Part shown: in pieces, positions 1 to 64,000 of the stretch
How the letters are laid out: each line of letters starts with the position of its first letter
How positions within the stretch are numbered: position 1 is the first letter of the stretch
NCBI RefSeq assembly: GCF_020386975.1
Contig: NZ_JABFNK010000005.1
Location: 1 to 64,000, forward strand
DNA: 64,000 nucleotides
DNA from: Thermococcus bergensis
GTDB lineage: Archaea; Methanobacteriota_B; Thermococci; Thermococcales; Thermococcaceae
Direction of reading: 5' to 3'
Made by a program: the position numbers and the translations under genes
Notes under the pieces: generated by a model
Database searches by the model: none
The model's input: the letters and a program-made list of their open reading frames with translations, nothing else
Told to the model about the DNA's origin: nothing

Positions 1-3
1 AAG

Positions 4-944
4 TTAATCAAAATCCAGAATAGAGTGGTACCCTTTTCTGTCCTTTTTCACTGCTTTGGAAAACGAAAATCCCCTTATCCCGAAATCAAACATGTCAAAA
101 TAGTATATGCCAAACCTATCAACGTACTTACTGAATTCAAGAATTTTTTGATATATGTCCTCTTCACTTGAGAAGTACCATTCTATGAGATAGCCCTCAG
201 GCTTTATTACACCGATCATTATCTCATGCTCTTTGAACTTATCTAAAAAATTCTTTGCTGAGAGATCTTGCTATTCCACAGAATCCTCTGTTGTAGGCTT
301 CTTCATTTTACTACCGTCATAAAGCCCCTTAGTATTCCTAACTCCTTGAGCCTGTTTATCATGTACCTTATTGTTGGTCTCTTTTTTTCCCAAGGCTTCT
401 TCTATTTCCTTCATCGGTGTTCTTGCATCTCTTTTTAGGATGTCAAGCAAGAGGGCGTAGTCATAGCTAAACTCCCACTTTCCAAACTCCAGTTTCTTTG
501 AGGGATAAGCGTATACCTCGTAGTATTCATAATTTGGAGAATACCTTGACAGCAGTTCGTCTATTTTGTCCCTCTGCTCTAGGGGGACATACATTACTGT
601 TGAAACCCCGTTTATAAAACCGAAAAAACGGAACTGCAACGGGAATAAAGGGATTGCGGTACATTTTGGCAATTGTGGATTTTATGTTCTTCTTGGAACC
701 GATAGAAATGCCACGTAGCTCATGAGCCCGAGTTTAGCTATGCTTATGGAAGCGGATACAGTGAGGCTTTTAGATGCTTCGTAATATTTGTCAAAGAGCT
801 TTTTGAGCTTTGCATAGCTGATGTTTTCTTTTTTAGCTATTGCTGTTAATGCTTTCGAGCGGGTATTTGTCCAGCAGGTTTATTTAGAAATTCAATCTCC
901 TCTTTGTTGACTGAAATGCCACTCATCCAGTAATTAGTTTCCAT
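4..944 (-). pseudogene. Decayed Lrp/AsnC-like winged-helix regulator
   Basis: Reading leftward from an ATG at 944, the protein sequence can be followed to position 4 only by changing frame several times. The opening frame (METNYWMSGIS...) stops after a one-base shift near 880. The next stretch (NLLDKYPLESIN...SYVAFLSVPRRT) meets an in-frame TAA at 684-682. The middle part has a recognisable helix-turn-helix (YALLLDILKRDARTPMKEIE), then shifts at the A7 run near 390, where the other frame continues RPTIRYMINRLKELGILRGF. A final piece begins MIGVIKPEGYLIEWYF. DNA-binding segments of this type are found in archaeal Lrp-like regulators. At least four lesions make a functional product unlikely. 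It sits next to the peptide cluster and may once have regulated it, which is inference. Confidence 0.7.
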
Positions 945-1047
945 AAATTATGTTATATATTTTATGCATTTGGGTTCTTGCAGACGTTTGTTCTGTTCAA
1001 GTTTTTACTACTATTAATTATGGTAACAAAATTCTGTATAGAAAAAA

Positions 1048-1056
1048 TTTTATATT
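1048..1056 (+). promoter_or_regulatory. TATA box of the RiPP precursor gene
   Basis: A TTTATATTT box preceded by an A-rich stretch fits archaeal BRE/TATA elements. Transcription would start about 25 bases on, near 1076-1080, giving either a leaderless message at the ATG 1079 or a short leader to the ATG 1106. Confidence 0.5.
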
Positions 1057-1105
1057 TTGTATTTAATTGGGAATAATAATGCCAAAACTATATGGGGGTG
1101 GGAGG

Positions 1106-1219
1106 ATGGAGCAGACAAAGCCAGTATATGATATGAGTCTTAAAGTTGGTGGAGGTATAGTTGAACCATATGACAAATGGTGTGCCCAATGTTTAATAAA
1201 CATCCCACTTCCATTCTGA
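1106..1219 (+). CDS. Putative RiPP precursor peptide (37 aa)
   Basis: This short ORF starts at an ATG with a GGGGGTG ribosome binding site 5 bases upstream. An in-frame ATG at 1079 would add nine residues. The peptide has a mildly charged N-terminal part (MEQTKPVYDMSLKV), a GGG at residues 15-17, then IVEPYDKWCAQCLIN and a hydrophobic tail IPLPF. This matches a leader plus a core with Trp25, Cys26 and Cys29. It is followed at once by a PqqD-like domain, a radical SAM/SPASM enzyme and an ABC exporter, which is the standard layout for radical-SAM-modified peptides. A T-rich run at 1220-1237 could end part of the transcripts and raise precursor dosage. I do not recognise the precursor family. 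The role is inferred from context, size and cysteine content. Confidence 0.6.
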   Translation: MEQTKPVYDMSLKVGGGIVEPYDKWCAQCLINIPLPF

Positions 1220-1267
1220 TTTTATCTTTTTTATTGTTTCATGATAGCAATATTAGGAGGTGATACA

Positions 1268-1512
1268 ATGGAATACCCGATACTTAGGCCAGATGTTGAT
1301 CTTATTGAAACCAATGCTGGAGCTATAATAAATAAAGCAAGGGAAAACAAATTCATGTTTGTCACCTATACTCAATTTGATGTCCTGCGTCTATGCACTG
1401 GAGAAAATTCTTTGGAGGATATTGTAAATCTCATCATATCTCAGAAATACGAAGTCTCAAAGGAACGAGTTAAACATGACGTTCAGAACTTCATAAGTTT
1501 TATGCATAAGAA
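1268..1512 (+). pseudogene. PqqD-like peptide-recognition (RRE) domain, cut off by IS insertion
   Basis: The ATG at 1268 follows a strong GGAGGTGAT site. The 82 codons read MEYPILRPDVDLIETNAGAI, then a winged-helix-like segment (FVTYTQFDVLRLCTGENSLE, DIVNLIISQKYEVSKERVKH), as in PqqD-family domains that bind RiPP leader peptides. At codon 82 the frame runs into an insertion sequence and continues as transposon-encoded residues to a stop at 1891. When the element and one duplication copy are removed, this frame joins the radical SAM gene at 2399 without a stop or shift, so it is the N-terminal domain of a split fusion protein. The truncated product could still fold as a free RRE domain carrying a foreign tail, but this is untested. 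Confidence 0.75.
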
Positions 1513-2388
1513 GGGCGTGTTTATAGTAACCTTTATTAGGGTTTTTGCCGAATTCTTTCAGGTGGTTGCCGTGATCCCCAGATGGGATCACAGACTCAAA
1601 GACCCTGAAAGCGTGGCATTCACAATTCTTGACGTTTTAGCAGACTTCGAATCAGAAAGGAAAGCTGAAAGAACCCTGCCAAAATCCAAAAAATTTCCAG
1701 TAAAAACAATACTGGCAATACTCCTCTTTAAAACAATACTACAACCTACCCCTCAGAGACGCCCAGCACTACGGGCAGAAAATTCTTCGGAGCAAACATT
1801 CACTACTCAACCCTCCACAACTGGGAGAAAAAAGCTGAACCTCGAAGAACTGACAAACCACCTCCTGAAAAAACTCCAGAAATTACCCTAACGCCAGCAC
1901 TCAAGCAGACTCAACCATTATCACAAATAAAAAAAGGGCAGGATAGAAGTTCAGGCAATAACGAGAATCCTGCCGGGTTTACTGTATCCGGTTGCTGTGA
2001 GGATCACAACTTCTGAGAACGAGCTGATTGAACTCCTGCCGGAGGGTTCTGGGAATTTTTATGCTGATGGGGCTTATGATTCAAAGAAAGTTCTGAACAC
2101 TGTGGTGGAAAAGGGTTATCGGCCGATTGTTAAGAAAACTAAGAACCCTCCAGGTGGTTTTGGTAGTAAGAGGAGAGATAGAGTGTTTTCTGAAGAAGAG
2201 TACAGGCATAGGAATCCTCATGAGGGGTTCTGGGGTGCGTTTACAACGTGGTTTGGCAGTAGGATCCCCTGTTTTCTGAAAAAGACTACTGTAACCCGAA
2301 TCCTGCTTGGGGTAATGTGTTATGGTCTGAAAATCCTCCTCAGAGTCAAATACTGTTTAAATAACAGGGGGTGAAACTAAACACGCCC
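1513..2388 (+). mobile_element. Degenerate DDE insertion sequence (876 bp) inside the RiPP maturase gene
   Basis: The element has 11-bp perfect terminal inverted repeats (GGGCGTGTTTA at 1513, TAAACACGCCC ending at 2388) and is flanked by a perfect 10-bp direct repeat TGCATAAGAA (1503-1512 and 2389-2398). The intact duplication shows simple insertion with little rearrangement since. Near the left end lies an 8-bp hairpin (GTGATCCC/GGGATCAC, 1571-1591). The family is uncertain. The transposase residues resemble the IS4/IS5 superfamily, and the 10-bp duplication fits IS4-like elements better than classical IS5. Confidence 0.88.
1535..2374 (+). pseudogene. Frameshifted DDE transposase of the 876-bp IS
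   Basis: The transposase is spread over several frames. The N-terminal part (RWDHRLKDPESVAFTILDVL) is continuous with the PqqD frame. Middle motifs (RDAQHYGQK, NIHYSTLHNWEKK) are in other frames. The first catalytic Asp segment (ADSTIITNKK) is followed by an A7 run at 1929-1935, and the C-terminal part from 1997 (NFYADGAYDSKK, then YRHRNPHEGFWGAF) carries the second Asp and the Glu region. Several shifts are needed, so the protein is probably dead. The A7 run alone could be a slippage site, but the other lesions cannot be explained that way. Confidence 0.7.
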
Positions 2389-2456
2389 TGCATAAGAATG
2401 ATGTACTTACTGTATCTAAAAGAAAATTAGGGAACATTACAAAATCAAAAAAGTTT

Positions 2457-3599
2457 ATGAAATCCAAGGAAGAAATACTCAGCGAAAGAAAAAATATCTC
2501 AAGATTCCCAACTAAGTTCTCACAACTTTCAGCACTTTGGCTAATACTTACAGAGAGATGTTCCTTAGAATGCAGTTATTGTAATATGGCATTGGAAGCA
2601 AAGTTTAAACCCGATGATGAAGTAATTATGGCAACCGGTGATGCACTGAGGCTTTTGGACGAAGCAAGAGCCCTTGGAGCAAAAATCCTTGGAATATCAG
2701 GAGGGGAGATAACGGCATATTCTGACATATTTAAGGTTATTCGCCACGCTTTTGACATAGGATACCAGCATGTTATCTTTGGAACAAAAGCCGTAGGGAT
2801 AACAAAGAAATTTGCAGAGCGTCTCTATGGAAGTGGAGCAAGGAGGATTCAGATTAGTATCGATACTCTTGATCCCGAAACGTATCAAAAATTAATACTA
2901 AATGGGACATTAGAATCAGCTCTTCGTGGAATCTATAACTTAATTGATGCTGGCTTTAAGATACATGTCAGGAGTACAATAACAAAATATAACATTGATC
3001 AAATTCCTGAACTTTGGGAGTTCATGCATGATTTAGGAGCTGAAAGCATTGTTGGATTTGTCGTTTATCCAGAAGGAAGAGCAGATCGCCACTTACCTCC
3101 CTCTAAGGAACAGATTAAATGGTTAGAAAACACCATAAGGGAGAAATTCAAAGACAAAAAATTTGTACCTGAGGTTTCTTATTTCAGATGTGGAATTCCA
3201 GTAACGTGCAGTGCTGGTATACTTTCTATAGCAGCTTATCCAAATGGAAATGTTACTTTATGTGACTCTGGAAGAACACTAATGACAAAATATCCTAAAA
3301 AATACGTTTTTGGTAATTTCAAGTACCAATCTTTAAAAGAAATCTGGGAAAACAGTAAAACACTAAACAAATTTAGAAAAAGTAAATTTTTACCTCCTTG
3401 TAATGAATGTTCCTACTTATACAACTGTCTGAGAGGTTGTCCAATGATTTCTGAAATTGTTTTCGACAATCCAGAACTTGCAGATCCGAGGTGTATAATT
3501 AGATACCCCTACTCTGAGGATGGTACAAAAAGAACACCAAATGATATTTTCCTTTGGGATACGCCCAGAGGTGGTAGTGATGCCATTGTTAGAAATTAG
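2457..3599 (+). CDS. Radical SAM/SPASM peptide maturase (C-terminal part of split fusion)
   Basis: The protein should use a [4Fe-4S] cluster and S-adenosylmethionine to modify the precursor peptide. The radical SAM motif is C35-x3-C39-x2-C42 (TERCSLECSYC), followed by SGGE at 81-84. The SPASM domain has C251-x12-G-x4-C269, then C315-x2-C318-x5-C324-x3-C328 and C346, so auxiliary clusters are likely. The ATG at 2457 has no convincing ribosome binding site. The frame is open upstream to the IS edge at 2399, continuing from the PqqD fragment in the ancestral gene. The 3' end overlaps the ABC ATPase gene by 20 bases. Whether the enzyme is still made is doubtful. Substrate and bond type (thioether or carbon-carbon) cannot be read from sequence. 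Confidence 0.88.
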   Translation: MKSKEEILSERKNISRFPTKFSQLSALWLILTERCSLECSYCNMALEAKFKPDDEVIMATGDALRLLDEARALGAKILGISGGEITAYSDIFKVIRHAFDIGYQHVIFGTKAVGITKKFAERLYGSGARRIQISIDTLDPETYQKLILNGTLESALRGIYNLIDAGFKIHVRSTITKYNIDQIPELWEFMHDLGAESIVGFVVYPEGRADRHLPPSKEQIKWLENTIREKFKDKKFVPEVSYFRCGIPVTCSAGILSIAAYPNGNVTLCDSGRTLMTKYPKKYVFGNFKYQSLKEIWENSKTLNKFRKSKFLPPCNECSYLYNCLRGCPMISEIVFDNPELADPRCIIRYPYSEDGTKRTPNDIFLWDTPRGGSDAIVRN

Positions 3600-4515
3600 C
3601 AACCTAAGTTTTTCCTATGATGGAAGAGACTATGCGTTGAGTGACATAAACTTAAGCACAGATATCTCCAGTGGCATACTTTCAATTCTGGGACCTAATG
3701 GGGCTGGAAAGACCACTTTAGTTAATATACTAACGACTACATTTAAACCCCAAAAAGGCATGGCTAAAATCTTCGGTCTTGATGTAGTTAAAGATAAAAA
3801 GAAAATTAGAGAAATGATATCATTATGTGCTCAAGATTTAGAGCTTGATGTTCTGCTTTCTGTCAGGACGAATTTAAAATTCTATGGTATAATACGGGGA
3901 ATTCCAAAGAACGAACTTGAGAAACGCTTAGATGATATTGTTGAAATGTTTGGTTTAACTGAGCATCAGCATAAAAGAGTACTTGAACTGTCTGGAGGAT
4001 TAAGACGAAGGACACAATTAGCTAGGGCTTTCTTAGATCCAAGAAGTAAATTAATATTTATAGACGAGCCAACCTTAGGACTAGATCCCATCGGGAAAAA
4101 GATTACCTGGGATCTCATTCGTGAAATGAGTAAGGAGGGATACTATTTCGTCCTAACAACTAACGACATGGCGGAAGTTGAGAGTCTATCTGATGAGATA
4201 GTTTTCATACATAAAGGAAGGATAATCCTTCATACAACTCTTAGAGAATTCAAACATGTTTATGCCGGTAAAGTCATGGTGACGTTCAAAAAGGAATTAT
4301 TCCCTCAACTTATGGGAATGCTGTCTAATTATCTCAAACGCAACAACTTAGGGAAAATTATTGGAAAAGATACTGTAGAGCTGGAAGATAAATTGGCATT
4401 TTATGAACTTCTCCTGTTCTTGCGAGATATCGGTTTTGATATTACTCAAATTGTTGTTAAGGAGGAGACATTGCTTGATGGATTTATAAAGCTCATTGGG
4501 GGGATTGAAAAATGA
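3580..4515 (+). CDS. ABC transporter ATP-binding protein (peptide export)
   Basis: This is the ATPase of an ABC-2 type exporter. It has Walker A (GPNGAGKTT, about residues 38-46), the ABC signature (LSGGLRRRTQLAR), Walker B (LIFIDEP) and a C-terminal regulatory region of the kind found in DrrA/CcmA-like proteins, 311 residues in all. I place the start at ATG 3580 because the alignable domain begins MPLLEISNLSFSY; the frame is open further upstream. The gene overlaps the radical SAM gene by 20 bases and the permease by 4, so the three are translationally coupled. No peptidase domain is present. Export of the modified peptide is inferred from the operon. Confidence 0.85.
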   Translation: MPLLEISNLSFSYDGRDYALSDINLSTDISSGILSILGPNGAGKTTLVNILTTTFKPQKGMAKIFGLDVVKDKKKIREMISLCAQDLELDVLLSVRTNLKFYGIIRGIPKNELEKRLDDIVEMFGLTEHQHKRVLELSGGLRRRTQLARAFLDPRSKLIFIDEPTLGLDPIGKKITWDLIREMSKEGYYFVLTTNDMAEVESLSDEIVFIHKGRIILHTTLREFKHVYAGKVMVTFKKELFPQLMGMLSNYLKRNNLGKIIGKDTVELEDKLAFYELLLFLRDIGFDITQIVVKEETLLDGFIKLIGGIEK

Positions 4516-5261
4516 GGCTCTATGGGTTCGTATACAGGGAGATATCATTAAAGAAAGAGGCAATAGGAGGGTTTATATCACAATTTTTAACCCCAATCCT
4601 GTACTTTCTGTTTTTTGCATCCTCATTATCGAGAACCGTGAATTTTGAGTATCATGGAAAGACCATAAGCTATCTCCTTTATGTTCTTCCAGGTATTATT
4701 GCAATTCAAATATTTTATTCTTATCCTGTTGTTAGCTCGACAACATTTAATGATGTTAGATTTGGGATAATACGAACATCCCTTCTCGGAGGGGGAAGTT
4801 TGAGTGGTTATATTCTTGCGAAGGTATTAGTGGAGAGCACTGTAGTTATCTTGGTGTCCTTATTCCTGGTGTTTGTGGGAGTTCTGTTCCTTAATTTGTA
4901 TCTATCTTCTGCAACGTTGCTTCAATTTGTACTCTATTTGTTAGTCTCAACGGTGTTTTGGATAAGCATGGGCATAATAATTGGGGTAAAGATGAGAGGG
5001 GAATTAACAAGAAACATGCTTTTTGCTCTACTTAATCTGCCAACAATCTTCACTGCTCCTGTATTTTATCTCAAAGGCTCTGCTCCTATGTGGATAGAAT
5101 TTTTAGGAAAAATTAACCCATTGACATATCACGTCGTTGGCCTTCGAGAGATCCTATTACTCGGTGGGGCTCCTGTTGAGTTCTGGATAATCTCTTTGCT
5201 CTTAGGTATGGGGTCTGTTGCAGTATCAATAAAATTAACATCTGAAGTTGCTCCAAAATGA
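4512..5261 (+). CDS. ABC-2 family permease (peptide export)
   Basis: A 249-residue membrane protein with about six hydrophobic segments (for example ISQFLTPILYFLFFASSL, VVILVSLFLVFVGVLFLNL, FWIISLLLGMGSVAVSI) in the arrangement of ABC-2 permeases. The NPLTYHVVGLREILL segment near the C-terminus is typical of the family. Its ATG overlaps the stop of the ATPase gene (ATGA), so the two form one transporter. It is the last gene of the peptide cluster; the next gene has its own TATA box (CTTAAATAG near 5323). Confidence 0.85.
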   Translation: MRLYGFVYREISLKKEAIGGFISQFLTPILYFLFFASSLSRTVNFEYHGKTISYLLYVLPGIIAIQIFYSYPVVSSTTFNDVRFGIIRTSLLGGGSLSGYILAKVLVESTVVILVSLFLVFVGVLFLNLYLSSATLLQFVLYLLVSTVFWISMGIIIGVKMRGELTRNMLFALLNLPTIFTAPVFYLKGSAPMWIEFLGKINPLTYHVVGLREILLLGGAPVEFWIISLLLGMGSVAVSIKLTSEVAPK

Positions 5262-5363
5262 GTTTTTTATTTTTATTTAGCATTCTTCAGGTTGGCACTT
5301 TGGTGTCCAAGGGAGACAACCCTTAAATAGCTCCATCCAAGATTTCTATTTTGGTGATGTCAA

Positions 5364-6137
5364 ATGCCAAGAATAGGAATTATTGGTGGATCCGGTGTTT
5401 ATGGTGTATTTGAGCCAAAAGAGACAGTAAAAGTGCACACACCATATGGAAGGCCCTCGGCTCCAGTGGAAATAGGAGAGATAGAGGGTGTGGAAGTTGC
5501 ATTTATTCCCAGACATGGAAAGAATCACGAGTTCCCTCCACACGAAGTTCCATACAGGGCAAACATTTGGGCCCTTAAAGAAGTAGGGGTTGAGAGAATC
5601 ATTGGTATTACTGCGGTTGGTTCTCTTAGAGAAGAATACAAACCGGGAGACATCGTTATAACAGACCAGTTTATAGACTTCACAAAGAAGAGAGACTACA
5701 CTTTCTACAACGGCCCAAGGGTTGCTCATGTTTCAATGGCAGATCCCTTCTGTCCGGAGATGAGGAAAATCTTCTACGAAACTGCCAGAGAATTAAACAT
5801 CCCGGTGCACGAAAAAGGGACTTATGTATGTATTGAGGGACCAAGGTTCTCCACAAGGGCAGAATCGATGATGTTCAGAAACTATGCCCACATAATTGGA
5901 ATGACCCTTGTTCCAGAGGTAAACTTGGCCAGAGAGCTCGGAATGTGCTACGTCAACATTGCGGCAATTACCGACTACGACGTCTGGGCAGAGAAGCCAG
6001 TTGACGCTCAAGAAGTGCTCAAGGTCATGCACGAAAACAATGAGAAGATAAGGAAGCTCTTAAAAGTCGGTGTTCCAAGGATCCCCCAAGAAAGGAAGTG
6101 CGGCTGTGCTGATGTCCTCAAGACGATGTTCGTTTGA
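5364..6137 (+). CDS. mtnP: S-methyl-5'-thioadenosine phosphorylase
   Basis: Cleaves methylthioadenosine with phosphate to adenine and methylthioribose-1-phosphate, in purine and methionine salvage. The 257-residue protein is full length for the trimeric MTAP/PNP family. It opens with the phosphate-binding [10 protein letters not shown], followed by [19 protein letters not shown], the [17 protein letters not shown] substrate segment and TDYDVWAE. Two cysteines near the end (KCGCAD) resemble the CxC disulphide of the Pyrococcus enzyme. The ATG at 5364 follows GGTGATG. It lies upstream of an MTA/SAH deaminase in the same orientation, giving two routes for the same substrates. Confidence 0.93.
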
Positions 6138-6184
6138 ATCCAACATTTTTATAACCCTCTCTTCTACATTTTGTGGGTGGTTCC

Positions 6185-7459
6185 ATGAGCATCCTCATAA
6201 AGAATGGCTACGTGATCTATGGTGAGAATCTTGACGTTATCAAGGCCGATGTTTACATTGAAGGGAACAGAATTTCCAAAGTTGGGAAAAACCTCAATAT
6301 CGGGGCGGATTATGTAATTGACGCTAGGGGAAAAGTCATTTCTCCGGGATTTATAAACGCTCACACACACTCCCCAATGGTTCTCCTGAGGGGTCTTGCT
6401 GATGACCTGCCCCTTATGGAATGGCTTCAGAGCTACGTCTGGCCAATGGAAAGAAAGCTCAAGCCGGAACATATTTACTGGGGTGCCCTCCTCGGGATTA
6501 TTGAGATGATAAAGAGTGGAACAACAGCTTTTGTTGACATGTATTTCCACATGGAAGGGGTTGCAAAGGCCTCTGAGGAGGCTGGAATAAGAGCTTATCT
6601 GAGCTACGGCATGGTGGATCTTGGAGATGAAGAAAAGAGGAATGCTGAGATCAAAGAAACTCTCAAACTCTTGGAGTTTATCGAGAAGTTAGATTCTTCA
6701 AGGATAGAGTTCTTCTTTGGGCCCCACGCTCCTTACACCTGCTCTCCAGAGCTTTTGAAATGGGTCAGAGAAAAAGCCGATGAAAGTAAAAAGAGAATAA
6801 CGATACACATAAACGAAACAAAAGATGAGGTAAAACAGATAAAGGAAAAATACGGTAAAACTCCAGTAGAGTTTTTGGACGAGTTGGGTTTCTTGAAAAG
6901 CGATGTCACAGCGGCCCATGGAGTATGGTTAACTGACAAGGAGATTGAAATTCTAGCCAAAAGGAAAGTTACGATAGTTCACAATCCTGCAAGCAACATG
7001 AAGCTTGGCAGTGGGGTAATGCCCTTGGAGAAGCTCCTTAGAGCCGGAGTTAACATAGCACTGGGCACGGATGGAGCTGCAAGCAACAACAACTTGGACA
7101 TGATAGAGGAGATGAAACTAGTTTCTCTCCTCCACAAGGTTCACAATTTAAACCCAACCCTTGCCGATGCAAGAACAGTTTTTAAGATGGCTACCCAAAA
7201 CGGAGCGAAAGCCCTCAATTTGGACGCTGGAGCCATAAAGGAAGGGGCTCTTGCAGATATTGTCGTTATTGATTTTAATAAGCCTCACCTAAGGCCGATA
7301 ACCAACATAATTTCCCATATAGTGTATTCCGCCAATGGGAACGATGTTGAGACAACTATAATAGATGGGGAAATAGTCATGCTCGACGGAGAAGTTTTGA
7401 CCATTGATGAAGAAAAAGCTTTGGATAAGGTTCAGAAGATAGTCGATGAGCTTCGCTAA
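6185..7459 (+). CDS. MTA/SAH deaminase (amidohydrolase)
   Basis: An amidohydrolase-superfamily enzyme expected to deaminate 5'-methylthioadenosine, S-adenosylhomocysteine and probably 5'-deoxyadenosine. The metal-binding motif HTHSPM follows SPGFINA. Further metal ligands are in GPHAPYTCS, HINETKDE, AAHGVWL and LGTDGAASNN. At 424 residues it matches the family. The start is ATG 6185 after a GGGTGGTT site. Known archaeal relatives (DadD of Methanocaldococcus) recycle 5'-deoxyadenosine made by radical SAM enzymes, so closeness to one here is suggestive but may be chance. Confidence 0.88.
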   Translation: MSILIKNGYVIYGENLDVIKADVYIEGNRISKVGKNLNIGADYVIDARGKVISPGFINAHTHSPMVLLRGLADDLPLMEWLQSYVWPMERKLKPEHIYWGALLGIIEMIKSGTTAFVDMYFHMEGVAKASEEAGIRAYLSYGMVDLGDEEKRNAEIKETLKLLEFIEKLDSSRIEFFFGPHAPYTCSPELLKWVREKADESKKRITIHINETKDEVKQIKEKYGKTPVEFLDELGFLKSDVTAAHGVWLTDKEIEILAKRKVTIVHNPASNMKLGSGVMPLEKLLRAGVNIALGTDGAASNNNLDMIEEMKLVSLLHKVHNLNPTLADARTVFKMATQNGAKALNLDAGAIKEGALADIVVIDFNKPHLRPITNIISHIVYSANGNDVETTIIDGEIVMLDGEVLTIDEEKALDKVQKIVDELR

Positions 7460-7500
7460 CCTTTTATCTTTTTGGTGCATATTTTTATGCGGTGGGCATT

Positions 7501-8067
7501 ATGGAGCTGAATTTTGGGTCTCTCACATTTAAAGTTGCCCAAGGAGATATAACCCGCTTTCCGGCTGAGGCAATTGTCAATGCTGCGAACAAATATCTCG
7601 AACACGGTGGTGGGGTTGCCTACGCAATAGCAAAAGTGGCTGCTGGGGATGTTAGAGAATACATAAGGATAAGCAAAGAAGCCATGAAAGAGCAGATTGG
7701 AAGAAACTGGATCGAGCATGGGGAAGTTGTTGTAACACCTGCAATGAAAATGGAGCAGTATGGCATAAAGTACGTCATCCACACCGTTGGGCCTTACTGT
7801 GGTGGTAAATGGGATGAGGATAAGAAGGAAAAGCTCAAGAAGGCTATTCTCGGGGCGCTGAGGAAGGCGGAAGAGTTGGGGGTCAAGAGCATAGCCTTCC
7901 CGGCTATAAGTGCTGGCATCTATGGCTGTCCCTTTGAAGAGGTTGTGAAGACTTTTGTCGAGATGGTAAAGGAGTTTTCGGAAGAAGCGAAAAGCGTTAA
8001 GGAAGTTTATCTGGTGCTGTACTCTAAGAAGGATTACGAGAGGGCTTTGAAGACTTTGACGGTTTAA
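7501..8067 (+). CDS. Macro domain protein (ADP-ribose binding or hydrolysis)
   Basis: A single macro domain of 188 residues. The ADP-ribose pocket is seen in QGDITRFPAEAIVNAANKYL, the HGGGVAYAI loop and SAGIYGCPFEEV near the end. Such proteins bind ADP-ribose or remove it from O-acetyl-ADP-ribose, ADP-ribose-1''-phosphate or modified macromolecules. The ATG at 7501 has GGTGGG four bases upstream. An earlier in-frame GTG (7492) lies inside that site and is less likely. It follows the deaminase by 41 bases, probably in one transcript. The substrate cannot be assigned. Confidence 0.9.
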   Translation: MELNFGSLTFKVAQGDITRFPAEAIVNAANKYLEHGGGVAYAIAKVAAGDVREYIRISKEAMKEQIGRNWIEHGEVVVTPAMKMEQYGIKYVIHTVGPYCGGKWDEDKKEKLKKAILGALRKAEELGVKSIAFPAISAGIYGCPFEEVVKTFVEMVKEFSEEAKSVKEVYLVLYSKKDYERALKTLTV

Positions 8068-8231
8068 TGTCTCTTGCTGATAAATCTAATTCTGCCGAAC
8101 TAACTACTTGACTTCTTTTCCAACTTGTTTTGATTATTTGTTTGATTTAATTTGTTGAATACTTTAAACAAACTTATAGTAATAGAAAAATTTTTATAAC
8201 AAGTAGCATTATCTATCAGTGGTGATACCAC

Positions 8232-9224
8232 ATGGCAAACTTTGGATTATGGTGGGTCAAGTGGAATGGAGGTGAATACGAGTCAAGAATGATAAAAGGA
8301 AGAGATGAAAATTGGCAGGGTATCCCTGCAACCATTGATAACTTTAAAGAGTTGGGGTTCAATTATGCAGTAGTTCTTGACGGTGAAGGGAAGGGCACTC
8401 CACAACAAGGATATTCATATAATGATGGATATTATGATGGAAACAAGTTTGGAAGCTGGTTAAACAGACATTTCGAGGGTGCTATTGACTATTTTGCTTC
8501 TATCCCCATATTGAATAATACAAATATCTCCAGCAAGGGTGTTAGAGGAGTGTCCTACTGGAAAGGATGGATTGATGGAGTTTTAGATTCGACTGGAGGA
8601 AATTTAAAGGGATTTTACTGGAGCCTAGAGGATGCATGGCAAGTGAGCGATGGGACAGTGTATGAGGAAGACATTGAAGAAATATCAGCTTATGTGAGAA
8701 ACTTAAACAAGAAGCTTATATGGATACCCTCAGCGTGTACATTGGTACTCGAGAAAACCAATATTTTCAGTCTTGCAGGCCTCTTCGACTATGTCTTTGT
8801 ACAACCTAACTACTACCAACGAGGAGCTATTGCAAGGGGAGCTAATGATTACATCCCATATACTTATGAAGTTTTTAAAGAGTGGCTAACAAAACTTGAG
8901 AATCTAAAGAATGAGAACGATGCATTCAACATCTATATAGAAATGGAGGCCGATCAAAGTTTGCTCTTTTACTATATTGATCATACACACCTAGAAGAAA
9001 ACTTTAGAATATCCCTTATTGAATATTGTGCCCCAGCATTTGGTCCGGAATGCTTAAGCCAGTACACAACTGAAGCTAAAACCATAGCATACCACTACAC
9101 TAAAGCACAGAAGGATGTCTTGGGAGGTTTATATCCGAACAGAGCATATTATCTCAGCATTGACCTGAATGTTATTAGTGAAATGAATGGATTTACTAGA
9201 AGATTGGGGGATAATTATGTATAA
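8232..9224 (+). CDS. DUF4855-like protein, possible glycan-active TIM barrel
   Basis: A 330-residue soluble protein without a signal peptide, beginning MANFGLWWVKWNGG after a GGTGATACC site. Patterns such as GYYDGNKFGSWLNRHF, KGFYWSLEDAWQ, KKLIWIPSA, DYVFVQPNYYQ and AFNIYIEMEAD resemble the DUF4855 group, in which a Trp/Tyr-rich barrel binds or cuts polysaccharide. I am unsure of this match. Its 3' end overlaps the next gene by 8 bases, so the two are coupled; the partner is a membrane-anchored surface protein. A cytoplasmic barrel paired with a surface protein is odd. Aromatic content is high relative to neighbouring proteins. Confidence 0.6.
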   Translation: MANFGLWWVKWNGGEYESRMIKGRDENWQGIPATIDNFKELGFNYAVVLDGEGKGTPQQGYSYNDGYYDGNKFGSWLNRHFEGAIDYFASIPILNNTNISSKGVRGVSYWKGWIDGVLDSTGGNLKGFYWSLEDAWQVSDGTVYEEDIEEISAYVRNLNKKLIWIPSACTLVLEKTNIFSLAGLFDYVFVQPNYYQRGAIARGANDYIPYTYEVFKEWLTKLENLKNENDAFNIYIEMEADQSLLFYYIDHTHLEENFRISLIEYCAPAFGPECLSQYTTEAKTIAYHYTKAQKDVLGGLYPNRAYYLSIDLNVISEMNGFTRRLGDNYV

Positions 9225-10194
9225 CCATTTCAGAATCTCGTTTTTAGTCTTGCTGCTTGTTCTACCCTTAGTTTCCGGTGAGACCTGTGAACCTTACGAA
9301 ACATATTCGATAACCTCAATCCTGCCAGGCAATGGGTATGCATTTATTATTGTGCACCATTCTGAATGGATATGCGAGAGGGTTGCGGGGGAGGAGACAC
9401 TTAGGCGTAACATGCCCTATGGGGAATACGACCTCTACTATCTTTTCAATGGAAGCAACCTGCTCTTTTTGGGAAGAAGCAATCTCCTACTAGGCGAGCC
9501 TTCAATAATGGCTGAGATTAATGGGACTTTTTATATTCTGCAGCGCAGGGAGGAAATTATTCCCTACAAAAATATTACATTGATTATCAACGGTGAAGCC
9601 CGGAACTTTACGATTACCGCCCAGAAGACCGAGACGAGGGTTTACCGCTTTGAGGGATGTGCTGACTTGGCGTGGAACTGCACGAGAGTGGAGCTTCAGA
9701 ACGGCACGGTGGTGTCCAACTGCACGGAAAGCCCCGTTTTGGACTACTTCTTCGCGGAGAATAGGAGGAGTCTGGAGGGTATCAGAGGAGAAATTCATGA
9801 CGGCTTCGTAACTTTTCCGAACTCAAACTACAAAATTCCCGTTTTCGAGTTTGAAAGGCATTTCTCAGACTTTTTTGAGGGCAAGGAGCTTTCCAAAGCC
9901 CTCTCTGCCCTATATGCACTGCCCGTTGATGGAGGGATTCTCATCTACTATCCTGGCGAGATTAGGGCTGAGAAAGGCAGTTTCCTTTCGGAGTTGCCAC
10001 TTGTATTCTTCTATGATGGAGAGAATCTAAGACATCTTGACATGAGCACGGATATGCAAGAACTTCCGGAGTGTAATCCCAGCCAAGCTCAAACAGAAAA
10101 AAATAAGAAGGAGATATGTGGTATCGGCACTTTGCTTCTCTTAATGATCATGCCGTTGGTTCTAAAAAAGTTGCACCAAGTAAAGGACAACTAA
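9217..10194 (+). CDS. Secreted surface protein with CGP-CTERM-like tail
   Basis: The product starts with a signal peptide (FLVLLLVLPLVSG at about residues 9-21) and has a large external part with several Cys and N-glycosylation-type sites. It ends ICGIGTLLLLMIMPLVLKKL, a Cys-Gly motif, a hydrophobic stretch and basic residues. This resembles the CGP-CTERM sorting tail used by many Thermococcales surface proteins, with Ile in place of Pro. I choose ATG 9217 (GGGGGAT site) rather than the upstream in-frame start at 9187. The function is unknown. It lies between a DUF4855-like gene and a lipoprotein gene and is probably cotranscribed with both. Confidence 0.75.
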   Translation: MYNHFRISFLVLLLVLPLVSGETCEPYETYSITSILPGNGYAFIIVHHSEWICERVAGEETLRRNMPYGEYDLYYLFNGSNLLFLGRSNLLLGEPSIMAEINGTFYILQRREEIIPYKNITLIINGEARNFTITAQKTETRVYRFEGCADLAWNCTRVELQNGTVVSNCTESPVLDYFFAENRRSLEGIRGEIHDGFVTFPNSNYKIPVFEFERHFSDFFEGKELSKALSALYALPVDGGILIYYPGEIRAEKGSFLSELPLVFFYDGENLRHLDMSTDMQELPECNPSQAQTEKNKKEICGIGTLLLLMIMPLVLKKLHQVKDN

Positions 10195-10207
10195 AGGGGT
10201 AGTGAGA

Positions 10208-10765
10208 ATGAAAGCATTTCTCTCAATTTTTTTAATTTCTTTGGTGGTTTTTTCGTCTCTATGCATAAACCGGGCTTCGACAGGCCATTCCTCTCATCCG
10301 GAACCGGCTCAGGAAGTCACGGCGTTTCTCACTGAGGCTAAGAAAAACATTAAAGAATGCAACACAACTTTAAAGAAGCCTTTAGCCCCTTGGAGCGAGC
10401 CAGAGTATTTGAACATGACCGTCCTAAATGGAACAACCCTCAAGCTGGGCGGCAAGATATACAGATACACTGTTCTGGGCATCTGGAACGTTAGTTTTTC
10501 TGGAGAGGCGAACAGTGGGGAGTACAAAATTATCTGGGAGCAACTAAAGAACCTCACAACAACCGGGGGACATGAAATTGACTTCAAAATTTACAAAGGG
10601 AGTGCAATGATAAGTTCTTTCACCTACTGGTATGTCCCATTCCAGCTGGATTCGTTCTGTGTCGTGGTTAGTTCCAAATCCATAAAACTCCCAAACGGAG
10701 ATACGTTAACCTTTATCTTCATGCATGTCGAAAAAGGAGATTTGTGGATTGCTTTACTTGGGTGA
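10208..10765 (+). CDS. Predicted lipoprotein, unknown function
   Basis: About 185 residues with an N-terminal hydrophobic segment and lipobox-like cysteine (FLISLVVFSSLC, Cys near residue 19), followed by a polar region with several N-glycosylation-type sites. A possible GTG start lies two codons earlier. The ATG has the better spacing to AGGGGTAGTGAG. It follows the CGP-type surface gene by 13 bases and ends just before the IS607 element. I recognise no domain. Confidence 0.7.
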   Translation: MKAFLSIFLISLVVFSSLCINRASTGHSSHPEPAQEVTAFLTEAKKNIKECNTTLKKPLAPWSEPEYLNMTVLNGTTLKLGGKIYRYTVLGIWNVSFSGEANSGEYKIIWEQLKNLTTTGGHEIDFKIYKGSAMISSFTYWYVPFQLDSFCVVVSSKSIKLPNGDTLTFIFMHVEKGDLWIALLG

Positions 10766-10771
10766 CGCTTA

Positions 10772-10842
10772 GGGCTTCAGCTTAGCCCCGTTCTGCCTAC
10801 CAGTAAAGTGCGTGTAGGGCGTTAATTTCGTAACGGGTAGGC
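10772..10842 (-). ncRNA. Candidate omega-RNA scaffold at the 3' end of tnpB
   Basis: Two stem-loops lie at the tnpB stop. One is a 7-bp perfect stem GCCTACC/GGTAGGC (10795-10801 with 10836-10842), which straddles the stop codon. The other is GGGCT/AGCCC (10772-10788) just beyond it. In known TnpB systems a guide RNA overlaps the tnpB 3' end and runs into the flanking DNA. Structure is seen; the RNA itself is inferred. The second hairpin could instead be a terminator. Confidence 0.35.
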
Positions 10843-11978
10843 TTCCCTCCTCCCGTCTTCATCGGAGGGCTTTCGGGGGGAACGGAAACTCCCCACATCT
10901 TCAGGGCTTTCAAGCGAATATTCCACGAGCCAACCACATCCCTATCAGCCTCAAAACCACAATTCGAGCACTTTAAAACCCTGTGCCCATTCGGGACTAG
11001 CTTCCCCCCACATATCGGACACAGGGATGAAGAGTAAGCAGGATCAACAAAAACGACACTCACACCCTTTAACTTGGCTTTATACTCGATAATGGATTGA
11101 AGCTTTCTAAAACTCCACCTGTGCAAGCGACCATTCAACTCAGCAGAGTATCTGACTGAGTCTCTAATATTAGTCAAATCCTCAAGGGCAATACAACCAT
11201 AATTCTCTGCCAGTTCAACAATCTTGGTTGCTAACTTGTGATACAAGTCATTTAGTCTGTTCCTTTCTCTTTCGCCATACTTTTCCAAAAGCTCTTTTCT
11301 CTTTTTACCCGTTTTTAGCTTCTTCTGAATTCTCCTCCTCTTCAAGAAATAACCCGTTCTAATTTCCCTCTCGTGAGTAATGATCTGGATAAAGTTCCCA
11401 TCTGGAAGGCTGAGGGTTACATTATTCTCGTTCAAGTCCACACCAACGACGGCTTTTGACTCTCTGACTTCAACTTCCTTTGAGAACACCACGTGGAGAA
11501 AAACTCCTTTTGGATTTTTAACCAGCCAGGCTTGTCCTATTTTCCACTCCCTAAACTTCTCGTGGTACTTTGCACGATAAAACTCCAGTTCCAGCCTTCT
11601 ACTTGGAGTTGAGAGTTTAATAAATCCTCCTTCAATGTCGAGTTTGAAGAGGTGATCATCAAGCATTATCACTTTTTTCTTGAAAACAGGCTTTCCATTA
11701 GCTTTTCCTTTTCTCTTCCTCTTCCTGTAACTCTTGTAGATTGAGGTAGCCATTTGGCAGGCCGTGTAAATGTAGTGGCTTGGGAGTTCTGGGTACTGCT
11801 CCCGAAGGCTTTTGTACGTCTCTTTCTTCAACCGGTAGAAGCTCGTAATGTTGTTCTCAAAAACATAATCAAGGAGTAAATTTACAATATCAGAATAAAG
11901 GGAGAAGAGGTCTTCTAACCCTTCAGGTTCTGTTTTGAGTTTGAATTTTGCCGTGAGTTTAATAGTCTCTGAGGGCAT
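10797..11978 (-). CDS. tnpB: TnpB RNA-guided nuclease (IS607)
   Basis: A 393-residue TnpB. RuvC-like catalytic residues are visible: Asp in VVGVDLNENNVTLSL, Glu in ALEDLTNIRDS, and Asp in EADRDVVGSWNIRL. A zinc ribbon (CPICGGK, then CSNCG) lies between the last two. TnpB proteins are RNA-guided DNA nucleases that help the element persist after excision. It overlaps the 3' end of tnpA by 20 bases. All key residues are present and the frame is intact, so it may be active. The stretch ESPPMKTGGGKPT near the end matches the usual C-terminal TnpB tail. Confidence 0.92.
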   Translation of the reverse strand: MPSETIKLTAKFKLKTEPEGLEDLFSLYSDIVNLLLDYVFENNITSFYRLKKETYKSLREQYPELPSHYIYTACQMATSIYKSYRKRKRKGKANGKPVFKKKVIMLDDHLFKLDIEGGFIKLSTPSRRLELEFYRAKYHEKFREWKIGQAWLVKNPKGVFLHVVFSKEVEVRESKAVVGVDLNENNVTLSLPDGNFIQIITHEREIRTGYFLKRRRIQKKLKTGKKRKELLEKYGERERNRLNDLYHKLATKIVELAENYGCIALEDLTNIRDSVRYSAELNGRLHRWSFRKLQSIIEYKAKLKGVSVVFVDPAYSSSLCPICGGKLVPNGHRVLKCSNCGFEADRDVVGSWNIRLKALKMWGVSVPPESPPMKTGGGKPTRYEINALHALYW

Positions 11979-12567
11979 TCTTTACCGCCTCGACAAGGCG
12001 TTTTTTCTTGTGAGAACGGGCACCATAGAGTTTTCCAGCAAAGGAAGTAACAATTGCTAACAAGTCCTCAACAAGTTCCTTTTCTGGCGTTTTCTCTTCA
12101 TCATCAAAGATTACTTCAACCTCAACCCCGTGAGAGTTAAAGTATTGCTCAAGGTATTTGAATCCAAAGCGGGTGAGCCTGTCTTTGTACGTTATAACGA
12201 CTTTTGTTATTTCCCCACTTTCAACGAGTTTGAAGAGTTGTTTCAGTCCTTTTCTATTCTCGTTTAGTCCTGAAGAAATGTCTGTGATGATTTTTGCAAC
12301 TTGGTAGCCTTTTGATGCGCAGTAGTTCTTGAGGTATTCGACTTGTCTCTCAAGGTCTTGTTTTTGGTCTCTGCTTGATACTCTGGCGTAAATTACAACC
12401 TTGTCGGGGGTTTTGCCTTCGAGGAGTCTTTTAATCTCGCTTTCTGGAATTCTGTATTCTTTTCCGACCCTGTATGCTTTAATCTCGCCGGCTTTGATTT
12501 TTCTGAGGAGTGTCGGCTTGCTAATGCCAAGGAGCTGTGCCGCTTTCCCTGTCCGATAAAGCTTCAT
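11959..12567 (-). CDS. tnpA: IS607 TnpA serine recombinase
   Basis: The N-terminal MerR-like helix-turn-helix (KAAQLLGISKPTLLRKIKAG) is followed by a small serine-resolvase domain. The catalytic Ser is in YARVSSRDQKQDLERQ; later motifs are DISSGLNENRKGLK and [10 protein letters not shown]. This domain order is diagnostic of IS607. I choose ATG 12567, where the helix-turn-helix begins (MKLYRTGKAAQLLG). The open frame extends 20 codons further into AT-rich leader DNA without homologous content. It catalyses cut-and-insert recombination without target duplication. Confidence 0.9.
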   Translation of the reverse strand: MKLYRTGKAAQLLGISKPTLLRKIKAGEIKAYRVGKEYRIPESEIKRLLEGKTPDKVVIYARVSSRDQKQDLERQVEYLKNYCASKGYQVAKIITDISSGLNENRKGLKQLFKLVESGEITKVVITYKDRLTRFGFKYLEQYFNSHGVEVEVIFDDEEKTPEKELVEDLLAIVTSFAGKLYGARSHKKKRLVEAVKNALRDY

Positions 12568-12631
12568 ACTGCACACCCCTATTACAAACAATGACACAAA
12601 ATATATAAACTTTACGATTTTAACCATTTAG

Positions 12632-12766
12632 AAAACAGCCCCTGGAATGTGGGGATACAAATGGATCAAGTATTTGATTAAGATAGAGGTTGTGGATTAC
12701 AACTTCTTGGGAACTTACGAGAGCGAAGGCTATCCGGATGATGCATATATTGGTGAAAAGCCATGA
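12632..12766 (+). pseudogene. C-terminal stump of a molybdopterin oxidoreductase (sulfite oxidase-like)
   Basis: An open frame without a start, beginning right at the IS607 edge, reads APGMWGYKWIKYLIKIEVVD, then NFLGTYESEGYPDDAY. The GMWGYKWIK...I pattern and the closing G-Y-x-D-A-Y are typical of the end of sulfite oxidase/YedY-like molybdopterin proteins. The stop TGA overlaps the ATG of the next membrane protein gene, so the two were coupled. The rest of the gene is gone, so the system is disabled here. Confidence 0.65.
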
Positions 12767-13104
12767 GGCCATTTAGGATTGTGGAACTTACAGCGGTTCC
12801 GCTTTTTGTTTTCTCTTTTATTCTTATTATCACGGGATATGGGATTGTAAGCCCTAAGGTGATCTCAATCTTTACTTTTGGCTTGGTCTCATACCAGAAT
12901 GCTCCAACGCTCCATTCATACCGGCTTATAAGATATGGCTTCTCTGTTTTGCTCCTTGTCCACTCCTATGCTGGTTTTGAGGTTTTTGGACTTAAGAAAA
13001 TAAGAAATCGAAGGTTGAGGCTCTTCTTAAGCTATTTGCTTTTGTTTATTGTTATCTATGTAGTGTGGGTAGCAACAATAACAGAACTTGGGGAAATTTT
13101 TTAG
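12763..13104 (+). CDS. Small multi-pass membrane protein, former partner of the lost oxidoreductase
   Basis: A 113-residue protein with about four hydrophobic segments (FVFSFILIITGYGIV, GFSVLLLVHSYAGFEVF, FLSYLLLFIVIYVVWVA). The two central histidines (LHSYRLIRYGFSVLLLVHSY) could be haem ligands, as in YedZ-like partners of YedY oxidoreductases. That comparison rests on context as much as sequence. The ATG overlaps the stop of the truncated oxidoreductase (ATGA), so it has lost its normal translational coupling and promoter and may no longer be expressed well. Confidence 0.6.
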   Translation: MRPFRIVELTAVPLFVFSFILIITGYGIVSPKVISIFTFGLVSYQNAPTLHSYRLIRYGFSVLLLVHSYAGFEVFGLKKIRNRRLRLFLSYLLLFIVIYVVWVATITELGEIF

Positions 13105-13150
13105 AGTAATTTTTTTGTTTTTTAGTACTCACCATTTCTTGGTGGTCTGA

Positions 13151-13399
13151 ATGTCCTCGGGGGTTACAAGGGAACTGATTTTCGGTGTTATGTTGGTTAT
13201 TGTTATTGGCTTTGCCATAATTGGGTATGGGATATTGCAGCTTCTTCCCCACCCAGTAGCAACTCATGCAGTGCCACCAACAGAAAAATTCAGGAATCTC
13301 TTGGTTATTTACCTCGTTTCAGTTTTGTTTATTATAATAATGGAGCTATTGAGTTCTTCTCGACCTAAGGAGGAAAAATTTCAAAAGAAGCCCCAGTAA
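13151..13399 (+). CDS. Small membrane protein, two transmembrane segments
   Basis: An 82-residue ORF after a GGTGGTCTG site. It has hydrophobic segments at about residues 10-30 (FGVMLVIVIGFAIIGYGILQL) and 48-64 (LLVIYLVSVLFIIIMEL) and a charged Lys/Glu C-terminus. Neither family nor function is recognised. It follows the previous membrane gene by 46 bases and may belong to the same disrupted redox unit. Confidence 0.55.
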   Translation: MSSGVTRELIFGVMLVIVIGFAIIGYGILQLLPHPVATHAVPPTEKFRNLLVIYLVSVLFIIIMELLSSSRPKEEKFQKKPQ

Positions 13400-13527
13400 T
13401 TTATGAATTGGGTTGATGATTTTGTTATTTATCTCTTGGGATTTTTTGTTCTTTCCCCTTTCCTCTCTTTCTGCAGGGAAAGATAGTCTTTTATGATGTC
13501 CGTTACAAATTTTTAGTGGTGGTGCTC

Positions 13528-14970
13528 ATGCGCATTGAAGACGTTTACATCTGGGACATAAACGCTAAGTGGCTTGGCATAAGCCCTTACCAGCTCATGG
13601 AGAACGCTGGTGCTGGAGTCGCAAAGGCTATAGAAGAGAGGTTTGGCAAGGGCCTAAAAATAGCAGTCTTTTCTAGTACGGGTAACAATGGTGGCGATGG
13701 TTTTGTTGCTGCTAGACATTTGAGCTTTGAGAACAATGTTACTCTCTTCTTGGTAGGAGATGAAATAAAGATAAGGAGTGATGAAGCGAGACACAACTGG
13801 GAAATCCTCAAACATCTTGATTTCATAACAATTAAAGTTCTCAAGGACTCAAGTCAGATAAAACCCCTAAATCTCGATGAGTTCGATGTTATAGTCGATG
13901 CTCTGTTGGGAGCAGGGAGCAAAGGAGAACCTCGCGAGCCCATACGTTCTGCTGTGGAGAAAATAAACGAATACGCTGGAAAAGCCAAGATAGTGAGCGT
14001 TGACCTTCCGAGCGGTTATCCGAGTGATGTCCGCGTTAGGTGCGACTTTGCAGTAACTTTCCAGTGGGATAAAGAAGAGTATGCTGGCTTTGAAAGAGTT
14101 ATAGCGAAGATTGGGTATCCAAAAGAGCTATATCACCTCATAGGGCCAGGAGATGCAAAGTTTGCTTTAAGAAAGAAAGGCGAGCACAAGGGGCAGAACG
14201 GGAGGCTTTTAATAATCGGCGGGAGCGAGGACTACTTTGGGGCTCCGTACTTGGCAGCGAAAGCGGCGAGCTACATAGTGGATTTGGTGTACCTAGCGAT
14301 GCCCGAATACTCTGCTAGAAGAATAAATGATCCCAACATAATTTTGCGCCCCTTTGATGGCAAAAACTTCACAAAGGAAGACGTTGAGGACGTTCTGACA
14401 ATTGCTGATGGTGTTGATGCAGTTGTCTTAGGCCCAGGAATTGGGGAAAAAGTAGAGACTAAGGACTTTGTAGTCGAGTTCCTCCGCTGGTGTGAGAAAC
14501 CAGTAGTTATAGATGCCGACGCCCTAAAGGCTGTCGCCGAGGATTTGGACGTTCTTAAGGGTAAGAAATTCGTCTTGACGCCTCACGCTGGTGAATTCAG
14601 GATACTGTTTGGGGAAAAGCCCGAAGGAAGCCTTGAAGAGAAGGCGAAGCAGGTAATGGAGAAAGCCAGGGCAGTGAATGGCACTATCCTGCTCAAGGGA
14701 GCTTACGATATAATAAGTGACGGCAAAATCTGGAGGTACAACAAAACCGGAAACCGGGGTATGACGACAGGAGGAACTGGAGACGTGCTGGCTGGAATAG
14801 TTGGGGCATTGCTCGCATTGGGCAACACGCCGTTGAGAGCCGCAAGCGCTGGTGCTTTCTTGAACGGCCTAGCAGGGGATATGGTAAGAGAGGAGATGGG
14901 AGAAAACTTCACCGCTTTGGAGGTTGCTAAAAAAGTCCCATTCGCTATCAAGTGGGTTCTTGAATTTTAA
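13528..14970 (+). CDS. nnr: Bifunctional NAD(P)HX epimerase/dehydratase
   Basis: Repairs hydrated NADH and NADPH. The N-terminal YjeF domain (epimerase) spans about residues 1-205, with the glycine-rich FSSTGNNGGDGFVAARHL and the VDALLGAGSKGEPREP motif. The C-terminal ribokinase-like dehydratase domain has VVLGPGIGEK, IDADALKAV, LTPHAGEF and TTGGTGDVLAG. The length (480 residues) is normal for the fused enzyme. ATG 13528 is preferred over the GTG codons upstream, which are part of the GGTGGTG binding site. The end overlaps the convergent regulator gene by 4 bases. Confidence 0.93.
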   Translation: MRIEDVYIWDINAKWLGISPYQLMENAGAGVAKAIEERFGKGLKIAVFSSTGNNGGDGFVAARHLSFENNVTLFLVGDEIKIRSDEARHNWEILKHLDFITIKVLKDSSQIKPLNLDEFDVIVDALLGAGSKGEPREPIRSAVEKINEYAGKAKIVSVDLPSGYPSDVRVRCDFAVTFQWDKEEYAGFERVIAKIGYPKELYHLIGPGDAKFALRKKGEHKGQNGRLLIIGGSEDYFGAPYLAAKAASYIVDLVYLAMPEYSARRINDPNIILRPFDGKNFTKEDVEDVLTIADGVDAVVLGPGIGEKVETKDFVVEFLRWCEKPVVIDADALKAVAEDLDVLKGKKFVLTPHAGEFRILFGEKPEGSLEEKAKQVMEKARAVNGTILLKGAYDIISDGKIWRYNKTGNRGMTTGGTGDVLAGIVGALLALGNTPLRAASAGAFLNGLAGDMVREEMGENFTALEVAKKVPFAIKWVLEF

Positions 14971-15527
14971 TCCTCCAATTTTAGGAGTTTCCTTAATTCT
15001 TTTGCCTCCCCTTGTAACTTGGGAGAAGTGAGCAATACTAAAAGATTCATTATGTGAATGAACTCTAAGGGGTTTAAATCAAAACCCTCCAGTCGCTTAA
15101 TTAAATCTCTTGAAAGCGTCTCTACAGCGCTTATGGATCTTTCAACCAGTTCTATGAAAGCATTTTTATCGTCAATTTCAAATCCTGCATTCGTGAATAT
15201 ATTATAGAGTGTTTCCGCCTCCTGACGATGAATAGCCTTCATTGTTGGTGTTGTTACGTCCCCATCTTGATATGGTGCAATCAAAAATATCCTTGCAGTT
15301 CTTCGGTAGAGTGTTTCGTTTCCATCTTTCCCAACTTCTTCAACAAATCCTGCTTTTTCAAGAAGGTTTATGTGCCGATATATTGTTGAAGGGCTCTTTT
15401 TTAGCATAGCACTAAGTTCAGGAACAGACATGGGGCGTTCTCTAAGAAGGTTAACTATCTCAAGCCTTGTTCTATCCCCGAGCAGCTTAATTTTCTCAGG
15501 ATCGGTAACAATCAGTACCTCTTTCAT
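14967..15527 (-). CDS. ArsR-type winged-helix regulator
   Basis: The first 75 residues form an ArsR-like DNA-binding domain (DPEKIKLLGDRTRLEIVNLL, then VPELSAMLKKSPSTIYRHIN and a wing ending ETLYRRTAR). The rest is an alpha-helical effector or dimer region without visible metal-binding cysteines. It is the last of three leftward genes that also include DUF211 and another ArsR-like regulator with the same opening (VTDPE-IKL), suggesting paralogues. It begins 13 bases after the DUF211 stop. Confidence 0.8.
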   Translation of the reverse strand: MKEVLIVTDPEKIKLLGDRTRLEIVNLLRERPMSVPELSAMLKKSPSTIYRHINLLEKAGFVEEVGKDGNETLYRRTARIFLIAPYQDGDVTTPTMKAIHRQEAETLYNIFTNAGFEIDDKNAFIELVERSISAVETLSRDLIKRLEGFDLNPLEFIHIMNLLVLLTSPKLQGEAKELRKLLKLED

Positions 15528-15540
15528 GAGTCCTCTGCTC

Positions 15541-15846
15541 TCAAAACTCTTCTAGCTTGTCTTGGGGGGTTTCGCTCTCCTCAATAATCTTCTTTCCTGC
15601 GGCAACCATATCAATGCTGTGCACAACTCCACCAAACTCTTCTATTGTCCTTACAATCTCTTCATAGTCCAGATTGTCCCCAACGATGGTTATCTTTACG
15701 TTTTCCGTTTCTTTGTCTATCTCCACGAGGGTAATATTAACTCCATCAACACCTTTCAGCTCACTTAATCCCAAAGCTAGCTCAGTAACCATAGGCTGGT
15801 GGGGTTTAAGCACATCCAGCACGAGAAGTCTAATTCCTCTTGCCAT
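15541..15846 (-). CDS. DUF211 family protein
   Basis: A 101-residue protein of ferredoxin-like fold type (RGIRLLVLDVLKPHQPMVTE, then GVDGVNITLVEIDKETENVK and GGVVHSIDMVAAGK). This matches the small DUF211 family found mainly in archaea. No catalytic role is known to me. It lies between two winged-helix regulators in one leftward transcript (24 and 13 base gaps), so it may act as an accessory sensor, which is inference. Confidence 0.85.
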   Translation of the reverse strand: MARGIRLLVLDVLKPHQPMVTELALGLSELKGVDGVNITLVEIDKETENVKITIVGDNLDYEEIVRTIEEFGGVVHSIDMVAAGKKIIEESETPQDKLEEF

Positions 15847-15870
15847 TTTCTATCCCGTTTCCCTTTGAAT

Positions 15871-16452
15871 TTATTCCTTTTTAAGTGTTTCTCCGAGCTT
15901 TCTCAGGAGAGCTATTGCCTCTTCGTCCCTTCCAAGCTCTGCCATGGTGAGCCAGTCAATGGCGTGGATTATGTCCTCATCCGAGAATTCCTTAAGGGCG
16001 TCCTCTTTTTCCTCCATCTCTGCAGAGATTTTTGCTGTATAGGAATGTTCTTTCTCTAGGAGTCTGTCCATTATGTTCAAAAGCTCTTCCTCATCGAATT
16101 TATAGCCAAGGGCTTTGAAGATATCGAGCTTTGTCTTCAACCTTGACCTGGCTAGGTATCTGAGCTCGTCATCTCCGAGGTATAGATTTATGTAGAACGC
16201 GTCTGCAGTCCTTCCGTAGTATTTTTCCACCAAGTTCCCTTTCATTTCTGTTCTTTTTACCTCCACAAGGCCGGCTTCCTTTAGCTTCTCGATGTGGTGG
16301 TAGATTGTCTGCGGAGTTTTCCCGAGGATTTCGCTGAGCTGTGAAATGGTCATCTCCCTATTTCTAAGCAACTTCAATATCTGTCTTCTTGTATCCTCAA
16401 GCATTAGCTTTATCACTTCTGGGTCTGTGACTAGTTTAACCTTCTTTTTCAT
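15871..16452 (-). CDS. ArsR-type winged-helix regulator, first gene of its operon
   Basis: A 193-residue protein with an N-terminal winged helix (DPEVIKLMLEDTRRQILKLL, TISQLSEILGKTPQTIYHHI) followed by a helical region, similar in layout to the regulator two genes downstream. ATG 16452 follows GGTGAGGGC and begins MKKKVKLVTDPE. The longer open frame upstream crosses the promoter region and is unlikely. Two AACGTT half-sites lie 17-43 bases upstream of the start, suggesting autoregulation and perhaps control of the divergent acyl-CoA synthetase gene. Confidence 0.82.
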   Translation of the reverse strand: MKKKVKLVTDPEVIKLMLEDTRRQILKLLRNREMTISQLSEILGKTPQTIYHHIEKLKEAGLVEVKRTEMKGNLVEKYYGRTADAFYINLYLGDDELRYLARSRLKTKLDIFKALGYKFDEEELLNIMDRLLEKEHSYTAKISAEMEEKEDALKEFSDEDIIHAIDWLTMAELGRDEEAIALLRKLGETLKKE

Positions 16453-16468
16453 TGCCCTCACCAATTTT

Positions 16469-16494
16469 AACGTTTTAATAAGAATTTGAACGTT
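16469..16494. promoter_or_regulatory. Paired AACGTT half-sites in a divergent promoter
   Basis: Two AACGTT palindromes (16469-16474 and 16489-16494) are exactly 20 bases apart, about two helical turns, between the regulator start and the acyl-CoA synthetase promoter. This geometry suits a dimeric winged-helix regulator. The binding protein is inferred. Confidence 0.4.
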
Positions 16495-16526
16495 ATAGAA
16501 TATAACCTTTTCCCAAATCTGGAAAA

Positions 16527-16537
16527 TTTTATAAATG
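16527..16537 (+). promoter_or_regulatory. TATA box for the acyl-CoA synthetase gene
   Basis: TTTTATAAATG with an A-rich BRE-like stretch upstream, about 55 bases before the chosen ATG at 16591. Confidence 0.5.
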
Positions 16538-16590
16538 TAAAATTCCCACATCAAACACCAGATATGGTCACTGTTGTGGGGGGAAAGGGC

Positions 16591-17976
16591 ATGAATCTGG
16601 ACTTCTTGTTCTATCCGAAAAGCGTTGCTGTTATTGGGGCATCAAACAAAGAGGGAAAAATTGGAAACGCTATAATGAAAAATCTCATAAACTTTGGTTT
16701 TAAGGGCAAGGTTTATCCGGTAAATGCTAGGGAAACCGAAGTCATGGGGCTTAAAGCGTATAAAAGCGTTTTAGAGATACCGGAAGAAGTTGATGTTGCA
16801 GTTATAGCGATTCCCGGGAAGTTTGTCCCTCAGGTGCTTGAGGAATGTGGTCAGAAAGGAGTAAAGGGGGCTGTTGTAATCTCTGCAGGCTTTAAAGAGG
16901 CTGGAAACGTAGAGCTTGAGGAGAAGCTCGTTGAAGTTGCGAGAAAATGGAACATAAGAGTCGTGGGACCCAACTGTTTGGGCATCACAAATATTGAAAA
17001 CGGCTTCGACTGCACATTCAATCCACCGGAAAGGCAAGCAAGACCAGGATTTGGTGGAATAGCCTTTATGAGCCAGAGTGGTGCCTTTGGGGCTGCTATT
17101 CTCGACTGGGCTGCGAGGCATGAAGTCGGTATGAGCAAATTCATAAGCCTCGGAAACATGGCAGACCTTGATGAGAGCGACTTCATGGAGTATTTGAAGG
17201 ACGATGAGGCCACTAAGGTTATCACGGCATACCTTGAGGGAGTTAAAGATGGACGGAAGTTCTTTAGAGTTGCTAAAGAGACTACCAAAAAGAAGCCCGT
17301 AGTAATTCTTAAGAGCGGAAGGACTGAAGCTGGGGCTAAAGCTGCCGCCTCCCATACCGGCAGCTTGGCGGGCAGCTATGCCATTTATAAAGCCGCTTTT
17401 GAGCAGACAGGGGTTTTAGAAGCGAGAAGCATGAGACAGCTCTTTAACTATGCTAAGGTGCTGGCAATGCAGAAGCCAGCAGAAGGAGACAGGGTGGCAA
17501 TAGTTACCAACGGTGGCGGAGCTGGAGTAATGATGAGCGATGGAATTCTTGAGGTAGGATTAAAAATGGCCGAGCTCAGTGAGGAGACCAAAGAGAAATT
17601 CGCCAGGGCGATAGAAGAAGGAAAGCTCCCGTACCACATGAGTTACAGGAATCCCATCGACATAATTGGAGACGCTCCCTCTAGCAGATATGAGATTGCT
17701 ATGCGCTATGCTTTAGAGGATGAGAACGTTGATGTTTTGGTTGTTATAGCTCTCTTCCAGAGCCCGGCTTTAGATGAAGGCATCGTGGAAAAAGTGGGCG
17801 AAATGCAGAAGTACGGAAAGCCAATAGTTTTCATAGCTCCCGGTGGTGAATTCCCGGAGAGGATGGCGAGAAGAATAGAAAAGACAGGAGTACCGGTTTT
17901 TGAAACAGTCGAGGATGGGGTTGATGCGGTTTACGCTTTGGTCAAGTACGGGCGGTATCTTAGAGAGACGATTTAG
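16591..17976 (+). CDS. ADP-forming acyl-CoA synthetase, alpha subunit
   Basis: Makes ATP from an acyl-CoA, ADP and phosphate, the main energy-conserving step of peptide and sugar fermentation in Thermococcales. The protein opens with a CoA-binding Rossmann domain (SVAVIGASNKEGKIGNAI). It has two succinyl-CoA-synthetase-like domains with VGPNCLGITN, MSQSGAFGAAILDW, and the phosphohistidine segment ASHTGSLAGSYAIYKAAF. At 461 residues it is a typical free alpha subunit; no beta subunit (ATP-grasp) gene is next to it. The start at 16591 follows GGGGGGAAAGGGC. Several alpha paralogues exist per genome, so the acyl preference (acetyl, aryl, branched) is not assignable. Confidence 0.88.
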   Translation: MNLDFLFYPKSVAVIGASNKEGKIGNAIMKNLINFGFKGKVYPVNARETEVMGLKAYKSVLEIPEEVDVAVIAIPGKFVPQVLEECGQKGVKGAVVISAGFKEAGNVELEEKLVEVARKWNIRVVGPNCLGITNIENGFDCTFNPPERQARPGFGGIAFMSQSGAFGAAILDWAARHEVGMSKFISLGNMADLDESDFMEYLKDDEATKVITAYLEGVKDGRKFFRVAKETTKKKPVVILKSGRTEAGAKAAASHTGSLAGSYAIYKAAFEQTGVLEARSMRQLFNYAKVLAMQKPAEGDRVAIVTNGGGAGVMMSDGILEVGLKMAELSEETKEKFARAIEEGKLPYHMSYRNPIDIIGDAPSSRYEIAMRYALEDENVDVLVVIALFQSPALDEGIVEKVGEMQKYGKPIVFIAPGGEFPERMARRIEKTGVPVFETVEDGVDAVYALVKYGRYLRETI

Positions 17977-17994
17977 GGTTGCCTTGGGGAAAAC

Positions 17995-18000
17995 TTTATA
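17995..18000 (+). promoter_or_regulatory. TATA box of the trpS leader
   Basis: TTTATA in an A/T-rich run. Its centre is about 26 bases before position 18024, so transcription should begin at or very near the first mini-ORF ATG. Confidence 0.5.
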
Positions 18001-18023
18001 TTTTTATTTTCCACTTTTAGACC

Positions 18024-18053
18024 ATGCACGGTGATTGCTTTTGGCTTTGGTGA
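18024..18053 (+). CDS. Leader mini-ORF with two Trp codons upstream of trpS
   Basis: A nine-codon ORF (MHGDCFWLW) in the leader of the tryptophanyl-tRNA synthetase gene. Two of its last three codons are TGG. It begins about where the TATA box predicts transcription to start, so it could be translated leaderless. Its stop TGA shares its A with the ATG of a second mini-ORF. Translation is not proven. Confidence 0.4.
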   Translation: MHGDCFWLW

Positions 18054-18085
18054 TGAAATCTGGATTCCTCTTTTGGTTAGTTTGA
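18053..18085 (+). CDS. Second leader mini-ORF with a Trp codon
   Basis: Ten codons (MKSGFLFWLV) chained to the first mini-ORF by a TGATG overlap, ending 18 bases before the trpS ATG and just before its GGAGGTG site. Ribosomes stalled here would be close to the trpS binding site. Translation is not proven. Confidence 0.35.
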   Translation: MKSGFLFWLV

Positions 18086-18103
18086 TTTCTGGAGGTGTTC
18101 TGG

Positions 18104-19255
18104 ATGGAATTTGAGGTAACTCCATGGGAAGTGAAGGGTGTAGTAGATTACGACAGGCTCATTACGGAGTTTGGAACGACGCCGCTCACCGAAGAGCTGC
18201 TTGAGAAGACCAAAGAGCTTACCAAAAGTGAGCTTCCGATATACTTTAGGAGGAGGTTTTTCTTCTCCCATAGAGACTATGACTTGGTTCTTAAAGACTA
18301 CGAAGAGGGTAGAGGCTTTTTCCTCTACACGGGGAGAGGCCCAAGTGGGCCGATGCACATCGGACACATAATCCCCTTCTTTGCAACAAAATGGCTTCAG
18401 GAGAATTTCGGAGTTAACCTGTACATTCAAATAACAGACGATGAGAAGTTCCTCTTCAAGCCCAATCTAACCTTTGAGGAGACTAAGAAGTGGGCGTATG
18501 AAAACATTCTCGACATCATTGCTGTAGGCTTTGACCCGGACAGAACCTTCATTTTCCAGGACAGCGAGTTTACAAAAATCTACGAGATGGCAATTCCGAT
18601 AGCAAAAAAAGTTACCTACTCAATGGCAAGGGCAGTTTTTGGGTTTAACGACCAGAGCAAAATCGGAATGATATTCTATCCAGCAATTCAAGCTGCGCCT
18701 ACTTTCTTTGAGAAAAGGCGCTCCCTTATTCCGGCAGCCATTGACCAAGACCCATATTGGAGAATACAGAGAGACTTTGCCGAAAGCCTGGGATATTACA
18801 AAGCAGCCGCTCTGCACTCAAAGTTCGTCCCCGGTTTGATGGATTTGGGAGGCAAAATGAGTGCCTCAAAGCCAGAAACTGCCATTTACCTCACAGACGA
18901 CCCGGAGGAAGCAGGGAAGAAAATATGGAAGTATGCCCTAACCGGAGGAAGGGCTACGGCAAAAGAGCAGAGAGAACTTGGAGGAGAGCCAGATAAGTGC
19001 GTTGTGTTCAAATGGCTTGAGATATTCTTTGAGCCCGATGACAAGGCCTTACTTGAGAGGTATCATGCATGCAAGAATGGAGAAGTACTGTGCGGTGAGT
19101 GCAAGAGGTATCTGATAGAGAAGATCCAGAACTTTTTAAGAGAGCACCAGAAGAAGAGGGAAGAAGCCAAAAAGCTTGTTGAGAAGTTTAAGTACACCGG
19201 AGAGCTGGCTAGGGAGCAGTGGGAGAAGGCTATCCCTGAGCCTCTAAGAAAATAG
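18104..19255 (+). CDS. trpS: Tryptophanyl-tRNA synthetase
   Basis: Charges tRNA-Trp, a class I aminoacyl-tRNA synthetase. The HIGH-type motif is PMHIGH at residues 83-88 and the KMSKS-type motif is KMSAS at 251-255. The length of 383 residues fits archaeal/eukaryal TrpRS, which has an N-terminal extension (about residues 1-70). ATG 18104 follows GGAGGTG with 7-base spacing; the GTG three codons earlier lies within that site. The leader carries two Trp-containing mini-ORFs. The cognate tRNA-Trp gene is also in this window at 63.4 kb. Confidence 0.95.
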   Translation: MEFEVTPWEVKGVVDYDRLITEFGTTPLTEELLEKTKELTKSELPIYFRRRFFFSHRDYDLVLKDYEEGRGFFLYTGRGPSGPMHIGHIIPFFATKWLQENFGVNLYIQITDDEKFLFKPNLTFEETKKWAYENILDIIAVGFDPDRTFIFQDSEFTKIYEMAIPIAKKVTYSMARAVFGFNDQSKIGMIFYPAIQAAPTFFEKRRSLIPAAIDQDPYWRIQRDFAESLGYYKAAALHSKFVPGLMDLGGKMSASKPETAIYLTDDPEEAGKKIWKYALTGGRATAKEQRELGGEPDKCVVFKWLEIFFEPDDKALLERYHACKNGEVLCGECKRYLIEKIQNFLREHQKKREEAKKLVEKFKYTGELAREQWEKAIPEPLRK

Positions 19256-19333
19256 TTTTTCTTATTTTTCAAAATTTTGTAAGCTTCTGTAATGGTTTAT
19301 AAGCTCTGAGTTGCAATTTTAGTTGGTGATCAC

Positions 19334-20011
19334 ATGATTCGCCTGCCATTTAGAGACACGTTTTATGAAGTTAAGCCAAGCAAGATAATATGCCTTGGAA
19401 GGAACTACGCCGAGCACGCAAGAGAACTTGGGCATGAAATTCCCGAAGAACCGGTAATCTTCTTAAAACCTCCTTCCGCACTTATAGGGCCCGGTCAAAC
19501 GATAATCCTGCCGAGAAGGAGCAACCGGGTTGACCATGAGGTTGAGCTTGCCGTAATTATAGGAAAGAGGGGCAAGAACATCCCACGGGAGAAGGCCATG
19601 GACTACATTCTTGGCTATACCATCTTAATGGATATAACCGCCCGAGACCTCCAGTGGGAAGCAAAGAAAAAAGGTCTTCCATGGACTGTGGCAAAGGGAT
19701 TTGACACCTTTGCACCCATAGGGCCGAGAGTTGTTGATAAGAGGGAAATAAACGTTGACGACCTTGAAATCGGTCTCAAGGTTAACGGTGAAGTAAGGCA
19801 GCTCTCAAGGACGAGCAAGATGATATTCAAGATAGACGAGATAATAGAGTACGTTTCAGGCATAATGACCCTTGAGCCCGGAGACATTATAGCCACTGGA
19901 ACTCCCGAAGGCGTTGGCCCTCTAAGGCACGGCGATGTTGTGGAGGCGTGGATAGAGGGGATCGGCGTTTTAAAGGAAGAAGTCCTTGCTGAGCGCTCGA
20001 TTCTCTGCTGA
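19334..20011 (+). CDS. Fumarylacetoacetate hydrolase-family enzyme
   Basis: A 225-residue single-domain FAH-superfamily protein. Signature parts are KIICLGRNYAEHARELG, PVIFLKPPSALIGPG, the metal-binding DHEVELAVIIG, and IIATGTPEGVGPL near the end. Members hydrolyse or decarboxylate acylpyruvates and related diketo acids, for example oxaloacetate decarboxylase or acylpyruvase. The exact substrate is unknown. ATG 19334 follows TTGGTGATCAC. It has its own TATA-like region between it and trpS. Confidence 0.88.
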   Translation: MIRLPFRDTFYEVKPSKIICLGRNYAEHARELGHEIPEEPVIFLKPPSALIGPGQTIILPRRSNRVDHEVELAVIIGKRGKNIPREKAMDYILGYTILMDITARDLQWEAKKKGLPWTVAKGFDTFAPIGPRVVDKREINVDDLEIGLKVNGEVRQLSRTSKMIFKIDEIIEYVSGIMTLEPGDIIATGTPEGVGPLRHGDVVEAWIEGIGVLKEEVLAERSILC

Positions 20012-20017
20012 TTTTCT

Positions 20018-21112
<1,095 letters not shown>

Positions 21113-22186
21113 TCACTCCAGAATTGCTACTACGCCCTTCCACTTCCCCCCAAAGCACTCGCTTGCGATGACCTTTTTCTTTGTTATTTCCTCGAGGAAT
21201 TTTATTGCAGAGTCGCACTTTTTAAACCCTGTTGCTATCCCCACTGTGAGCCCTTCAATCTCCTTAAATCCAACCCGCTTCTTGTTATCGGGGGTTAACT
21301 TCTCTCCATACCTCCAGAGTATTCTTCTTGGGTCTAGTAGGTGCTCCTTCTCGATTTCGTCGAGAATTTCTTCAAAATCCCGGATGAAAGACTCTTTTTT
21401 CTCTTCTTCTTTTCCAAAGAGGGTAAACCTTCCAGTCTGCCATTCTCTCAGCAAATAGCGGGCAGTCTCTTCCAGATTAACTTTGCCCCCTTTCTCCAGG
21501 AGCCCTTTCTTCCTGCCAATGGCTTCAAGAATCTGCTCCTCATTCTCAAACTCGTCTATGCCGTATTTTTCGGTAATTGCTTCTTTTCTGGTCTCCAAAA
21601 CCCTTTTTATAAGCTTTAGTGCTGGTTTGACAGGATCTTCAATCTTGTCTGCCGGAAAGCCGCCCCTAATAACGAGTTCGTCAAAGTCATCAATTGGGAC
21701 GACCCCCGGAGAATCAACTAACCATATCTTCTTTGAAAGTCTAATAAGCTGCTTTCCTTTTGTATACCCCGGTATCGGTGCTGTCCCCACAGCGTGCTTA
21801 CCTTTTAGAACGTTTATTATTGTGCTCTTCCCAACGTTGGGATAGCCTACTAGGACAACTTTCACTTTTTCTTTGCCTTCTTCGAGGAGTTCTTTTGCAA
21901 GCTTCTTTATCTCCTTCCTTAGAATTCCTGTCCCAGCTCTCTCCCTTGCGCTGATGAACACTATTGGAATGTCCCTGTGTTTTCTTTTGTACTCTTCGGC
22001 CCACTCTTTGGGGACTAAATCGGCTTTGTTCATCACTATGAGAAGCTTCTTCCCTTCCTCTTGGACGAGGTGTTCTACTTTTAGGTTTCTCGTTCCAATA
22101 GGGTCTCTCGCATCAACTACCTCTACTATAATATCTCCCTCTTTAATCGCTTCTTTCACAATTCTCCACGCCTTTTTCTGCTTCAT
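21113..22186 (-). CDS. Circularly permuted GTPase (YlqF/YawG family)
   Basis: GTPase motifs occur in permuted order: G4 NKAD at residues 53-56 comes before G1 GYPNVGKST at 114-122, with G3 DSPG at 158-161. This G4-G1-G3 order marks the YlqF/RbgA/Lsg1 group that helps assemble large ribosomal subunits. The C-terminal half (about 180-357) is Lys/Glu rich and probably binds RNA. It overlaps the upstream TIGR04076 gene by 44 bases if the ATG at 22186 is used. Confidence 0.9.
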   Translation of the reverse strand: MKQKKAWRIVKEAIKEGDIIVEVVDARDPIGTRNLKVEHLVQEEGKKLLIVMNKADLVPKEWAEEYKRKHRDIPIVFISARERAGTGILRKEIKKLAKELLEEGKEKVKVVLVGYPNVGKSTIINVLKGKHAVGTAPIPGYTKGKQLIRLSKKIWLVDSPGVVPIDDFDELVIRGGFPADKIEDPVKPALKLIKRVLETRKEAITEKYGIDEFENEEQILEAIGRKKGLLEKGGKVNLEETARYLLREWQTGRFTLFGKEEEKKESFIRDFEEILDEIEKEHLLDPRRILWRYGEKLTPDNKKRVGFKEIEGLTVGIATGFKKCDSAIKFLEEITKKKVIASECFGGKWKGVVAILE

Positions 22187-22475
22187 CTCTTATCACCGTT
22201 ATCTCGAATATTACTGTCCCTCCATTTGTATATGGTGGTCCAGGATCGAGGCACTGAACATATGCCTTTTCTTCGTCACCCAACCCTATATCTTTGGGTT
22301 TAACACCTTTTCGCAGTGCTACTATATATGGGAGGAAAGACGCAAATGCATGAGTGCAGATGGCGTCTGTCTCTTTTAAGTTGACTTTTGGCCCTTCTAT
22401 GACTATCTTATCGCCTACCCTAAATACAGGGCACTTCCCTTTAATCTCTACAACCGTTATTATTAGCTTTTCCAC
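22143..22475 (-). CDS. TIGR04076 family protein
   Basis: A 110-residue protein with the layout of the TIGR04076 family: ITVVEIKGKCPVFRVGDKIV, an internal CTHAFASFLPYIVALRKG, and a late cysteine in YVQCLDPGPPYTNGGTVIFE. Three conserved cysteines suggest metal or redox chemistry, but no activity is known to me. It is the first gene of the leftward unit with the GTPase and Trm14. The IS982 copy lies 38 bases upstream of its start and may have displaced its promoter. Confidence 0.8.
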   Translation of the reverse strand: MEKLIITVVEIKGKCPVFRVGDKIVIEGPKVNLKETDAICTHAFASFLPYIVALRKGVKPKDIGLGDEEKAYVQCLDPGPPYTNGGTVIFEITVIRDEAEKGVENCERSD

Positions 22476-22513
22476 TTGTTACCACCAAAAGGTAAATAAG
22501 GAATAAAGCCTAA

Positions 22514-23445
22514 ACCCTAGTTCCCATTAGATCGTTAGAGTTATAAGCACTTAAGTCTTTTGGTTGATTGGTGGTTGTTATGAACTTTCAGCAGGAAATC
22601 CTGATCATAAAATCCGAAATCTATCCGATAATCAGCAAACACTACCCGAAAAACACTCACAGGGAAATAATCAGCCTCTACGACCTAATAACCTTCGCAA
22701 TACTAGCACACTTGCACTTTAACGGAGTTTACAAGCACGCTTACAGAGTCCTAATCGAAGAAATGAAGCTGTTCCCCAAAATCAGGTACAACAAACTAAC
22801 AGAACGCTTGAACAGGCACGAAAAACTCCTGCTCCTAGCGCAGGAAGAATTATTCAAAAAACACGCCAGAGAATACGTTAGAATACTGGACTCAAAGCCC
22901 ATTCAGACCAAGGAGTTGGCCAGAAAAAACAGGAAGGATAAGGAGGGTTCTTCAGAAGTCATCTCTGAAAAGCCCGCAGTTGGGTTTGTTCCCTCTAAAA
23001 AAAGTTTTACTATGGGTACAAGCTGACCTGTTACTCTGATGGAAATTTGCTGGCTTTGCTGTCCGTTGATCCGGCGAATAAGCATGATGTGAGTGTTGTC
23101 AGGGAAAAGTTCTGGGTGATTGTTGAGGAGTTTTCTGGCTGTTTTCTGTTTTTGGATAAGGGTTACGTTAGTAGAGAACTTCAGGAGGAATTCCTGAAGT
23201 TTGGCGTTGTTTACACGCCGGTGAAGCGGGAGAATCAGGTTAGTAATCTGGAGGAGAAGAAGTTTTACAAGTACTTGTCTGACTTTCGCAGGAGGATTGA
23301 GACTTTGTTTTCGAAGTTTTCTGAGTTTCTTCTGAGGCCGAGCAGGAGTGTTAGTTTGAGGGGGTTAGCTGTCAGGATTTTAGGGGCGATTCTGGCCGTG
23401 AATCTGGACAGATTATACAACTTCACAGGTGGTGGGAACTAGGGT
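22514..23445 (+). mobile_element. IS982-family element, copy 1 (ISPfu3-like)
   Basis: A 932-bp element with terminal inverted repeats ACCCTAGTTCCCA and a perfect 9-bp target duplication AAAGCCTAA (22505-22513 and 23446-23454). It lies between the TIGR04076 gene and the secretion operon. A second copy of equal length is at 56023-56954 in the opposite orientation. Confidence 0.92.
22580..23442 (+). CDS. IS982 transposase, in two frames across an A7 run
   Basis: The N-terminal frame (MNFQQEILIIKSEIY...VRILDSKPIQTKELARK) ends at a stop soon after a run of seven A at about 22998-23004. The C-terminal part is in the -1 frame (KFYYGYKLTCYSDGNLLALL, then VSVVREKFWVIVEE, FLFLDKGYVSREL and RIETLFSKFSEFLLRPSRS). 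Together these make a full IS982 DDE transposase: Asp in RILDSKP, Asp in LDKGYV, Glu in RRRIETLF. Both copies in the window carry the same A7 and break, so recoding or RNA polymerase slippage may join them. Otherwise both are defective copies. Confidence 0.85.
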
Positions 23446-23470
23446 AAAGCCTAAAATACTTACTAGGAAT

Positions 23471-23478
23471 TTTATATT
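23471..23478 (+). promoter_or_regulatory. TATA box of the KlbA secretion operon
   Basis: TTTATATT in AT-rich DNA 25 bases beyond the IS982 right end and about 32 bases before the GTG start at 23510. The insertion left this promoter in place but replaced everything upstream of it. Confidence 0.5.
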
Positions 23479-23509
23479 GAGAATTAAATATTATCCGGTG
23501 GTGCTGACC

Positions 23510-24910
23510 GTGGCGGAAGATATTGAAGAAAAAATACGGCGCTTGAGAGAATTGGGTAGAGTTTCTGTTGAGGAAAAAGAAGAGAAAAAGGCCCCCACTC
23601 CTATTGCAGGGCCTTCTCCTCCCAGAAAGCCTTCGAGATTAGGAAGGCTCAGGGAAAAAGAAAGACGTAAGAGAATCATTATAGGTGCATCTATCATTGC
23701 TGTCATCATCATTGCTGTTGTTATTGGATTATATACCACATATCAAAATCGTGCTGCAGAGAAGCTTCAAGAGGCCAAACTTGCAAAGATTAAAGAAGTT
23801 AACCAGTATTTTACCGGGGAGCTTGAGAATGATCCTATGAAAGCCCAGCTGATAAATCAAATTAACCAGGCAAAAAGTATAGACGAGCTTGAAAAGATAA
23901 ATGTCAAGGCAATAGCAGAGCAAAGAAAAGCTCAACTGGAACAAGAACGTCTTCAGAGGGAGTTCCAGCAGGCAAAAGCTACAAAACTGACGCAAATAGA
24001 GCAATCTTTTGAACTTCTTCTTTCTCAGCCGCTCCCAGAGGATATAAAGAGTGAGGCTGTTCAAGCTTATAACCAATTAAAGGAGAGAGTTAATTCCGCA
24101 AAAACAAAAGATGAAGTATCTTTAATTGACCCCAACCCGTACTTGCTCGAGCTATGGAGAAAATATTACTACTACCTCATAGATAACACACCTACACAAA
24201 AGGTTATCCTCAAGAAAGGAACAGAAAAAAGTGTATACACAAAAACAGAGGCAAAGTACATGCTCAGCAAAGTTACAGATTTCACCGAACTTCTCCAGTA
24301 CACAATAGAGAAAGCTGAAATGGTGCAAGTTGCTTTGGTCTTACCAAGGGAGAACGTTAATGGTGCCTTCCTTTCCTCAGGAGACAAGATAAAGATCTTT
24401 GCCCAAATAAACTCCACAGTTATTAGGAAGATAGCAGATGAGGGATATGTAAATATGGTTCTCTTCCTGACTGATTCCGGTGTAATTGCAATATCCGAGT
24501 CACAGCAGGAAACTAAGAATATACAAACAACTTCGGATACATCATATTCGGATAGCTACTCTGAGAACTATGCTCCAGGAGACCAATCAATCTCTTACGA
24601 GCAGAGTACAGAGGAAAGCCATTCCGTAAGCCAATCAAGCTCACAGACGGTAAGTGCATCTTACACTTACAATGTGAAGCTAAACGAGATATTAAAGGCC
24701 ATTGCGGCCAACAAGATTGCCGCAGCTGATGAAGTTAGGGAACAGCTCTCGAGATACAAGCTGAACTTGTTTGACCTTGAACAAAGCACTGGATTGCTGG
24801 CTACAGACCCCACTGCTAAAGTTTTGGTAATAGTTGAAGTCCCGGCAGAATTCGTTGAAGACCTCCTTAAGTATAGAAACGCCCTCTATGTAACAAAGAT
24901 TACTGGGTGA
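23510..24910 (+). CDS. DUF515-like membrane protein of the secretion operon
   Basis: I choose GTG 23510 (VAEDIEEKIRRL), placed after GGTGGTG; the open frame upstream runs into the IS982 element. The 466-residue protein has a basic cytoplasmic N-terminus, one transmembrane segment at about residues 56-76 (IIIGASIIAVIIIAVVIGLY), then a long helical, Gln/Glu/Lys-rich external region (about 80-200). A Ser/Thr/Gln-rich stretch lies near 345-385. Similar proteins (DUF515) are found in Thermococcales and Methanococcales beside type II secretion-like ATPases. It is probably a structural or platform component. It overlaps no gene and is followed 5 bases later by an exported protein gene. Confidence 0.75.
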   Translation: MAEDIEEKIRRLRELGRVSVEEKEEKKAPTPIAGPSPPRKPSRLGRLREKERRKRIIIGASIIAVIIIAVVIGLYTTYQNRAAEKLQEAKLAKIKEVNQYFTGELENDPMKAQLINQINQAKSIDELEKINVKAIAEQRKAQLEQERLQREFQQAKATKLTQIEQSFELLLSQPLPEDIKSEAVQAYNQLKERVNSAKTKDEVSLIDPNPYLLELWRKYYYYLIDNTPTQKVILKKGTEKSVYTKTEAKYMLSKVTDFTELLQYTIEKAEMVQVALVLPRENVNGAFLSSGDKIKIFAQINSTVIRKIADEGYVNMVLFLTDSGVIAISESQQETKNIQTTSDTSYSDSYSENYAPGDQSISYEQSTEESHSVSQSSSQTVSASYTYNVKLNEILKAIAANKIAAADEVREQLSRYKLNLFDLEQSTGLLATDPTAKVLVIVEVPAEFVEDLLKYRNALYVTKITG

Positions 24911-24915
24911 TTGGG

Positions 24916-25812
24916 ATGGTAAGGAGGATACTTTCGCTTTTTTTCCTTATTTTGCTAGTTTCGGGGTTAGTTAATGCGCAAGAAAGTGTTAACGCATCCG
25001 CCACGGTTGATTTAAACGTTACCTTGGTTAATGCTGGCCCATTTTACAAATTCGTTTTAATAAATCCTGATTACGAATACACTCTGGTTAGAAAAGGTGG
25101 AGAGATTGGGATTGTAAACAACATGGGGTTCTGGATTGCCCCGTATGAAACGCTTCAGGTGAATGTGAGGATTAGTGAACCTTTATCTGCAGCTGCGGTA
25201 AGTGGAGTGGAAGGGCCAAACCTGTTTTATGACCCTATTTACCCCGAGCTTATTCTTTATCCTCAGAAGTACTATGCAGTTGACACATTCTTTATTTCAG
25301 ACGGCTATGTGAAAGTGCTTAAATACAGCGGAAGGGTTCAAGTAACGATAGAAAACCCATCACCCGAAAATTCAAAGTACATTGCCATAGGACTACCAGT
25401 ACTCTTTGAAGGGGCTGAAATTGGTGACTTTACTCCGGAGTACACAATGAAGTACAGTGAATATGTTAGCACTATTCTCTCCCAATACGCCCAATACGTT
25501 GGGGACTACATGCCAAAGTACTTGGACAGAGAGTCTGAGGATGGTTTGACTGATCTCTCAAAGCTTTCTTCTAGGATAGTTGTTTCCTCTGGAACTGGTT
25601 TACTTTCGGGAAGCAAAGAAGAGCCAGAGTTAGGGGAGATATCTAAAAAACCTGAGCTAAAATTTGATTATCCTGTCTGGATAGCATTTTTAGGTAATAA
25701 GCTCGAAATCACATATAACGTCAAATGGGAAAATCTCATGAGGGTGAGTGAATTTGGAGGAGAAAAAGAAAAAACGTTCAGGATTGTCATGGATAGAGGA
25801 GATCTTAAGTGA
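24916..25812 (+). CDS. Exported protein of the secretion operon
   Basis: The start is ATG 24916 after GGTGATTGGG. A signal peptide ([20 protein letters not shown], about residues 3-22) leads a 270-residue extracellular region rich in beta-strand-like sequence ([20 protein letters not shown]). No C-terminal anchor is seen. The family is not recognised. It lies between DUF515 and the KlbA ATPase gene and overlaps the latter by 65 bases if the GTG at 25748 is used, so it is probably a surface part of the same machine. Confidence 0.72.
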
Positions 25813-28800
25813 AGAAGCGGTTCCGTTAGATAACCTCATAAAAAAAGGAGAGCGAATAGAAGAAAAGCCTGAGGTCAAGGAAGAAATATCCCCCATTGTG
25901 CCAGAAATTAAAACTCCTTCAAAACCCTTATCTGCTGAGAGTCAACCAGAAACTAGTTTAGAGGAGATATTGAAATCCACAAGAGGCTCACCAAGAGTTC
26001 CCCTTCCTACATATTATGGAGAGGAAGTGAAGGTTCTTGATGTATACGGAAATGTGAGGATCCTTAGAGTTAAGGGGGAGCCCATTCCAATCTATGAAAT
26101 ACGCCTTCCAAAATTAAGTGAAGAGGAAGAAAAGCTAGTAAAAATCGTCAGAGACAGGGCAATTGCAGAAATACAAATAGATCCTGAGAGCATTCCCGAT
26201 CCGGAGGAGAGGAGAAGGATATTTGGAAGGGCTGTTAAAAACATAATGCGTGAACTTGCTCCGGCTATCTCCGAGGCAAGGATGGACATTCTTGTAAATC
26301 TGGTTGTCCAGAACATGATAGGTTACGGAAAACTTGACCCCCTTGTTAGAGATGATAACCTGGAAGAAGTCATGGTAATAGGAACGAGAAGACCAGTATA
26401 CGTGTGGCACAGAAAGTTTTACATGTGCAAAACTAACATCTTTTTTGATGACGAGAGGGAGATATTAAACATTATTGAACGTATAGCAAGGCAGGTTGGA
26501 AGAAGAATTGATCAGCAAACCCCGCTCTTAGATGCTCGTTTGCCTGATGGAAGTAGAGTAAATGCGACCATTAGGCCGGTTAGTTTAGATGGGCCTACGT
26601 TGACCATAAGAAAATTCAAAAAAGACCCCCTTACGATAATTGATCTCCTGAAGTACGGCACATTTAACTTGGAAGTTGCGTCTCTGCTTTGGATTTTTAT
26701 TGATGGTCTTGGAGTGAAGCCCGCAAATGTCCTCGTTGCCGGAGGGACTGGTTCGGGTAAAACTACTACTCTTAACTCACTGGCAATGTTCATTCCTCCA
26801 AGTGAGCGTGTTATAAGTATTGAAGATACTGCAGAACTTCAATTGCCAATTGAACACTGGGTAAGGCTTGAAACAAGGCCTCCAAACATAGAAGGAAGGG
26901 GAGAAATAACCATGGATGATCTCGTTAAGAACACCCTAAGAATGCGTCCGGACAGGATTATCGTCGGTGAGGTCAGAGGACCAGAGGCAAGAACAATGTT
27001 CACGGCAATGAACACGGGTCATAATGGTGCCCTTTATGACTTTTCCGTTATTCAGCTCTCTGACAGTAGGTTTGTCCTTATTGGGGATTTGGTGGAAGAG
27101 CTTTTCAAAAAATACTCAGACAGAATTGAGAGATACAAGGATCTTGAGTATATAGTCCTTGAGGAAAAGGATCGCTTCGAAGTTGTTAGTGTTGGAGCTG
27201 ACCTTAAAGCGGGCAAGCACGTAGTTTCAAGAGTATGGAGGAGGAAAGTAAGGGAAGGAGAGAAGCTAATGCGCATACGAACAAGGACTGGTAATGAGGT
27301 TATTCTGACCAAGACCCATCCCTTCTTTGTGTTCTCTAACGGGGATGTCGTGAGAAAAGAAGCTGGAAAGATTAGTGTTGGAGATAGGGTTGCTGTAATG
27401 ATGAACCCTCCTAAGCCGCCTCAGCGTAAAGCCCTTGTGGATCCAAACATTTACGTAGGAATAAGTGATTACTACCTTGTTCCTAATGGAAATGGAATGG
27501 TAAAGGTTCCAAACAATGGACTTCCGCCAGAAAATGCCGAATATCTGCTCTCTATTAACTCAAATCCTGTGAAATTGGTTAGGGAAGTGGACGGCGATCT
27601 TGCCTATATTGCTGGAGTACTCCTCGGCGACGGTTATATAGCTTCCAATGGCTACCACCTCTCAGCCACTTTTGATGATGAAGGATATAGGAATGCCTTT
27701 GTAAATGCTATCTCGAAGTTTCTGCCGGAGTATTCTCCGCAGACAAAGATCAGTGGAAAGTGTACTGTTGTAACAGTTGGTTCCAAAATCTTTGCTGAGA
27801 TGCTCTTGAGGATATTCGGCATACCTAAGGGCAAGAAGTCTGAAGTCTGGGATGTTCCGGATGTTGTTCTTTCTCATGACGACCTTGTAAGGTACTTCAT
27901 AGCTGGAGTGTTTGATGCTGATGGATATGTGGATGAGAGCGGACCTTCTATTATTCTAACAACAAAGAGTGAAAATGCGGCAAGAAAGATATGGTATGCA
28001 CTTCAGAGACTTGGAATAATAAGCACGGTCTCCCGTGTGAAGAACAGAGGCTTCAAGAAGGGAGAAATTTTCAGAATAACTATAAGCGGGGTTGAGGATC
28101 TCAGGAAGTTCAAGAGCCTTATACCGCTCCATCATTCGAAGAAGGTTGCCAAACTTGAAGAGATTCTGAAGACTAAGAGGGCTTATCGTGGAAGGAGAAC
28201 CTACCGCGTTCCAATCTCCGGGGAAATGATAAGACCCCTACGTTTGAGGCTGAACCTTACCGTGGCTGAGCTGTCAAAACTAGCCTCTCACTATGCAGGA
28301 GAAAAAGTTTCCGAGAGTCTCATCAGACATATTGAGAAAAACAGATCAAACGAGATAAGGCGGTCTGCACTCAGAGGCATTGCCCTTGCTCTTCAGCAGG
28401 TTGCCAAGGATGCTGGTGACGAAGACGCTTGGGTAATGGCAAAAAGACTCCAGCTGATTGCCGAGGGAGACGTTTACTGGGATGAGGTTATAAGTGTTGA
28501 AGAAGTTGATCCTAAGGAGCTGGGAATTGAGTACCTCTATGATCTTACAGTGGAAGATGATCACAATTATGTTGCCAATGGAATACTGGTGTCAAACTGT
28601 ATGGGCACGATTCACTCTAACTCAGCCAGAGAAACAATCGTAAGGCTTGAGAGCCCGCCAATGAGTGTTCCAAGAATTATGATTCCTGCTTTGGATGTCA
28701 TTATAATGCAGGTGAGGTTCAACAACAGAAAGAAAGGAACCATAAGAAGGATTACAGAGATAGCGGAAGTTTCCGGAATAGAAGGAGAAAGCGTTCAGCT

Positions 28801-29092
28801 GAACACCATCTATAAGTACAATCCGGCAAAAGACGAGCTCTATCCAACTGGAGTGCCAAGTAGGTTCCTGAACCAGCTTGCAGAGCATACTGGTTTAACA
28901 ATGGAGGAACTCCTAGAAGAGAGGCTGAAGAGGGAAGTTGTCCTTCAGTGGATGGTAGAGAAAGGAATAAGGAGCATAGAAGAAGTTGGCCATTACATTA
29001 GGGAATTTTACATCGATCAGGAAGAGTTGCTGAGAAGAATAGAGAGGGATGCCTCAATTGAGCTAACTGAGAAAGTTAGAACAGTCATCTAG
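25748..29092 (+). CDS. klbA: KlbA-type secretion ATPase with intein
   Basis: A GspE/VirB11-like ATPase that would power a type IV pilus or secretion system. The 1114-codon frame includes a 523-residue intein at 428-950; the spliced protein would be 591 residues. Walker A is GGTGSGKTT (332-340). The Asp-box region is [13 protein letters not shown], with downstream [17 protein letters not shown] (Walker B) and, after the intein, [13 protein letters not shown] (His box). The intein sits inside that conserved box. The GTG start at 25748 is best guess; a TTG two codons later has better spacing to GGGTGA. The next gene is a matching T2SF membrane protein. Confidence 0.93.
27029..28597 (+). other. 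KlbA class 2 intein with LAGLIDADG endonuclease
   Basis: The intein begins with Ala (ALYDFSVIQ) instead of Cys or Ser and ends [11 protein letters not shown] before the extein Cys (CMGT). An N-terminal Ala marks class 2 inteins of the KlbA type, which skip the first acyl shift and use the downstream Cys as nucleophile. The penultimate residue is Ser instead of the usual His. Block B-like TKTHPFFVF and two LAGLIDADG motifs ([12 protein letters not shown] and [13 protein letters not shown]) show a splicing domain and a homing endonuclease. A helix-turn-helix-like part ([20 protein letters not shown]) precedes the C-terminal block. Confidence 0.92.
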
Positions 29093-29103
29093 GGTGAGAA
29101 GAC

Positions 29104-30165
29104 TTGGGGATAAAAGAGAAAATACTTAAATTCATTGAAAGGCTGGGTGAAAAAACTATAGAGGTTAGCGAACGCCCTATTTCAAGAATTCCTAAAACCC
29201 TAACGCTCCAAGAGAGACTTCAACTCCTGAAAAAACTTCAAGAGGAAGTCTCTCAGGAAAGAGAAGAAAAATACGAAAAAGAACTTGAAGAGATTGTCGA
29301 ATGGAGAAAAAGAGAGCTAGAGGAATCTTTCACCCATAGATTCTCAGAATTTATGCTTAGGCACTTTAGGGGCCCAGTTGAATCATTTACAAAGTCTCTA
29401 AAGGGACTCGACTATGATCTCGTGAGGGCTAACATTAAAATGAGTAAAGAGCAGTTCGTTGCATTGATGCTGGGTGTTTCCATTTTCACTGCAATTTTTG
29501 CTTTTTTAATGGGCGTTCTCCTCCTCATGCCAGCTGACATCTCCCTGATGCTTGGGATACTTGGCTTTATTGGTGGTTTCCTGTATATGAGGAACTACCC
29601 AAGAATAGTCTGGCGGAGAAGGGTTGTAGAGGTAGAAAAAGCCCTTCCATATGTTTTGAGACACATGGCATCGCTCTTAAGTGCTGGAGTTGGTATAGCT
29701 GAGGCAATGGTATCGGTTGCCAATGCGGATTATGGTCCAATCTCTGAGGAATTTGAGCTTATGATAAGAGAGATGCATGGTGGCACGTCGTTTGAGGATG
29801 CACTGACCAGGTTTGAGGAAAAGATGTCCTCTGAAAGCGTTAGTAGAGTTGTAAAGCAGATCCTTAGGGCCACAAAATTCGGTGGAAACTTGGCGGATAT
29901 TCTCTACAAACTTGCCGAAGACTTTTCCTTTGAATACAGAATGAAGCTTGTGGAATACATCCAAAAGGTAAACGGTGTCGCCTTTGTCTATATGTTCATA
30001 ACCATAATAATGCCCACGTTATTCGTTGTGGCTATACTGGCTGCTTCTTTAATGAATAGGGGGCTAGCGATGCCTGTTGAGGGATTGGCAGTCATTCTGC
30101 TGTTTGGATTTCCGGCTATTTCAACACTAGTCGTATTTATGATAAAACGTAGTGAGCCGAGGTGA
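29104..30165 (+). CDS. T2SF/TadC-like membrane protein 1
   Basis: An inner-membrane platform protein of the GspF/FlaJ group, 353 residues. A long charged N-terminal region (about 1-110, probably coiled coil) is followed by two hydrophobic segments (GVSIFTAIFAFLMGVLLLMP, LGILGFIGGFLYMRNYP), a T2SF domain (RHMASLLSAGVGIAEAM, ALTRFEEKMSSESVSRVVKQ) and two C-terminal segments. The start is TTG at 29104 after GGGTGAG, since no ATG fits. It follows the ATPase by 11 bases. Confidence 0.85.
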   Translation: MGIKEKILKFIERLGEKTIEVSERPISRIPKTLTLQERLQLLKKLQEEVSQEREEKYEKELEEIVEWRKRELEESFTHRFSEFMLRHFRGPVESFTKSLKGLDYDLVRANIKMSKEQFVALMLGVSIFTAIFAFLMGVLLLMPADISLMLGILGFIGGFLYMRNYPRIVWRRRVVEVEKALPYVLRHMASLLSAGVGIAEAMVSVANADYGPISEEFELMIREMHGGTSFEDALTRFEEKMSSESVSRVVKQILRATKFGGNLADILYKLAEDFSFEYRMKLVEYIQKVNGVAFVYMFITIIMPTLFVVAILAASLMNRGLAMPVEGLAVILLFGFPAISTLVVFMIKRSEPR

Positions 30166-30171
30166 TTAAAT

Positions 30172-31092
30172 TTGGCCGAAATTAAATTCCTCCGACCTCT
30201 TGCGAAGGCCCTTGAAAAAGTACTTCCCCAGAGGTGGGTTAGAAGATATGAGCTCTTTTTGTATTCAGCGGGAATATCATTTTTGGCGCTTGAATTTTTG
30301 CTGGTATCTTTACTACTGGCATCCGTTGTAGGGGTAATAGTTTTCATTCTGTCTCCAGTCAAGATCTACGCAATTCCACTATCTCTTGCGGTGTTTTTGG
30401 GAATTGCGTATGTTTATCCATACTACCTCCTATCCAAGAAGATAGAAGACATGGAAAAAAATCTTCCCGATGCGTTCTTCTACATTGCAAGCTCTTTGAG
30501 AGCAGGTGTTTCTTTCTCAGAGGCTTTAGAGGAAGCTTCAACTGCGAGGTTTGGGGCATTGACGGAAGAATTCAAGAGAACCGTGCAGGAGATAAAGAAG
30601 GGCAGATCAACAATAGAAGCTCTAAAAGCTTTTGCAATAAGAAATAGGAAATCTTCGATAATTTACCGCTCTACGATGATTATCTTGGAGGCTTATGAAA
30701 GAGGAGCCCCAATGGCGGATGTGCTTGTGGCAGTTGCCAACGACGTCCGTGAAATACTGAGAATAAAAAAGGAGAGGAAAGCTTCGACTGGAATGCAGGC
30801 AATGTTCTTTATAATTGCAAGTGGGTTCATAGGGCCAGCTATCCTAGGAATTGTTTCCCAAATTATGAATAGCATGAGTTCTCCCGAAATGGGGTTTACT
30901 CTGCCCTTAGAAGCGATAGGAAATATTTCCCTTGCGTTCGTGGCAATACAGGCCATAGTTTCAGGCTTGGGGATTGGAATAATAAGAGAAGGGAAGTTCT
31001 CCGCAGGCTTCAAATACAGCGCAATGCTGGCTATACTTGGAGAGATAATATTCCTTGTGGCTACCAGGGTTCAGATATCAGGCTTCATGTGA
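30172..31092 (+). CDS. T2SF/TadC-like membrane protein 2
   Basis: A second platform protein, 306 residues. It has hydrophobic segments near residues 28-62 and 70-90, then a T2SF domain (PDAFFYIASSLRAGVSFSEA, YRSTMIILEAYERGAPMADV) and two or three C-terminal membrane segments. It also starts with TTG, after GGTGAT. Two consecutive T2SF genes after one ATPase is the arrangement of Tad/Eppa-like archaeal pilus systems. The last 15 bases overlap the convergent FKBP gene. Confidence 0.85.
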   Translation: MAEIKFLRPLAKALEKVLPQRWVRRYELFLYSAGISFLALEFLLVSLLLASVVGVIVFILSPVKIYAIPLSLAVFLGIAYVYPYYLLSKKIEDMEKNLPDAFFYIASSLRAGVSFSEALEEASTARFGALTEEFKRTVQEIKKGRSTIEALKAFAIRNRKSSIIYRSTMIILEAYERGAPMADVLVAVANDVREILRIKKERKASTGMQAMFFIIASGFIGPAILGIVSQIMNSMSSPEMGFTLPLEAIGNISLAFVAIQAIVSGLGIGIIREGKFSAGFKYSAMLAILGEIIFLVATRVQISGFM

Positions 31093-31560
31093 TTCTGGCT
31101 TTGCCTTTTCTATATCCACTATTTCCACTTCAAATATTACTGTTTTCCCTGCCAATGGGTGGTTGAAGTCTAAAGTAACGCTTTCTTCTGTAATTGCTGT
31201 TATCCTTGCTATTCCGCTGTCGGTCATTATGTATGCTCCCTCGGTGGGTTCTATGCCGGCCTTTTCAAACTCACTTTTTGGAACGTCGACTATCAAGTCT
31301 TCTCTCGGCATTCCGTAACCCTTTTCGGGAGGGACCACTATAGTTTTCTTCTCTCCAACTCCCATCCCTACAAGGGCTTCATCCATTCCGGGGATAAGTT
31401 CGCCAACACCTACATTAGCACCCAGAGGCCCATATGTCCTGTCTTCCACATAAATGCCAGCTTCTTTAGCGATATCCTCATAAGTTGTATCGAATATCTC
31501 CCCGTTTTCAAACTTCCCAACGTAGTTAAAAACCACGAAATCTCCTTTTTCAACTTTCAT
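31078..31560 (-). CDS. FKBP-type peptidyl-prolyl isomerase (SlyD-like)
   Basis: Speeds proline isomerisation during folding and acts as a chaperone. At 160 residues with the FKBP core (FVVFNYVGKFENGEIFDTTY, PGMDEALVGMGVGEKKTIVV) and an inserted flap domain (about 85-130), it resembles the short archaeal 17-18 kDa FKBPs. ATG 31560 lies after GGTGAAAAA; an in-frame ATG five codons upstream is less well placed. No metal-binding His-rich tail is present. Confidence 0.92.
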   Translation of the reverse strand: MKVEKGDFVVFNYVGKFENGEIFDTTYEDIAKEAGIYVEDRTYGPLGANVGVGELIPGMDEALVGMGVGEKKTIVVPPEKGYGMPREDLIVDVPKSEFEKAGIEPTEGAYIMTDSGIARITAITEESVTLDFNHPLAGKTVIFEVEIVDIEKAKPESHEA

Positions 31561-31689
31561 TTTTTCACCAACCAAATTTCTTCGAGTGTAACTCCTCCGC
31601 GGCCTTTATAACATTTTTGGTCAGCATTATACAAGTTTGTGACAAAGTATATATACCTCTTTGGTCAAAAAATTAATGGGTGATTTTAT

Positions 31690-31977
31690 ATGGGGGAGTT
31701 CGCAGAGATGCTTAAAAGGGAATTTGGTGGGTTGGAAGTAAAAGAAATATACTCAACGAAGCTGGGAGAGAGAAATATTGAAATACTTGAAGTTGAAGCA
31801 GGGAGTTCGAAGTTTCTTGTAATGTTTCAAGCTGAACCCAAGAAACACGACCTCCACAGGTGGTCACTCATAATAACAAGTGCAAACAATACAAGAACAA
31901 TTCAAGGGATGGACACGCTGGATACGTTAAAAATGAGAATCAAAGAAAACGTAAGGGCGATAATTGAGGGCCTGTAG
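31690..31977 (+). CDS. Small conserved-looking hypothetical protein
   Basis: A 95-residue ORF with good start signals: TATA (GTATATATA near 31646) and a GGTGATTTT site before ATG 31690. The sequence (EFAEMLKREFGGLEVKEIY, VEAGSSKFLVMFQAEPKKHD, DTLDTLKMRIKENVRAIIEG) suggests a small alpha/beta protein. No family is recognised. It abuts the convergent DUF2118 gene directly. Confidence 0.65.
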   Translation: MGEFAEMLKREFGGLEVKEIYSTKLGERNIEILEVEAGSSKFLVMFQAEPKKHDLHRWSLIITSANNTRTIQGMDTLDTLKMRIKENVRAIIEGL

Positions 31978-32472
31978 CTATTCCTCGGGGAGGATGTAGT
32001 AGATATAATGGGGCCTGTTTGTGAACTCGTCGATGTAAACCACTACCCCGTTCTTTGGGGGCTTTAGGTAGTGCACTTCTCCTTTTTTTGTCGTTACTGC
32101 GGCAAACGCATCGCTTTTCCTAACCCTGTTCCCCACTCCAGCTATTATTGTGGAAACAAATCCCTCCACTGGAAGCAACATTAGCTCGTCTCCTTTATAC
32201 AGCCTTATCTCTGTTCTCCTGTCCGGGAGAATTATTCTCGCATCACAGAGCATTTTATGTTCGTATTTATCCACATATAAGTGAAACCTATCGTAGACTT
32301 CTTTTCGCAAAAATTTCGCTTTTTTAACGTCTATAAACTCCGGGAGCTTTTGTCCCTTTTGTATTCTAGCCTCTATGTTATCTTGGATGACTATGCAGTC
32401 AACTTTTGCAGTATCCCCTTCAAAGCACTCTTCAAAGTCTGCCTCAACGAATAATTGTGGAAGCTTTTCCAT
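31978..32472 (-). CDS. DUF2118-like protein
   Basis: A 164-residue protein (VEADFEECFEGDTAKVDCIV, AKFLRKEVYDRFHLYVDKYE, LMLLPVEGFVSTIIAGVGNR). The C-terminal part (KSDAFAAVTTKKGEVHYLKP) resembles biotinyl/lipoyl-like barrels seen in DUF2118. No lysine for biotin attachment in the usual MKM motif is visible. The function is unknown. It stands alone between convergent and divergent neighbours. Confidence 0.7.
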   Translation of the reverse strand: MEKLPQLFVEADFEECFEGDTAKVDCIVIQDNIEARIQKGQKLPEFIDVKKAKFLRKEVYDRFHLYVDKYEHKMLCDARIILPDRRTEIRLYKGDELMLLPVEGFVSTIIAGVGNRVRKSDAFAAVTTKKGEVHYLKPPKNGVVVYIDEFTNRPHYIYYILPEE

Positions 32473-32608
32473 ATTCTCACCCAGTTTTTTCCAAGTTGTA
32501 CGGCTTTTTAAACCTATCTTTACATAATTCTACGCGATGGTTACATTATGGGGTACGGGCTGCCGGCAATATGCCTGCTATGCATTCTCAAAAAATAGTT
32601 ATGAACGA

Positions 32609-33433
32609 TTAGATGCTCCAGCTTCCCTTTTTCTTAAGCACTTCTCTTGCCCTCACCAGCCCCTGCCTTACGCACTCTTCGAGGTCTTTTCCCTCTGCGT
32701 AATAAGCCAGAAACCCTCCGGCAAAAGCGTCTCCCGCTCCGGTAGGGTCTACAATTTCCTCTACTGGAAGAGCATTGAACTTTTTGAAATCTCTCCCGTC
32801 ATAAAGCAGAACTCCCTTCTCTCCCAGGGTTACCACGACAATTTTGGCTCCCCATTCATGAAGCGTTTCAGCGGCTTTTGTGACTTCAGTCTCTCCTGTT
32901 ATCGTCATCGCCTCCCTCTCGTTTGGGAAGACCACCTCGACTCTTGACACTATTTCCTTCATGAGCCCTCTTTTCGTTCTGTATTCTTCCATGTAGGTTG
33001 GATTAAAATCCACGGTGATTCTTTTGCCCTCTAGCCGGTTTATTGCTTTTAACTGTTCCTCTGGAGGTATTGGTGAGATGTGGAATATTTTAGCGCTGAG
33101 GTAATCTTCTGGGATCTCTGTTTCGCCCATCTTCTCTGCCACTCCCATCTCAACCGGCGCGTCCACGCTCCCGTCTTCGTGGTAGATCATGTAGATGTGC
33201 ATTGTTTTTCCTTCGAGGACGTGAACTCCCCGGATGTCGAGGATTCTTTTGAGGCTTTCCAGCCACTCCTTGGGAAAGTCCTTGCCTACCTTTGTTACCA
33301 GTCCCACCTTTGCTCCGCTTAAAGCGGCGGAAGTCGCTACCGCTGCCGCCGCTCCCCCGGGAATGATTACCTCTCTCTTGTCTGGAAAGATTATGTGGTC
33401 AATCGCTACGTGCCCCAAAACTACCAGATCCAT
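32609..33433 (-). CDS. PfkB-family sugar or nucleoside kinase
   Basis: A ribokinase-superfamily kinase of 274 residues. The first PfkB signature is near the N-terminus (PGGAAAAVATSAALSGAKVG). The second, with the catalytic Asp, is VDPTGAGDAFAGGFL. The start is ATG 33433 (MDLVVLGHVAIDH) after GAGAGGG; the open frame continues upstream through the promoter, without similarity to kinases. The substrate is unclear: ribokinase, fructokinase or nucleoside kinase are all possible in Thermococcales. Confidence 0.88.
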   Translation of the reverse strand: MDLVVLGHVAIDHIIFPDKREVIIPGGAAAAVATSAALSGAKVGLVTKVGKDFPKEWLESLKRILDIRGVHVLEGKTMHIYMIYHEDGSVDAPVEMGVAEKMGETEIPEDYLSAKIFHISPIPPEEQLKAINRLEGKRITVDFNPTYMEEYRTKRGLMKEIVSRVEVVFPNEREAMTITGETEVTKAAETLHEWGAKIVVVTLGEKGVLLYDGRDFKKFNALPVEEIVDPTGAGDAFAGGFLAYYAEGKDLEECVRQGLVRAREVLKKKGSWSI

Positions 33434-33553
33434 AGCAAGCCCTCTCTGGGCTAATTGGGGAGGGTTTATTAAAGTTCCCGATTTCATTTTAATAAGTATG
33501 AGTTGTATAAAAATTACGAAAAAGATTAAAAACAAAGAAGCGCAATCGATACC

Positions 33554-34375
33554 ATGCGCAGGTTAAAAGACCTTGGACAGAATGAACTTGAGGAGCTTGT
33601 TAATTATGTTAGGGAGTTGAGAGGTTCTGGCAAGGGTTATTCTGAAATAACAAGAATAGTATTCGCGGAAAAGGGCATAACAGTTTCCAGAGCAACGGTT
33701 TTGAGATGGTGCAAAGGAAAGCATGAGCCGTTTAATAAGATCAAGCTCGTTAAGTTGGAACCCTCTCCCCATTTATCTTACGTCATTGGGGTGTACTTTG
33801 GAGATGGGAGCATTGGTTTGAGTGAGCATAAATATCGGATTCGGCTAAAGGTTGTTGATAGGGAATTTGCTGAAGCATTTGCCAGAGCCCTCGAAGATAT
33901 AGGGGCTAACGCAAGAGTTTACGTGGAAAGCGACGGGAGGAGAGACAGGTTCGTTGCCGAAGCTACTAGCAAGTTCCTTTATATGTTTTTGAAACAGCCG
34001 AAAGAGGCTTTGTTTGAGGTTGCAAAGGAATATCCCAGAGAGTTTCTCCGAGGGTTCTTTGACAGTGAAGGATGCTTCAATTTCAATAAAAATGAAAGAC
34101 AGGGGTTTGTTAGTGCTTCAAATTACAACAGAGAAGTTCTAACTTTTTGTCAAAAAGCTTTAGAAAGCTTGGGAATAAGTAGCAAGATAGTTTTAACAAA
34201 AAGAAAAGGCACCACAGTAAAGATCTGGGGAAAAGAGTACCAATACTCCTCAGACCTCTATGAAATAAGGATTTACAGGAAGGACGACCTTTCAAAATTT
34301 TACAGACTAATAGGATTCACAATATCGAGGAAACAAAAACTCCTTGAAGAATATCTAGGCATTCACAAAAAATGA
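33554..34375 (+). CDS. Free-standing LAGLIDADG homing endonuclease with N-terminal HTH
   Basis: A 273-residue protein. Residues 1-65 contain a helix-turn-helix (KGYSEITRIVFAEKGITVSR, then ATVLRWCKGKHEP). Two LAGLIDADG-type motifs follow, SYVIGVYFGDGSIG (about 75) and FLRGFFDSEGCFN (about 160), so it is a monomeric two-motif endonuclease. Both acidic catalytic positions are present (D in GDGS; E in DSEG). It is not inside an intein or intron and sits between the kinase promoter and the initiator tRNA-Met gene. It may be a selfish gene or may have been recruited as a regulator. Confidence 0.85.
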   Translation: MRRLKDLGQNELEELVNYVRELRGSGKGYSEITRIVFAEKGITVSRATVLRWCKGKHEPFNKIKLVKLEPSPHLSYVIGVYFGDGSIGLSEHKYRIRLKVVDREFAEAFARALEDIGANARVYVESDGRRDRFVAEATSKFLYMFLKQPKEALFEVAKEYPREFLRGFFDSEGCFNFNKNERQGFVSASNYNREVLTFCQKALESLGISSKIVLTKRKGTTVKIWGKEYQYSSDLYEIRIYRKDDLSKFYRLIGFTISRKQKLLEEYLGIHKK

Positions 34376-34410
34376 TGCTCAAAAACATACACCAATGTAC
34401 AAAAATAGGC

Positions 34411-34488
34411 TGGTAGCGGGGGGAGGATTTGAACCTCCGACCTCCGGGTTATGAGCCCGGCGGGCACTCCTAGCTGCCCCACCCCGCT
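34411..34488 (-). tRNA. Initiator tRNA-Met (CAT)
   Basis: The reverse strand folds into a cloverleaf of 78 bases with encoded CCA. The acceptor stem is AGCGGGG/CCCCGCT, the anticodon CAT lies in GGGCTCATAACCC, and the T-arm reads GGAGGTTCAAATCCTCC. The A1-U72 pair and the three G-C pairs in the anticodon stem are hallmarks of archaeal initiator tRNA. Confidence 0.93.
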
Positions 34489-34520
34489 GCACGACCCGTT
34501 AGTTATTAATAGGAAGTCGG

Positions 34521-34529
34521 TTTATAAAG
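34521..34529 (-). promoter_or_regulatory. TATA box of the tRNA-Met gene
   Basis: Reverse-strand CTTTATAAA about 33 bases before the tRNA 5' end, the usual spacing for archaeal tRNA genes with a short leader. Confidence 0.6.
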
Positions 34530-34708
34530 TTTGCGGTGTTTCTTTTGAATATTCCAAACCCTCAATGCTTCATCAAAACCCCCTAAAAGCTGTTTCGACT
34601 TTTTAACGCCCTACCCTAGCTCAACAACAATTACTCTGCTGAATTGGGATGCAGAATTTTTGAGGAAAAACCCTTAAACTTACCCTCCAAATTTATCCCG
34701 GTGGTAGG

Positions 34709-35869
34709 ATGTACCTTACAAAAGAGGAGGAGTTGATACTTGCAGGAGAGTACGGCTATGCATTGCAGAAGGCTATGGAGATTCTCGTGGCTTTGGGAGA
34801 GATATATAACGCTGACAGGCTGATTCCGATAAAAAGTGCTCAGGTGGCTGGTGTTTCCTACAAAAATATCGGTGATGCGGGAATAGAGTTCCTCAAGGAT
34901 TTCGTGGATGCGGGTGCAAAGGTTAGCGTTTACACTACCCTTAATCCGGCCGGAATTGGGGACGAGCTCTTTATGGAGAAACAGAAGGAAATACTCGAGC
35001 TCTATAGGGCAATGGGGATAGAGGTTACCTCCACCTGCACTCCATACTACGGTGCAAACCTTCCAAAGTTTGGCGACCATATAGCATGGAGCGAGAGCTC
35101 CGCGGTTATCTTTGCGAACTCCATAATTGGAGCCAGAACCAACAGGGAAGGGGGGCCCTCAAGTCTGGCAGCTGCAATTGTTGGCAAAACTCCAAATTAT
35201 GGTCTTCACCTTGAGGAAAACAGAAAGGCAACGGTTATTGTTGAGGTAAACGCAAAGCTTAAGGACTTTGCAGACTACAGCTTCCTGGGCTACTACCTCG
35301 GCAAAGCTCTAAAGAACGACATACCCTACTTCAAAAACCTCAAGCCCGAAAAGACGGACTACCTTAAGGAGCTTGGTGCTTCGATGGCTGCAACTGGCTC
35401 AATAGCCCTCTATCACGTTGAAGGGGAAACTCCGGAATACAGACACGCCATAGCGGATAAGCTTGAGAAAATTGAGGTAGATGAGAGAGAGCTGGAAGAG
35501 GTCAGAGAGAAGTTCAATGCAAGCTGGGAAGAGGTGGAGGCGATAGTAATAGGCTGTCCCCATGCTTCGATTCAGGAGGTAAAAGAGGTTGCCGAGATTT
35601 TGAAGATGAGGGGGAAGCCCTTAAAGGTTCCGCTTTTAATAACTGCAAGCAGGGCTGTGAAGGCTCTCTCAGATGTTTTGGGCTACACTGACGTCATAGA
35701 GCGCTACAACGGGAAAATAATAGCCGACAGCTGTTTAATAGTCTCCCCGGTTGAAAAGTGGTATAGGGGAATAGCCACAAACAGCGGAAAGGCGAGCTTT
35801 TACTTCTCCTCCGCCGGGCTAAAGGTGAGGCTTGAGAATACGGAGAAACTGCTCCTTGAGGCTCCGTGA
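34709..35869 (+). CDS. Phosphomevalonate dehydratase large subunit (aconitase X)
   Basis: With the small subunit it dehydrates 5-phosphomevalonate to trans-anhydromevalonate phosphate in the archaeal mevalonate pathway for isoprenoid lipids. The 386-residue protein is aconitase-X type (DUF521): VAGVSYKNIGDAGIEFL, TSTCTPYYGANLPKFGDHIA with a cluster-ligand-type Cys, the IGARTNREGGPSSLAAAIVG segment, IGCPHASIQEVKEVA, and ADSCLIVSPV. Three Cys positions can hold an Fe-S cluster. The ATG follows a GGTGGTAGG site. The small subunit gene begins 9 bases downstream. Confidence 0.92.
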   Translation: MYLTKEEELILAGEYGYALQKAMEILVALGEIYNADRLIPIKSAQVAGVSYKNIGDAGIEFLKDFVDAGAKVSVYTTLNPAGIGDELFMEKQKEILELYRAMGIEVTSTCTPYYGANLPKFGDHIAWSESSAVIFANSIIGARTNREGGPSSLAAAIVGKTPNYGLHLEENRKATVIVEVNAKLKDFADYSFLGYYLGKALKNDIPYFKNLKPEKTDYLKELGASMAATGSIALYHVEGETPEYRHAIADKLEKIEVDERELEEVREKFNASWEEVEAIVIGCPHASIQEVKEVAEILKMRGKPLKVPLLITASRAVKALSDVLGYTDVIERYNGKIIADSCLIVSPVEKWYRGIATNSGKASFYFSSAGLKVRLENTEKLLLEAP

Positions 35870-35878
35870 GGTGGGATT

Positions 35879-36271
35879 ATGAAGCTCAAGGGAAGAAAAA
35901 TCACCAAGGGAAAGGCGAGAGGTGTGGCCCTGGTCTCCAAAAAGCCGCTCTCCTTTTTGGGTGGCGTTGATCCGAAGACCGGGATTGTGAAGGACGTTGA
36001 AAGCGACATAAGGGGAGAGAGCATAAAAGACAAAATTCTTGTGTTTCCAAGGGGCAAGGGCTCGACTGTCGGCTCTTATGTCCTTTACCAGCTGAAGAAA
36101 AACGGTGTTGCGCCTAAGGCGATAATAGTCGAGGAGGCAGAGACGATTGTAGCAACGGGAGCTATTATTGCGGAAATCCCCATGGTGGACAAGGTGGACA
36201 TAAGCAAAATCAAGAGCGGTCAGGTCGTTGAGGTCGATGCGGACGAGGGGGAAGTTGTCATAGAGGAATAG
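35879..36271 (+). CDS. Phosphomevalonate dehydratase small subunit (DUF126)
   Basis: A 130-residue swivelling-domain protein (MKLKGRKITKGKARGVALVS, FPRGKGSTVGSYVLYQLKKN, VATGAIIAEIPMVDKVDISK). The PRGKGSTVGSYVL loop contains the conserved serine thought to be catalytic. It follows the large subunit by 9 bases with a GAGGTGGG site. The two genes are adjacent in most archaea and form one heterodimer. Confidence 0.92.
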   Translation: MKLKGRKITKGKARGVALVSKKPLSFLGGVDPKTGIVKDVESDIRGESIKDKILVFPRGKGSTVGSYVLYQLKKNGVAPKAIIVEEAETIVATGAIIAEIPMVDKVDISKIKSGQVVEVDADEGEVVIEE

Positions 36272-36312
36272 TTTTTAAGCTCCTTTCCCTATTTTCTTTA
36301 GTGGTGGAGAAA

Positions 36313-37542
36313 ATGGCAAAGGGTATTTACGAGTGCGTGAGCTGTGGTTATAGGGAGGTCAGGGAGTCTAATGCAGCCATCATTGAGAATTCTTGCCCCA
36401 AATGTGGTTCCGACATGGTTCTTGTTGGCTTTGAGATTGAGCCCGTTGAGGAGGCTGAGGAGTCGCTTATAGAGCCGCTTGTGGAAAAACTCAGCGAGTT
36501 TTATTCTCTGGGTGAGATGCAGGTTAAAGGAGACGTCATAGCTTTTGAGGTTCTGGAAATAAAGGAAACAAATTTTGAAAGGGTTCTTAAGGAGCTTGAG
36601 AAGCTTGGTTACTGGGCGGCGTTGAAAAAGAGGGAAGGAAAGGTAGTTCTCTTTGTCTTTCCGGCACAGCCTGCGAAAGAGGAAAACCCCTTCATAGGGA
36701 TCGGGCTATTCATTGCAACCCTTTTGAGCACGCTCTTTGCTGGATACTGGCTTTCGACCTCGTATATAGCCTTCCTTGAGCAGTATAACCTCCCGGGAAT
36801 AAGGAACGTATACCTCAATGCTATAGCCTTTTCAGTAAGCGTCCTTGCCATCCTTGGCACCCACGAGATGGGGCATAAAATAGCCGCTACCCTTCACGGC
36901 GTGAAGTCCACTTTTCCCTACTTTATCCCATTTCCGAACATTCTGGGAACCCTTGGGGCTGTTATAAGGGTTAAGTCCCCCATACCCACGAGAAATGCTG
37001 CCATCGACCTTGGCGCGAGCGGGCCGATAGCGGGTTTTGTCGTTGCAATCCCAGTCCTCCTCATAGGATTAAAACTCTCCCCCATGTTGCCGATTTCTGC
37101 CGTAGCTGAAGAGGGGGGAATAGCATTTGGTCAGAGCCTTATAATGCTCATTCTCGAAAAATATCTCTTTAGAATCCCCGAAGATTACGTTATCTACCTC
37201 CACCCGGTGGCGATAGCGGGGTGGGTCGGAATCCTCGTGACCTTCCTGAACCTAATCCCAGCTGCCCAGCTTGACGGCGGGCATATAGCGAGGGCTTTCC
37301 TTGGAGAAAAGCTCCACTCGATTTTGACCTTTGGCCTGGGGTTGGCTATGATTGGCATGAGCGTCTTCTGGGCTGGATGGCTTCTCTGGGGCTTTGTCAT
37401 ACTCCTGATGGGGAGGATAGGAAACCCCGGTGCGCTGGACGAAGTAAGCCCCATTTCACCGAAGAGAATAGCTCTGGCTCTGATTGTGTTGCTCATATTC
37501 ATTCTCTCGGCGACTCCAGTTCCGATAAGCGTTGTCGGGTGA
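36313..37542 (+). CDS. Site-2 protease (M50 family) with N-terminal zinc ribbon
   Basis: An intramembrane metalloprotease of 409 residues. It opens with a zinc ribbon (C9-x2-C12 and C28-x2-C31), followed by a soluble domain to about 125, then membrane segments. The catalytic HExxH is H184-E-M-G-H188, and the third ligand is in LDGGH (Asp321). Membrane segments include LFIATLLSTLFAGYWL and FSVSVLAILGTHE. Start ATG 36313 follows GGTGGAG. Related proteases cleave membrane-anchored regulators; the substrate here is unknown. Confidence 0.9.
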   Translation: MAKGIYECVSCGYREVRESNAAIIENSCPKCGSDMVLVGFEIEPVEEAEESLIEPLVEKLSEFYSLGEMQVKGDVIAFEVLEIKETNFERVLKELEKLGYWAALKKREGKVVLFVFPAQPAKEENPFIGIGLFIATLLSTLFAGYWLSTSYIAFLEQYNLPGIRNVYLNAIAFSVSVLAILGTHEMGHKIAATLHGVKSTFPYFIPFPNILGTLGAVIRVKSPIPTRNAAIDLGASGPIAGFVVAIPVLLIGLKLSPMLPISAVAEEGGIAFGQSLIMLILEKYLFRIPEDYVIYLHPVAIAGWVGILVTFLNLIPAAQLDGGHIARAFLGEKLHSILTFGLGLAMIGMSVFWAGWLLWGFVILLMGRIGNPGALDEVSPISPKRIALALIVLLIFILSATPVPISVVG

Positions 37543-37559
37543 GCTTTTGGTTTTTAAAT

Positions 37560-37973
37560 TTAAGCGATTTTTCTGTTCTTCTCAGCTAGCTTCATAAATT
37601 CTTCGGGTGTATGGACTTTTTCATACCACTCAAAGTCTTTTTTATTGTAGGTTACTAATGGAGCGTTGAGCTTTAGCGCCAGTGAACATATCATATAATC
37701 CCTCGCGTTCTTTCTAAAGTCCCACCGTCCCCAGACTGCTTTCACAGTTTTCAGAGCACACTCTTTGTCAAACTCCGAAACTTCAATTCCTATGCTGTTC
37801 AACAATGCCTCGATTGCACTTTTGCCTTCCTCAATGCTCCCTCGCTTTTTTGATAGGTGATAGAGATACTCTGTGTAGCTTACTGAACTTATTACAGGAG
37901 AATAAGGGGAGCTCCTTAACCAGAGCAGAAACTTCCAGTTATGAAAAACGTTTGTATCAAGGACGACCTTCAT
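37560..37973 (-). CDS. VapC-type PIN-domain toxin
   Basis: A 137-residue PIN ribonuclease. Acidic residues are in VVLDTNVFHNW (Asp6), then SYTEYLYHL (Glu) and NARDYMICSLALKL (Asp), and NKKDFEWYEK (Asp), the usual metal-binding set. The start overlaps the antitoxin stop by 4 bases (ATGA). VapC toxins cut tRNA or rRNA when the antitoxin is degraded. Confidence 0.88.
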   Translation of the reverse strand: MKVVLDTNVFHNWKFLLWLRSSPYSPVISSVSYTEYLYHLSKKRGSIEEGKSAIEALLNSIGIEVSEFDKECALKTVKAVWGRWDFRKNARDYMICSLALKLNAPLVTYNKKDFEWYEKVHTPEEFMKLAEKNRKIA

Positions 37974-38200
37974 TCTTGTTCCTCCTTGAACATTTTGCTC
38001 ATTCCTTCTTTCATTTCTTTTACCGTTTCTTCGATGTCTTTTGAAAGTTCAGCCATCTCTTTAACGAAATCCTCCAGACGCTTTATTACATATCCCTCCT
38101 TGGTCCTAATGAACACAATTTCATCGCCCGCTTTAATTCCGAGAGCTTCTCTTACTTCCTTGGGAATCGTAACCTGGTATTTTCTAGTCACGCTTACCAT
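37970..38200 (-). CDS. VapB-type antitoxin, AbrB/SpoVT fold
   Basis: A 76-residue protein with an N-terminal swapped-hairpin AbrB domain (SVTRKYQVTIPKEVREALGI, KAGDEIVFIRTKEGYVIKRL) and a helical C-terminus that would wrap the PIN toxin. I choose ATG 38200, which has GGTGA seven bases upstream; an in-frame ATG at 38212 is possible. A palindrome lies directly upstream. Confidence 0.86.
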   Translation of the reverse strand: MVSVTRKYQVTIPKEVREALGIKAGDEIVFIRTKEGYVIKRLEDFVKEMAELSKDIEETVKEMKEGMSKMFKEEQE

Positions 38201-38215
38201 TACACTCACCATTAT

Positions 38216-38228
38216 AGTATTACATACT
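38216..38228 (-). promoter_or_regulatory. Palindrome at the vapB promoter, likely operator
   Basis: AGTAT-TAC-ATACT, a perfect 5-bp inverted repeat with 3-base spacer immediately upstream of vapB. AbrB-type antitoxins usually bind such sites to repress their own operon. Confidence 0.45.
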
Positions 38229-38346
38229 TCACACTATTAATACTTTTCTCTCTACAGTGCAGGAACAAAATCCCATTAAAAAATCAGGATAGTGGAATTA
38301 TACCTGGAGGATTTTTAAATACTCGCAGTTCAAAAACTCGCTTAGA

Positions 38347-38889
38347 TCAGCTTTGCTTCTTCTCCTTCAGTATCTGCTCGATGTCGTTGTAGATGGAGTC
38401 CCTTGAGACGCCGAAGAGCCTTGCCAGCTCGGAGATGTTCAAAACTTTAACGTTCCACCCAAAGAGTTCAAGGGCTTTTCTTAGGATTGCCCTTCTCTCC
38501 TCAATGGTGAGGTTTTCAAAGCTGGCATCCTCTCTGGGTCTGTTAATCACAGCTACCCCCACGGCGTATTTTCTTCTCGTTACCGGCATCGTGTAGGTTC
38601 CGAAAGTGAAATCAACTATTTCAGAGTCCTTTATTCTCATTTGCATCCTTTTTTGGAGCTCCTCTACAACATTTTTTCCCGAGGCGTATTCTGCTATTAT
38701 GTATTTTTCTGTATTCCTTGTCGGGTCTATCTTGAGGGCTATTTTTATATCCATAAAGGCTCCAAAAGACAGCTCTATTTTAGCTCTTTCTATGGCTCCC
38801 GGTGTCTTTTCAAGGATTTTAGCCTTTTCTTCCAGCTCTCTTAAACATCCCTCCACACTCGCAGCCTCACATTCAATGAAGAGCAACAT
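38347..38889 (-). CDS. Protein with C-terminal helix-turn-helix, probable regulator
   Basis: 180 residues from the ATG 38889 after GGTGAT (or 184 from 38901). The N-terminal 120 residues (LLFIECEAASVEGCLRELEE, FGAFMDIKIALKIDPTRNTE) are of unknown fold. The C-terminus carries a helix-turn-helix (ISELARLFGVSRDSIYNDIE) followed by a basic tail. Family not recognised. It is divergent to the pilin genes with 370 bases between, so it might control them, which is inference. Confidence 0.7.
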   Translation of the reverse strand: MLLFIECEAASVEGCLRELEEKAKILEKTPGAIERAKIELSFGAFMDIKIALKIDPTRNTEKYIIAEYASGKNVVEELQKRMQMRIKDSEIVDFTFGTYTMPVTRRKYAVGVAVINRPREDASFENLTIEERRAILRKALELFGWNVKVLNISELARLFGVSRDSIYNDIEQILKEKKQS

Positions 38890-38901
38890 ATCACCCACCA
38901 C

Positions 38902-39252
38902 AATTTTTAGGATTTGTATACATAATCTGGCGTTGAGATTTTTATATGATTTGGTGGAGAGGTATTTGGAGATGGATATATCCCAATCTTTTGCAGAAAT
39001 TATTTTGCATTAGATGAAATGGGGCATCTTTCAATTACTTGTGGATTTTTCAAGTATTTTTCCCAAGGTGTTGGTTTGGCTTTGTTGATATTTCAATCTC
39101 TGTTGGAAAAAATCTAATAGAGCTTCGACGCTATTGGAAAATCTCTATCCAATGTTAGTCAATTTTGGTGTAACAGTAGACATAATTGGGGAGAAAGCTA
39201 TTTATATAAGTTTGGCGTAATTTGTATTTGAAATACCCAATATGGAGGTTGG
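38902..39252. other. Long intergenic region upstream of the pilin genes
   Basis: About 350 bases with no supportable ORF. It contains the divergent start signals of the helix-turn-helix gene and a strong TATA element near the right end (39201-39210). The AT-rich middle shows no clear repeat. It may hold regulatory sites or a long 5' leader. Confidence 0.5.
39201..39210 (+). promoter_or_regulatory. TATA box of the pilin operon
   Basis: TTTATATAAG preceded by GAAAGC, a strong archaeal BRE/TATA pair. Transcription would begin near 39230, leaving a leader of about 28 bases with GGAGG before ATG 39259. Confidence 0.6.
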
Positions 39253-39258
39253 TTGGAA

Positions 39259-39696
39259 ATGATAAACCTGAAGAAATTGTTTAGAAGGAAGAAAGGTCAG
39301 GGTGCGCTGGAGTATCTCTTCATGATTGCAGCAGCGCTGATAATTATCTTCGTGGTGGTTAGGCACATAAGTGGTACTGGTCAGCAGGCTACATCACAGG
39401 GTGATTTATCAGTATTACAGATTCAAGCTGACCTTGCAAAAGCAAAAATGGAAGCCGTTGGAATTTGGAATGCGAACTATCTGGTGCAATACGATAACGA
39501 TAACGGTGTTGTAACTATAGTAGATACTGACAATACTACAGTAGCAACTCTTAGTGTACCCTCAGACTATCAGGATGCGGTAAGCACTTACCTAGGTAGT
39601 GATGATAAGAGTCTTGGTACTGTTTACAACGACTGTATGGCTGGAAATATCAATGCTTGTAGAGTCTTGGCGCTTTATACTAGTAGCTCTTCGTGA
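39259..39696 (+). CDS. Class III signal peptide pilin 1
   Basis: A 145-residue pilin-like protein. The N-terminus has a basic leader ending RRKKGQGALEYLFMIAAAL: a cleavage site before QGALEYL, conserved Glu, then a hydrophobic stretch (LIIIFVVVR) that forms the filament core. This is the class III signal peptide of archaeal adhesion pili. Two cysteines near the end (DCMAGNINAC) could form a disulphide in the exposed domain. ATG 39259 is after GGAGGTTGG. Confidence 0.88.
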   Translation: MINLKKLFRRKKGQGALEYLFMIAAALIIIFVVVRHISGTGQQATSQGDLSVLQIQADLAKAKMEAVGIWNANYLVQYDNDNGVVTIVDTDNTTVATLSVPSDYQDAVSTYLGSDDKSLGTVYNDCMAGNINACRVLALYTSSSS

Positions 39697-39732
39697 TTTT
39701 TTCTTAACCTTTTCTTTTTCTGGTGATTTATA

Positions 39733-40110
39733 ATGAAAAAAGCTCAAGCTTCCCTCGAGTATTCTGCAATGGTCGCTCTTGCAATTGTAATAGTCTTTGC
39801 AGTCATTTTTTACTTCGGTGAGGGTTTACTTCCAAGGACGAAGGAAGCTTCCCAGCAGGTTGATCTTCTAACCCTTCAGGACACCGTTGAGCTGATAAAG
39901 AAAAACTATGAAGCAACCGGAGCATGGCAAGAGCTCAAAACCCAGACAATCTCTTGCTCAAATTCTCAGTGCACCTTCAACGGAAAAACAAAAAGCATAG
40001 ACGATTCAACCTTTTCCTACTCGGACACCCTTGAGAACGCCTACGACAGGTGCATCTACGAGAACGATATTAGTTCATGCAGGGCAGTGGTTTATGTTCT
40101 TGGGGATTAG
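39733..40110 (+). CDS. Class III signal peptide pilin 2
   Basis: A 125-residue paralogue with a very short leader: MKKAQASLEYSAMVALAIVI, so processing would follow KKA and leave QASLEY. A hydrophobic segment runs to about residue 30. The exposed part has four cysteines (SCSNSQC, RCIYENDISSC), enough for two disulphides. It follows the first pilin by 36 bases. The KlbA-type ATPase and T2SF proteins at 25.7-31.1 kb are candidate assembly machinery. Confidence 0.86.
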   Translation: MKKAQASLEYSAMVALAIVIVFAVIFYFGEGLLPRTKEASQQVDLLTLQDTVELIKKNYEATGAWQELKTQTISCSNSQCTFNGKTKSIDDSTFSYSDTLENAYDRCIYENDISSCRAVVYVLGD

Positions 40111-40327
40111 TCGAGGGTTCGATGAGGGATAAGTTAAAATATCTCCTTATTTTTTCAGACATCCTCTTTGTGATGTCCGGTTTTGGCTTTCCAGTGAAGT
40201 TGGGGCAGGTTTGATATCTTTCTTCCGAAAGCCCCTTCTGGAACATCTTTAGATCAATTTTTGCCTATTACATTCAATCGAAAATTTTATCAATATTAAA
40301 TGCAATAACCAAAAATTGGGTGATAGC

Positions 40328-40579
40328 ATGGGAACACATGTTCAGACTGAGGTTAATGGTGAAACTCACGATGTTCTCAAAATGCTTGCCATCCTGAGAG
40401 GCAAAAGTCTAAAGGAAATAGCGAGGGAGGCTTTGGAAGAATACGCAAAGAAGCACAAAAAAGAGGTTGAAAAGCTAATCCAGAAAGATCCGATTTGGGA
40501 CACCATAGGGGTTCTGGAGCTTGAAGAGGATGCAAGCGAGCGGGAAGACTGGGGGACGGTGGAATGGCAAAGCGAGTGA
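40328..40579 (+). CDS. VapB-type antitoxin (ribbon-helix-helix-like)
   Basis: An 83-residue acidic protein. The N-terminal part (HVQTEVNGETHDVLKMLAIL, RGKSLKEIAREALEEYAKKH) resembles a ribbon-helix-helix DNA-binding domain; the C-terminus is very acidic and would bind the basic toxin surface. ATG 40328 follows GGTGATAGC. It overlaps the toxin gene by 16 bases. Confidence 0.85.
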   Translation: MGTHVQTEVNGETHDVLKMLAILRGKSLKEIAREALEEYAKKHKKEVEKLIQKDPIWDTIGVLELEEDASEREDWGTVEWQSE

Positions 40580-40992
40580 AGCCAGAGCTGATTTACATGG
40601 ACACGAGTGCAATGATAGCGTTAGCCAGCAAAACAGATAAGAATCACAAAAAAGCAAGAGAATTTTTTGAAAAATCTATTAGGGGCGGCATAAAGTTCGT
40701 TGTTGGCAGACCCGTACTGGTAGAGTTCCTCAACGGAGTTTCAAAGAGGGTTAACAAGAAGACCGCAGTTCAGCTCTATAAAAGCTACACCAATAGCAGG
40801 GTTATAGTCATTGAAAAAGAAACAGAGGAAGACTGGGAAAAGGCCTGGAGAATATTTGAGCAGTATGAAGACCAGAACGGCATGGATGTTATAGATTGCT
40901 TGAGCTTTGCGATAATGGAGAGGTTAAAGATTAGAGAAGCCTTTACCTTCGACAAAGACTTTGAGACGTATGGGTTCAAAAGGGCGGTGTAG
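40564..40992 (+). CDS. VapC-type PIN-domain toxin
   Basis: A 142-residue PIN protein with the metal-binding set: Asp13 in IYMDTSAMIAL, Glu in VLVEFLNGVS, Asp in NGMDVIDCLSFAIM and Asp in TFDKDFETYG. Its ATG overlaps the antitoxin gene, so the two are coupled. It differs in sequence from the first VapC pair 2.6 kb upstream, so this is not a recent duplication. Confidence 0.88.
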   Translation: MAKRVKPELIYMDTSAMIALASKTDKNHKKAREFFEKSIRGGIKFVVGRPVLVEFLNGVSKRVNKKTAVQLYKSYTNSRVIVIEKETEEDWEKAWRIFEQYEDQNGMDVIDCLSFAIMERLKIREAFTFDKDFETYGFKRAV

Positions 40993-41014
40993 CTCTAAAT
41001 TCTCACTTTTGCTT

Positions 41015-41305
41015 TCACTCCTTCTCGCATTCGCAGGGATTCTTCCCGCAGTAGGGGCATACGCCGGGATACTTCTTCTTTGCGGCATCTTCAACATCAA
41101 TGCCGGCTATGTTGGCCAAGCTAACCAGCCACGCTAAAACATCCGCAAACTCCTCTTCCATTGCCTCTCTGTCTCCTTTCCTAAGGGCTTCCGCTAGCTC
41201 GCCCACTTCCTCGGTAAACCAGAGGAACGTCTTCTCCAAGCCCCTCTTCTCGTCCCTGTGAAAGTAAAGCCCCCTAATCAGCTCCTGAAACTCCCTTATG
41301 TGCAT
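41015..41305 (-). CDS. MazG-like NTP pyrophosphohydrolase with Cys-rich tail
   Basis: A 96-residue MazG-type protein. The metal-binding pattern is LWFTEEVGELAEALRKG, then EEEFADVLAWLVSLANIAGI (E-x2-E and E-x2-D). The C-terminus adds CPYCGKNPCEC, a small zinc-binding site often seen in archaeal members. It would remove damaged or surplus nucleoside triphosphates. The ATG at 41305 is followed upstream by a TATA-like element in the inverted repeat. Confidence 0.88.
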   Translation of the reverse strand: MHIREFQELIRGLYFHRDEKRGLEKTFLWFTEEVGELAEALRKGDREAMEEEFADVLAWLVSLANIAGIDVEDAAKKKYPGVCPYCGKNPCECEKE

Positions 41306-41316
41306 TCTCTCACCCC

Positions 41317-41403
41317 TTAAAAGGCTCGGTGTGGATTCTCATCACAGCTCAGCGCAATTCGCTCTCCTCATTGCCCGACTTTAAATTCTCGGGAGCCTTT
41401 TAA
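41317..41403. repeat. 11-bp inverted repeat upstream of IS607 copy 2
   Basis: TTAAAAGGCTC (41317-41327) and GAGCCTTTTAA (41393-41403) are perfect inverted copies about 65 bases apart, in the mazG promoter region. The right arm overlaps a TATA-like TTTAAAAGG for mazG on the reverse strand. Could be a regulatory site pair. Confidence 0.4.
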
Positions 41404-41502
41404 AGGTTAGCCGTTTTTGATTGTTTTTCTTTTTGTGTAATTTCATGGAAAACAATAGAAAAACATATAAAGGATGTGTGCGTATTCTATATCAGGGGTA
41501 GC

Positions 41503-42111
41503 ATGGAGAGGCATTATACTCTAAAAGAAGCCTCAAAAATCCTTGGAGTTACTGTAAAAACACTTCAGAATTGGGACAAACAAGGGAAAATCAGGGTTGT
41601 CAGAACAGTTGGGGGTCGAAGAAGAATTCCAGAAAGCGAAATCAAGAGAATACTTGGGATTCAAGAGGAAAGGAAAATAATTGGATATGCAAGAGTCTCA
41701 AGCAGAACTCAAAAAGATGATTTGAACAGACAAGTCCAAACGATAAAAGAATTCGCAAAAGAGAAAGGTTGGGACATTGAAATCCTCAAGGATATTGGCT
41801 CAGGGTTAAACGAAAAGAGGAAAAACTACCAGAAGCTCCTCAAAATGGTGACAAACAAGGAAGTCTCGAAAGTCATCATTACATACTCCGACAGGTTAAC
41901 ACGATTCGGTTTTGAAACTTTAAAAACGCTCTTCCAAGCCTTTGGAACAGAGATAATAGTAATCAATGGAGAACTTCAAAAAGAGCCAAGAGAAGAACTC
42001 ATTGAAGACCTGATAGCAATAATCTCGCACTTTGCCGGCAAGCTGTACGGAATGCGCTCCCGCAAGTATGAAGAGGTTGTGGAGAATGCAAAACAGCTCT
42101 TCCAAGAATGA
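41503..42111 (+). CDS. tnpA: IS607 TnpA serine recombinase
   Basis: A 202-residue protein with a MerR-like helix-turn-helix ([20 protein letters not shown]) and a serine-resolvase domain: catalytic Ser in [16 protein letters not shown], then [14 protein letters not shown] and [13 protein letters not shown] 41503 is preferred ([10 protein letters not shown]) over an upstream GTG-type start. Its 3' end overlaps tnpB by 26 bases. Confidence 0.9.
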
Positions 42112-43369
42112 AACCATCGTCAGGGCGTACTCAATTCCCCTCCGGGCCAACGATGTTATTCTAAACTTTATTGAAGAGTATCACAACATGGCAAAGACTA
42201 CACTCCAAGAAATTCTCAATGCCAAAAAATTCACGAAGGTTGAGAGAAAGCAACTTAGGGACAAACTGTTGGAAAACTGGAGCTACGCTGCCCACTACGT
42301 TGACTCCGCAATAAACCAAATGCTTGGTCTTGTGAAGTCATACAAGCGAAAACTCAAGAAAGGAAAGAAAGTTCAGAAACCAAGGCTGAAAAAGAAACTC
42401 GTTTACGTGAAGTCCACACTCTTCAGACTAAAAGGGACAAGGCTGAAAATAACAATAGTGCCGAGAGAGTACTATCTTGAGATTGACCTAGCGAAATATC
42501 ACTACCTGCATCCTCTTCTTGAGGAAATCAAAGAGGGGAAAGTAAAACTCGGCGGTTTGTTTTTGTTTCCAGAGAAACTCATCCTAAACTTCGTAAAAAG
42601 CGTAGAATATTTTGAGCCGAAAGACTGGATGAGTATAGACATCAACCTCACAAACATTACAGCCCTCGCTGGACTGACAGTTTATCATTTTGATACAAGA
42701 GGGCTTTATCACACCCACAGGGTTTATGAAGTGAAGAGGCAGAAAATCCAGAGGATTTCAGCATGGAATAGGAGGCTGAGTGGGGAATTGCTGGAAAAGT
42801 ACTCTGGAAGGGAGAGAAACAGGATGAGAGACTTTCTCCATAAGTTGGCTAACAAAATCGTTGAGATTGCCTACAGAAAGAGGATGGGTATAATTCTCGA
42901 AGATCTGAGAGGAATAAAGGAGAAAGTGTTAAACGGTTCAAAAGATTTTAATAGGAAAATCTCAAAGTGGAATGCTCGTGAACTGCAAAGGCTAATCGAG
43001 TACAAGGCCAAATGGTTCGGTGTTCCTGTTGTTTATGTTAATCCGAGAAATTCTTCCCGCACTTGCCCCGCATGCGGGGGTCAGCTAATACCCCAAGAGG
43101 GGCGGTTAATGAAGTGCTCTAACTGCGGTTTGGTCGAGGATAGGGATTTTATTGCTGTCTTGAACCTTCGGATGTGGGGCTCGGGGGTTACCCCGAAAGG
43201 GTTGGAGGTTTCGAGGGCTGGAAAGCCCAATGAAGGGCCAATGAAGACCAATCCCTACGGGATTATTGTAATAGAAAAACAAAGAATTGGGATAAAATTC
43301 CACAAAATTACACTAACTTCCCCACAGGGAAAACCCCAAAACCCATTTAAGGTTGAAAGTATAGAATAG
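42086..43369 (+). CDS. tnpB: TnpB RNA-guided nuclease, with extended C-terminus
   Basis: 427 residues from ATG 42086. RuvC-like catalytic residues are in [15 protein letters not shown] (Asp), [14 protein letters not shown] (Glu) and [14 protein letters not shown] (Asp); the zinc ribbon is CPACGGQ and CSNCG. The usual TnpB tail ends near GPMKTNPYG, but this frame runs on for about 35 more residues, probably into host DNA. A hairpin GGGCT/AGCCC (43215-43228) lies in the 3' part of the gene, where a guide RNA scaffold would be expected. It ends 14 bases before the next gene. Confidence 0.88.
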
Positions 43370-43383
43370 GTTAGGGATGGCTT

Positions 43384-43962
43384 ATGGGATTATTTCCTTT
43401 CGGGTCAAAAAAGAATAAGATCATAAAGATGATCTCTGATGGGGATTTTGAGAGAATTCTCCGCTCTGCAGCGAGAGACCCCAAATATGTAGATGCTGTA
43501 ATAGAGCTCCTCAAAGAGGGGAACCCGGGGATAAGGGGAGATGCCCTTCTGATCATTGGGGAGCTAACCATCAGACACAGAGACCTCATGATGCCCTATA
43601 TTGAGAGCGGCCTCCCCGTAACTGTGCTTTCTCTCATAAACGACCCTGACCCGTATGTAAAAGAAAACGCCATGCAGAGCTTTGAAGCTATGCTGAAGTA
43701 CTTCCCGTGGGTTGGGGAAAAGTTCAAGAACGAGATGGCCTCCCTGTTGATTGAAATTCTCCGGACGGGGGATAAGAACCGGAAAGCCTTTGCGATTATA
43801 ATGCTTGGAAGGCTTAACGTGAAAGAGGCCCTTCCGGTAATAGAGGAGTTCAAGGACGTCGACGATACTGTAATCCTGCCTCTGGAGGGCATTAAATGGG
43901 TTTCCCTTGGGGAGATAGCCGAGAAAGTTATAAAAGAACTTGGAGGTAAGGTGAATGATTAA
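43384..43962 (+). CDS. HEAT-like repeat protein
   Basis: A 192-residue all-helical protein with repeated helix pairs (AVIELLKEGNPGIRGDALLI, VLSLINDPDPYVKENAMQSF, AFAIIMLGRLNVKEALPVIE) typical of HEAT repeats used for protein contacts. The ATG lies 14 bases after the tnpB stop, so the IS607 insertion may have taken part of its promoter. It overlaps the following BofA-like gene by 8 bases, indicating a functional pair. Confidence 0.75.
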   Translation: MGLFPFGSKKNKIIKMISDGDFERILRSAARDPKYVDAVIELLKEGNPGIRGDALLIIGELTIRHRDLMMPYIESGLPVTVLSLINDPDPYVKENAMQSFEAMLKYFPWVGEKFKNEMASLLIEILRTGDKNRKAFAIIMLGRLNVKEALPVIEEFKDVDDTVILPLEGIKWVSLGEIAEKVIKELGGKVND

Positions 43963-44191
43963 TTTCATAGTATTCATGATACTTCTAATAATTGCAGCGG
44001 TTATAGTGGTCAAGCTGACCTTTGCGGTGCTCAGGTGGATGGCGGTAAACGCTATAATAGGGCTAATCTTGGTGGGGATTCTAAACTACCTCGGGGTTAC
44101 CCACATAGAGCTCGACCTCATAAACTTCCTCATAATAGCTGTTGGCGGAATTTTGGGAGTTTTTCTTTTGATTTTTCTGTCCTTCCTTTAG
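43955..44191 (+). CDS. BofA-like small membrane protein
   Basis: A 78-residue protein almost wholly hydrophobic, with two or three membrane segments (INFIVFMILLIIAAVIVVKL, NAIIGLILVGILNYLGV, NFLIIAVGGILGVFLLIFLS). The pattern resembles the BofA family, which in bacteria regulates an intramembrane site-2 protease during sporulation. Archaea do not sporulate, so the role must differ. An S2P protease gene is 6.4 kb upstream in this window. Confidence 0.7.
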   Translation: MINFIVFMILLIIAAVIVVKLTFAVLRWMAVNAIIGLILVGILNYLGVTHIELDLINFLIIAVGGILGVFLLIFLSFL

Positions 44192-44268
44192 CCTTTTCCA
44201 AACCTTTATAAAGTCGAATTTTTAAAGGTGGTTGGGAGAGAGAAAATAAGTTGTTAGAGGTGATGTTC

Positions 44269-45516
44269 ATGTCTCACAAATCTGCTGAAATGTACGAGCT
44301 TAAAAAGAAGGTTGAAGAGCTGAAAAAGATTCGAGGTCGAGGGACTGAGCTTGTCTCACTCTACATCCCTGCGGGCTATGACATAAACAAGGTTATGCAG
44401 CAGCTTAGGGAAGAGTACGGTACAGCCCAGAACATTAAGTCAAAAACAACCCGAAAGAACGTCCTTGGTGCATTGGAGAGGGCAATGCAGCACCTCAAGC
44501 TTTACAAGCAAACACCAGAGAATGGCCTGGCCTTATTTGTGGGAAACGTCAGCGAACAGGAAGGTGTTACAGACATACAGCTTTTTGCCATAATCCCACC
44601 TGAACCGCTTAACGTCAGGCTCTATCGATGTGACCAAACTTTTGTAACCGAGCCCCTCGAAGAGATGCTTCGAGTAAAAGACGCCTATGGTTTAATAACG
44701 GTCGAAAAGAACGAAGCAACGATAGGGGTTCTCAGGGGTAAGAAGATAGAGGTCATTGATGAGCTTACATCCAACGTCCCCGGAAAGACAAGGGCTGGTG
44801 GTCAGTCGGCTAGGCGTTACGAGAGAATTAGAGAGCAAGAGACCCATGAGTTCATGAAGAGAATTGGGCAGCATGCCAACGAGGCATTTCTGCCCCTCCT
44901 TGAAAAGGGTGAGCTGAAGGGAATTATTATAGGTGGTCCCGGGCCTACAAAGGAGGAATTCGTTGAAGGCGATTACCTCCACCACGAGCTCAAGAAGAAG
45001 ATCATAGGAGTAGTGGACATAAGCTATCACGGCGAATACGGATTGAGAGAGCTCGTTGAAAAGGCAAGCGACATACTGAAGGAGCACGAGGCAATTAGAG
45101 AGAGAAAGCTCGTGCAGGAGTTCTTCAGACACTTGGTCAAAGATACGGGCTTGATAACATATGGAGAAAAGGAAGTGAGAAAAGCCCTTGAGCTTGGGGC
45201 GGTCGATACTCTTCTGATAAGCGAGGGCTACGATAGAGTTCGCGTTAGGGCTAAGTGCAACCACTGCGGCTGGGAAGAGCTTAAAACCATGGCCGAAAGC
45301 GAGTACGAGGTTTACAGGAAAAACCTCAGAACCTGTCCAAAGTGCGGAAGCCAGAACATAAGCTTTGAGAAGTGGGATGTTGCAGAGGAGTTAATAAAAA
45401 TGGCAGAGGAGAGCGGGGCTGAAGTTGAAGTGATTTCCCTCGACACCGAGGAAGGTCAGCAGTTCTACAGGGCATTTGGAGGGCTTGGAGCAATTTTAAG
45501 GTACAAGCTCCAGTGA
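44269..45516 (+). CDS. prf1: Peptide chain release factor aRF1
   Basis: Recognises all three stop codons and releases the finished protein. At 415 residues it has the NIKS motif (55-58) of the decoding domain, the catalytic GGQ (177-179, [13 protein letters not shown]), and a C-terminal domain with a zinc ribbon ([15 protein letters not shown]). ATG 44269 follows GAGGTGATG. The end overlaps the convergent DapA-family gene by 21 bases. Confidence 0.95.
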
Positions 45517-46383
45517 GGACAGGAGTTCTTTTATCTTTTCTCTAACATCTTCTCCGTCCATCGTGTAGGGTGGTCTTAGGATGGGCTTTATTGAGAAACC
45601 TCTTATGCCCATGGCTATCTTTATCGCAGAGCCGAAGGAAGATGCAAGGTCGTAAACCTTTGAGAGTTTGGCAAGCTTTCTGGCATACTCCATAGCCTTT
45701 TCGAAGTTTTTCTCTTCAAAAGCCCTGTATAGGGCAATATGAAGCTCTGGGGCAAAGTTTGCGCAGGCCATTATTCCTCCATCCCCTCCAAGGAGGAGCG
45801 TGTTGAGGAAGTGCTGGTCTAAGCCCGTGAAAACCTTAAAGTCCTTTCTTTCGCCTTTGACCTCAAATATAACGTCTCTAACATGGTTTACGCTGTCTAT
45901 GGTTTCCTTTATTCCAGATATGTTTGAATATTCCAAAGCCAGCTTTTTTATGAGCGGGGCGCTTAGGGGGTTTGCACAGCTCGGGATGTTGTAGATGATT
46001 ATCGGAATGTCCGTTTTCTCCGCTATCATGGAGTAGTGGTTGAAAAGGGCTTCCTCACTCAGGGGGCAGTAGTACGGAGGTGCTATGACTGCATAATCTG
46101 CTCCAATGTCCTGAGCATGTTTGGTTAGCTCAAGAACCTCAAATGTGTTCGTTGAAGCCGTTCCCACCAGATAGAACGTAGAGGTAACCATCTCTCGGCC
46201 CTTCTCCGCAAGAAGCTTCTTTTCCTCAAAGCTGAGGCTCGTGAATTCGCCGGTTGTTGCGTTGATAAAAATTCCGTTGACTCCGGCTCTTTGGAGATAG
46301 TTTATGTGCTCTTCCAGTGCTTGGAGGTCTATAGAATAGTCTTCGTTGAAGGGGGTTACGAGGGGGACTATTACTCCTCTCAT
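45496..46383 (-). CDS. Dihydrodipicolinate synthase/NAL-family aldolase
   Basis: A 295-residue TIM-barrel lyase. The Schiff-base Lys is in [11 protein letters not shown], the catalytic Tyr in [10 protein letters not shown], and the substrate carboxylate loop is [11 protein letters not shown] (TTGE). Such enzymes condense or cleave pyruvate with an aldehyde. Without lysine-pathway neighbours it could be a 2-keto-3-deoxy-sugar acid aldolase. Single gene, convergent with aRF1. Confidence 0.87.
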
Positions 46384-46447
46384 TAAATCACCAAGAAAGA
46401 AATAAGCGCTTGGTCTACTTAAGGTTTGTGAAAAAAAGAAAAGGGCC

Positions 46448-48415
<1,968 letters not shown>

Positions 48416-48452
48416 TTAAAAACTACCCGCTTTAAATTTGTTTGTGGTGGGC

Positions 48453-48740
48453 ATGAAAAGGATAGGCGAACACAAAGCCAAAAAGGGCCTTATAAGGTTT
48501 GAGATTGAAGAAGAAAATGGCATTGCAAAGGATGTAAAGATTACCGGGGACTTTTTCATCTATCCTGAAGAAGCAGTCAGCGAACTTGAGAGCACTTTAA
48601 AAGGGAAAAATCTTGAGGAGCTTGAGAGAGAGATAGAGGACTTCTTCGCAGTGAGGCTGGACATTGAGATGCCTTATATAAACGTTGAGGACTTTAAAAT
48701 TGCCCTCAAAAATGCCCTGCGTGGTGAAAATGAGAACTAA
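48453..48740 (+). CDS. Lipoate-protein ligase accessory (C-terminal) domain protein
   Basis: A 95-residue protein with the layout of the LplA C-terminal domain (GLIRFEIEEENGIAKDVKIT, GDFFIYPEEAVSELESTLKG). In several archaea the ligase is split into two genes and this small subunit is needed for lipoate activation. The large subunit is not in this window. ATG 48453 follows GTGGTGGGC. It overlaps the SpoIIM-like gene by 11 bases. Confidence 0.75.
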   Translation: MKRIGEHKAKKGLIRFEIEEENGIAKDVKITGDFFIYPEEAVSELESTLKGKNLEELEREIEDFFAVRLDIEMPYINVEDFKIALKNALRGENEN

Positions 48741-49287
48741 AGTTTTCTATGCCTTTCTTGGGGTTTTTCTTGCGGGGGTTCTTTTTGGTGTAATGTTTTC
48801 TGTGTTAAGCCCTGGTTCTGCGGAGGCTCTGTTCTCAAACCTTAGGCAGTTTTTTGGAGGAACCATAGGAGAAAATACAGACAGATTCAGCCTTTTTACA
48901 TTTATTTTCCTTAACAACTCAAGGGTTGCCGTGATATGTGCTCTCGGTGGGGTTCTTTTTGGCGTAGTCCCAGCGGGAATACTGTTCTTTAACGGCTTTA
49001 TAGTGGGACTAGTTGTCCGGTACTTAAACGCGCAGGGAGAAAGCTTGGCGAGAATCCTTCTTGCTATTGTCCCCCATGGAGTAATAGAAATCCCGGCTTT
49101 TGCAGTTGCAGGAATGGGCGGAATAGATTGGTATCTAGAGATAATCGGCGGAGAGGGGACTATTGGAGAGCGATTTTTTAGGGGATTCAAGAAGTCTATG
49201 AGAATGCTCGCATTGGCAATTGTGATGCTCTTGGTGGCAGCTTTTGTTGAGGCATACATTACTCCAGTCGTTGCCTCAAGTGTTTAA
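48730..49287 (+). CDS. SpoIIM-like (stage II sporulation M family) membrane protein
   Basis: 185 residues with four to five membrane segments. Typical SpoIIM-family features are an N-terminal segment (FYAFLGVFLAGVLFGVMF), the FIFLNNSRVAVICALGGVLFG region, then LLAIVPHGVIEIPAFAVAG, whose PHG-E-P motif is conserved. Archaeal members are common, of unknown function. ATG 48730 follows GTGGTGAAA. Confidence 0.85.
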   Translation: MRTKVFYAFLGVFLAGVLFGVMFSVLSPGSAEALFSNLRQFFGGTIGENTDRFSLFTFIFLNNSRVAVICALGGVLFGVVPAGILFFNGFIVGLVVRYLNAQGESLARILLAIVPHGVIEIPAFAVAGMGGIDWYLEIIGGEGTIGERFFRGFKKSMRMLALAIVMLLVAAFVEAYITPVVASSV

Positions 49288-49319
49288 AAAAGAAAAACAG
49301 CTTGAAATAGCATTGGCTT

Positions 49320-50405
49320 TCATTTTTTGTCCACACTTTCTGCGGCAATTTCCTGAACAGGGAAGGTACCGTATTCCTCATAAAGTTCAATTTCCTTCAG
49401 GAAGATATCTATCGGGTTCTCCATGGAGCCAATGATGCTTCGTATATGCTTTCTAAAGGTTCCGTTCTTTCTCATGAGTTCCCAGGCTTTTTCAGAAACT
49501 TCGAGTGGGTCCGTGGAGTGGAACTTAATACCAAGGCCTATAAGCCATTTCGTGACGGCTAAGAGCTTACCCGGGTAAGTTGAAATGGTTGGAGTTCCTA
49601 GAGCTAGGGCCTCCCTGTTCATTGTCCCTCCAGCGCCTATCATTAGCTTTGCATAGTAGAGGAGAGACAAGCTGTCCGTAACGTGTTCCGGGATTATGAC
49701 GTTTTCAAAGTGCTCGAAGCGCTTCTTTTGACTTTCTGTTCTTGGGAATAACACTATTGGGATGTCTGGAAGTAAGGGAATTATGTTTTCAAGAACACTC
49801 TTCTCAGCATCCCCGTTGAAGTAGTTGGCCTTTATGGGCTCCGTCCGCATTACAATGTAGCTGTGTGAATGTAACCCCAGCTCCTTTAGGGGCTTTTTGC
49901 TGGGTATGAATCCGTAAAGATGGGCCAGCTCCGAGAAGCCGTTTATAGGCCTCATTCCGTTGGGATCGGCACCGCACTTGAGAAGTTCATATGCGTCTAT
50001 CGCCTTTGGGAATAAAAGCCGCTTTGTATAGGGGAGAATAAGCTTGTTTTGACCAATGGCCGTTTCGTTGTCCACGAAGCCTATAGATGGTATCTGAAGG
50101 CCAAAGGCGACACGTGGAGCCTCTGCGGAGTGCTTGTAAAGTGCCATATCAGGCTTCTCCTCAATTATGAGTCTGCTGAGCAGGTACATTCTCTCGGAGC
50201 TTGCGAGAAGCTTTCCCTCAAGTGTTGCTCCTCCGTGCTTTCCCACAACGTAATAATCTACTCCCAACATATCCAAAATTCCAGTTAGGCCATCAAATTC
50301 TCTAGTAGTGACCAACACTTCGTGTCCCCTTTTTTCGAGCTCCCTGATTATACCTTTGAAAAAGTGAGCGTGAGGTGCATTGGTAATATCCACCCATATC
50401 TTCAC
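49320..50405 (-). CDS. DUF354 glycosyltransferase-like protein
   Basis: A 361-residue protein with the fold of GT-B glycosyltransferases: N-terminal KIWVDITNAPHAHFFKGIIR, central DIPIVLFPRT, and a late nucleotide-binding part (LLYYAKLMIGAGGTMNREAL, ALGTPTISTYPG). DUF354 proteins resemble UDP-GlcNAc 2-epimerases and often lie in polysaccharide gene clusters. I place the start at GTG 50405 after GGTGAAATCC; the ATG twelve codons upstream lacks a site. It is divergent to the UDP-ManNAc synthesis genes. Confidence 0.82.
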   Translation of the reverse strand: MKIWVDITNAPHAHFFKGIIRELEKRGHEVLVTTREFDGLTGILDMLGVDYYVVGKHGGATLEGKLLASSERMYLLSRLIIEEKPDMALYKHSAEAPRVAFGLQIPSIGFVDNETAIGQNKLILPYTKRLLFPKAIDAYELLKCGADPNGMRPINGFSELAHLYGFIPSKKPLKELGLHSHSYIVMRTEPIKANYFNGDAEKSVLENIIPLLPDIPIVLFPRTESQKKRFEHFENVIIPEHVTDSLSLLYYAKLMIGAGGTMNREALALGTPTISTYPGKLLAVTKWLIGLGIKFHSTDPLEVSEKAWELMRKNGTFRKHIRSIIGSMENPIDIFLKEIELYEEYGTFPVQEIAAESVDKK

Positions 50406-50703
50406 GGATTTCACCCATTGTGTATGAACAGCTTTGTCCATTAAAAGGGTTTCTGTAAAACGGTTTTCTGACCTTTATTCTTCGGGTTATTTAGATGTCC
50501 TTTGTTTTGTTAATCGTTTATTACCATTTCTGTCCATGAAAAAACCCCTAATATTGGGGTAATTATGTAAAACTGTTAAGCTAATCTTGGTTTGGTAAAA
50601 TTTTTCTGAATATCATGGGAAATCTTCTTGGATTACCACTTGAAATTGTTTCGTAGAAAAACCTTAAATTTTGATCCCCGCTCTTTCTTCTTGGTGAGAA
50701 TAC

Positions 50704-51990
50704 ATGAGAGAAAAGATAATGGACAGGAGTGCAGAAATTGTGGTTATAGGTTTGGGTTATATCGGTCTTCCCACGGCTATTATGTTCGCTAATGCCGGAT
50801 TTAAAGTGATAGGGTATGAAATAAGGGAAGAGGTCGTAAAAAAAGTAAACTCTGGGAATTCTCACATAATTGAACCGGAAATAGAGGAAATGCTAAGGAA
50901 AGCGCTTGAAAACGGAAATTTGAAGGCCACTTCTGATAAAAAAGAAATAAAAGGTAAGGATGTCTACATAATCTGCGTTCAGACCCCCCTAAAGGAGGAT
51001 AAAACTCCCGACTTGAGCTACCTTGAAAGTGCCGTTAGAACCACTGCTGAAGCCATAAAGAGGGGTTCTCTCGTGATTATAGAAAGTACCGTTCCTCCCA
51101 TGACGACTCTAAAGATGGCAGAGCTCATAGAGGAGTTGAGTGGTTTCAAAGCCGGGGAGGATTTCTATATGGTTCATGCCCCCGAAAGGGTCATGCCCGG
51201 CAGAATATTCAAGGAGCTCATCTATAACTCCAGAATAGTTGGTGGCATAAACGAAGAGAGCTCTGAACTTGCTGAGCTTCTCTACAGGACGTTTGTAAGG
51301 GGCCAAATCTTCAAAACAAACTCGACCACAAGTGAGATGGTAAAGCTGATGGAGAACACCTTCAGGGATGTAAACATAGCTTTGGCTAATGAGTTCGCTT
51401 TCCTTGCTCATCAGTATGGGATTAACGTCTTTGAGGCAATAGAGCTCGCCAACACTCACCCGAGGGTCAAAATCCACCTTCCGGGAATTGGGGTTGGGGG
51501 CCATTGTTTGCCAAAAGACCCATATTTGCTCCTCAGTTCTGCAAAAGAAGACTTTGGACTGATAAGGAAAGCAAGAGAAATTAATGAAGACATGCCGCTC
51601 TTTGCAAAAGATCTCCTCATGAGCTCTCTGAAGACCATTAACTTTCCACCGGAGGAAGCTGTAGTGACGGTCTTGGGGCTGTCTTACAAGGGCAATTCCG
51701 ATGACACCAGGAATTCTCCCGCTATCAAGTTCATCGAGGAAATAAAAGATGTCGTTAAGGAAGTAAGAACCTATGACCCCTACGTTAGGGGGACCCACGA
51801 AAGCCTTGAAGCAGCTTTGAAAGGAGCGGATGCTGTTGTTATAGCAACAGACCATTCAGAGTTTAAGAACCTGGACTGGCAATCCATCGGAGGCCTTATG
51901 AGAAATAAAATACTCATAGACGGAAGACATGTCATAAAAGAGCCTCCGAAAGGATTTATATTCAAGGGGATCGGGAGGGGCGAGTATTGA
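50704..51990 (+). CDS. wecC: UDP-N-acetyl-D-mannosamine dehydrogenase
   Basis: Oxidises UDP-ManNAc to UDP-ManNAcA with two NAD+. The N-terminal Rossmann part is VVIGLGYIGLPTAIMFANAG. The central domain includes KLMENTFRDVNIALANEFAF. The catalytic Cys is in GIGVGGHCLPKDPYLL, and the C-terminal domain has VTVLGLSYKGNSDDTRNSPA. The length of 428 residues matches WecC/WbpA-type enzymes. ATG 50704 follows GGTGAGAATAC; a TATA-like CCTTAAATTT is upstream. It overlaps the epimerase gene. Confidence 0.92.
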   Translation: MREKIMDRSAEIVVIGLGYIGLPTAIMFANAGFKVIGYEIREEVVKKVNSGNSHIIEPEIEEMLRKALENGNLKATSDKKEIKGKDVYIICVQTPLKEDKTPDLSYLESAVRTTAEAIKRGSLVIIESTVPPMTTLKMAELIEELSGFKAGEDFYMVHAPERVMPGRIFKELIYNSRIVGGINEESSELAELLYRTFVRGQIFKTNSTTSEMVKLMENTFRDVNIALANEFAFLAHQYGINVFEAIELANTHPRVKIHLPGIGVGGHCLPKDPYLLLSSAKEDFGLIRKAREINEDMPLFAKDLLMSSLKTINFPPEEAVVTVLGLSYKGNSDDTRNSPAIKFIEEIKDVVKEVRTYDPYVRGTHESLEAALKGADAVVIATDHSEFKNLDWQSIGGLMRNKILIDGRHVIKEPPKGFIFKGIGRGEY

Positions 51991-53120
51991 AGCCGGCTTT
52001 CGTCTTTGGCACAAGGCCGGAAATAATAAAGCTTGCACCCGTAATAAGGGCATTCGAAAGGAAGGGCATTGAGCCGCTAATAATCCACACGGGCCAGCAC
52101 TATGACTACGAGATGAGCAAGATTTTTCTGGAGGAGCTGGAGCTGCATAAAATCGACTATCACCTTGAAGTGGGCTCCGGGACTCAGGCTTATCAAACTG
52201 GAATTGCAATGATAAAGATAGAGGAGGTTCTCATGGAAGAGAAGCCAGATGTTACTTTGGTTCAGGGCGATACAAATACTGTTCTAGCGGGGGCTCTGGC
52301 GAGTGTTAAGCTTAGAATTCCCGTTGCACACGTTGAAGCTGGCTTAAGGAGCTTTGATAGAACTATGCCGGAGGAAATAAACAGAATTCTGGCTGACCAT
52401 GCGAGTGAGATTCTCTTTGCTCCGACGGAGGACGCAAAGAAGAACCTTGAGAGAGAGGGCATCGTTGAAGGAGTTTACGTGGTTGGAAACACGATAGTGG
52501 ATGCAGTCCTTCAGAACTCGGAGATAGCCGAAAGGAAAAGCAGAATTTTAGAAACTCTTGGACTAGAACCAAAAGAATACGCCCTTTTGACAGCCCATAG
52601 AGCCGAGAATACCGATAGCGAAGAGAACCTCAAAAAGCTCGTGGAAATAATAGAGTCTTTACCGATACCTGTAGTTTATCCCGTTCATCCAAGGACTGAA
52701 AAAAGGCTGAAGTCCTTTGGCTTATGGGAGAGGCTGGAAGCAAAAGAACACGTAGTCCTCACAAAGCCTCTTGGCTACCTTGACTTTTTAAAGCTGCAGA
52801 AGAATGCTAAGTTCGTTTTAACAGATTCCGGTGGAGTTCAGGAGGAGAGCATAATCCTCAACGTCCCATGCCTAACCCTCCGCTATAATACTGAAAGACC
52901 GGAGACAATAAAAGCCGGAGGAAACGTTCTGGTTGGTCTTGAGAAGGACAGAGTTCTTTGTTATGTCGATAAGCTCCTAAACGATGAAGAATTCTACGGC
53001 AGGATGGCAAGTGCCAAGAATCCATTTGGAGACGGGAAGGCTGGAGAAAGAATTGTCGAGATACTCATGGACCTTTACGAAAGAGGGGAGCTTAGGGTGA
53101 GAAGTTCGAGGTTCATTTAA
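51987..53120 (+). CDS. wecB: UDP-N-acetylglucosamine 2-epimerase (non-hydrolysing)
   Basis: Interconverts UDP-GlcNAc and UDP-ManNAc, supplying wecC. At 377 residues it has FGTRPEIIKLAPVIRAFE, HTGQHYDYEMSKIFLEEL, VQGDTNTVLAGALASVK, HVEAGLRSFDRTMPEEINR, TAHRAENTD and TDSGGVQEESI, the standard non-hydrolysing set. The start codon is TTG, overlapping the wecC stop (TTGA), so translation is coupled. Product would feed cell-surface glycan or protein glycosylation. Confidence 0.93.
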   Translation: MKPAFVFGTRPEIIKLAPVIRAFERKGIEPLIIHTGQHYDYEMSKIFLEELELHKIDYHLEVGSGTQAYQTGIAMIKIEEVLMEEKPDVTLVQGDTNTVLAGALASVKLRIPVAHVEAGLRSFDRTMPEEINRILADHASEILFAPTEDAKKNLEREGIVEGVYVVGNTIVDAVLQNSEIAERKSRILETLGLEPKEYALLTAHRAENTDSEENLKKLVEIIESLPIPVVYPVHPRTEKRLKSFGLWERLEAKEHVVLTKPLGYLDFLKLQKNAKFVLTDSGGVQEESIILNVPCLTLRYNTERPETIKAGGNVLVGLEKDRVLCYVDKLLNDEEFYGRMASAKNPFGDGKAGERIVEILMDLYERGELRVRSSRFI

Positions 53121-53135
53121 AAATAAAAAGAGAAT

Positions 53136-55331
53136 TCAGCTCCTTACAAGCACAAGGACTCCCAGAGCTGGAACTGTTAGCTCTTTTTCATATATTTTGT
53201 CTCCACTTGGGAAGATCTCTTTCCATTTACCTGAAGGAAGGGAGATAGTCGTACTTTTTAGTGCATTGTTTGCAATTACGAGAACTTCGTCCTCATGCCC
53301 TCTGAAAAATGCTATCACTCCTTCTTTTGCAGTGTATAGCTTTATTTTGCTGCTTGTTAATGCCGGAACGCTTTTTCTCAAATCTGCAAGGCTTTTGTAG
53401 TGGTTCAAAACTTCTTCATTTACGGTATCCCATTGTATAGGGTACCTCTGTGAATCGAAGTGCTCCTTATTTCCAAGAAGACCTCGTTCGTCTCCCTGAA
53501 AAGTTACAGGCATTCCCGGAAGTGTATAGAGGAGCGTTGAAAGGAGCTTTAGTCTTTGAATAGCCTCAGGCTTGGGAGTATCGCCTAAGTTTCCGCCGCC
53601 TAAGTCAGTGAGGACTCTTGAGGTATCGTGGGAGCTAACAAGATTGAAACCCATTGCAACGACATTTTCTCCATAGCTTGCGTAGTATCTTCCCAAGAGC
53701 TCAAGGGTTCTCTCTCCGTTCCATTGTCCTTTAGCGTAAGCTAGGAGAATGTCCCTCCCGAGGGCGTAGTTCATAAGGGAGTCAAAAGCATCTCCCTGAA
53801 CCCATTCCGGGGATAGCTGCCAGATTTCCCCAACTATATATGCATCGGGATACTTTTCCTTAACGGCTTTCCTTAACTCGGAAAAGAACTCTTTGCTGTT
53901 TATAAGTTCAGTTGGCGCGTCTATTCTTAAGCCATCAAAGCCAAAATCCAGCCAGTACAGAGCCGCCCCTATTAAGTACTCCTTTACCTCGGGATTTACA
54001 GTGTTGAGCTTTGGAAGACTTCCAATGCCCCACCAGCCGAGATAGGCGTTTCCATCACCGAGATTGAAGGGCCACCTTTTTATGAAATACCAGTTCCAGT
54101 AGGGACTTTCTTTTCCTCTGGAAGCAACATCCAAAAAGGCCCAGTGCCCAATCCCGCTGTGGTTTGGCACAAAGTCGAAAATAACCCGGATTCCTCTTTT
54201 GTGAGCCTCTTCAAGCAGGGTTTTTAAGTCCTCCTCCGTTCCAAATTGAGGGTCGAGTCTGTAATAGTCATAAGTGTCATAACCATGAGCGCTCCCGGCT
54301 AGGAAGATGGGATTTAGATATATTAAAGTCACACCAAGCTCTTGGAGATAATCGAGCTTCTCAATTATTCCCTTGATATCACCACCATAATACTGGTGGC
54401 AGCAATGTAATCCCGTTATCGGGTCGCTCCAGTTGGAGAGAATTGGCTTTTTATCCGTTACTTCATTAAACCAGAGCTCGTCCGTTTGAAGCGCTAGGGG
54501 ATCGTTACTGGAGTCACCATTGTTAAAGCGATCCGGGAAGATTTGATACCCTATTCCTTTACTTACCCATTGAACCTGAGGGAATCTATCCACGCCGTCA
54601 AAGTAAAAGAACGGATTTTTGGATGTGTTGAGGATTAAAAGTTCCCCATCATTCGTCTCAAGTTTGAAATAGTACTTTATTGGAGTTACTTCTTGGAGTT
54701 CCACCCTCCATACTTCCCCGGAACCCCACCATAGCTGGCGCTCCATTTCGTGCTCTCCCTCAGAACTCACCAGAAAAGCTGATTTTATTTGATTGGGTCT
54801 TGTTTTAAACCGGATAACCGTTCTATTATCTGCAATGGATAGATAAGCGGGATTTTCGGGATCGTGTTCTATAGTTAACTCAAGTTCTCCTTCCACTATT
54901 TTTACTGCATTTTTGCCTCCGAAGCCGTCATCAATATAGCTATCGGCTGTTGGATCAACTGTAGACATATCCTTTACCCATTCGCCGTTTATGAAGAACT
55001 TGTATTCATATTGACCTGGCTCCAGGCAAACAGTTTTTTTCCATACCCCATTTTCATTCTCCATTGGCAGTTCTTTCCAGTTATTGAAACTCCCACGCAA
55101 GCTAACAGAAGTGACGTTTTTTCCTTGTGGGTTATACGTGAAAGTTACGGGGACTTTTCCAGTAGGGCAGGTGCCTTTTACTTTTTCGTTGAGGTAAAGC
55201 GTTTTGTAGTTATCTTCTGGAAGGGTTAAAGTCTGTTCGGTACCTTGGCTTTTGATTTGCTGAAGACATCCTGAGGCTATTATTCCTATTATGAAAACTA
55301 ATACAATTCCTACAGAAGTCCACCTTTTCAT
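53136..55331 (-). CDS. Lipoprotein GH13 glycosidase (cyclodextrinase/pullulanase type)
   Basis: A 731-residue surface amylase-family enzyme. The signal peptide ends in a lipobox (IIGIIASGC, Cys near 22). An N-terminal glycogen-binding-like domain follows (VSLRGSFNNWKELPMENENG). A second beta domain precedes the catalytic barrel, with IFDFVPNHSG, DGLRIDAPTEL (nucleophile Asp), VGEIWQLSP (acid Glu) and VSSHDTSRVLT (third Asp). All three catalytic residues are present. It degrades alpha-glucans or cyclodextrins outside the cell. ATG 55331 follows GGTGAT. The Cys-rich CCHQYYGGD loop is odd but seen in relatives. Confidence 0.9.
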   Translation of the reverse strand: MKRWTSVGIVLVFIIGIIASGCLQQIKSQGTEQTLTLPEDNYKTLYLNEKVKGTCPTGKVPVTFTYNPQGKNVTSVSLRGSFNNWKELPMENENGVWKKTVCLEPGQYEYKFFINGEWVKDMSTVDPTADSYIDDGFGGKNAVKIVEGELELTIEHDPENPAYLSIADNRTVIRFKTRPNQIKSAFLVSSEGEHEMERQLWWGSGEVWRVELQEVTPIKYYFKLETNDGELLILNTSKNPFFYFDGVDRFPQVQWVSKGIGYQIFPDRFNNGDSSNDPLALQTDELWFNEVTDKKPILSNWSDPITGLHCCHQYYGGDIKGIIEKLDYLQELGVTLIYLNPIFLAGSAHGYDTYDYYRLDPQFGTEEDLKTLLEEAHKRGIRVIFDFVPNHSGIGHWAFLDVASRGKESPYWNWYFIKRWPFNLGDGNAYLGWWGIGSLPKLNTVNPEVKEYLIGAALYWLDFGFDGLRIDAPTELINSKEFFSELRKAVKEKYPDAYIVGEIWQLSPEWVQGDAFDSLMNYALGRDILLAYAKGQWNGERTLELLGRYYASYGENVVAMGFNLVSSHDTSRVLTDLGGGNLGDTPKPEAIQRLKLLSTLLYTLPGMPVTFQGDERGLLGNKEHFDSQRYPIQWDTVNEEVLNHYKSLADLRKSVPALTSSKIKLYTAKEGVIAFFRGHEDEVLVIANNALKSTTISLPSGKWKEIFPSGDKIYEKELTVPALGVLVLVRS

Positions 55332-55391
55332 TCTATGTATCACCAGTGGTGATTATCTCGCGGATATATTAGGATTTCGCTAAGTGGTGAA

Positions 55392-55984
55392 TTAAGAGGA
55401 ATTTGGACATTTTGTATTATCCAGATCAATTTTTTGCAATTCGCTGACTATGGCAATTGCCGCCCGCTTTAGAAGATATCTCTTGTACCCTTTGAGGCTC
55501 ATTACTCCCTTGGAGCGGTCAATTAAAATTATTTCTCCGGAAGCCCCAACTTCAGATTTGTTTACTATGAATTTGATAAACTCCTTCTCCTTATCTGTGG
55601 CGTTTTCATACCTTAGATAATGGGCTGGGTCACCAACGTTGGAGTATATAAAGTGCGCTTTTATACTGCCTCGTGAGAAAAACGGAGAATACATAACGTT
55701 CATTTCTTCCACCCAAACCGCCAGGAACTGCCCCTCACATTTGTGGGGGATTCGAGTATCACGACTTCTTCTCCTCGGGCTTGTAGTTCGTCTGCCATAA
55801 TCCTTCCGAAATCTGAATTCGGGTAAATGCAAAAGCCTTCGTTGATAGTTACATTTCCACATACTCGTCCTACTCCAGTTGAGGCATTAATATCTGATCT
55901 GGAGCTGATGAATACAAAATCTCCAAAAATAAAAGCTGTGACCACTGCAAGCACGAGAATTAAAGCAATGTGTGAACGTTTCAT
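55392..55984 (-). pseudogene. Exported protein gene broken by a one-base frameshift
   Basis: The N-terminal frame (MKRSHIALILVLAVVTAFIF, then INASTGVGRVCGNVTINEGF and EEVVILESPTNVRG) ends early. The next frame continues sensibly from QFLAVWVEEMNVMYSPFFSR to a stop at 55392. The switch is at a GGGG run near 55731-55735; one extra G would restore a protein of about 197 residues. It has a signal peptide and no recognised domain. The IS982 copy lies 38 bases upstream of the start, so expression may be lost as well. Confidence 0.65.
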
Positions 55985-56022
55985 TTAACTCTCTCAGTAT
56001 TTTTATCCAAAAGAAAGTTAAT

Positions 56023-56954
56023 ACCCTAGTTCCCACCACCTGTGAAGTTGTATAATCTGTCCAGATTCACGGCCAGAATCGCCCCTAAAATCCTGACAGC
56101 TAACCCCCTCAAACTAACACTCCTGCTCGGCCTCAGAAGAAACTCAGAAAACTTCGAAAACAAAGTCTCAATCCTCCTGCGAAAGTCAGACAAGTACTTG
56201 TAAAACTTCTTCTCCTCCAGATTACTAATCTGATTCCCCCGCTTTACTGGCGTGTAAACAACGCCAAACCTCAGAAATTCCTCCTCGAGCCCCCTGCTAA
56301 CATACCCCTTATCCAAAAACAGAAAACAGCCGGAAAACTCCTCAACAATCACCCAGAACTTTTCCCGGACAACACTCACATCATGCTTATTCGCCGGATC
56401 AACAGACAGTAAAGCCAGCAAATTTCCATCAGAGTAACAGGTCAGCTTGTACCCATAGTAAAACTTTTTTTAGAGGGAACAAACCCAACTGCGGGCTTTT
56501 CAGAGATGACTTCTGAAGAACCCTCCTTATCCTTCCTGTTTTTTCTGGCCAACTCCTTGGTCTGAATGGGCTTTGAGTCCAGTATTCTAACGTATTCTCT
56601 GGCGTGTTTTTTGAATAATTCTTCCTGCGCTAGGAGCAGGAGTTTTTCGTGCCTGTTCAAGCGTTCTGTTAGTTTGTTGTACCTGATTTTGGGGAACAGC
56701 TTCATTTCTTCGATTAGGACTCTGTAAGCGTGCTTGTAAACTCCGTTAAAGTGCAAGTGTGCTAGTATTGCGAAGGTTATTAGGTCGTAGAGGCTGATTA
56801 TTTCCCTGTGAGTGTTTTTCGGGTAGTGTTTGCTGATTATCGGGTAGATTTCGGATTTTATGATCAGGATTTCCCTCTGAAAACTCAATACAACCACCAA
56901 TCAATCAAAAGACTTAAGTGCTTATAACTCTAACGATCTAATGGGAACTAGGGT
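56023..56954 (-). mobile_element. IS982-family element, copy 2 (ISPfu3-like)
   Basis: A 932-bp element with the same ACCCTAGTTCCCA ends as copy 1, reversed, and a 7-bp direct repeat AGTTAAT (56016-56022 and 56955-56961). Some differences from copy 1 show that the two are not a very recent duplication. Confidence 0.92.
56026..56900 (-). CDS. IS982 transposase, in two frames across an A7 run
   Basis: Same organisation as copy 1: the first frame ends shortly after seven A and the C-terminal frame carries the rest of the DDE domain. Changes include LSFQREI for MNFQQEI, RGLEEEFLRF for RELQEEFLKF and KRGNQI for KRENQV. The frame break is retained despite these changes. The start codon here is TTG or an upstream GTG. 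Confidence 0.83.
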
Positions 56955-56969
56955 AGTTAATAAACTTTT

Positions 56970-58226
56970 CTAAACCGGAGTTGCAACATAGATTCCATGT
57001 CTTGTCCTCACGATTTTGACCTTAATCTCATCGCCGACTTTTGCGTTCGTGTTTATGATCTCTATCAACCTGTTCCTCGCGGTTCCAAGCATCTCCCCTT
57101 CGATTCTTCCCGGAAGGACTATTTTTACCTTGACGACTTCTCCAACACGGAACTGCAGAGGAATGAACTTTCTCTTGTGCATTCCGAAGTGCTCTGGTCT
57201 TAAGACGAGGGGTTTCATTCCGGTTTTTTCTTCAAGGGCTCTCAGCCAGTCATAAAACTCTTTAAATGGCAAAAACTTCACAGTGGGATGCCTCCCAAAC
57301 TTATAGGGGACGTAGTTCTGGAAGCCTAGAGCGGGCCACCTTTTTCCGGCACCGATTTTTCTTGCAAACTCTATAAAAGCTTCAGCTTCATTGTCGTTTA
57401 TTCCAAAGATTATTACCGGGGCCAGAAGAACGTCAATTCCGGCATTTACAAGTGCCTCGGCCATCTCCAAAACATGGTTGAGGTCGTAGTCTTTCATCCC
57501 CATTAACATTTTTGCCTTTTCGGAGTCGAGGGAGTGAATTGAGAGGTTTACCCTATCAAGCCCTGCCTCTGCAAGCTCCTCAATGAGCTTATCGTTCAGC
57601 AGTATTCCATTACTCTGCATCGAGATTACGCTGACGTTTGGGTTTTCTCTTAGCCCCTGGACGAGTTCTACAATGAATGGATAGAGCAGGGGTTCTCCCT
57701 GCCCGTCTAAGTGGGCTTCGAGCCCTTTGCCCTTGAATCTGGCAACTTCATCGAACCATTTCACCAGATAGTCAACATCGACAACGTAATCAAGGAGCCT
57801 TGTTCTGGAATAGGGCCCCTCATCAACGGAGCAGAAGATGCACGAGACATTACATCCAGTCGAACCCCTTACTTGGATTAGATTTGTGCCCCTGTCGATT
57901 AAACCAAACCCGTTGTATCCCAGAAGAGGAACTTCCATCCCCTCGTGGACGTATAGGACTTTCCTTTTCGTGTATCTGCTCCTTAAAAATTCCCCAAGGT
58001 GGCTCTGGATAAAGAATGCGAGAAACTTCTCAATCTCTTCGTTTTCAATATTCACCATAAGGTAACCATCTTCAACATGAATCTCAGGTTTTACTCTGAA
58101 TTTCCTTTTAATGGCTTTCTCAAGGAGAGATTTCTCAAAATCAGCGTAGAGGGTGTTTCTCCAGATTAACCTTATGCTCTCTTCGGCTTCTTCGAAATAT
58201 GAATTTGGAAGCTTTATTTTCATCAT
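56970..58226 (-). CDS. Radical SAM protein with C-terminal TRAM domain
   Basis: 418 residues. The radical SAM motif is in STGCNVSCIFCSVDEG (C-x3-C-x2-C, about residues 125-132), followed by LDGQGEPLLYP (the GEP motif) and NLSIHSLD. The last 60 residues (VGEVVKVKIVLPGRIEGEML to GDEIKVKIVRTRHGIYVA) form a TRAM domain, which binds RNA. No SPASM cysteines are present. An RNA-modifying role is likely, but the exact reaction is unknown. IS982 copy 2 sits 15 bases beyond its 3' end. Confidence 0.85.
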   Translation of the reverse strand: MMKIKLPNSYFEEAEESIRLIWRNTLYADFEKSLLEKAIKRKFRVKPEIHVEDGYLMVNIENEEIEKFLAFFIQSHLGEFLRSRYTKRKVLYVHEGMEVPLLGYNGFGLIDRGTNLIQVRGSTGCNVSCIFCSVDEGPYSRTRLLDYVVDVDYLVKWFDEVARFKGKGLEAHLDGQGEPLLYPFIVELVQGLRENPNVSVISMQSNGILLNDKLIEELAEAGLDRVNLSIHSLDSEKAKMLMGMKDYDLNHVLEMAEALVNAGIDVLLAPVIIFGINDNEAEAFIEFARKIGAGKRWPALGFQNYVPYKFGRHPTVKFLPFKEFYDWLRALEEKTGMKPLVLRPEHFGMHKRKFIPLQFRVGEVVKVKIVLPGRIEGEMLGTARNRLIEIINTNAKVGDEIKVKIVRTRHGIYVATPV

Positions 58227-58279
58227 GTTTGCCCTTAACTGTATGGTCTTTTAAGATTTTGGATTTCTTTTGTGGGATT

Positions 58280-59035
58280 TCAACTCCGTGGGTCGGCTAT
58301 AAATACGGGGATTCCGGAGAGCTTGCCGACGAATCCTTTGATTTCATGAACCTTTTCAAAAATTTCGGGTTTTAAGATTTCCTCTTTTCCATCTGCTATT
58401 ATTTTGCCGTTTCTCATAAAGATAAACCTGTCGGCAAAGCGTAGAGCTAGGTTGACGTCATGCATAACCGCTATCGAGACTTTGCCCGCTTTTGCGAATT
58501 CTTTGGCTATCTTCATGACTTCAAGCTGGCTCTTTGGATCAAGATTGTTTGTTGGCTCGTCCATTAGTAGTATCTCCGGTTCTTGGGCTAGAGCTCTGGC
58601 AATGCTTACCTTTTGCAGCTCTCCCCCACTAAGCCTGTTGGCAGGCTTTAAAGCAAGGTGCTGAATACCGAGTTTCTTGAGGGTCTCATTGACGATTTTG
58701 ATGTCCTTTCCAGAGGGTTTAAAACCCATATATGGTTTTCTACCTAAAAGAACAATGTCAAAGACTCTCATAAACCCGGGATTTACGCTTTGTGGTACGT
58801 ATCCTATTATCCTTGCGAGGTCTCTTCGGGAATAGTGCTCAAGGGGCTTCCCTAAAATCTCAATACCTTCACACCTGAGAAGTCCAGCAATGCATTTTAG
58901 CAGAGTGCTCTTTCCAGCTCCGTTTGGGCCTAATACTGCCACGAACTCTCCACGTTCAATTTCTAAGGATACGTTCTCTAAGACATTTAGACCATTATAT
59001 GCAAATTTAAGGTTCTCAACTCTTATAACTTTCAT
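58280..59035 (-). CDS. ABC transporter ATPase, FecE/BtuD type
   Basis: A 251-residue ATPase with Walker A (LGPNGAGKSTLLK), signature (LSGGELQKVSIARALA), Walker B (ILLMDEPTNNLD) and switch His (VMHDVNLALRF). It resembles importers for iron-siderophore, cobalamin, haem or molybdate of the type II class. Its ATG overlaps the permease gene by 4 bases. It is last in a five-gene leftward operon. Confidence 0.92.
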   Translation of the reverse strand: MKVIRVENLKFAYNGLNVLENVSLEIERGEFVAVLGPNGAGKSTLLKCIAGLLRCEGIEILGKPLEHYSRRDLARIIGYVPQSVNPGFMRVFDIVLLGRKPYMGFKPSGKDIKIVNETLKKLGIQHLALKPANRLSGGELQKVSIARALAQEPEILLMDEPTNNLDPKSQLEVMKIAKEFAKAGKVSIAVMHDVNLALRFADRFIFMRNGKIIADGKEEILKPEIFEKVHEIKGFVGKLSGIPVFIADPRS

Positions 59036-60066
59036 CTGGCCCCCTCCATCCGTATGAGGAGATATATAAACATTGGGGCACCAAGAAATGATGTTACAAC
59101 ACCCACAGGAAGAGTCATTGGTGAAAATGTCAGCCGTGCGAGCGTATCTGCTGTAAGAAGTAGTAGTCCGCCTAACAGGCAGGAGAGTGGAATGAGGAAT
59201 CTATAGTCTTCCCCAAATAAAAGTCTGACCATATGGGGAGCTATTAGACCTACAAATCCTATAACTCCTACAAATGCGACACTCGTTGCTGTTGCCAGAG
59301 TTGCGAGGAAGGTTAGCGTTAGCCGTACTTTCTCAATCTCAATTCCTACAGATTTCGCTACATCATCTCCCATGACGGCTGCGTTTAAGTCCCAAGATCT
59401 TAGAATAAAATATCCAAAAACAATGGCAAAAACCCCCACAAGTATTGTGTTTTCTCTCCATGTTGCTCTTCCAATATCCCCAAAGCTCCAGTACACCATC
59501 GCTGCCAGCTGGAGCTCGTCTGCGAGGTATTGGACAAGGGTTGTTAAGGCCGTAAAAAGGGCGCTCATTGCGACTCCAGCAAGTATAATGGCTTCTGGAC
59601 TGAGACCTCTTAGCTTTGCTAGGGATAAAATTATAAGGGTAGCACTTATGGCCCCCAGAAAGGCAAATAGTACTATAGTGTATGGGCTGGTTAAAATAAC
59701 TCTTCCCGAGCTTTCCGAGTATCCGGCTCCCAGGATAATTGCCAAAGATGCCCCAAACATTGCTCCGTGTGAAACTCCCATAGTAAAGGGGCTTGCAAGG
59801 GGGTTTCTAAGTACTCCCTGCATTACTGCCCCCGAAACTGCTAAAGAAGCGCCTACGAGGATTCCTGCAATGACTCTTGGAAGCCTGATGTTCCAGACCA
59901 CTAGATACGCTTTTTCGTCCCCCTTTCCGACCATTGCCCGGTAAATCTCTTGAGCCGAAAGCTCATATCCACCGTGTGAAATGGCATATATGCTAACTAT
60001 AAGCAAAAGAAGAAGGAGAACAATCCCGGCTAAAACTCTTTTTGCAGTATACTCTCTGTACTCCAT
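59032..60066 (-). CDS. ABC transporter permease, FecCD/BtuC family
   Basis: A 344-residue permease with about ten membrane segments. Family features are SLAVSGAVMQGVLRNPLASP (coupling region), LGLSPEAIILAGVAMSALFT-like motif (RGLSPEAIILAGVAMSALF), and VGFVGLIAPHMVRLLFGEDY, the hallmark of FecCD. The C-terminus has MTLPVGVVTSFLGAPMFIYL. It follows the binding protein by 6 bases. Confidence 0.92.
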   Translation of the reverse strand: MEYREYTAKRVLAGIVLLLLLLIVSIYAISHGGYELSAQEIYRAMVGKGDEKAYLVVWNIRLPRVIAGILVGASLAVSGAVMQGVLRNPLASPFTMGVSHGAMFGASLAIILGAGYSESSGRVILTSPYTIVLFAFLGAISATLIILSLAKLRGLSPEAIILAGVAMSALFTALTTLVQYLADELQLAAMVYWSFGDIGRATWRENTILVGVFAIVFGYFILRSWDLNAAVMGDDVAKSVGIEIEKVRLTLTFLATLATATSVAFVGVIGFVGLIAPHMVRLLFGEDYRFLIPLSCLLGGLLLLTADTLARLTFSPMTLPVGVVTSFLGAPMFIYLLIRMEGAR

Positions 60067-60072
60067 AGGGCC

Positions 60073-61179
60073 TCACTGGGATGATAAAGCTTCAATACTT
60101 CCGCTTGAGATGTCAATCTTTCCAAACCCTCCAAACTGCTCGGCAAGTATTTCGTATACTGGTTTGCCCACTAGGAACTCGTATATTTCGTTTGCCTTAT
60201 CTATGGGATCTACATCTTTAAAGCTCTCTGGATAAAGGACTTTTCCAATGAAGTACGCGTCTGCGAGGGCAGTCCCTATGTTTGTTGCGTAGTAGTTGTA
60301 GGGTAGAATTCCATAGACGTTCTTGTTTTTCACGGCCTTTAGCGACTCATAGAACTCTGAATTTTTCTTGTAGTCGTCGAGGATTATACTCAGCCCGCCC
60401 TCATCGATGAATATGTATTCTGGATCCCACTCTAAGAGCTTCTCTTTGTCAATGAACTTGTGTCCCTCTCCGAGCTCGTCGGCAACGTTCTTGGCATGAA
60501 GCACTACAAAAGGCGGGTATTTGGCAATAGTGCTCTCAATTCCATGTGTTCCTTTGTATCCAACCCCTCCAACGTAAACGCTTGGACTGCTGGCATTTTC
60601 TGTACGTTTTGATAAGTCCTCTTGGAGGGACTTAATGAAGTTGATAACCTCTTGAGCTCTTTTTTCTTTTCCAAGGATTTTGCCTGCGAGCTCTAAAGAC
60701 TTAAAGAGCTCTTCATCTTCAAATGTTGCCAGTTCTCCGTAGCTGAGCACAACAACGGGGATTCCGGTCTTCTCTTGAATGTCTTGGGCTGTCTTGGCGT
60801 CCACATAAGTCATGAAAATTACATCCGGCTTCAGTTTAAGCAGTGCCTCTAAGTTGGGGAGCTTTCCCGGGCCGCCGGGTCCAATACTTGGAAGCTCTTT
60901 AAGTTCTGGGTGTGCCAGAATGTAGGGCCTTCCATACTCGCGGAGCCTTTCGAAGTCTTCAACTCCTACCACTTTGTCGCTGGCGTTTAAATACACGACG
61001 ATCCTCAAAGCTCCGGGACCGGCTGCAACTACTCGTTTAACGTTCCCTGGGACTTCGACATCTCTTCCAGCGAGGTCTTTTACAGTCACTGTTTCTGTTC
61101 CTTTAACTGACGCACTCTGCAAACATCCAGATACCAGTAAAAGCGAAACTATGAGTGGAATAAGTACCTTAGCTTTCAT
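60073..61179 (-). CDS. ABC transporter substrate-binding lipoprotein, FecB/BtuF type
   Basis: 368 residues. It has a lipobox ([10 protein letters not shown]), then [20 protein letters not shown], the usual start of type III periplasmic binding proteins, and [20 protein letters not shown]. The ligand is not readable from sequence: iron chelate, corrinoid, molybdate or tungstate (MolA-like) are possible. ATG 61179 follows GGAGGGAAAAAAGA and overlaps the TrmO-like gene by 11 bases. Confidence 0.9.
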
Positions 61180-61618
61180 TCTTTTTTCCCTCCTCGAACC
61201 ACCCAATTTTTGCGTTTTCCACGCAGTCTAGGTCTGAAGAATAAGGTTTAATGTCAATAACAGGTGTTTCGTCAATGGCATCTAACCCCCTCACTATTAG
61301 TTTCCTACCTTTTCTTTCTATGAGCTCTACAACTGCAAAGCCTATGGGATTTGGTCTGTGTGGAGAGCGTGTAGCAAAAACGCCGTGTTCTCTTCTATCA
61401 TGTGGAGGTATCGCTATTAATACGTCTCTCCTAGCTTTATCAAGCCAGTAGAGGATTATTAAATGTGTGCAGGTCTCGATGTCTCTCAGTCCTTCTTCAA
61501 ATTCTTGAAAAATTTCTATTGTGAATACTTCTTTTGAAAACTTCCCCTGAGTGGGACATTCTGCTTTGCTTTTGTACGGGGATTTTATTATCCCTATTGG
61601 ACTGATGTAAAACTGCAT
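61169..61618 (-). CDS. TsaA/TrmO-like SAM-dependent methyltransferase
   Basis: A 149-residue protein of the UPF0066/TsaA family: [74 protein letters not shown]. Bacterial TrmO methylates t6A in tRNA. Archaeal copies are often linked to molybdenum or tungsten genes, so the role here is open. It starts 5 bases after the FmdE-like stop. Confidence 0.88.
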
Positions 61619-61622
61619 TTGC

Positions 61623-62312
61623 TTACCTCCCCTTAATTCTGACTATGCCCCTTCCAACTACGGCATAGTACTCTTTTTCGGCACACCTTAGGCAGAAGGG
61701 CCTTCCATCGACATAAACCACTCTTCTCGACATTGTGAGTTCTCCACACTTTGAGCAGCGGATACTGTCAAAAATGGGAGCCTGTTCAATTGGGGGTACA
61801 TTAACGTGCTCTATTTTAAATTCCTCTCGGGGGATATGGAGCATATTCTTTGCAGCCTTTTCCCAAAGCTCTTTAAGCTGCTTTCTTTCTTCTGCTGTCC
61901 CTTTTCTTTCTCTTATAACTTTGTTGAAAAACTCTTTTGCTCCGGGAGGATAGTATTTCTCAAGTCTTTCGGCATCTATATAAACCCTAACTCCTTCCCA
62001 TGTTGAACGTTTAACAAGAGTTAACGCATTTTTGCCGATATCTAAGTAAATTAGGGAATTATTTCCAAGTGTGCATCCGGTGGTTACCTGAACACCATCG
62101 GTAAAGCAACTTTTAACCTCGACTATTGCCAAAATGCTCTCATCTACACTCTCCGAGTAGTCAAGTCTTCCGACTCCCAGTTCGTCCATTGCAATTAGCG
62201 ATGCTCTTATCCCAAGAGCTAGATAGGGACAGACATGCCCATGAAATTCCCTTGCATATTCGAGTATGTCTTCTGCTTTTCTCTCACTTACAAGCTTGTT
62301 AAGGATGGACAT
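61623..62312 (-). CDS. FmdE-family protein with C-terminal zinc ribbon
   Basis: A 229-residue protein. The FmdE motif is AREFHGHVCPYLALGIRASL, followed by VEVKSCFTDGVQVTTGCTLGNNS. The C-terminus adds a zinc ribbon (CSKCGELTM, CLRCAEKE). FmdE was named from the molybdenum formylmethanofuran dehydrogenase operon of methanogens. Thermococcales do not make methane, so a molybdenum/tungsten or metal-handling role is more likely. First gene of the operon; ATG 62312 follows GGTGACACA. Confidence 0.88.
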   Translation of the reverse strand: MSILNKLVSERKAEDILEYAREFHGHVCPYLALGIRASLIAMDELGVGRLDYSESVDESILAIVEVKSCFTDGVQVTTGCTLGNNSLIYLDIGKNALTLVKRSTWEGVRVYIDAERLEKYYPPGAKEFFNKVIRERKGTAEERKQLKELWEKAAKNMLHIPREEFKIEHVNVPPIEQAPIFDSIRCSKCGELTMSRRVVYVDGRPFCLRCAEKEYYAVVGRGIVRIKGR

Positions 62313-62334
62313 TGTGTCACCTATCTGCAGTGGA

Positions 62335-62373
62335 GTAACATATTTTAAATGATTTTCTTAATACTAGTGTTAC
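62335..62373 (-). promoter_or_regulatory. Promoter of the fmdE operon with flanking GTAACA repeats
   Basis: Reverse-strand TATA-like ATTTAAAATA (62341-62350) is bracketed by an inverted repeat: GTAACA (62335-62340) and TGTTAC (62368-62373). A further GTTAC lies at 62389. A repressor bound there would cover the TATA box. Which ligand it senses is unknown. Confidence 0.4.
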
Positions 62374-62563
62374 CAACCAAAAGTTTGCGTTACCCGTAGC
62401 GGTGATAATCCCATCCATAAAAAACTAGTAGGGCTTGGGCAGCATGTATTTTCCCGGAGAGAGTTCTAAAACTCACAAGCGTTCTCTGGAAGTTCTTTCA
62501 AAGTTGTTGGTTTTTATTGTTATCTGGTCTCCCCCCGCTCTAAGGGTGATACTTTCAGAAGAA

Positions 62564-63344
62564 GATACTGTTAGGATAAGCTGTGGGGTGTCAGGTTTAA
62601 GTTACTGGCAATACTTCAGAAAAAGAAGGGGGAACATGAAGTCTGAAACCATTATTTACTGGGTGGTTTCAGCCTTAAAACCCTTTCGTCGCAACAAAAT
62701 CCCACCAGAAAAGAAAATCAGGGGAGTAGAATTATACCTGCGAGGCCTCAGTTACCGGCAAACCGCCAGAATCCTCAAAATCAGTCACGTAACAGTCTGG
62801 GAGGCCGTCCAAAAACTCGCAGAAGCAGTTTACAAGCCAAAAATCCTCGCAGTCAAAAAACAGCGAAACTTCATCGCAGTTGACGAAACAGTAATAAAAA
62901 TCAACGGAAAGAAAAGATTCCTCTGGGCTGCAATTGACGTTGAGAGCAAGGAAGTTTTGGCAGTCTGGATTACGACTGTTAGAAACTGGTGGGTTGCCAG
63001 GGATTTCATCCTGGTTGTTTTAAAGTCGTGTGAAGGGCAGCCTGTCTTTCTGGTTGACAGGGCTAGCTGGTATAAGTCTGCTTTTAAGAGTCTGGGGTTG
63101 GGTTATCTGCATGTGACTTTCGGGCCGAGGAACAGTGTTGAGCGCTGGTTTAGGACGTTGAAGGAAAGAACAAAGCGTTTCTGGAATAATTTCAGGAGTG
63201 AGGACTGGAGAAGGGTTCATAGGTTTGTTTTTCTGTTTGCCTTCTGGTACAATTTTGTCAGAATTCATTCTAGTTTTGGTGGTCCGCCTGGTGATTTTGC
63301 TGAGTGGCTTCAGGAGGTGATGCCCCAGTTATCCTAACAGTATC
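62564..63344 (+). mobile_element. IS6-family element (ISPfu1-like)
   Basis: A 781-bp element with terminal inverted repeats GATACTGTTAGGATAA and a perfect 8-bp target duplication CAGAAGAA (62556-62563 and 63345-63352), as expected of IS6. It is inserted between the fmdE promoter region and the tRNA-Trp promoter. The clean duplication indicates recent arrival. Confidence 0.93.
62636..63337 (+). CDS. IS6-family transposase
   Basis: A 233-residue DDE transposase. The helix-turn-helix is LRGLSYRQTARILKISHVTV. The catalytic triad is Asp in FIAVDETVIKINGKKR, Asp in VFLVDRASWYKS and Glu in GPRNSVERWFRTLKER. The product is very close to known Pyrococcus ISPfu transposases. The ATG 62636 (MKSETIIYW) follows AAGGGGG; the open frame upstream crosses the element end and is not part of the protein. 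Intact and probably active. Confidence 0.94.
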   Translation: MKSETIIYWVVSALKPFRRNKIPPEKKIRGVELYLRGLSYRQTARILKISHVTVWEAVQKLAEAVYKPKILAVKKQRNFIAVDETVIKINGKKRFLWAAIDVESKEVLAVWITTVRNWWVARDFILVVLKSCEGQPVFLVDRASWYKSAFKSLGLGYLHVTFGPRNSVERWFRTLKERTKRFWNNFRSEDWRRVHRFVFLFAFWYNFVRIHSSFGGPPGDFAEWLQEVMPQLS

Positions 63345-63362
63345 CAGAAGAAAAAAGTAAAG

Positions 63363-63370
63363 TTTATAAA
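63363..63370 (+). promoter_or_regulatory. TATA box of the tRNA-Trp gene
   Basis: TTTATAAA about 27-34 bases before the tRNA 5' end. It is only 10 bases from the duplicated target of the IS6 element, which thus replaced the region upstream of the promoter. Confidence 0.6.
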
Positions 63371-63396
63371 TTGGTGTTGGCTTTAGTGTTATTGAC

Positions 63397-63536
63397 GGGG
63401 GCGTGGTGTAGCCTGGTCCATCATCGCGGGCTCCAGAGGTGTGAAGACGAGCGGGTTTGCTGATTGGGGATGAGCCTTTGGAGCTCTGACCCGGAGAAAC
63501 CCGCGGACCGGGGTTCAAATCCCCGCGCCCCCACCA
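63397..63536 (+). tRNA. tRNA-Trp (CCA) with intron
   Basis: Acceptor stem GGGGGCG/CGCCCCC, encoded CCA end, T-arm CCGGGGTTCAAATCCCCG. The anticodon CCA is at 63433-63435 in GCGGGCTCCAGA. The anticodon stem 3' half (CCCGC, from 63500) is separated by a 62-base intron. The mature tRNA would be 78 bases with CCA. Confidence 0.94.
63437..63498 (+). ncRNA. tRNA-Trp intron containing a box C/D methylation guide
   Basis: The intron has C (GTGAAGA, 63441-63447), D' (CTGA, 63460-63463), C' (GGATGAG, 63468-63474) and D (CTGA, 63486-63489) boxes. The segment before D' (GCGGGTTT) can pair with AAACCCGC of the 3' exon, placing methylation at position 39. The segment before D (TGGAGC) can pair with GCTCCA of the 5' exon, placing it at C34. 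These are the two positions known to be guided by the archaeal pre-tRNA-Trp intron. Junction placed after G37; one-base slippage is possible. Confidence 0.85.
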
Positions 63537-63679
63537 ATTTTCTCTGTTTCTGTTTAGCCGTAGAACAATCTGAGAACTGAGAAAAATTGATAAAAATAAA
63601 AGATTTTTTGTTTGCAGGCTCATTTCTTGCTACTTCATCATTAAAAAATCAGAAAGGAGAACGCTAATCATCGCCCGCA

Positions 63680-64000
63680 CTAGAGTTCTTCTTTCACGGT
63701 AACAAAGGAAACCATGGTCACGGTCTGCCCGACACCCTTTATCTCTCTAAGTTTATCGATTACAACTCTTCCTATGTCTTCAGCCGAAGAGGCTCTTGCC
63801 TTTATCAGAAGGTCCCATTCTCCGGCAATTATGTGGACCTCATAAACCTCTTCAATTTGAGCTATTTTTTTAGCGACTTCCCTCTGTGTTAGCCCTGAAC
63901 CGGGCTCATACCTTGCGAGAATGAACGCTGTAGTCCCCAAATTTAGCTTCTTGTAGTTGGGTTTGATGGTGAATTTTTCTATGACACCCTCATTTACGAG
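63680..64000 (-). CDS. Lrp/AsnC-family regulator, C-terminal part (runs off the window)
   Basis: The reading frame is open to the window edge (LVNEGVIEKFTIKPNYKKLN before GTTAFILARYEP), so the N-terminal helix-turn-helix lies beyond 64000. The visible part is the RAM effector domain (AFILARYEPGSGLTQREVAK, then VYEVHIIAGEWDLLIKARAS and VVIDKLREIKGVGQTVTMVS), which senses amino acids and forms the oligomer. An in-frame TTG at 63940 is not the true start. Confidence 0.88.
   Translation of the reverse strand, partial: LVNEGVIEKFTIKPNYKKLNLGTTAFILARYEPGSGLTQREVAKKIAQIEEVYEVHIIAGEWDLLIKARASSAEDIGRVVIDKLREIKGVGQTVTMVSFVTVKEEL

Follow-up and report, generated by a model that had tools for sequence, protein, structure and literature searches.

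The leader of the tryptophanyl-tRNA synthetase gene (trpS) of Thermococcaceae very probably senses charged tRNA-Trp by a programmed +1 frameshift similar to that of prfB, and the leuS and ileS leaders would work in the same way, with CUC and AUC codons; the shift, its yield and its effect on expression are deduced from sequence comparisons. These comparisons directly establish the conservation, the geometry, the openness of the frame, the cognate codon and, at leuS, ileS and two fused trpS loci, the lack of a start codon for entry into the +1 frame. The window (the whole analysed stretch of 64,000 nt) comes from a Thermococcaceae genome of 2.08 Mb, and the features are collected in Table 1.

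Table 1. Positions of the trpS leader elements in the window and of the leuS and ileS leaders of the same genome.
Feature	Position	Strand	Evidence or remark
BRE/TATA box AAAACTTTATATT of the trpS promoter	17990..18002	+	sequence
ORF1, 0-frame mini-ORF MHGDCFWLW, ATG to TGA, predicted leaderless	18024..18053	+	intact in 83/83 Thermococcaceae
Internal Shine-Dalgarno (SD) sequence GGTGAT of ORF1	18030..18035	+	GGTG invariant in 83/83; fits GGDGRD; initiation-like spacing
Putative slip codon TTT (P site)	18039..18041	+	TTT 81, CTT 2 among 83
Putative +1 re-pairing site TTT after the slip	18040-18042		
Putative hungry Trp codon TGG (A site)	18042..18044	+	no variation in 83/83, nor in the 23 fused loci from other archaea
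+1 frame GFGDEIWIPLLVSLISGGVLDGI	18043..18114	+	reaches trpS start in 83/83; 35 expected from shuffles
TGA stop of the +1 frame	18112-18114		overlaps trpS start, within ATGGAATTTGAG
trpS SD sequence GGAGGTG	18091..18097	+	sequence
trpS, tryptophanyl-tRNA synthetase, 383 aa	18104..19255	+	NCBIfam tryptophan--tRNA ligase, 740.8 bits
leuS leader	L233 1306-1475; contig C5 ~377.7-377.9 kb		
ileS leader	L231 ~3580-3440; contig C5 ~1031.9 kb	minus (L231)	

The original prediction described two chained, Trp-containing mini-ORFs in the trpS leader. Both are present in the window: ORF1 (ATG CAC GGT GAT TGC TTT TGG CTT TGG TGA) is joined by TGATG to ORF2 (MKSGFLFWLV, from 18053), and the two contain three TGG codons upstream of the trpS SD sequence and start codon. 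A missing mini-ORF or Trp codon in relatives had been named as the refuting outcome; the relatives were checked for this, and ORF1 was not refuted. The trpS gene was located in 86 of 94 Thermococcaceae genomes and the leader was readable in 83 of them; these genomes share ancestry, so that the leader counts given below are not independent trials. ORF1 was intact in all 83 leaders, in the form M-x-G-[D/G]-x-[F/L]-W-(up to 3 codons)-stop, with one or more variable codons between ATG and Gly. The conserved unit consists of a putatively leaderless ATG, an internal SD sequence GGTGRT, YTT, TGG and a stop codon one to three codons further on. The Trp codon is invariant, Gly is always encoded by GGT, and the codon preceding TGG is TTT in 81 leaders, CTT in two and never TTC. 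A second Trp codon is present in 63 leaders and absent from 20. The motif ATGNNNGGTGNNNNNYTTTGG occurs about once per genome, at trpS, and was matched in 59 of 61 genomes. The conservation of ORF1 is far above chance and supports the proposal that the leader reads charged tRNA-Trp through a translated Trp codon. The same cannot be said of ORF2, which together with ORF1 is found in the window and one close relative; a chained ATG follows ORF1 in 12 of 83 leaders, and two of the 83 have an ORF2 with Trp. The half of the predicted pair that survives is thus ORF1, and reinitiation along two chained Trp mini-ORFs has virtually no chance of being the mechanism. A pyrimidine-rich second stretch, CTCTTYTG...TTAG (18066-18083 in the window), lies between the mini-ORF and the trpS SD sequence and is kept in many trpS leaders.

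Counted from the first T of the TATA box, the distance to the ORF1 ATG is 29–30 nt in all 83 leaders (29 nt in the window), always with C at -1. This fixed spacing, together with the C at -1, supports the predicted start of transcription at or beside the ATG, as originally proposed. An alternative is that the conserved core overlapping the transcription start serves as an operator in the DNA or as an RNA site bound by a protein; in favour of this, several positions (GGT, TTT) are kept more strictly than the codons require. However, insertions between ATG and GGTG come in multiples of three, the +1 frame stays open, and the codon at the hungry position switches with the gene. The stop codon of ORF1 also varies, both in its letters (TGA 73, TAA 7, TAG 3) and, slightly, in its place, which indicates that the existence of a stop is what is kept. 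An operator or protein-binding site is therefore extremely unlikely.

The layout of ORF1 is that of prfB (internal SD, YUU, U, hungry codon), and for this reason the reading frame entered after a +1 slip, modelled as YTT-T-GGN, was followed in each leader. In all 83 Thermococcaceae leaders this frame runs without a stop up to the trpS start. Its stop lies 0 to +26 nt beyond the script-assigned trpS start, and +43 nt in one genome; the script-assigned start is possibly a few codons too far upstream in several genomes, in which case the larger values would shrink. When counted strictly, 73 leaders are open through the trpS start and 10 end with a TGA directly before it. Dinucleotide-preserving shuffles of each leader, which ignore phylogeny, gave an expectation of 35 open +1 frames against the 83 observed, and of 31 open -1 frames against none observed among the 83. 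Third-position bias was not found in the +1 frame of the trpS leaders. The +1 leader peptide thus seems to be without visible selection, and the reading itself, not the peptide, seems to be kept. The constraint on YTT-TGG, combined with a +1 frame that reaches the TrpRS frame or is identical with it, points to +1 frameshifting at the hungry codon. A -1-frame ORF starting with TTG after the internal SD sequence (MALV...) was rejected, as some of the genera do not keep its codons and several genomes have it interrupted; moreover, the 0-frame stop dictates which base follows its fourth codon. Transcriptional slippage was also discarded: the T run is only 3–5 long and was judged too short for this process.

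The trpS element also occurs in Korarchaeia, the class to which L054 belongs, and in some members of the Nitrososphaeria-like class that includes L058, with ATGACAGGTGACCTCCTTTGGCCCTGA, ATGGGTGAATATCTTTGG and ATGGGGGATCGTCTTTGG as examples. There, 23 loci show a fused form, in which the +1 frame after the slip is the stop-free TrpRS frame itself and the 0 frame ends within a few codons. Downstream of the slip, 13 of these 23 loci lack a start codon in the TrpRS frame. In L054 (Methanodesulfokora washburnensis) and L189 the whole stretch from the last in-frame stop to the conserved SPWEV sequence is free of TrpRS-frame start codons, and the 0-frame ATG is preceded by the SD sequence GGTGAT; to make full-length enzyme, these two loci would require a shift or a start of an unknown kind. 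Although metagenome assemblies are the source of many fused loci, the frame relation is repeated from one to the next, which makes assembly error unworkable as an explanation. The leader form was found in six loci outside Thermococcales (L180, L181, L210, L214, L215 and L216), where the +1 frame ends about 8–14 nt past the trpS start; by eye, L212 also fits this form with an altered start codon. In a TrpRS tree of 91 rows the element turns up in several clades that lie apart from one another, and fused and leader forms are mixed among them. The TrpRS of many Korarchaeia (L020-L027, L173-L177) groups with the Thermococcaceae enzyme, to which it is 73–78% identical; the sensor may have been carried along by gene transfer. 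The L054/L178 and L180/L181 enzymes, from the same class, stand apart from these Thermococcaceae-like ones.

The leuS and ileS genes of the same genome, with families confirmed, are preceded by trpS-like leaders that have their own codon in the hungry position. The leuS mini-ORF opens with ATG CTT ATG AGG GGG GAT CGA GTT CTC and that of ileS with ATG CCC ATG AGG GGG GAG GGT TTT ATC. Among 30 leuS and 30 ileS leaders compared within Thermococcaceae, 29 of each contain the complete motif; it is incomplete in L265, which is cut short upstream, and in L292, whose 5' part is different. Mostly 29–32 nt separate the TATA box from the ATG; then come a G-rich internal SD sequence, with 5 nt between GGNG and NUU, and the cognate codon. 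In ileS the slip and hungry codons are TTT-ATC in 29/29, while in leuS they are GTT-CTC (17) or CTT-CTC (12), so that the hungry codon is again cognate in all 29. In ileS the +1 frame stays open as far as the start in 29/29 leaders, where 8.8 are expected, and in leuS in 26/29, where 6.4 are expected; in the other three leuS leaders it stops 2–12 nt short. An invariant TGA within ATGAGG shuts the +1 frame of both genes 15 nt upstream of the slip. Between this TGA and the slip a start codon occurs in only one of the 58 leaders, and an SD-preceded start in the +1 frame downstream of the slip was found in none of the 58. With the frame closed by TGA and start codons nearly absent, the leuS and ileS +1 frame can hardly be entered except by slipping. 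After a +1 slip, the P-site tRNA is predicted to re-pair well in the Trp leaders and at CUU-C, but more weakly and imperfectly at UUU-A of ileS and GUU-C of leuS.

These counts also bear on dual coding, in which the +1 frame would be entered without frameshifting, by ordinary initiation at the GTG inside GGTG. This GTG lies in the +1 frame of every Thermococcal trpS leader, where it could in principle start that frame, and at the same place in 20 of the 23 fused loci. The dual-coding reading nevertheless leaves the conserved ATG and the 0-frame stop unexplained, and it meets L178, which lacks the GTG, L054 and L189, which lack any start codon, and the closed frame of leuS and ileS. On the start-codon counts at leuS, ileS and the fused loci, a GTG start was rejected as a general explanation, and we consider dual coding very unlikely.

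How specific the layout is was addressed by scanning contig C5 (1.247 Mb, 60% of the genome) for a promoter-spaced mini-ORF with GGNG-N5-NTT and a +1 frame ending near an SD-preceded start, irrespective of the codon at the A-site position. This strict scan matched trpS, leuS, ileS and one further locus; three of the four matches are thus synthetase genes with their own codon at a position that the scan ignored. The -1 control of the strict scan gave no match on this contig. The fourth match (C5 954602, minus strand) has GGCG-N5-GTT followed by GGA in a leader of 39 nt before a 150-aa ORF and is probably due to chance; the ORF resembles a universal stress protein. Looser patterns were not discriminating. 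With any SD spacing and any codon, 14 mini-ORFs were found for the +1 frame versus 26 for -1. The TATA-ATG-SD pattern had 55 matches genome-wide versus 82 in the reversed control and was therefore not enriched; trpS, leuS and ileS were among the 55, and the remaining matches did not have the layout. Eight further synthetase-type loci from two Pfam searches had no such leader when inspected by eye.

The following course of events would account for these features. The ribosome would start at the 5'-terminal ATG of the mini-ORF, as the promoter spacing suggests. Once UUU occupies the P site and UGG the A site, the internal SD sequence may hold the ribosome through pairing with 16S rRNA, as it lies at the distance of working initiation SDs: among the window genes SD distances peak at 9–11 nt, and in ORF1 there are 9 nt from the first G of the internal SD to the slip codon. 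When Trp-tRNA is ample, UGG would be decoded and translation would terminate two codons on, 50 nt short of the trpS start. When Trp-tRNA is scarce, the A site would stay empty, the P-site tRNA would slip by one base and the ribosome would enter the +1 frame. In the leader form, such a ribosome would stop overlapping the trpS start, leading to reinitiation or to opening of the start site; termination atop the synthetase start codon should favour reinitiation. In the fused form, present in Korarchaeia and some Nitrososphaeria, the +1 shift would yield TrpRS directly, and it is because of this form that we take the shift to mean more enzyme. In leuS and ileS, CUC and AUC would be the hungry codons of the same device.

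A ribosome waiting at UGG could also act without any shift, by altering RNA folding or trpS transcription in the manner of an attenuator. The translated Trp codon conserved at a fixed place near the 5' end is in keeping with such leader-peptide stalling, as is the ability of the codons before TGG to pair with the trpS SD sequence in one Korarchaeal group. On the other hand, there are usually one or two cognate codons, not a run, and nothing convincing in the way of conserved RNA structure was found by RNAalifold in groups of leaders of equal length or by folding the window leader (z-score 0.41). Removal of the ribosome-covered part of the window leader left SD accessibility unchanged. Stalling does not explain the constraint on YTT, the open +1 frame in three genes and the fused form, and it is an unlikely alternative to the proposed +1 shift. 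The original idea of stalling or reinitiation along chained Trp ORFs thus gives way, with ORF2 unconserved and no conserved fold, to a constraint that rests on YTT-TGG and the open +1 frame. In L020-L023, L026 and L027, CTCCTT or TTCCTT in the mini-ORF can pair with the trpS SD sequence AAGGAGG; an extra stall-dependent control is possible in these loci.

The archaeal leaders share with prfB a short 0-frame ORF, an upstream internal SD-like sequence, a slippery YUU-U and a slow A-site codon that is read by the product of the gene; fused trpS genes resemble prfB also in making their product from the +1 frame. The prfB consensus is AGGGGG, 3 nt, CTTT and a stop codon (PMC12421855). In the archaeal leaders the slow codon is read via the gene's own product (TGG 83/83, ATC 29/29, CTC 29/29), a slippery NUU-N adjoins it in all leaders with the motif (TTT/CTT for Trp, TTT for Ile, GTT/CTT for Leu), and the SD-like sequence stands at a fixed short distance, GGNG-N5-NUU, for each of the three genes. 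In the 23 fused loci the product is encoded by the +1 frame; this is not so as such in Thermococcaceae, including the window, where the product has a gene of its own and the +1 frame ends on its start codon. None of these loci is prfB itself, as the downstream genes are trpS, ileS and leuS and not that for release factor 2. The differences extend to the A site, which holds a stop codon in prfB and a sense codon read by a charged tRNA in the archaeal leaders, to the initiation-like spacer of 5 nt after GGNG, which is shorter in prfB, and to the number of amino acids served, three in the archaeal device.

Other known systems resemble the proposed device in part. The hungry-codon frameshifting studied by Gallant in E. 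coli likewise takes place at an A site left empty for lack of one aminoacyl-tRNA, but it is known as adventitious, whereas the archaeal shift looks selected and stands ahead of the gene for the cognate synthetase. The attenuators of bacteria (trpL, leuL, ilv, his) use a translated leader whose cognate codons read tRNA charging. The archaeal leaders differ in having one or two cognate codons and a reading frame as the output, and terminator/antiterminator hairpins were not seen as conserved structures in the leader alignments. T-box leaders also make synthetase genes responsive to tRNA charging, but there the RNA binds the tRNA, while in the archaeal leaders a translating ribosome would sense it; a search of 17900-18300 gave no T-box or any other Rfam match at E<=1. 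The fucA1 gene of Saccharolobus solfataricus is a recoded cellular archaeal gene too, although its shift is -1, at A-AAA-AAT, and unlinked to tRNA charging; as of 2021 it was the only frameshift reported in Archaea, others being putative (PMC8211752). In T. kodakarensis the SD consensus is GGDGRD, about 14% of mRNAs are leaderless, and attenuators have no direct support (PMC4247193). Our literature search on archaeal leader peptides, frameshifting and synthetases, whose scope excluded most subscription journals and all preprints, did not reveal a report of the element or an experiment on one of these leaders.

If our reading is true, no conserved, programmed +1 frameshift would to our knowledge have been found before in cellular genes of archaea. 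It would also be a case of purposeful hungry-codon frameshifting; a 2016 review by Atkins considered that such frameshifting could serve starvation-specific products and stated that no examples were known (PMC5009743). In fused-type TrpRS genes, the beginning of the coding region will be overlooked or cut short by gene-calling programs. The occurrence of UGG, CUC and AUC on one scaffold allows a direct test of empty-A-site slipping in the genetically tractable Thermococcus kodakarensis. Archaea probably have a general class of frameshift sensors, in which one leaderless mini-ORF with a swappable Trp, Leu or Ile codon would respond to scarcity of the charged tRNA by a +1 shift and turn on the synthetase concerned, either through fusion or through coupled reinitiation. 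Such leaders would add a charged-tRNA sensor for archaeal synthetase genes to the leader-peptide attenuators and T-boxes.
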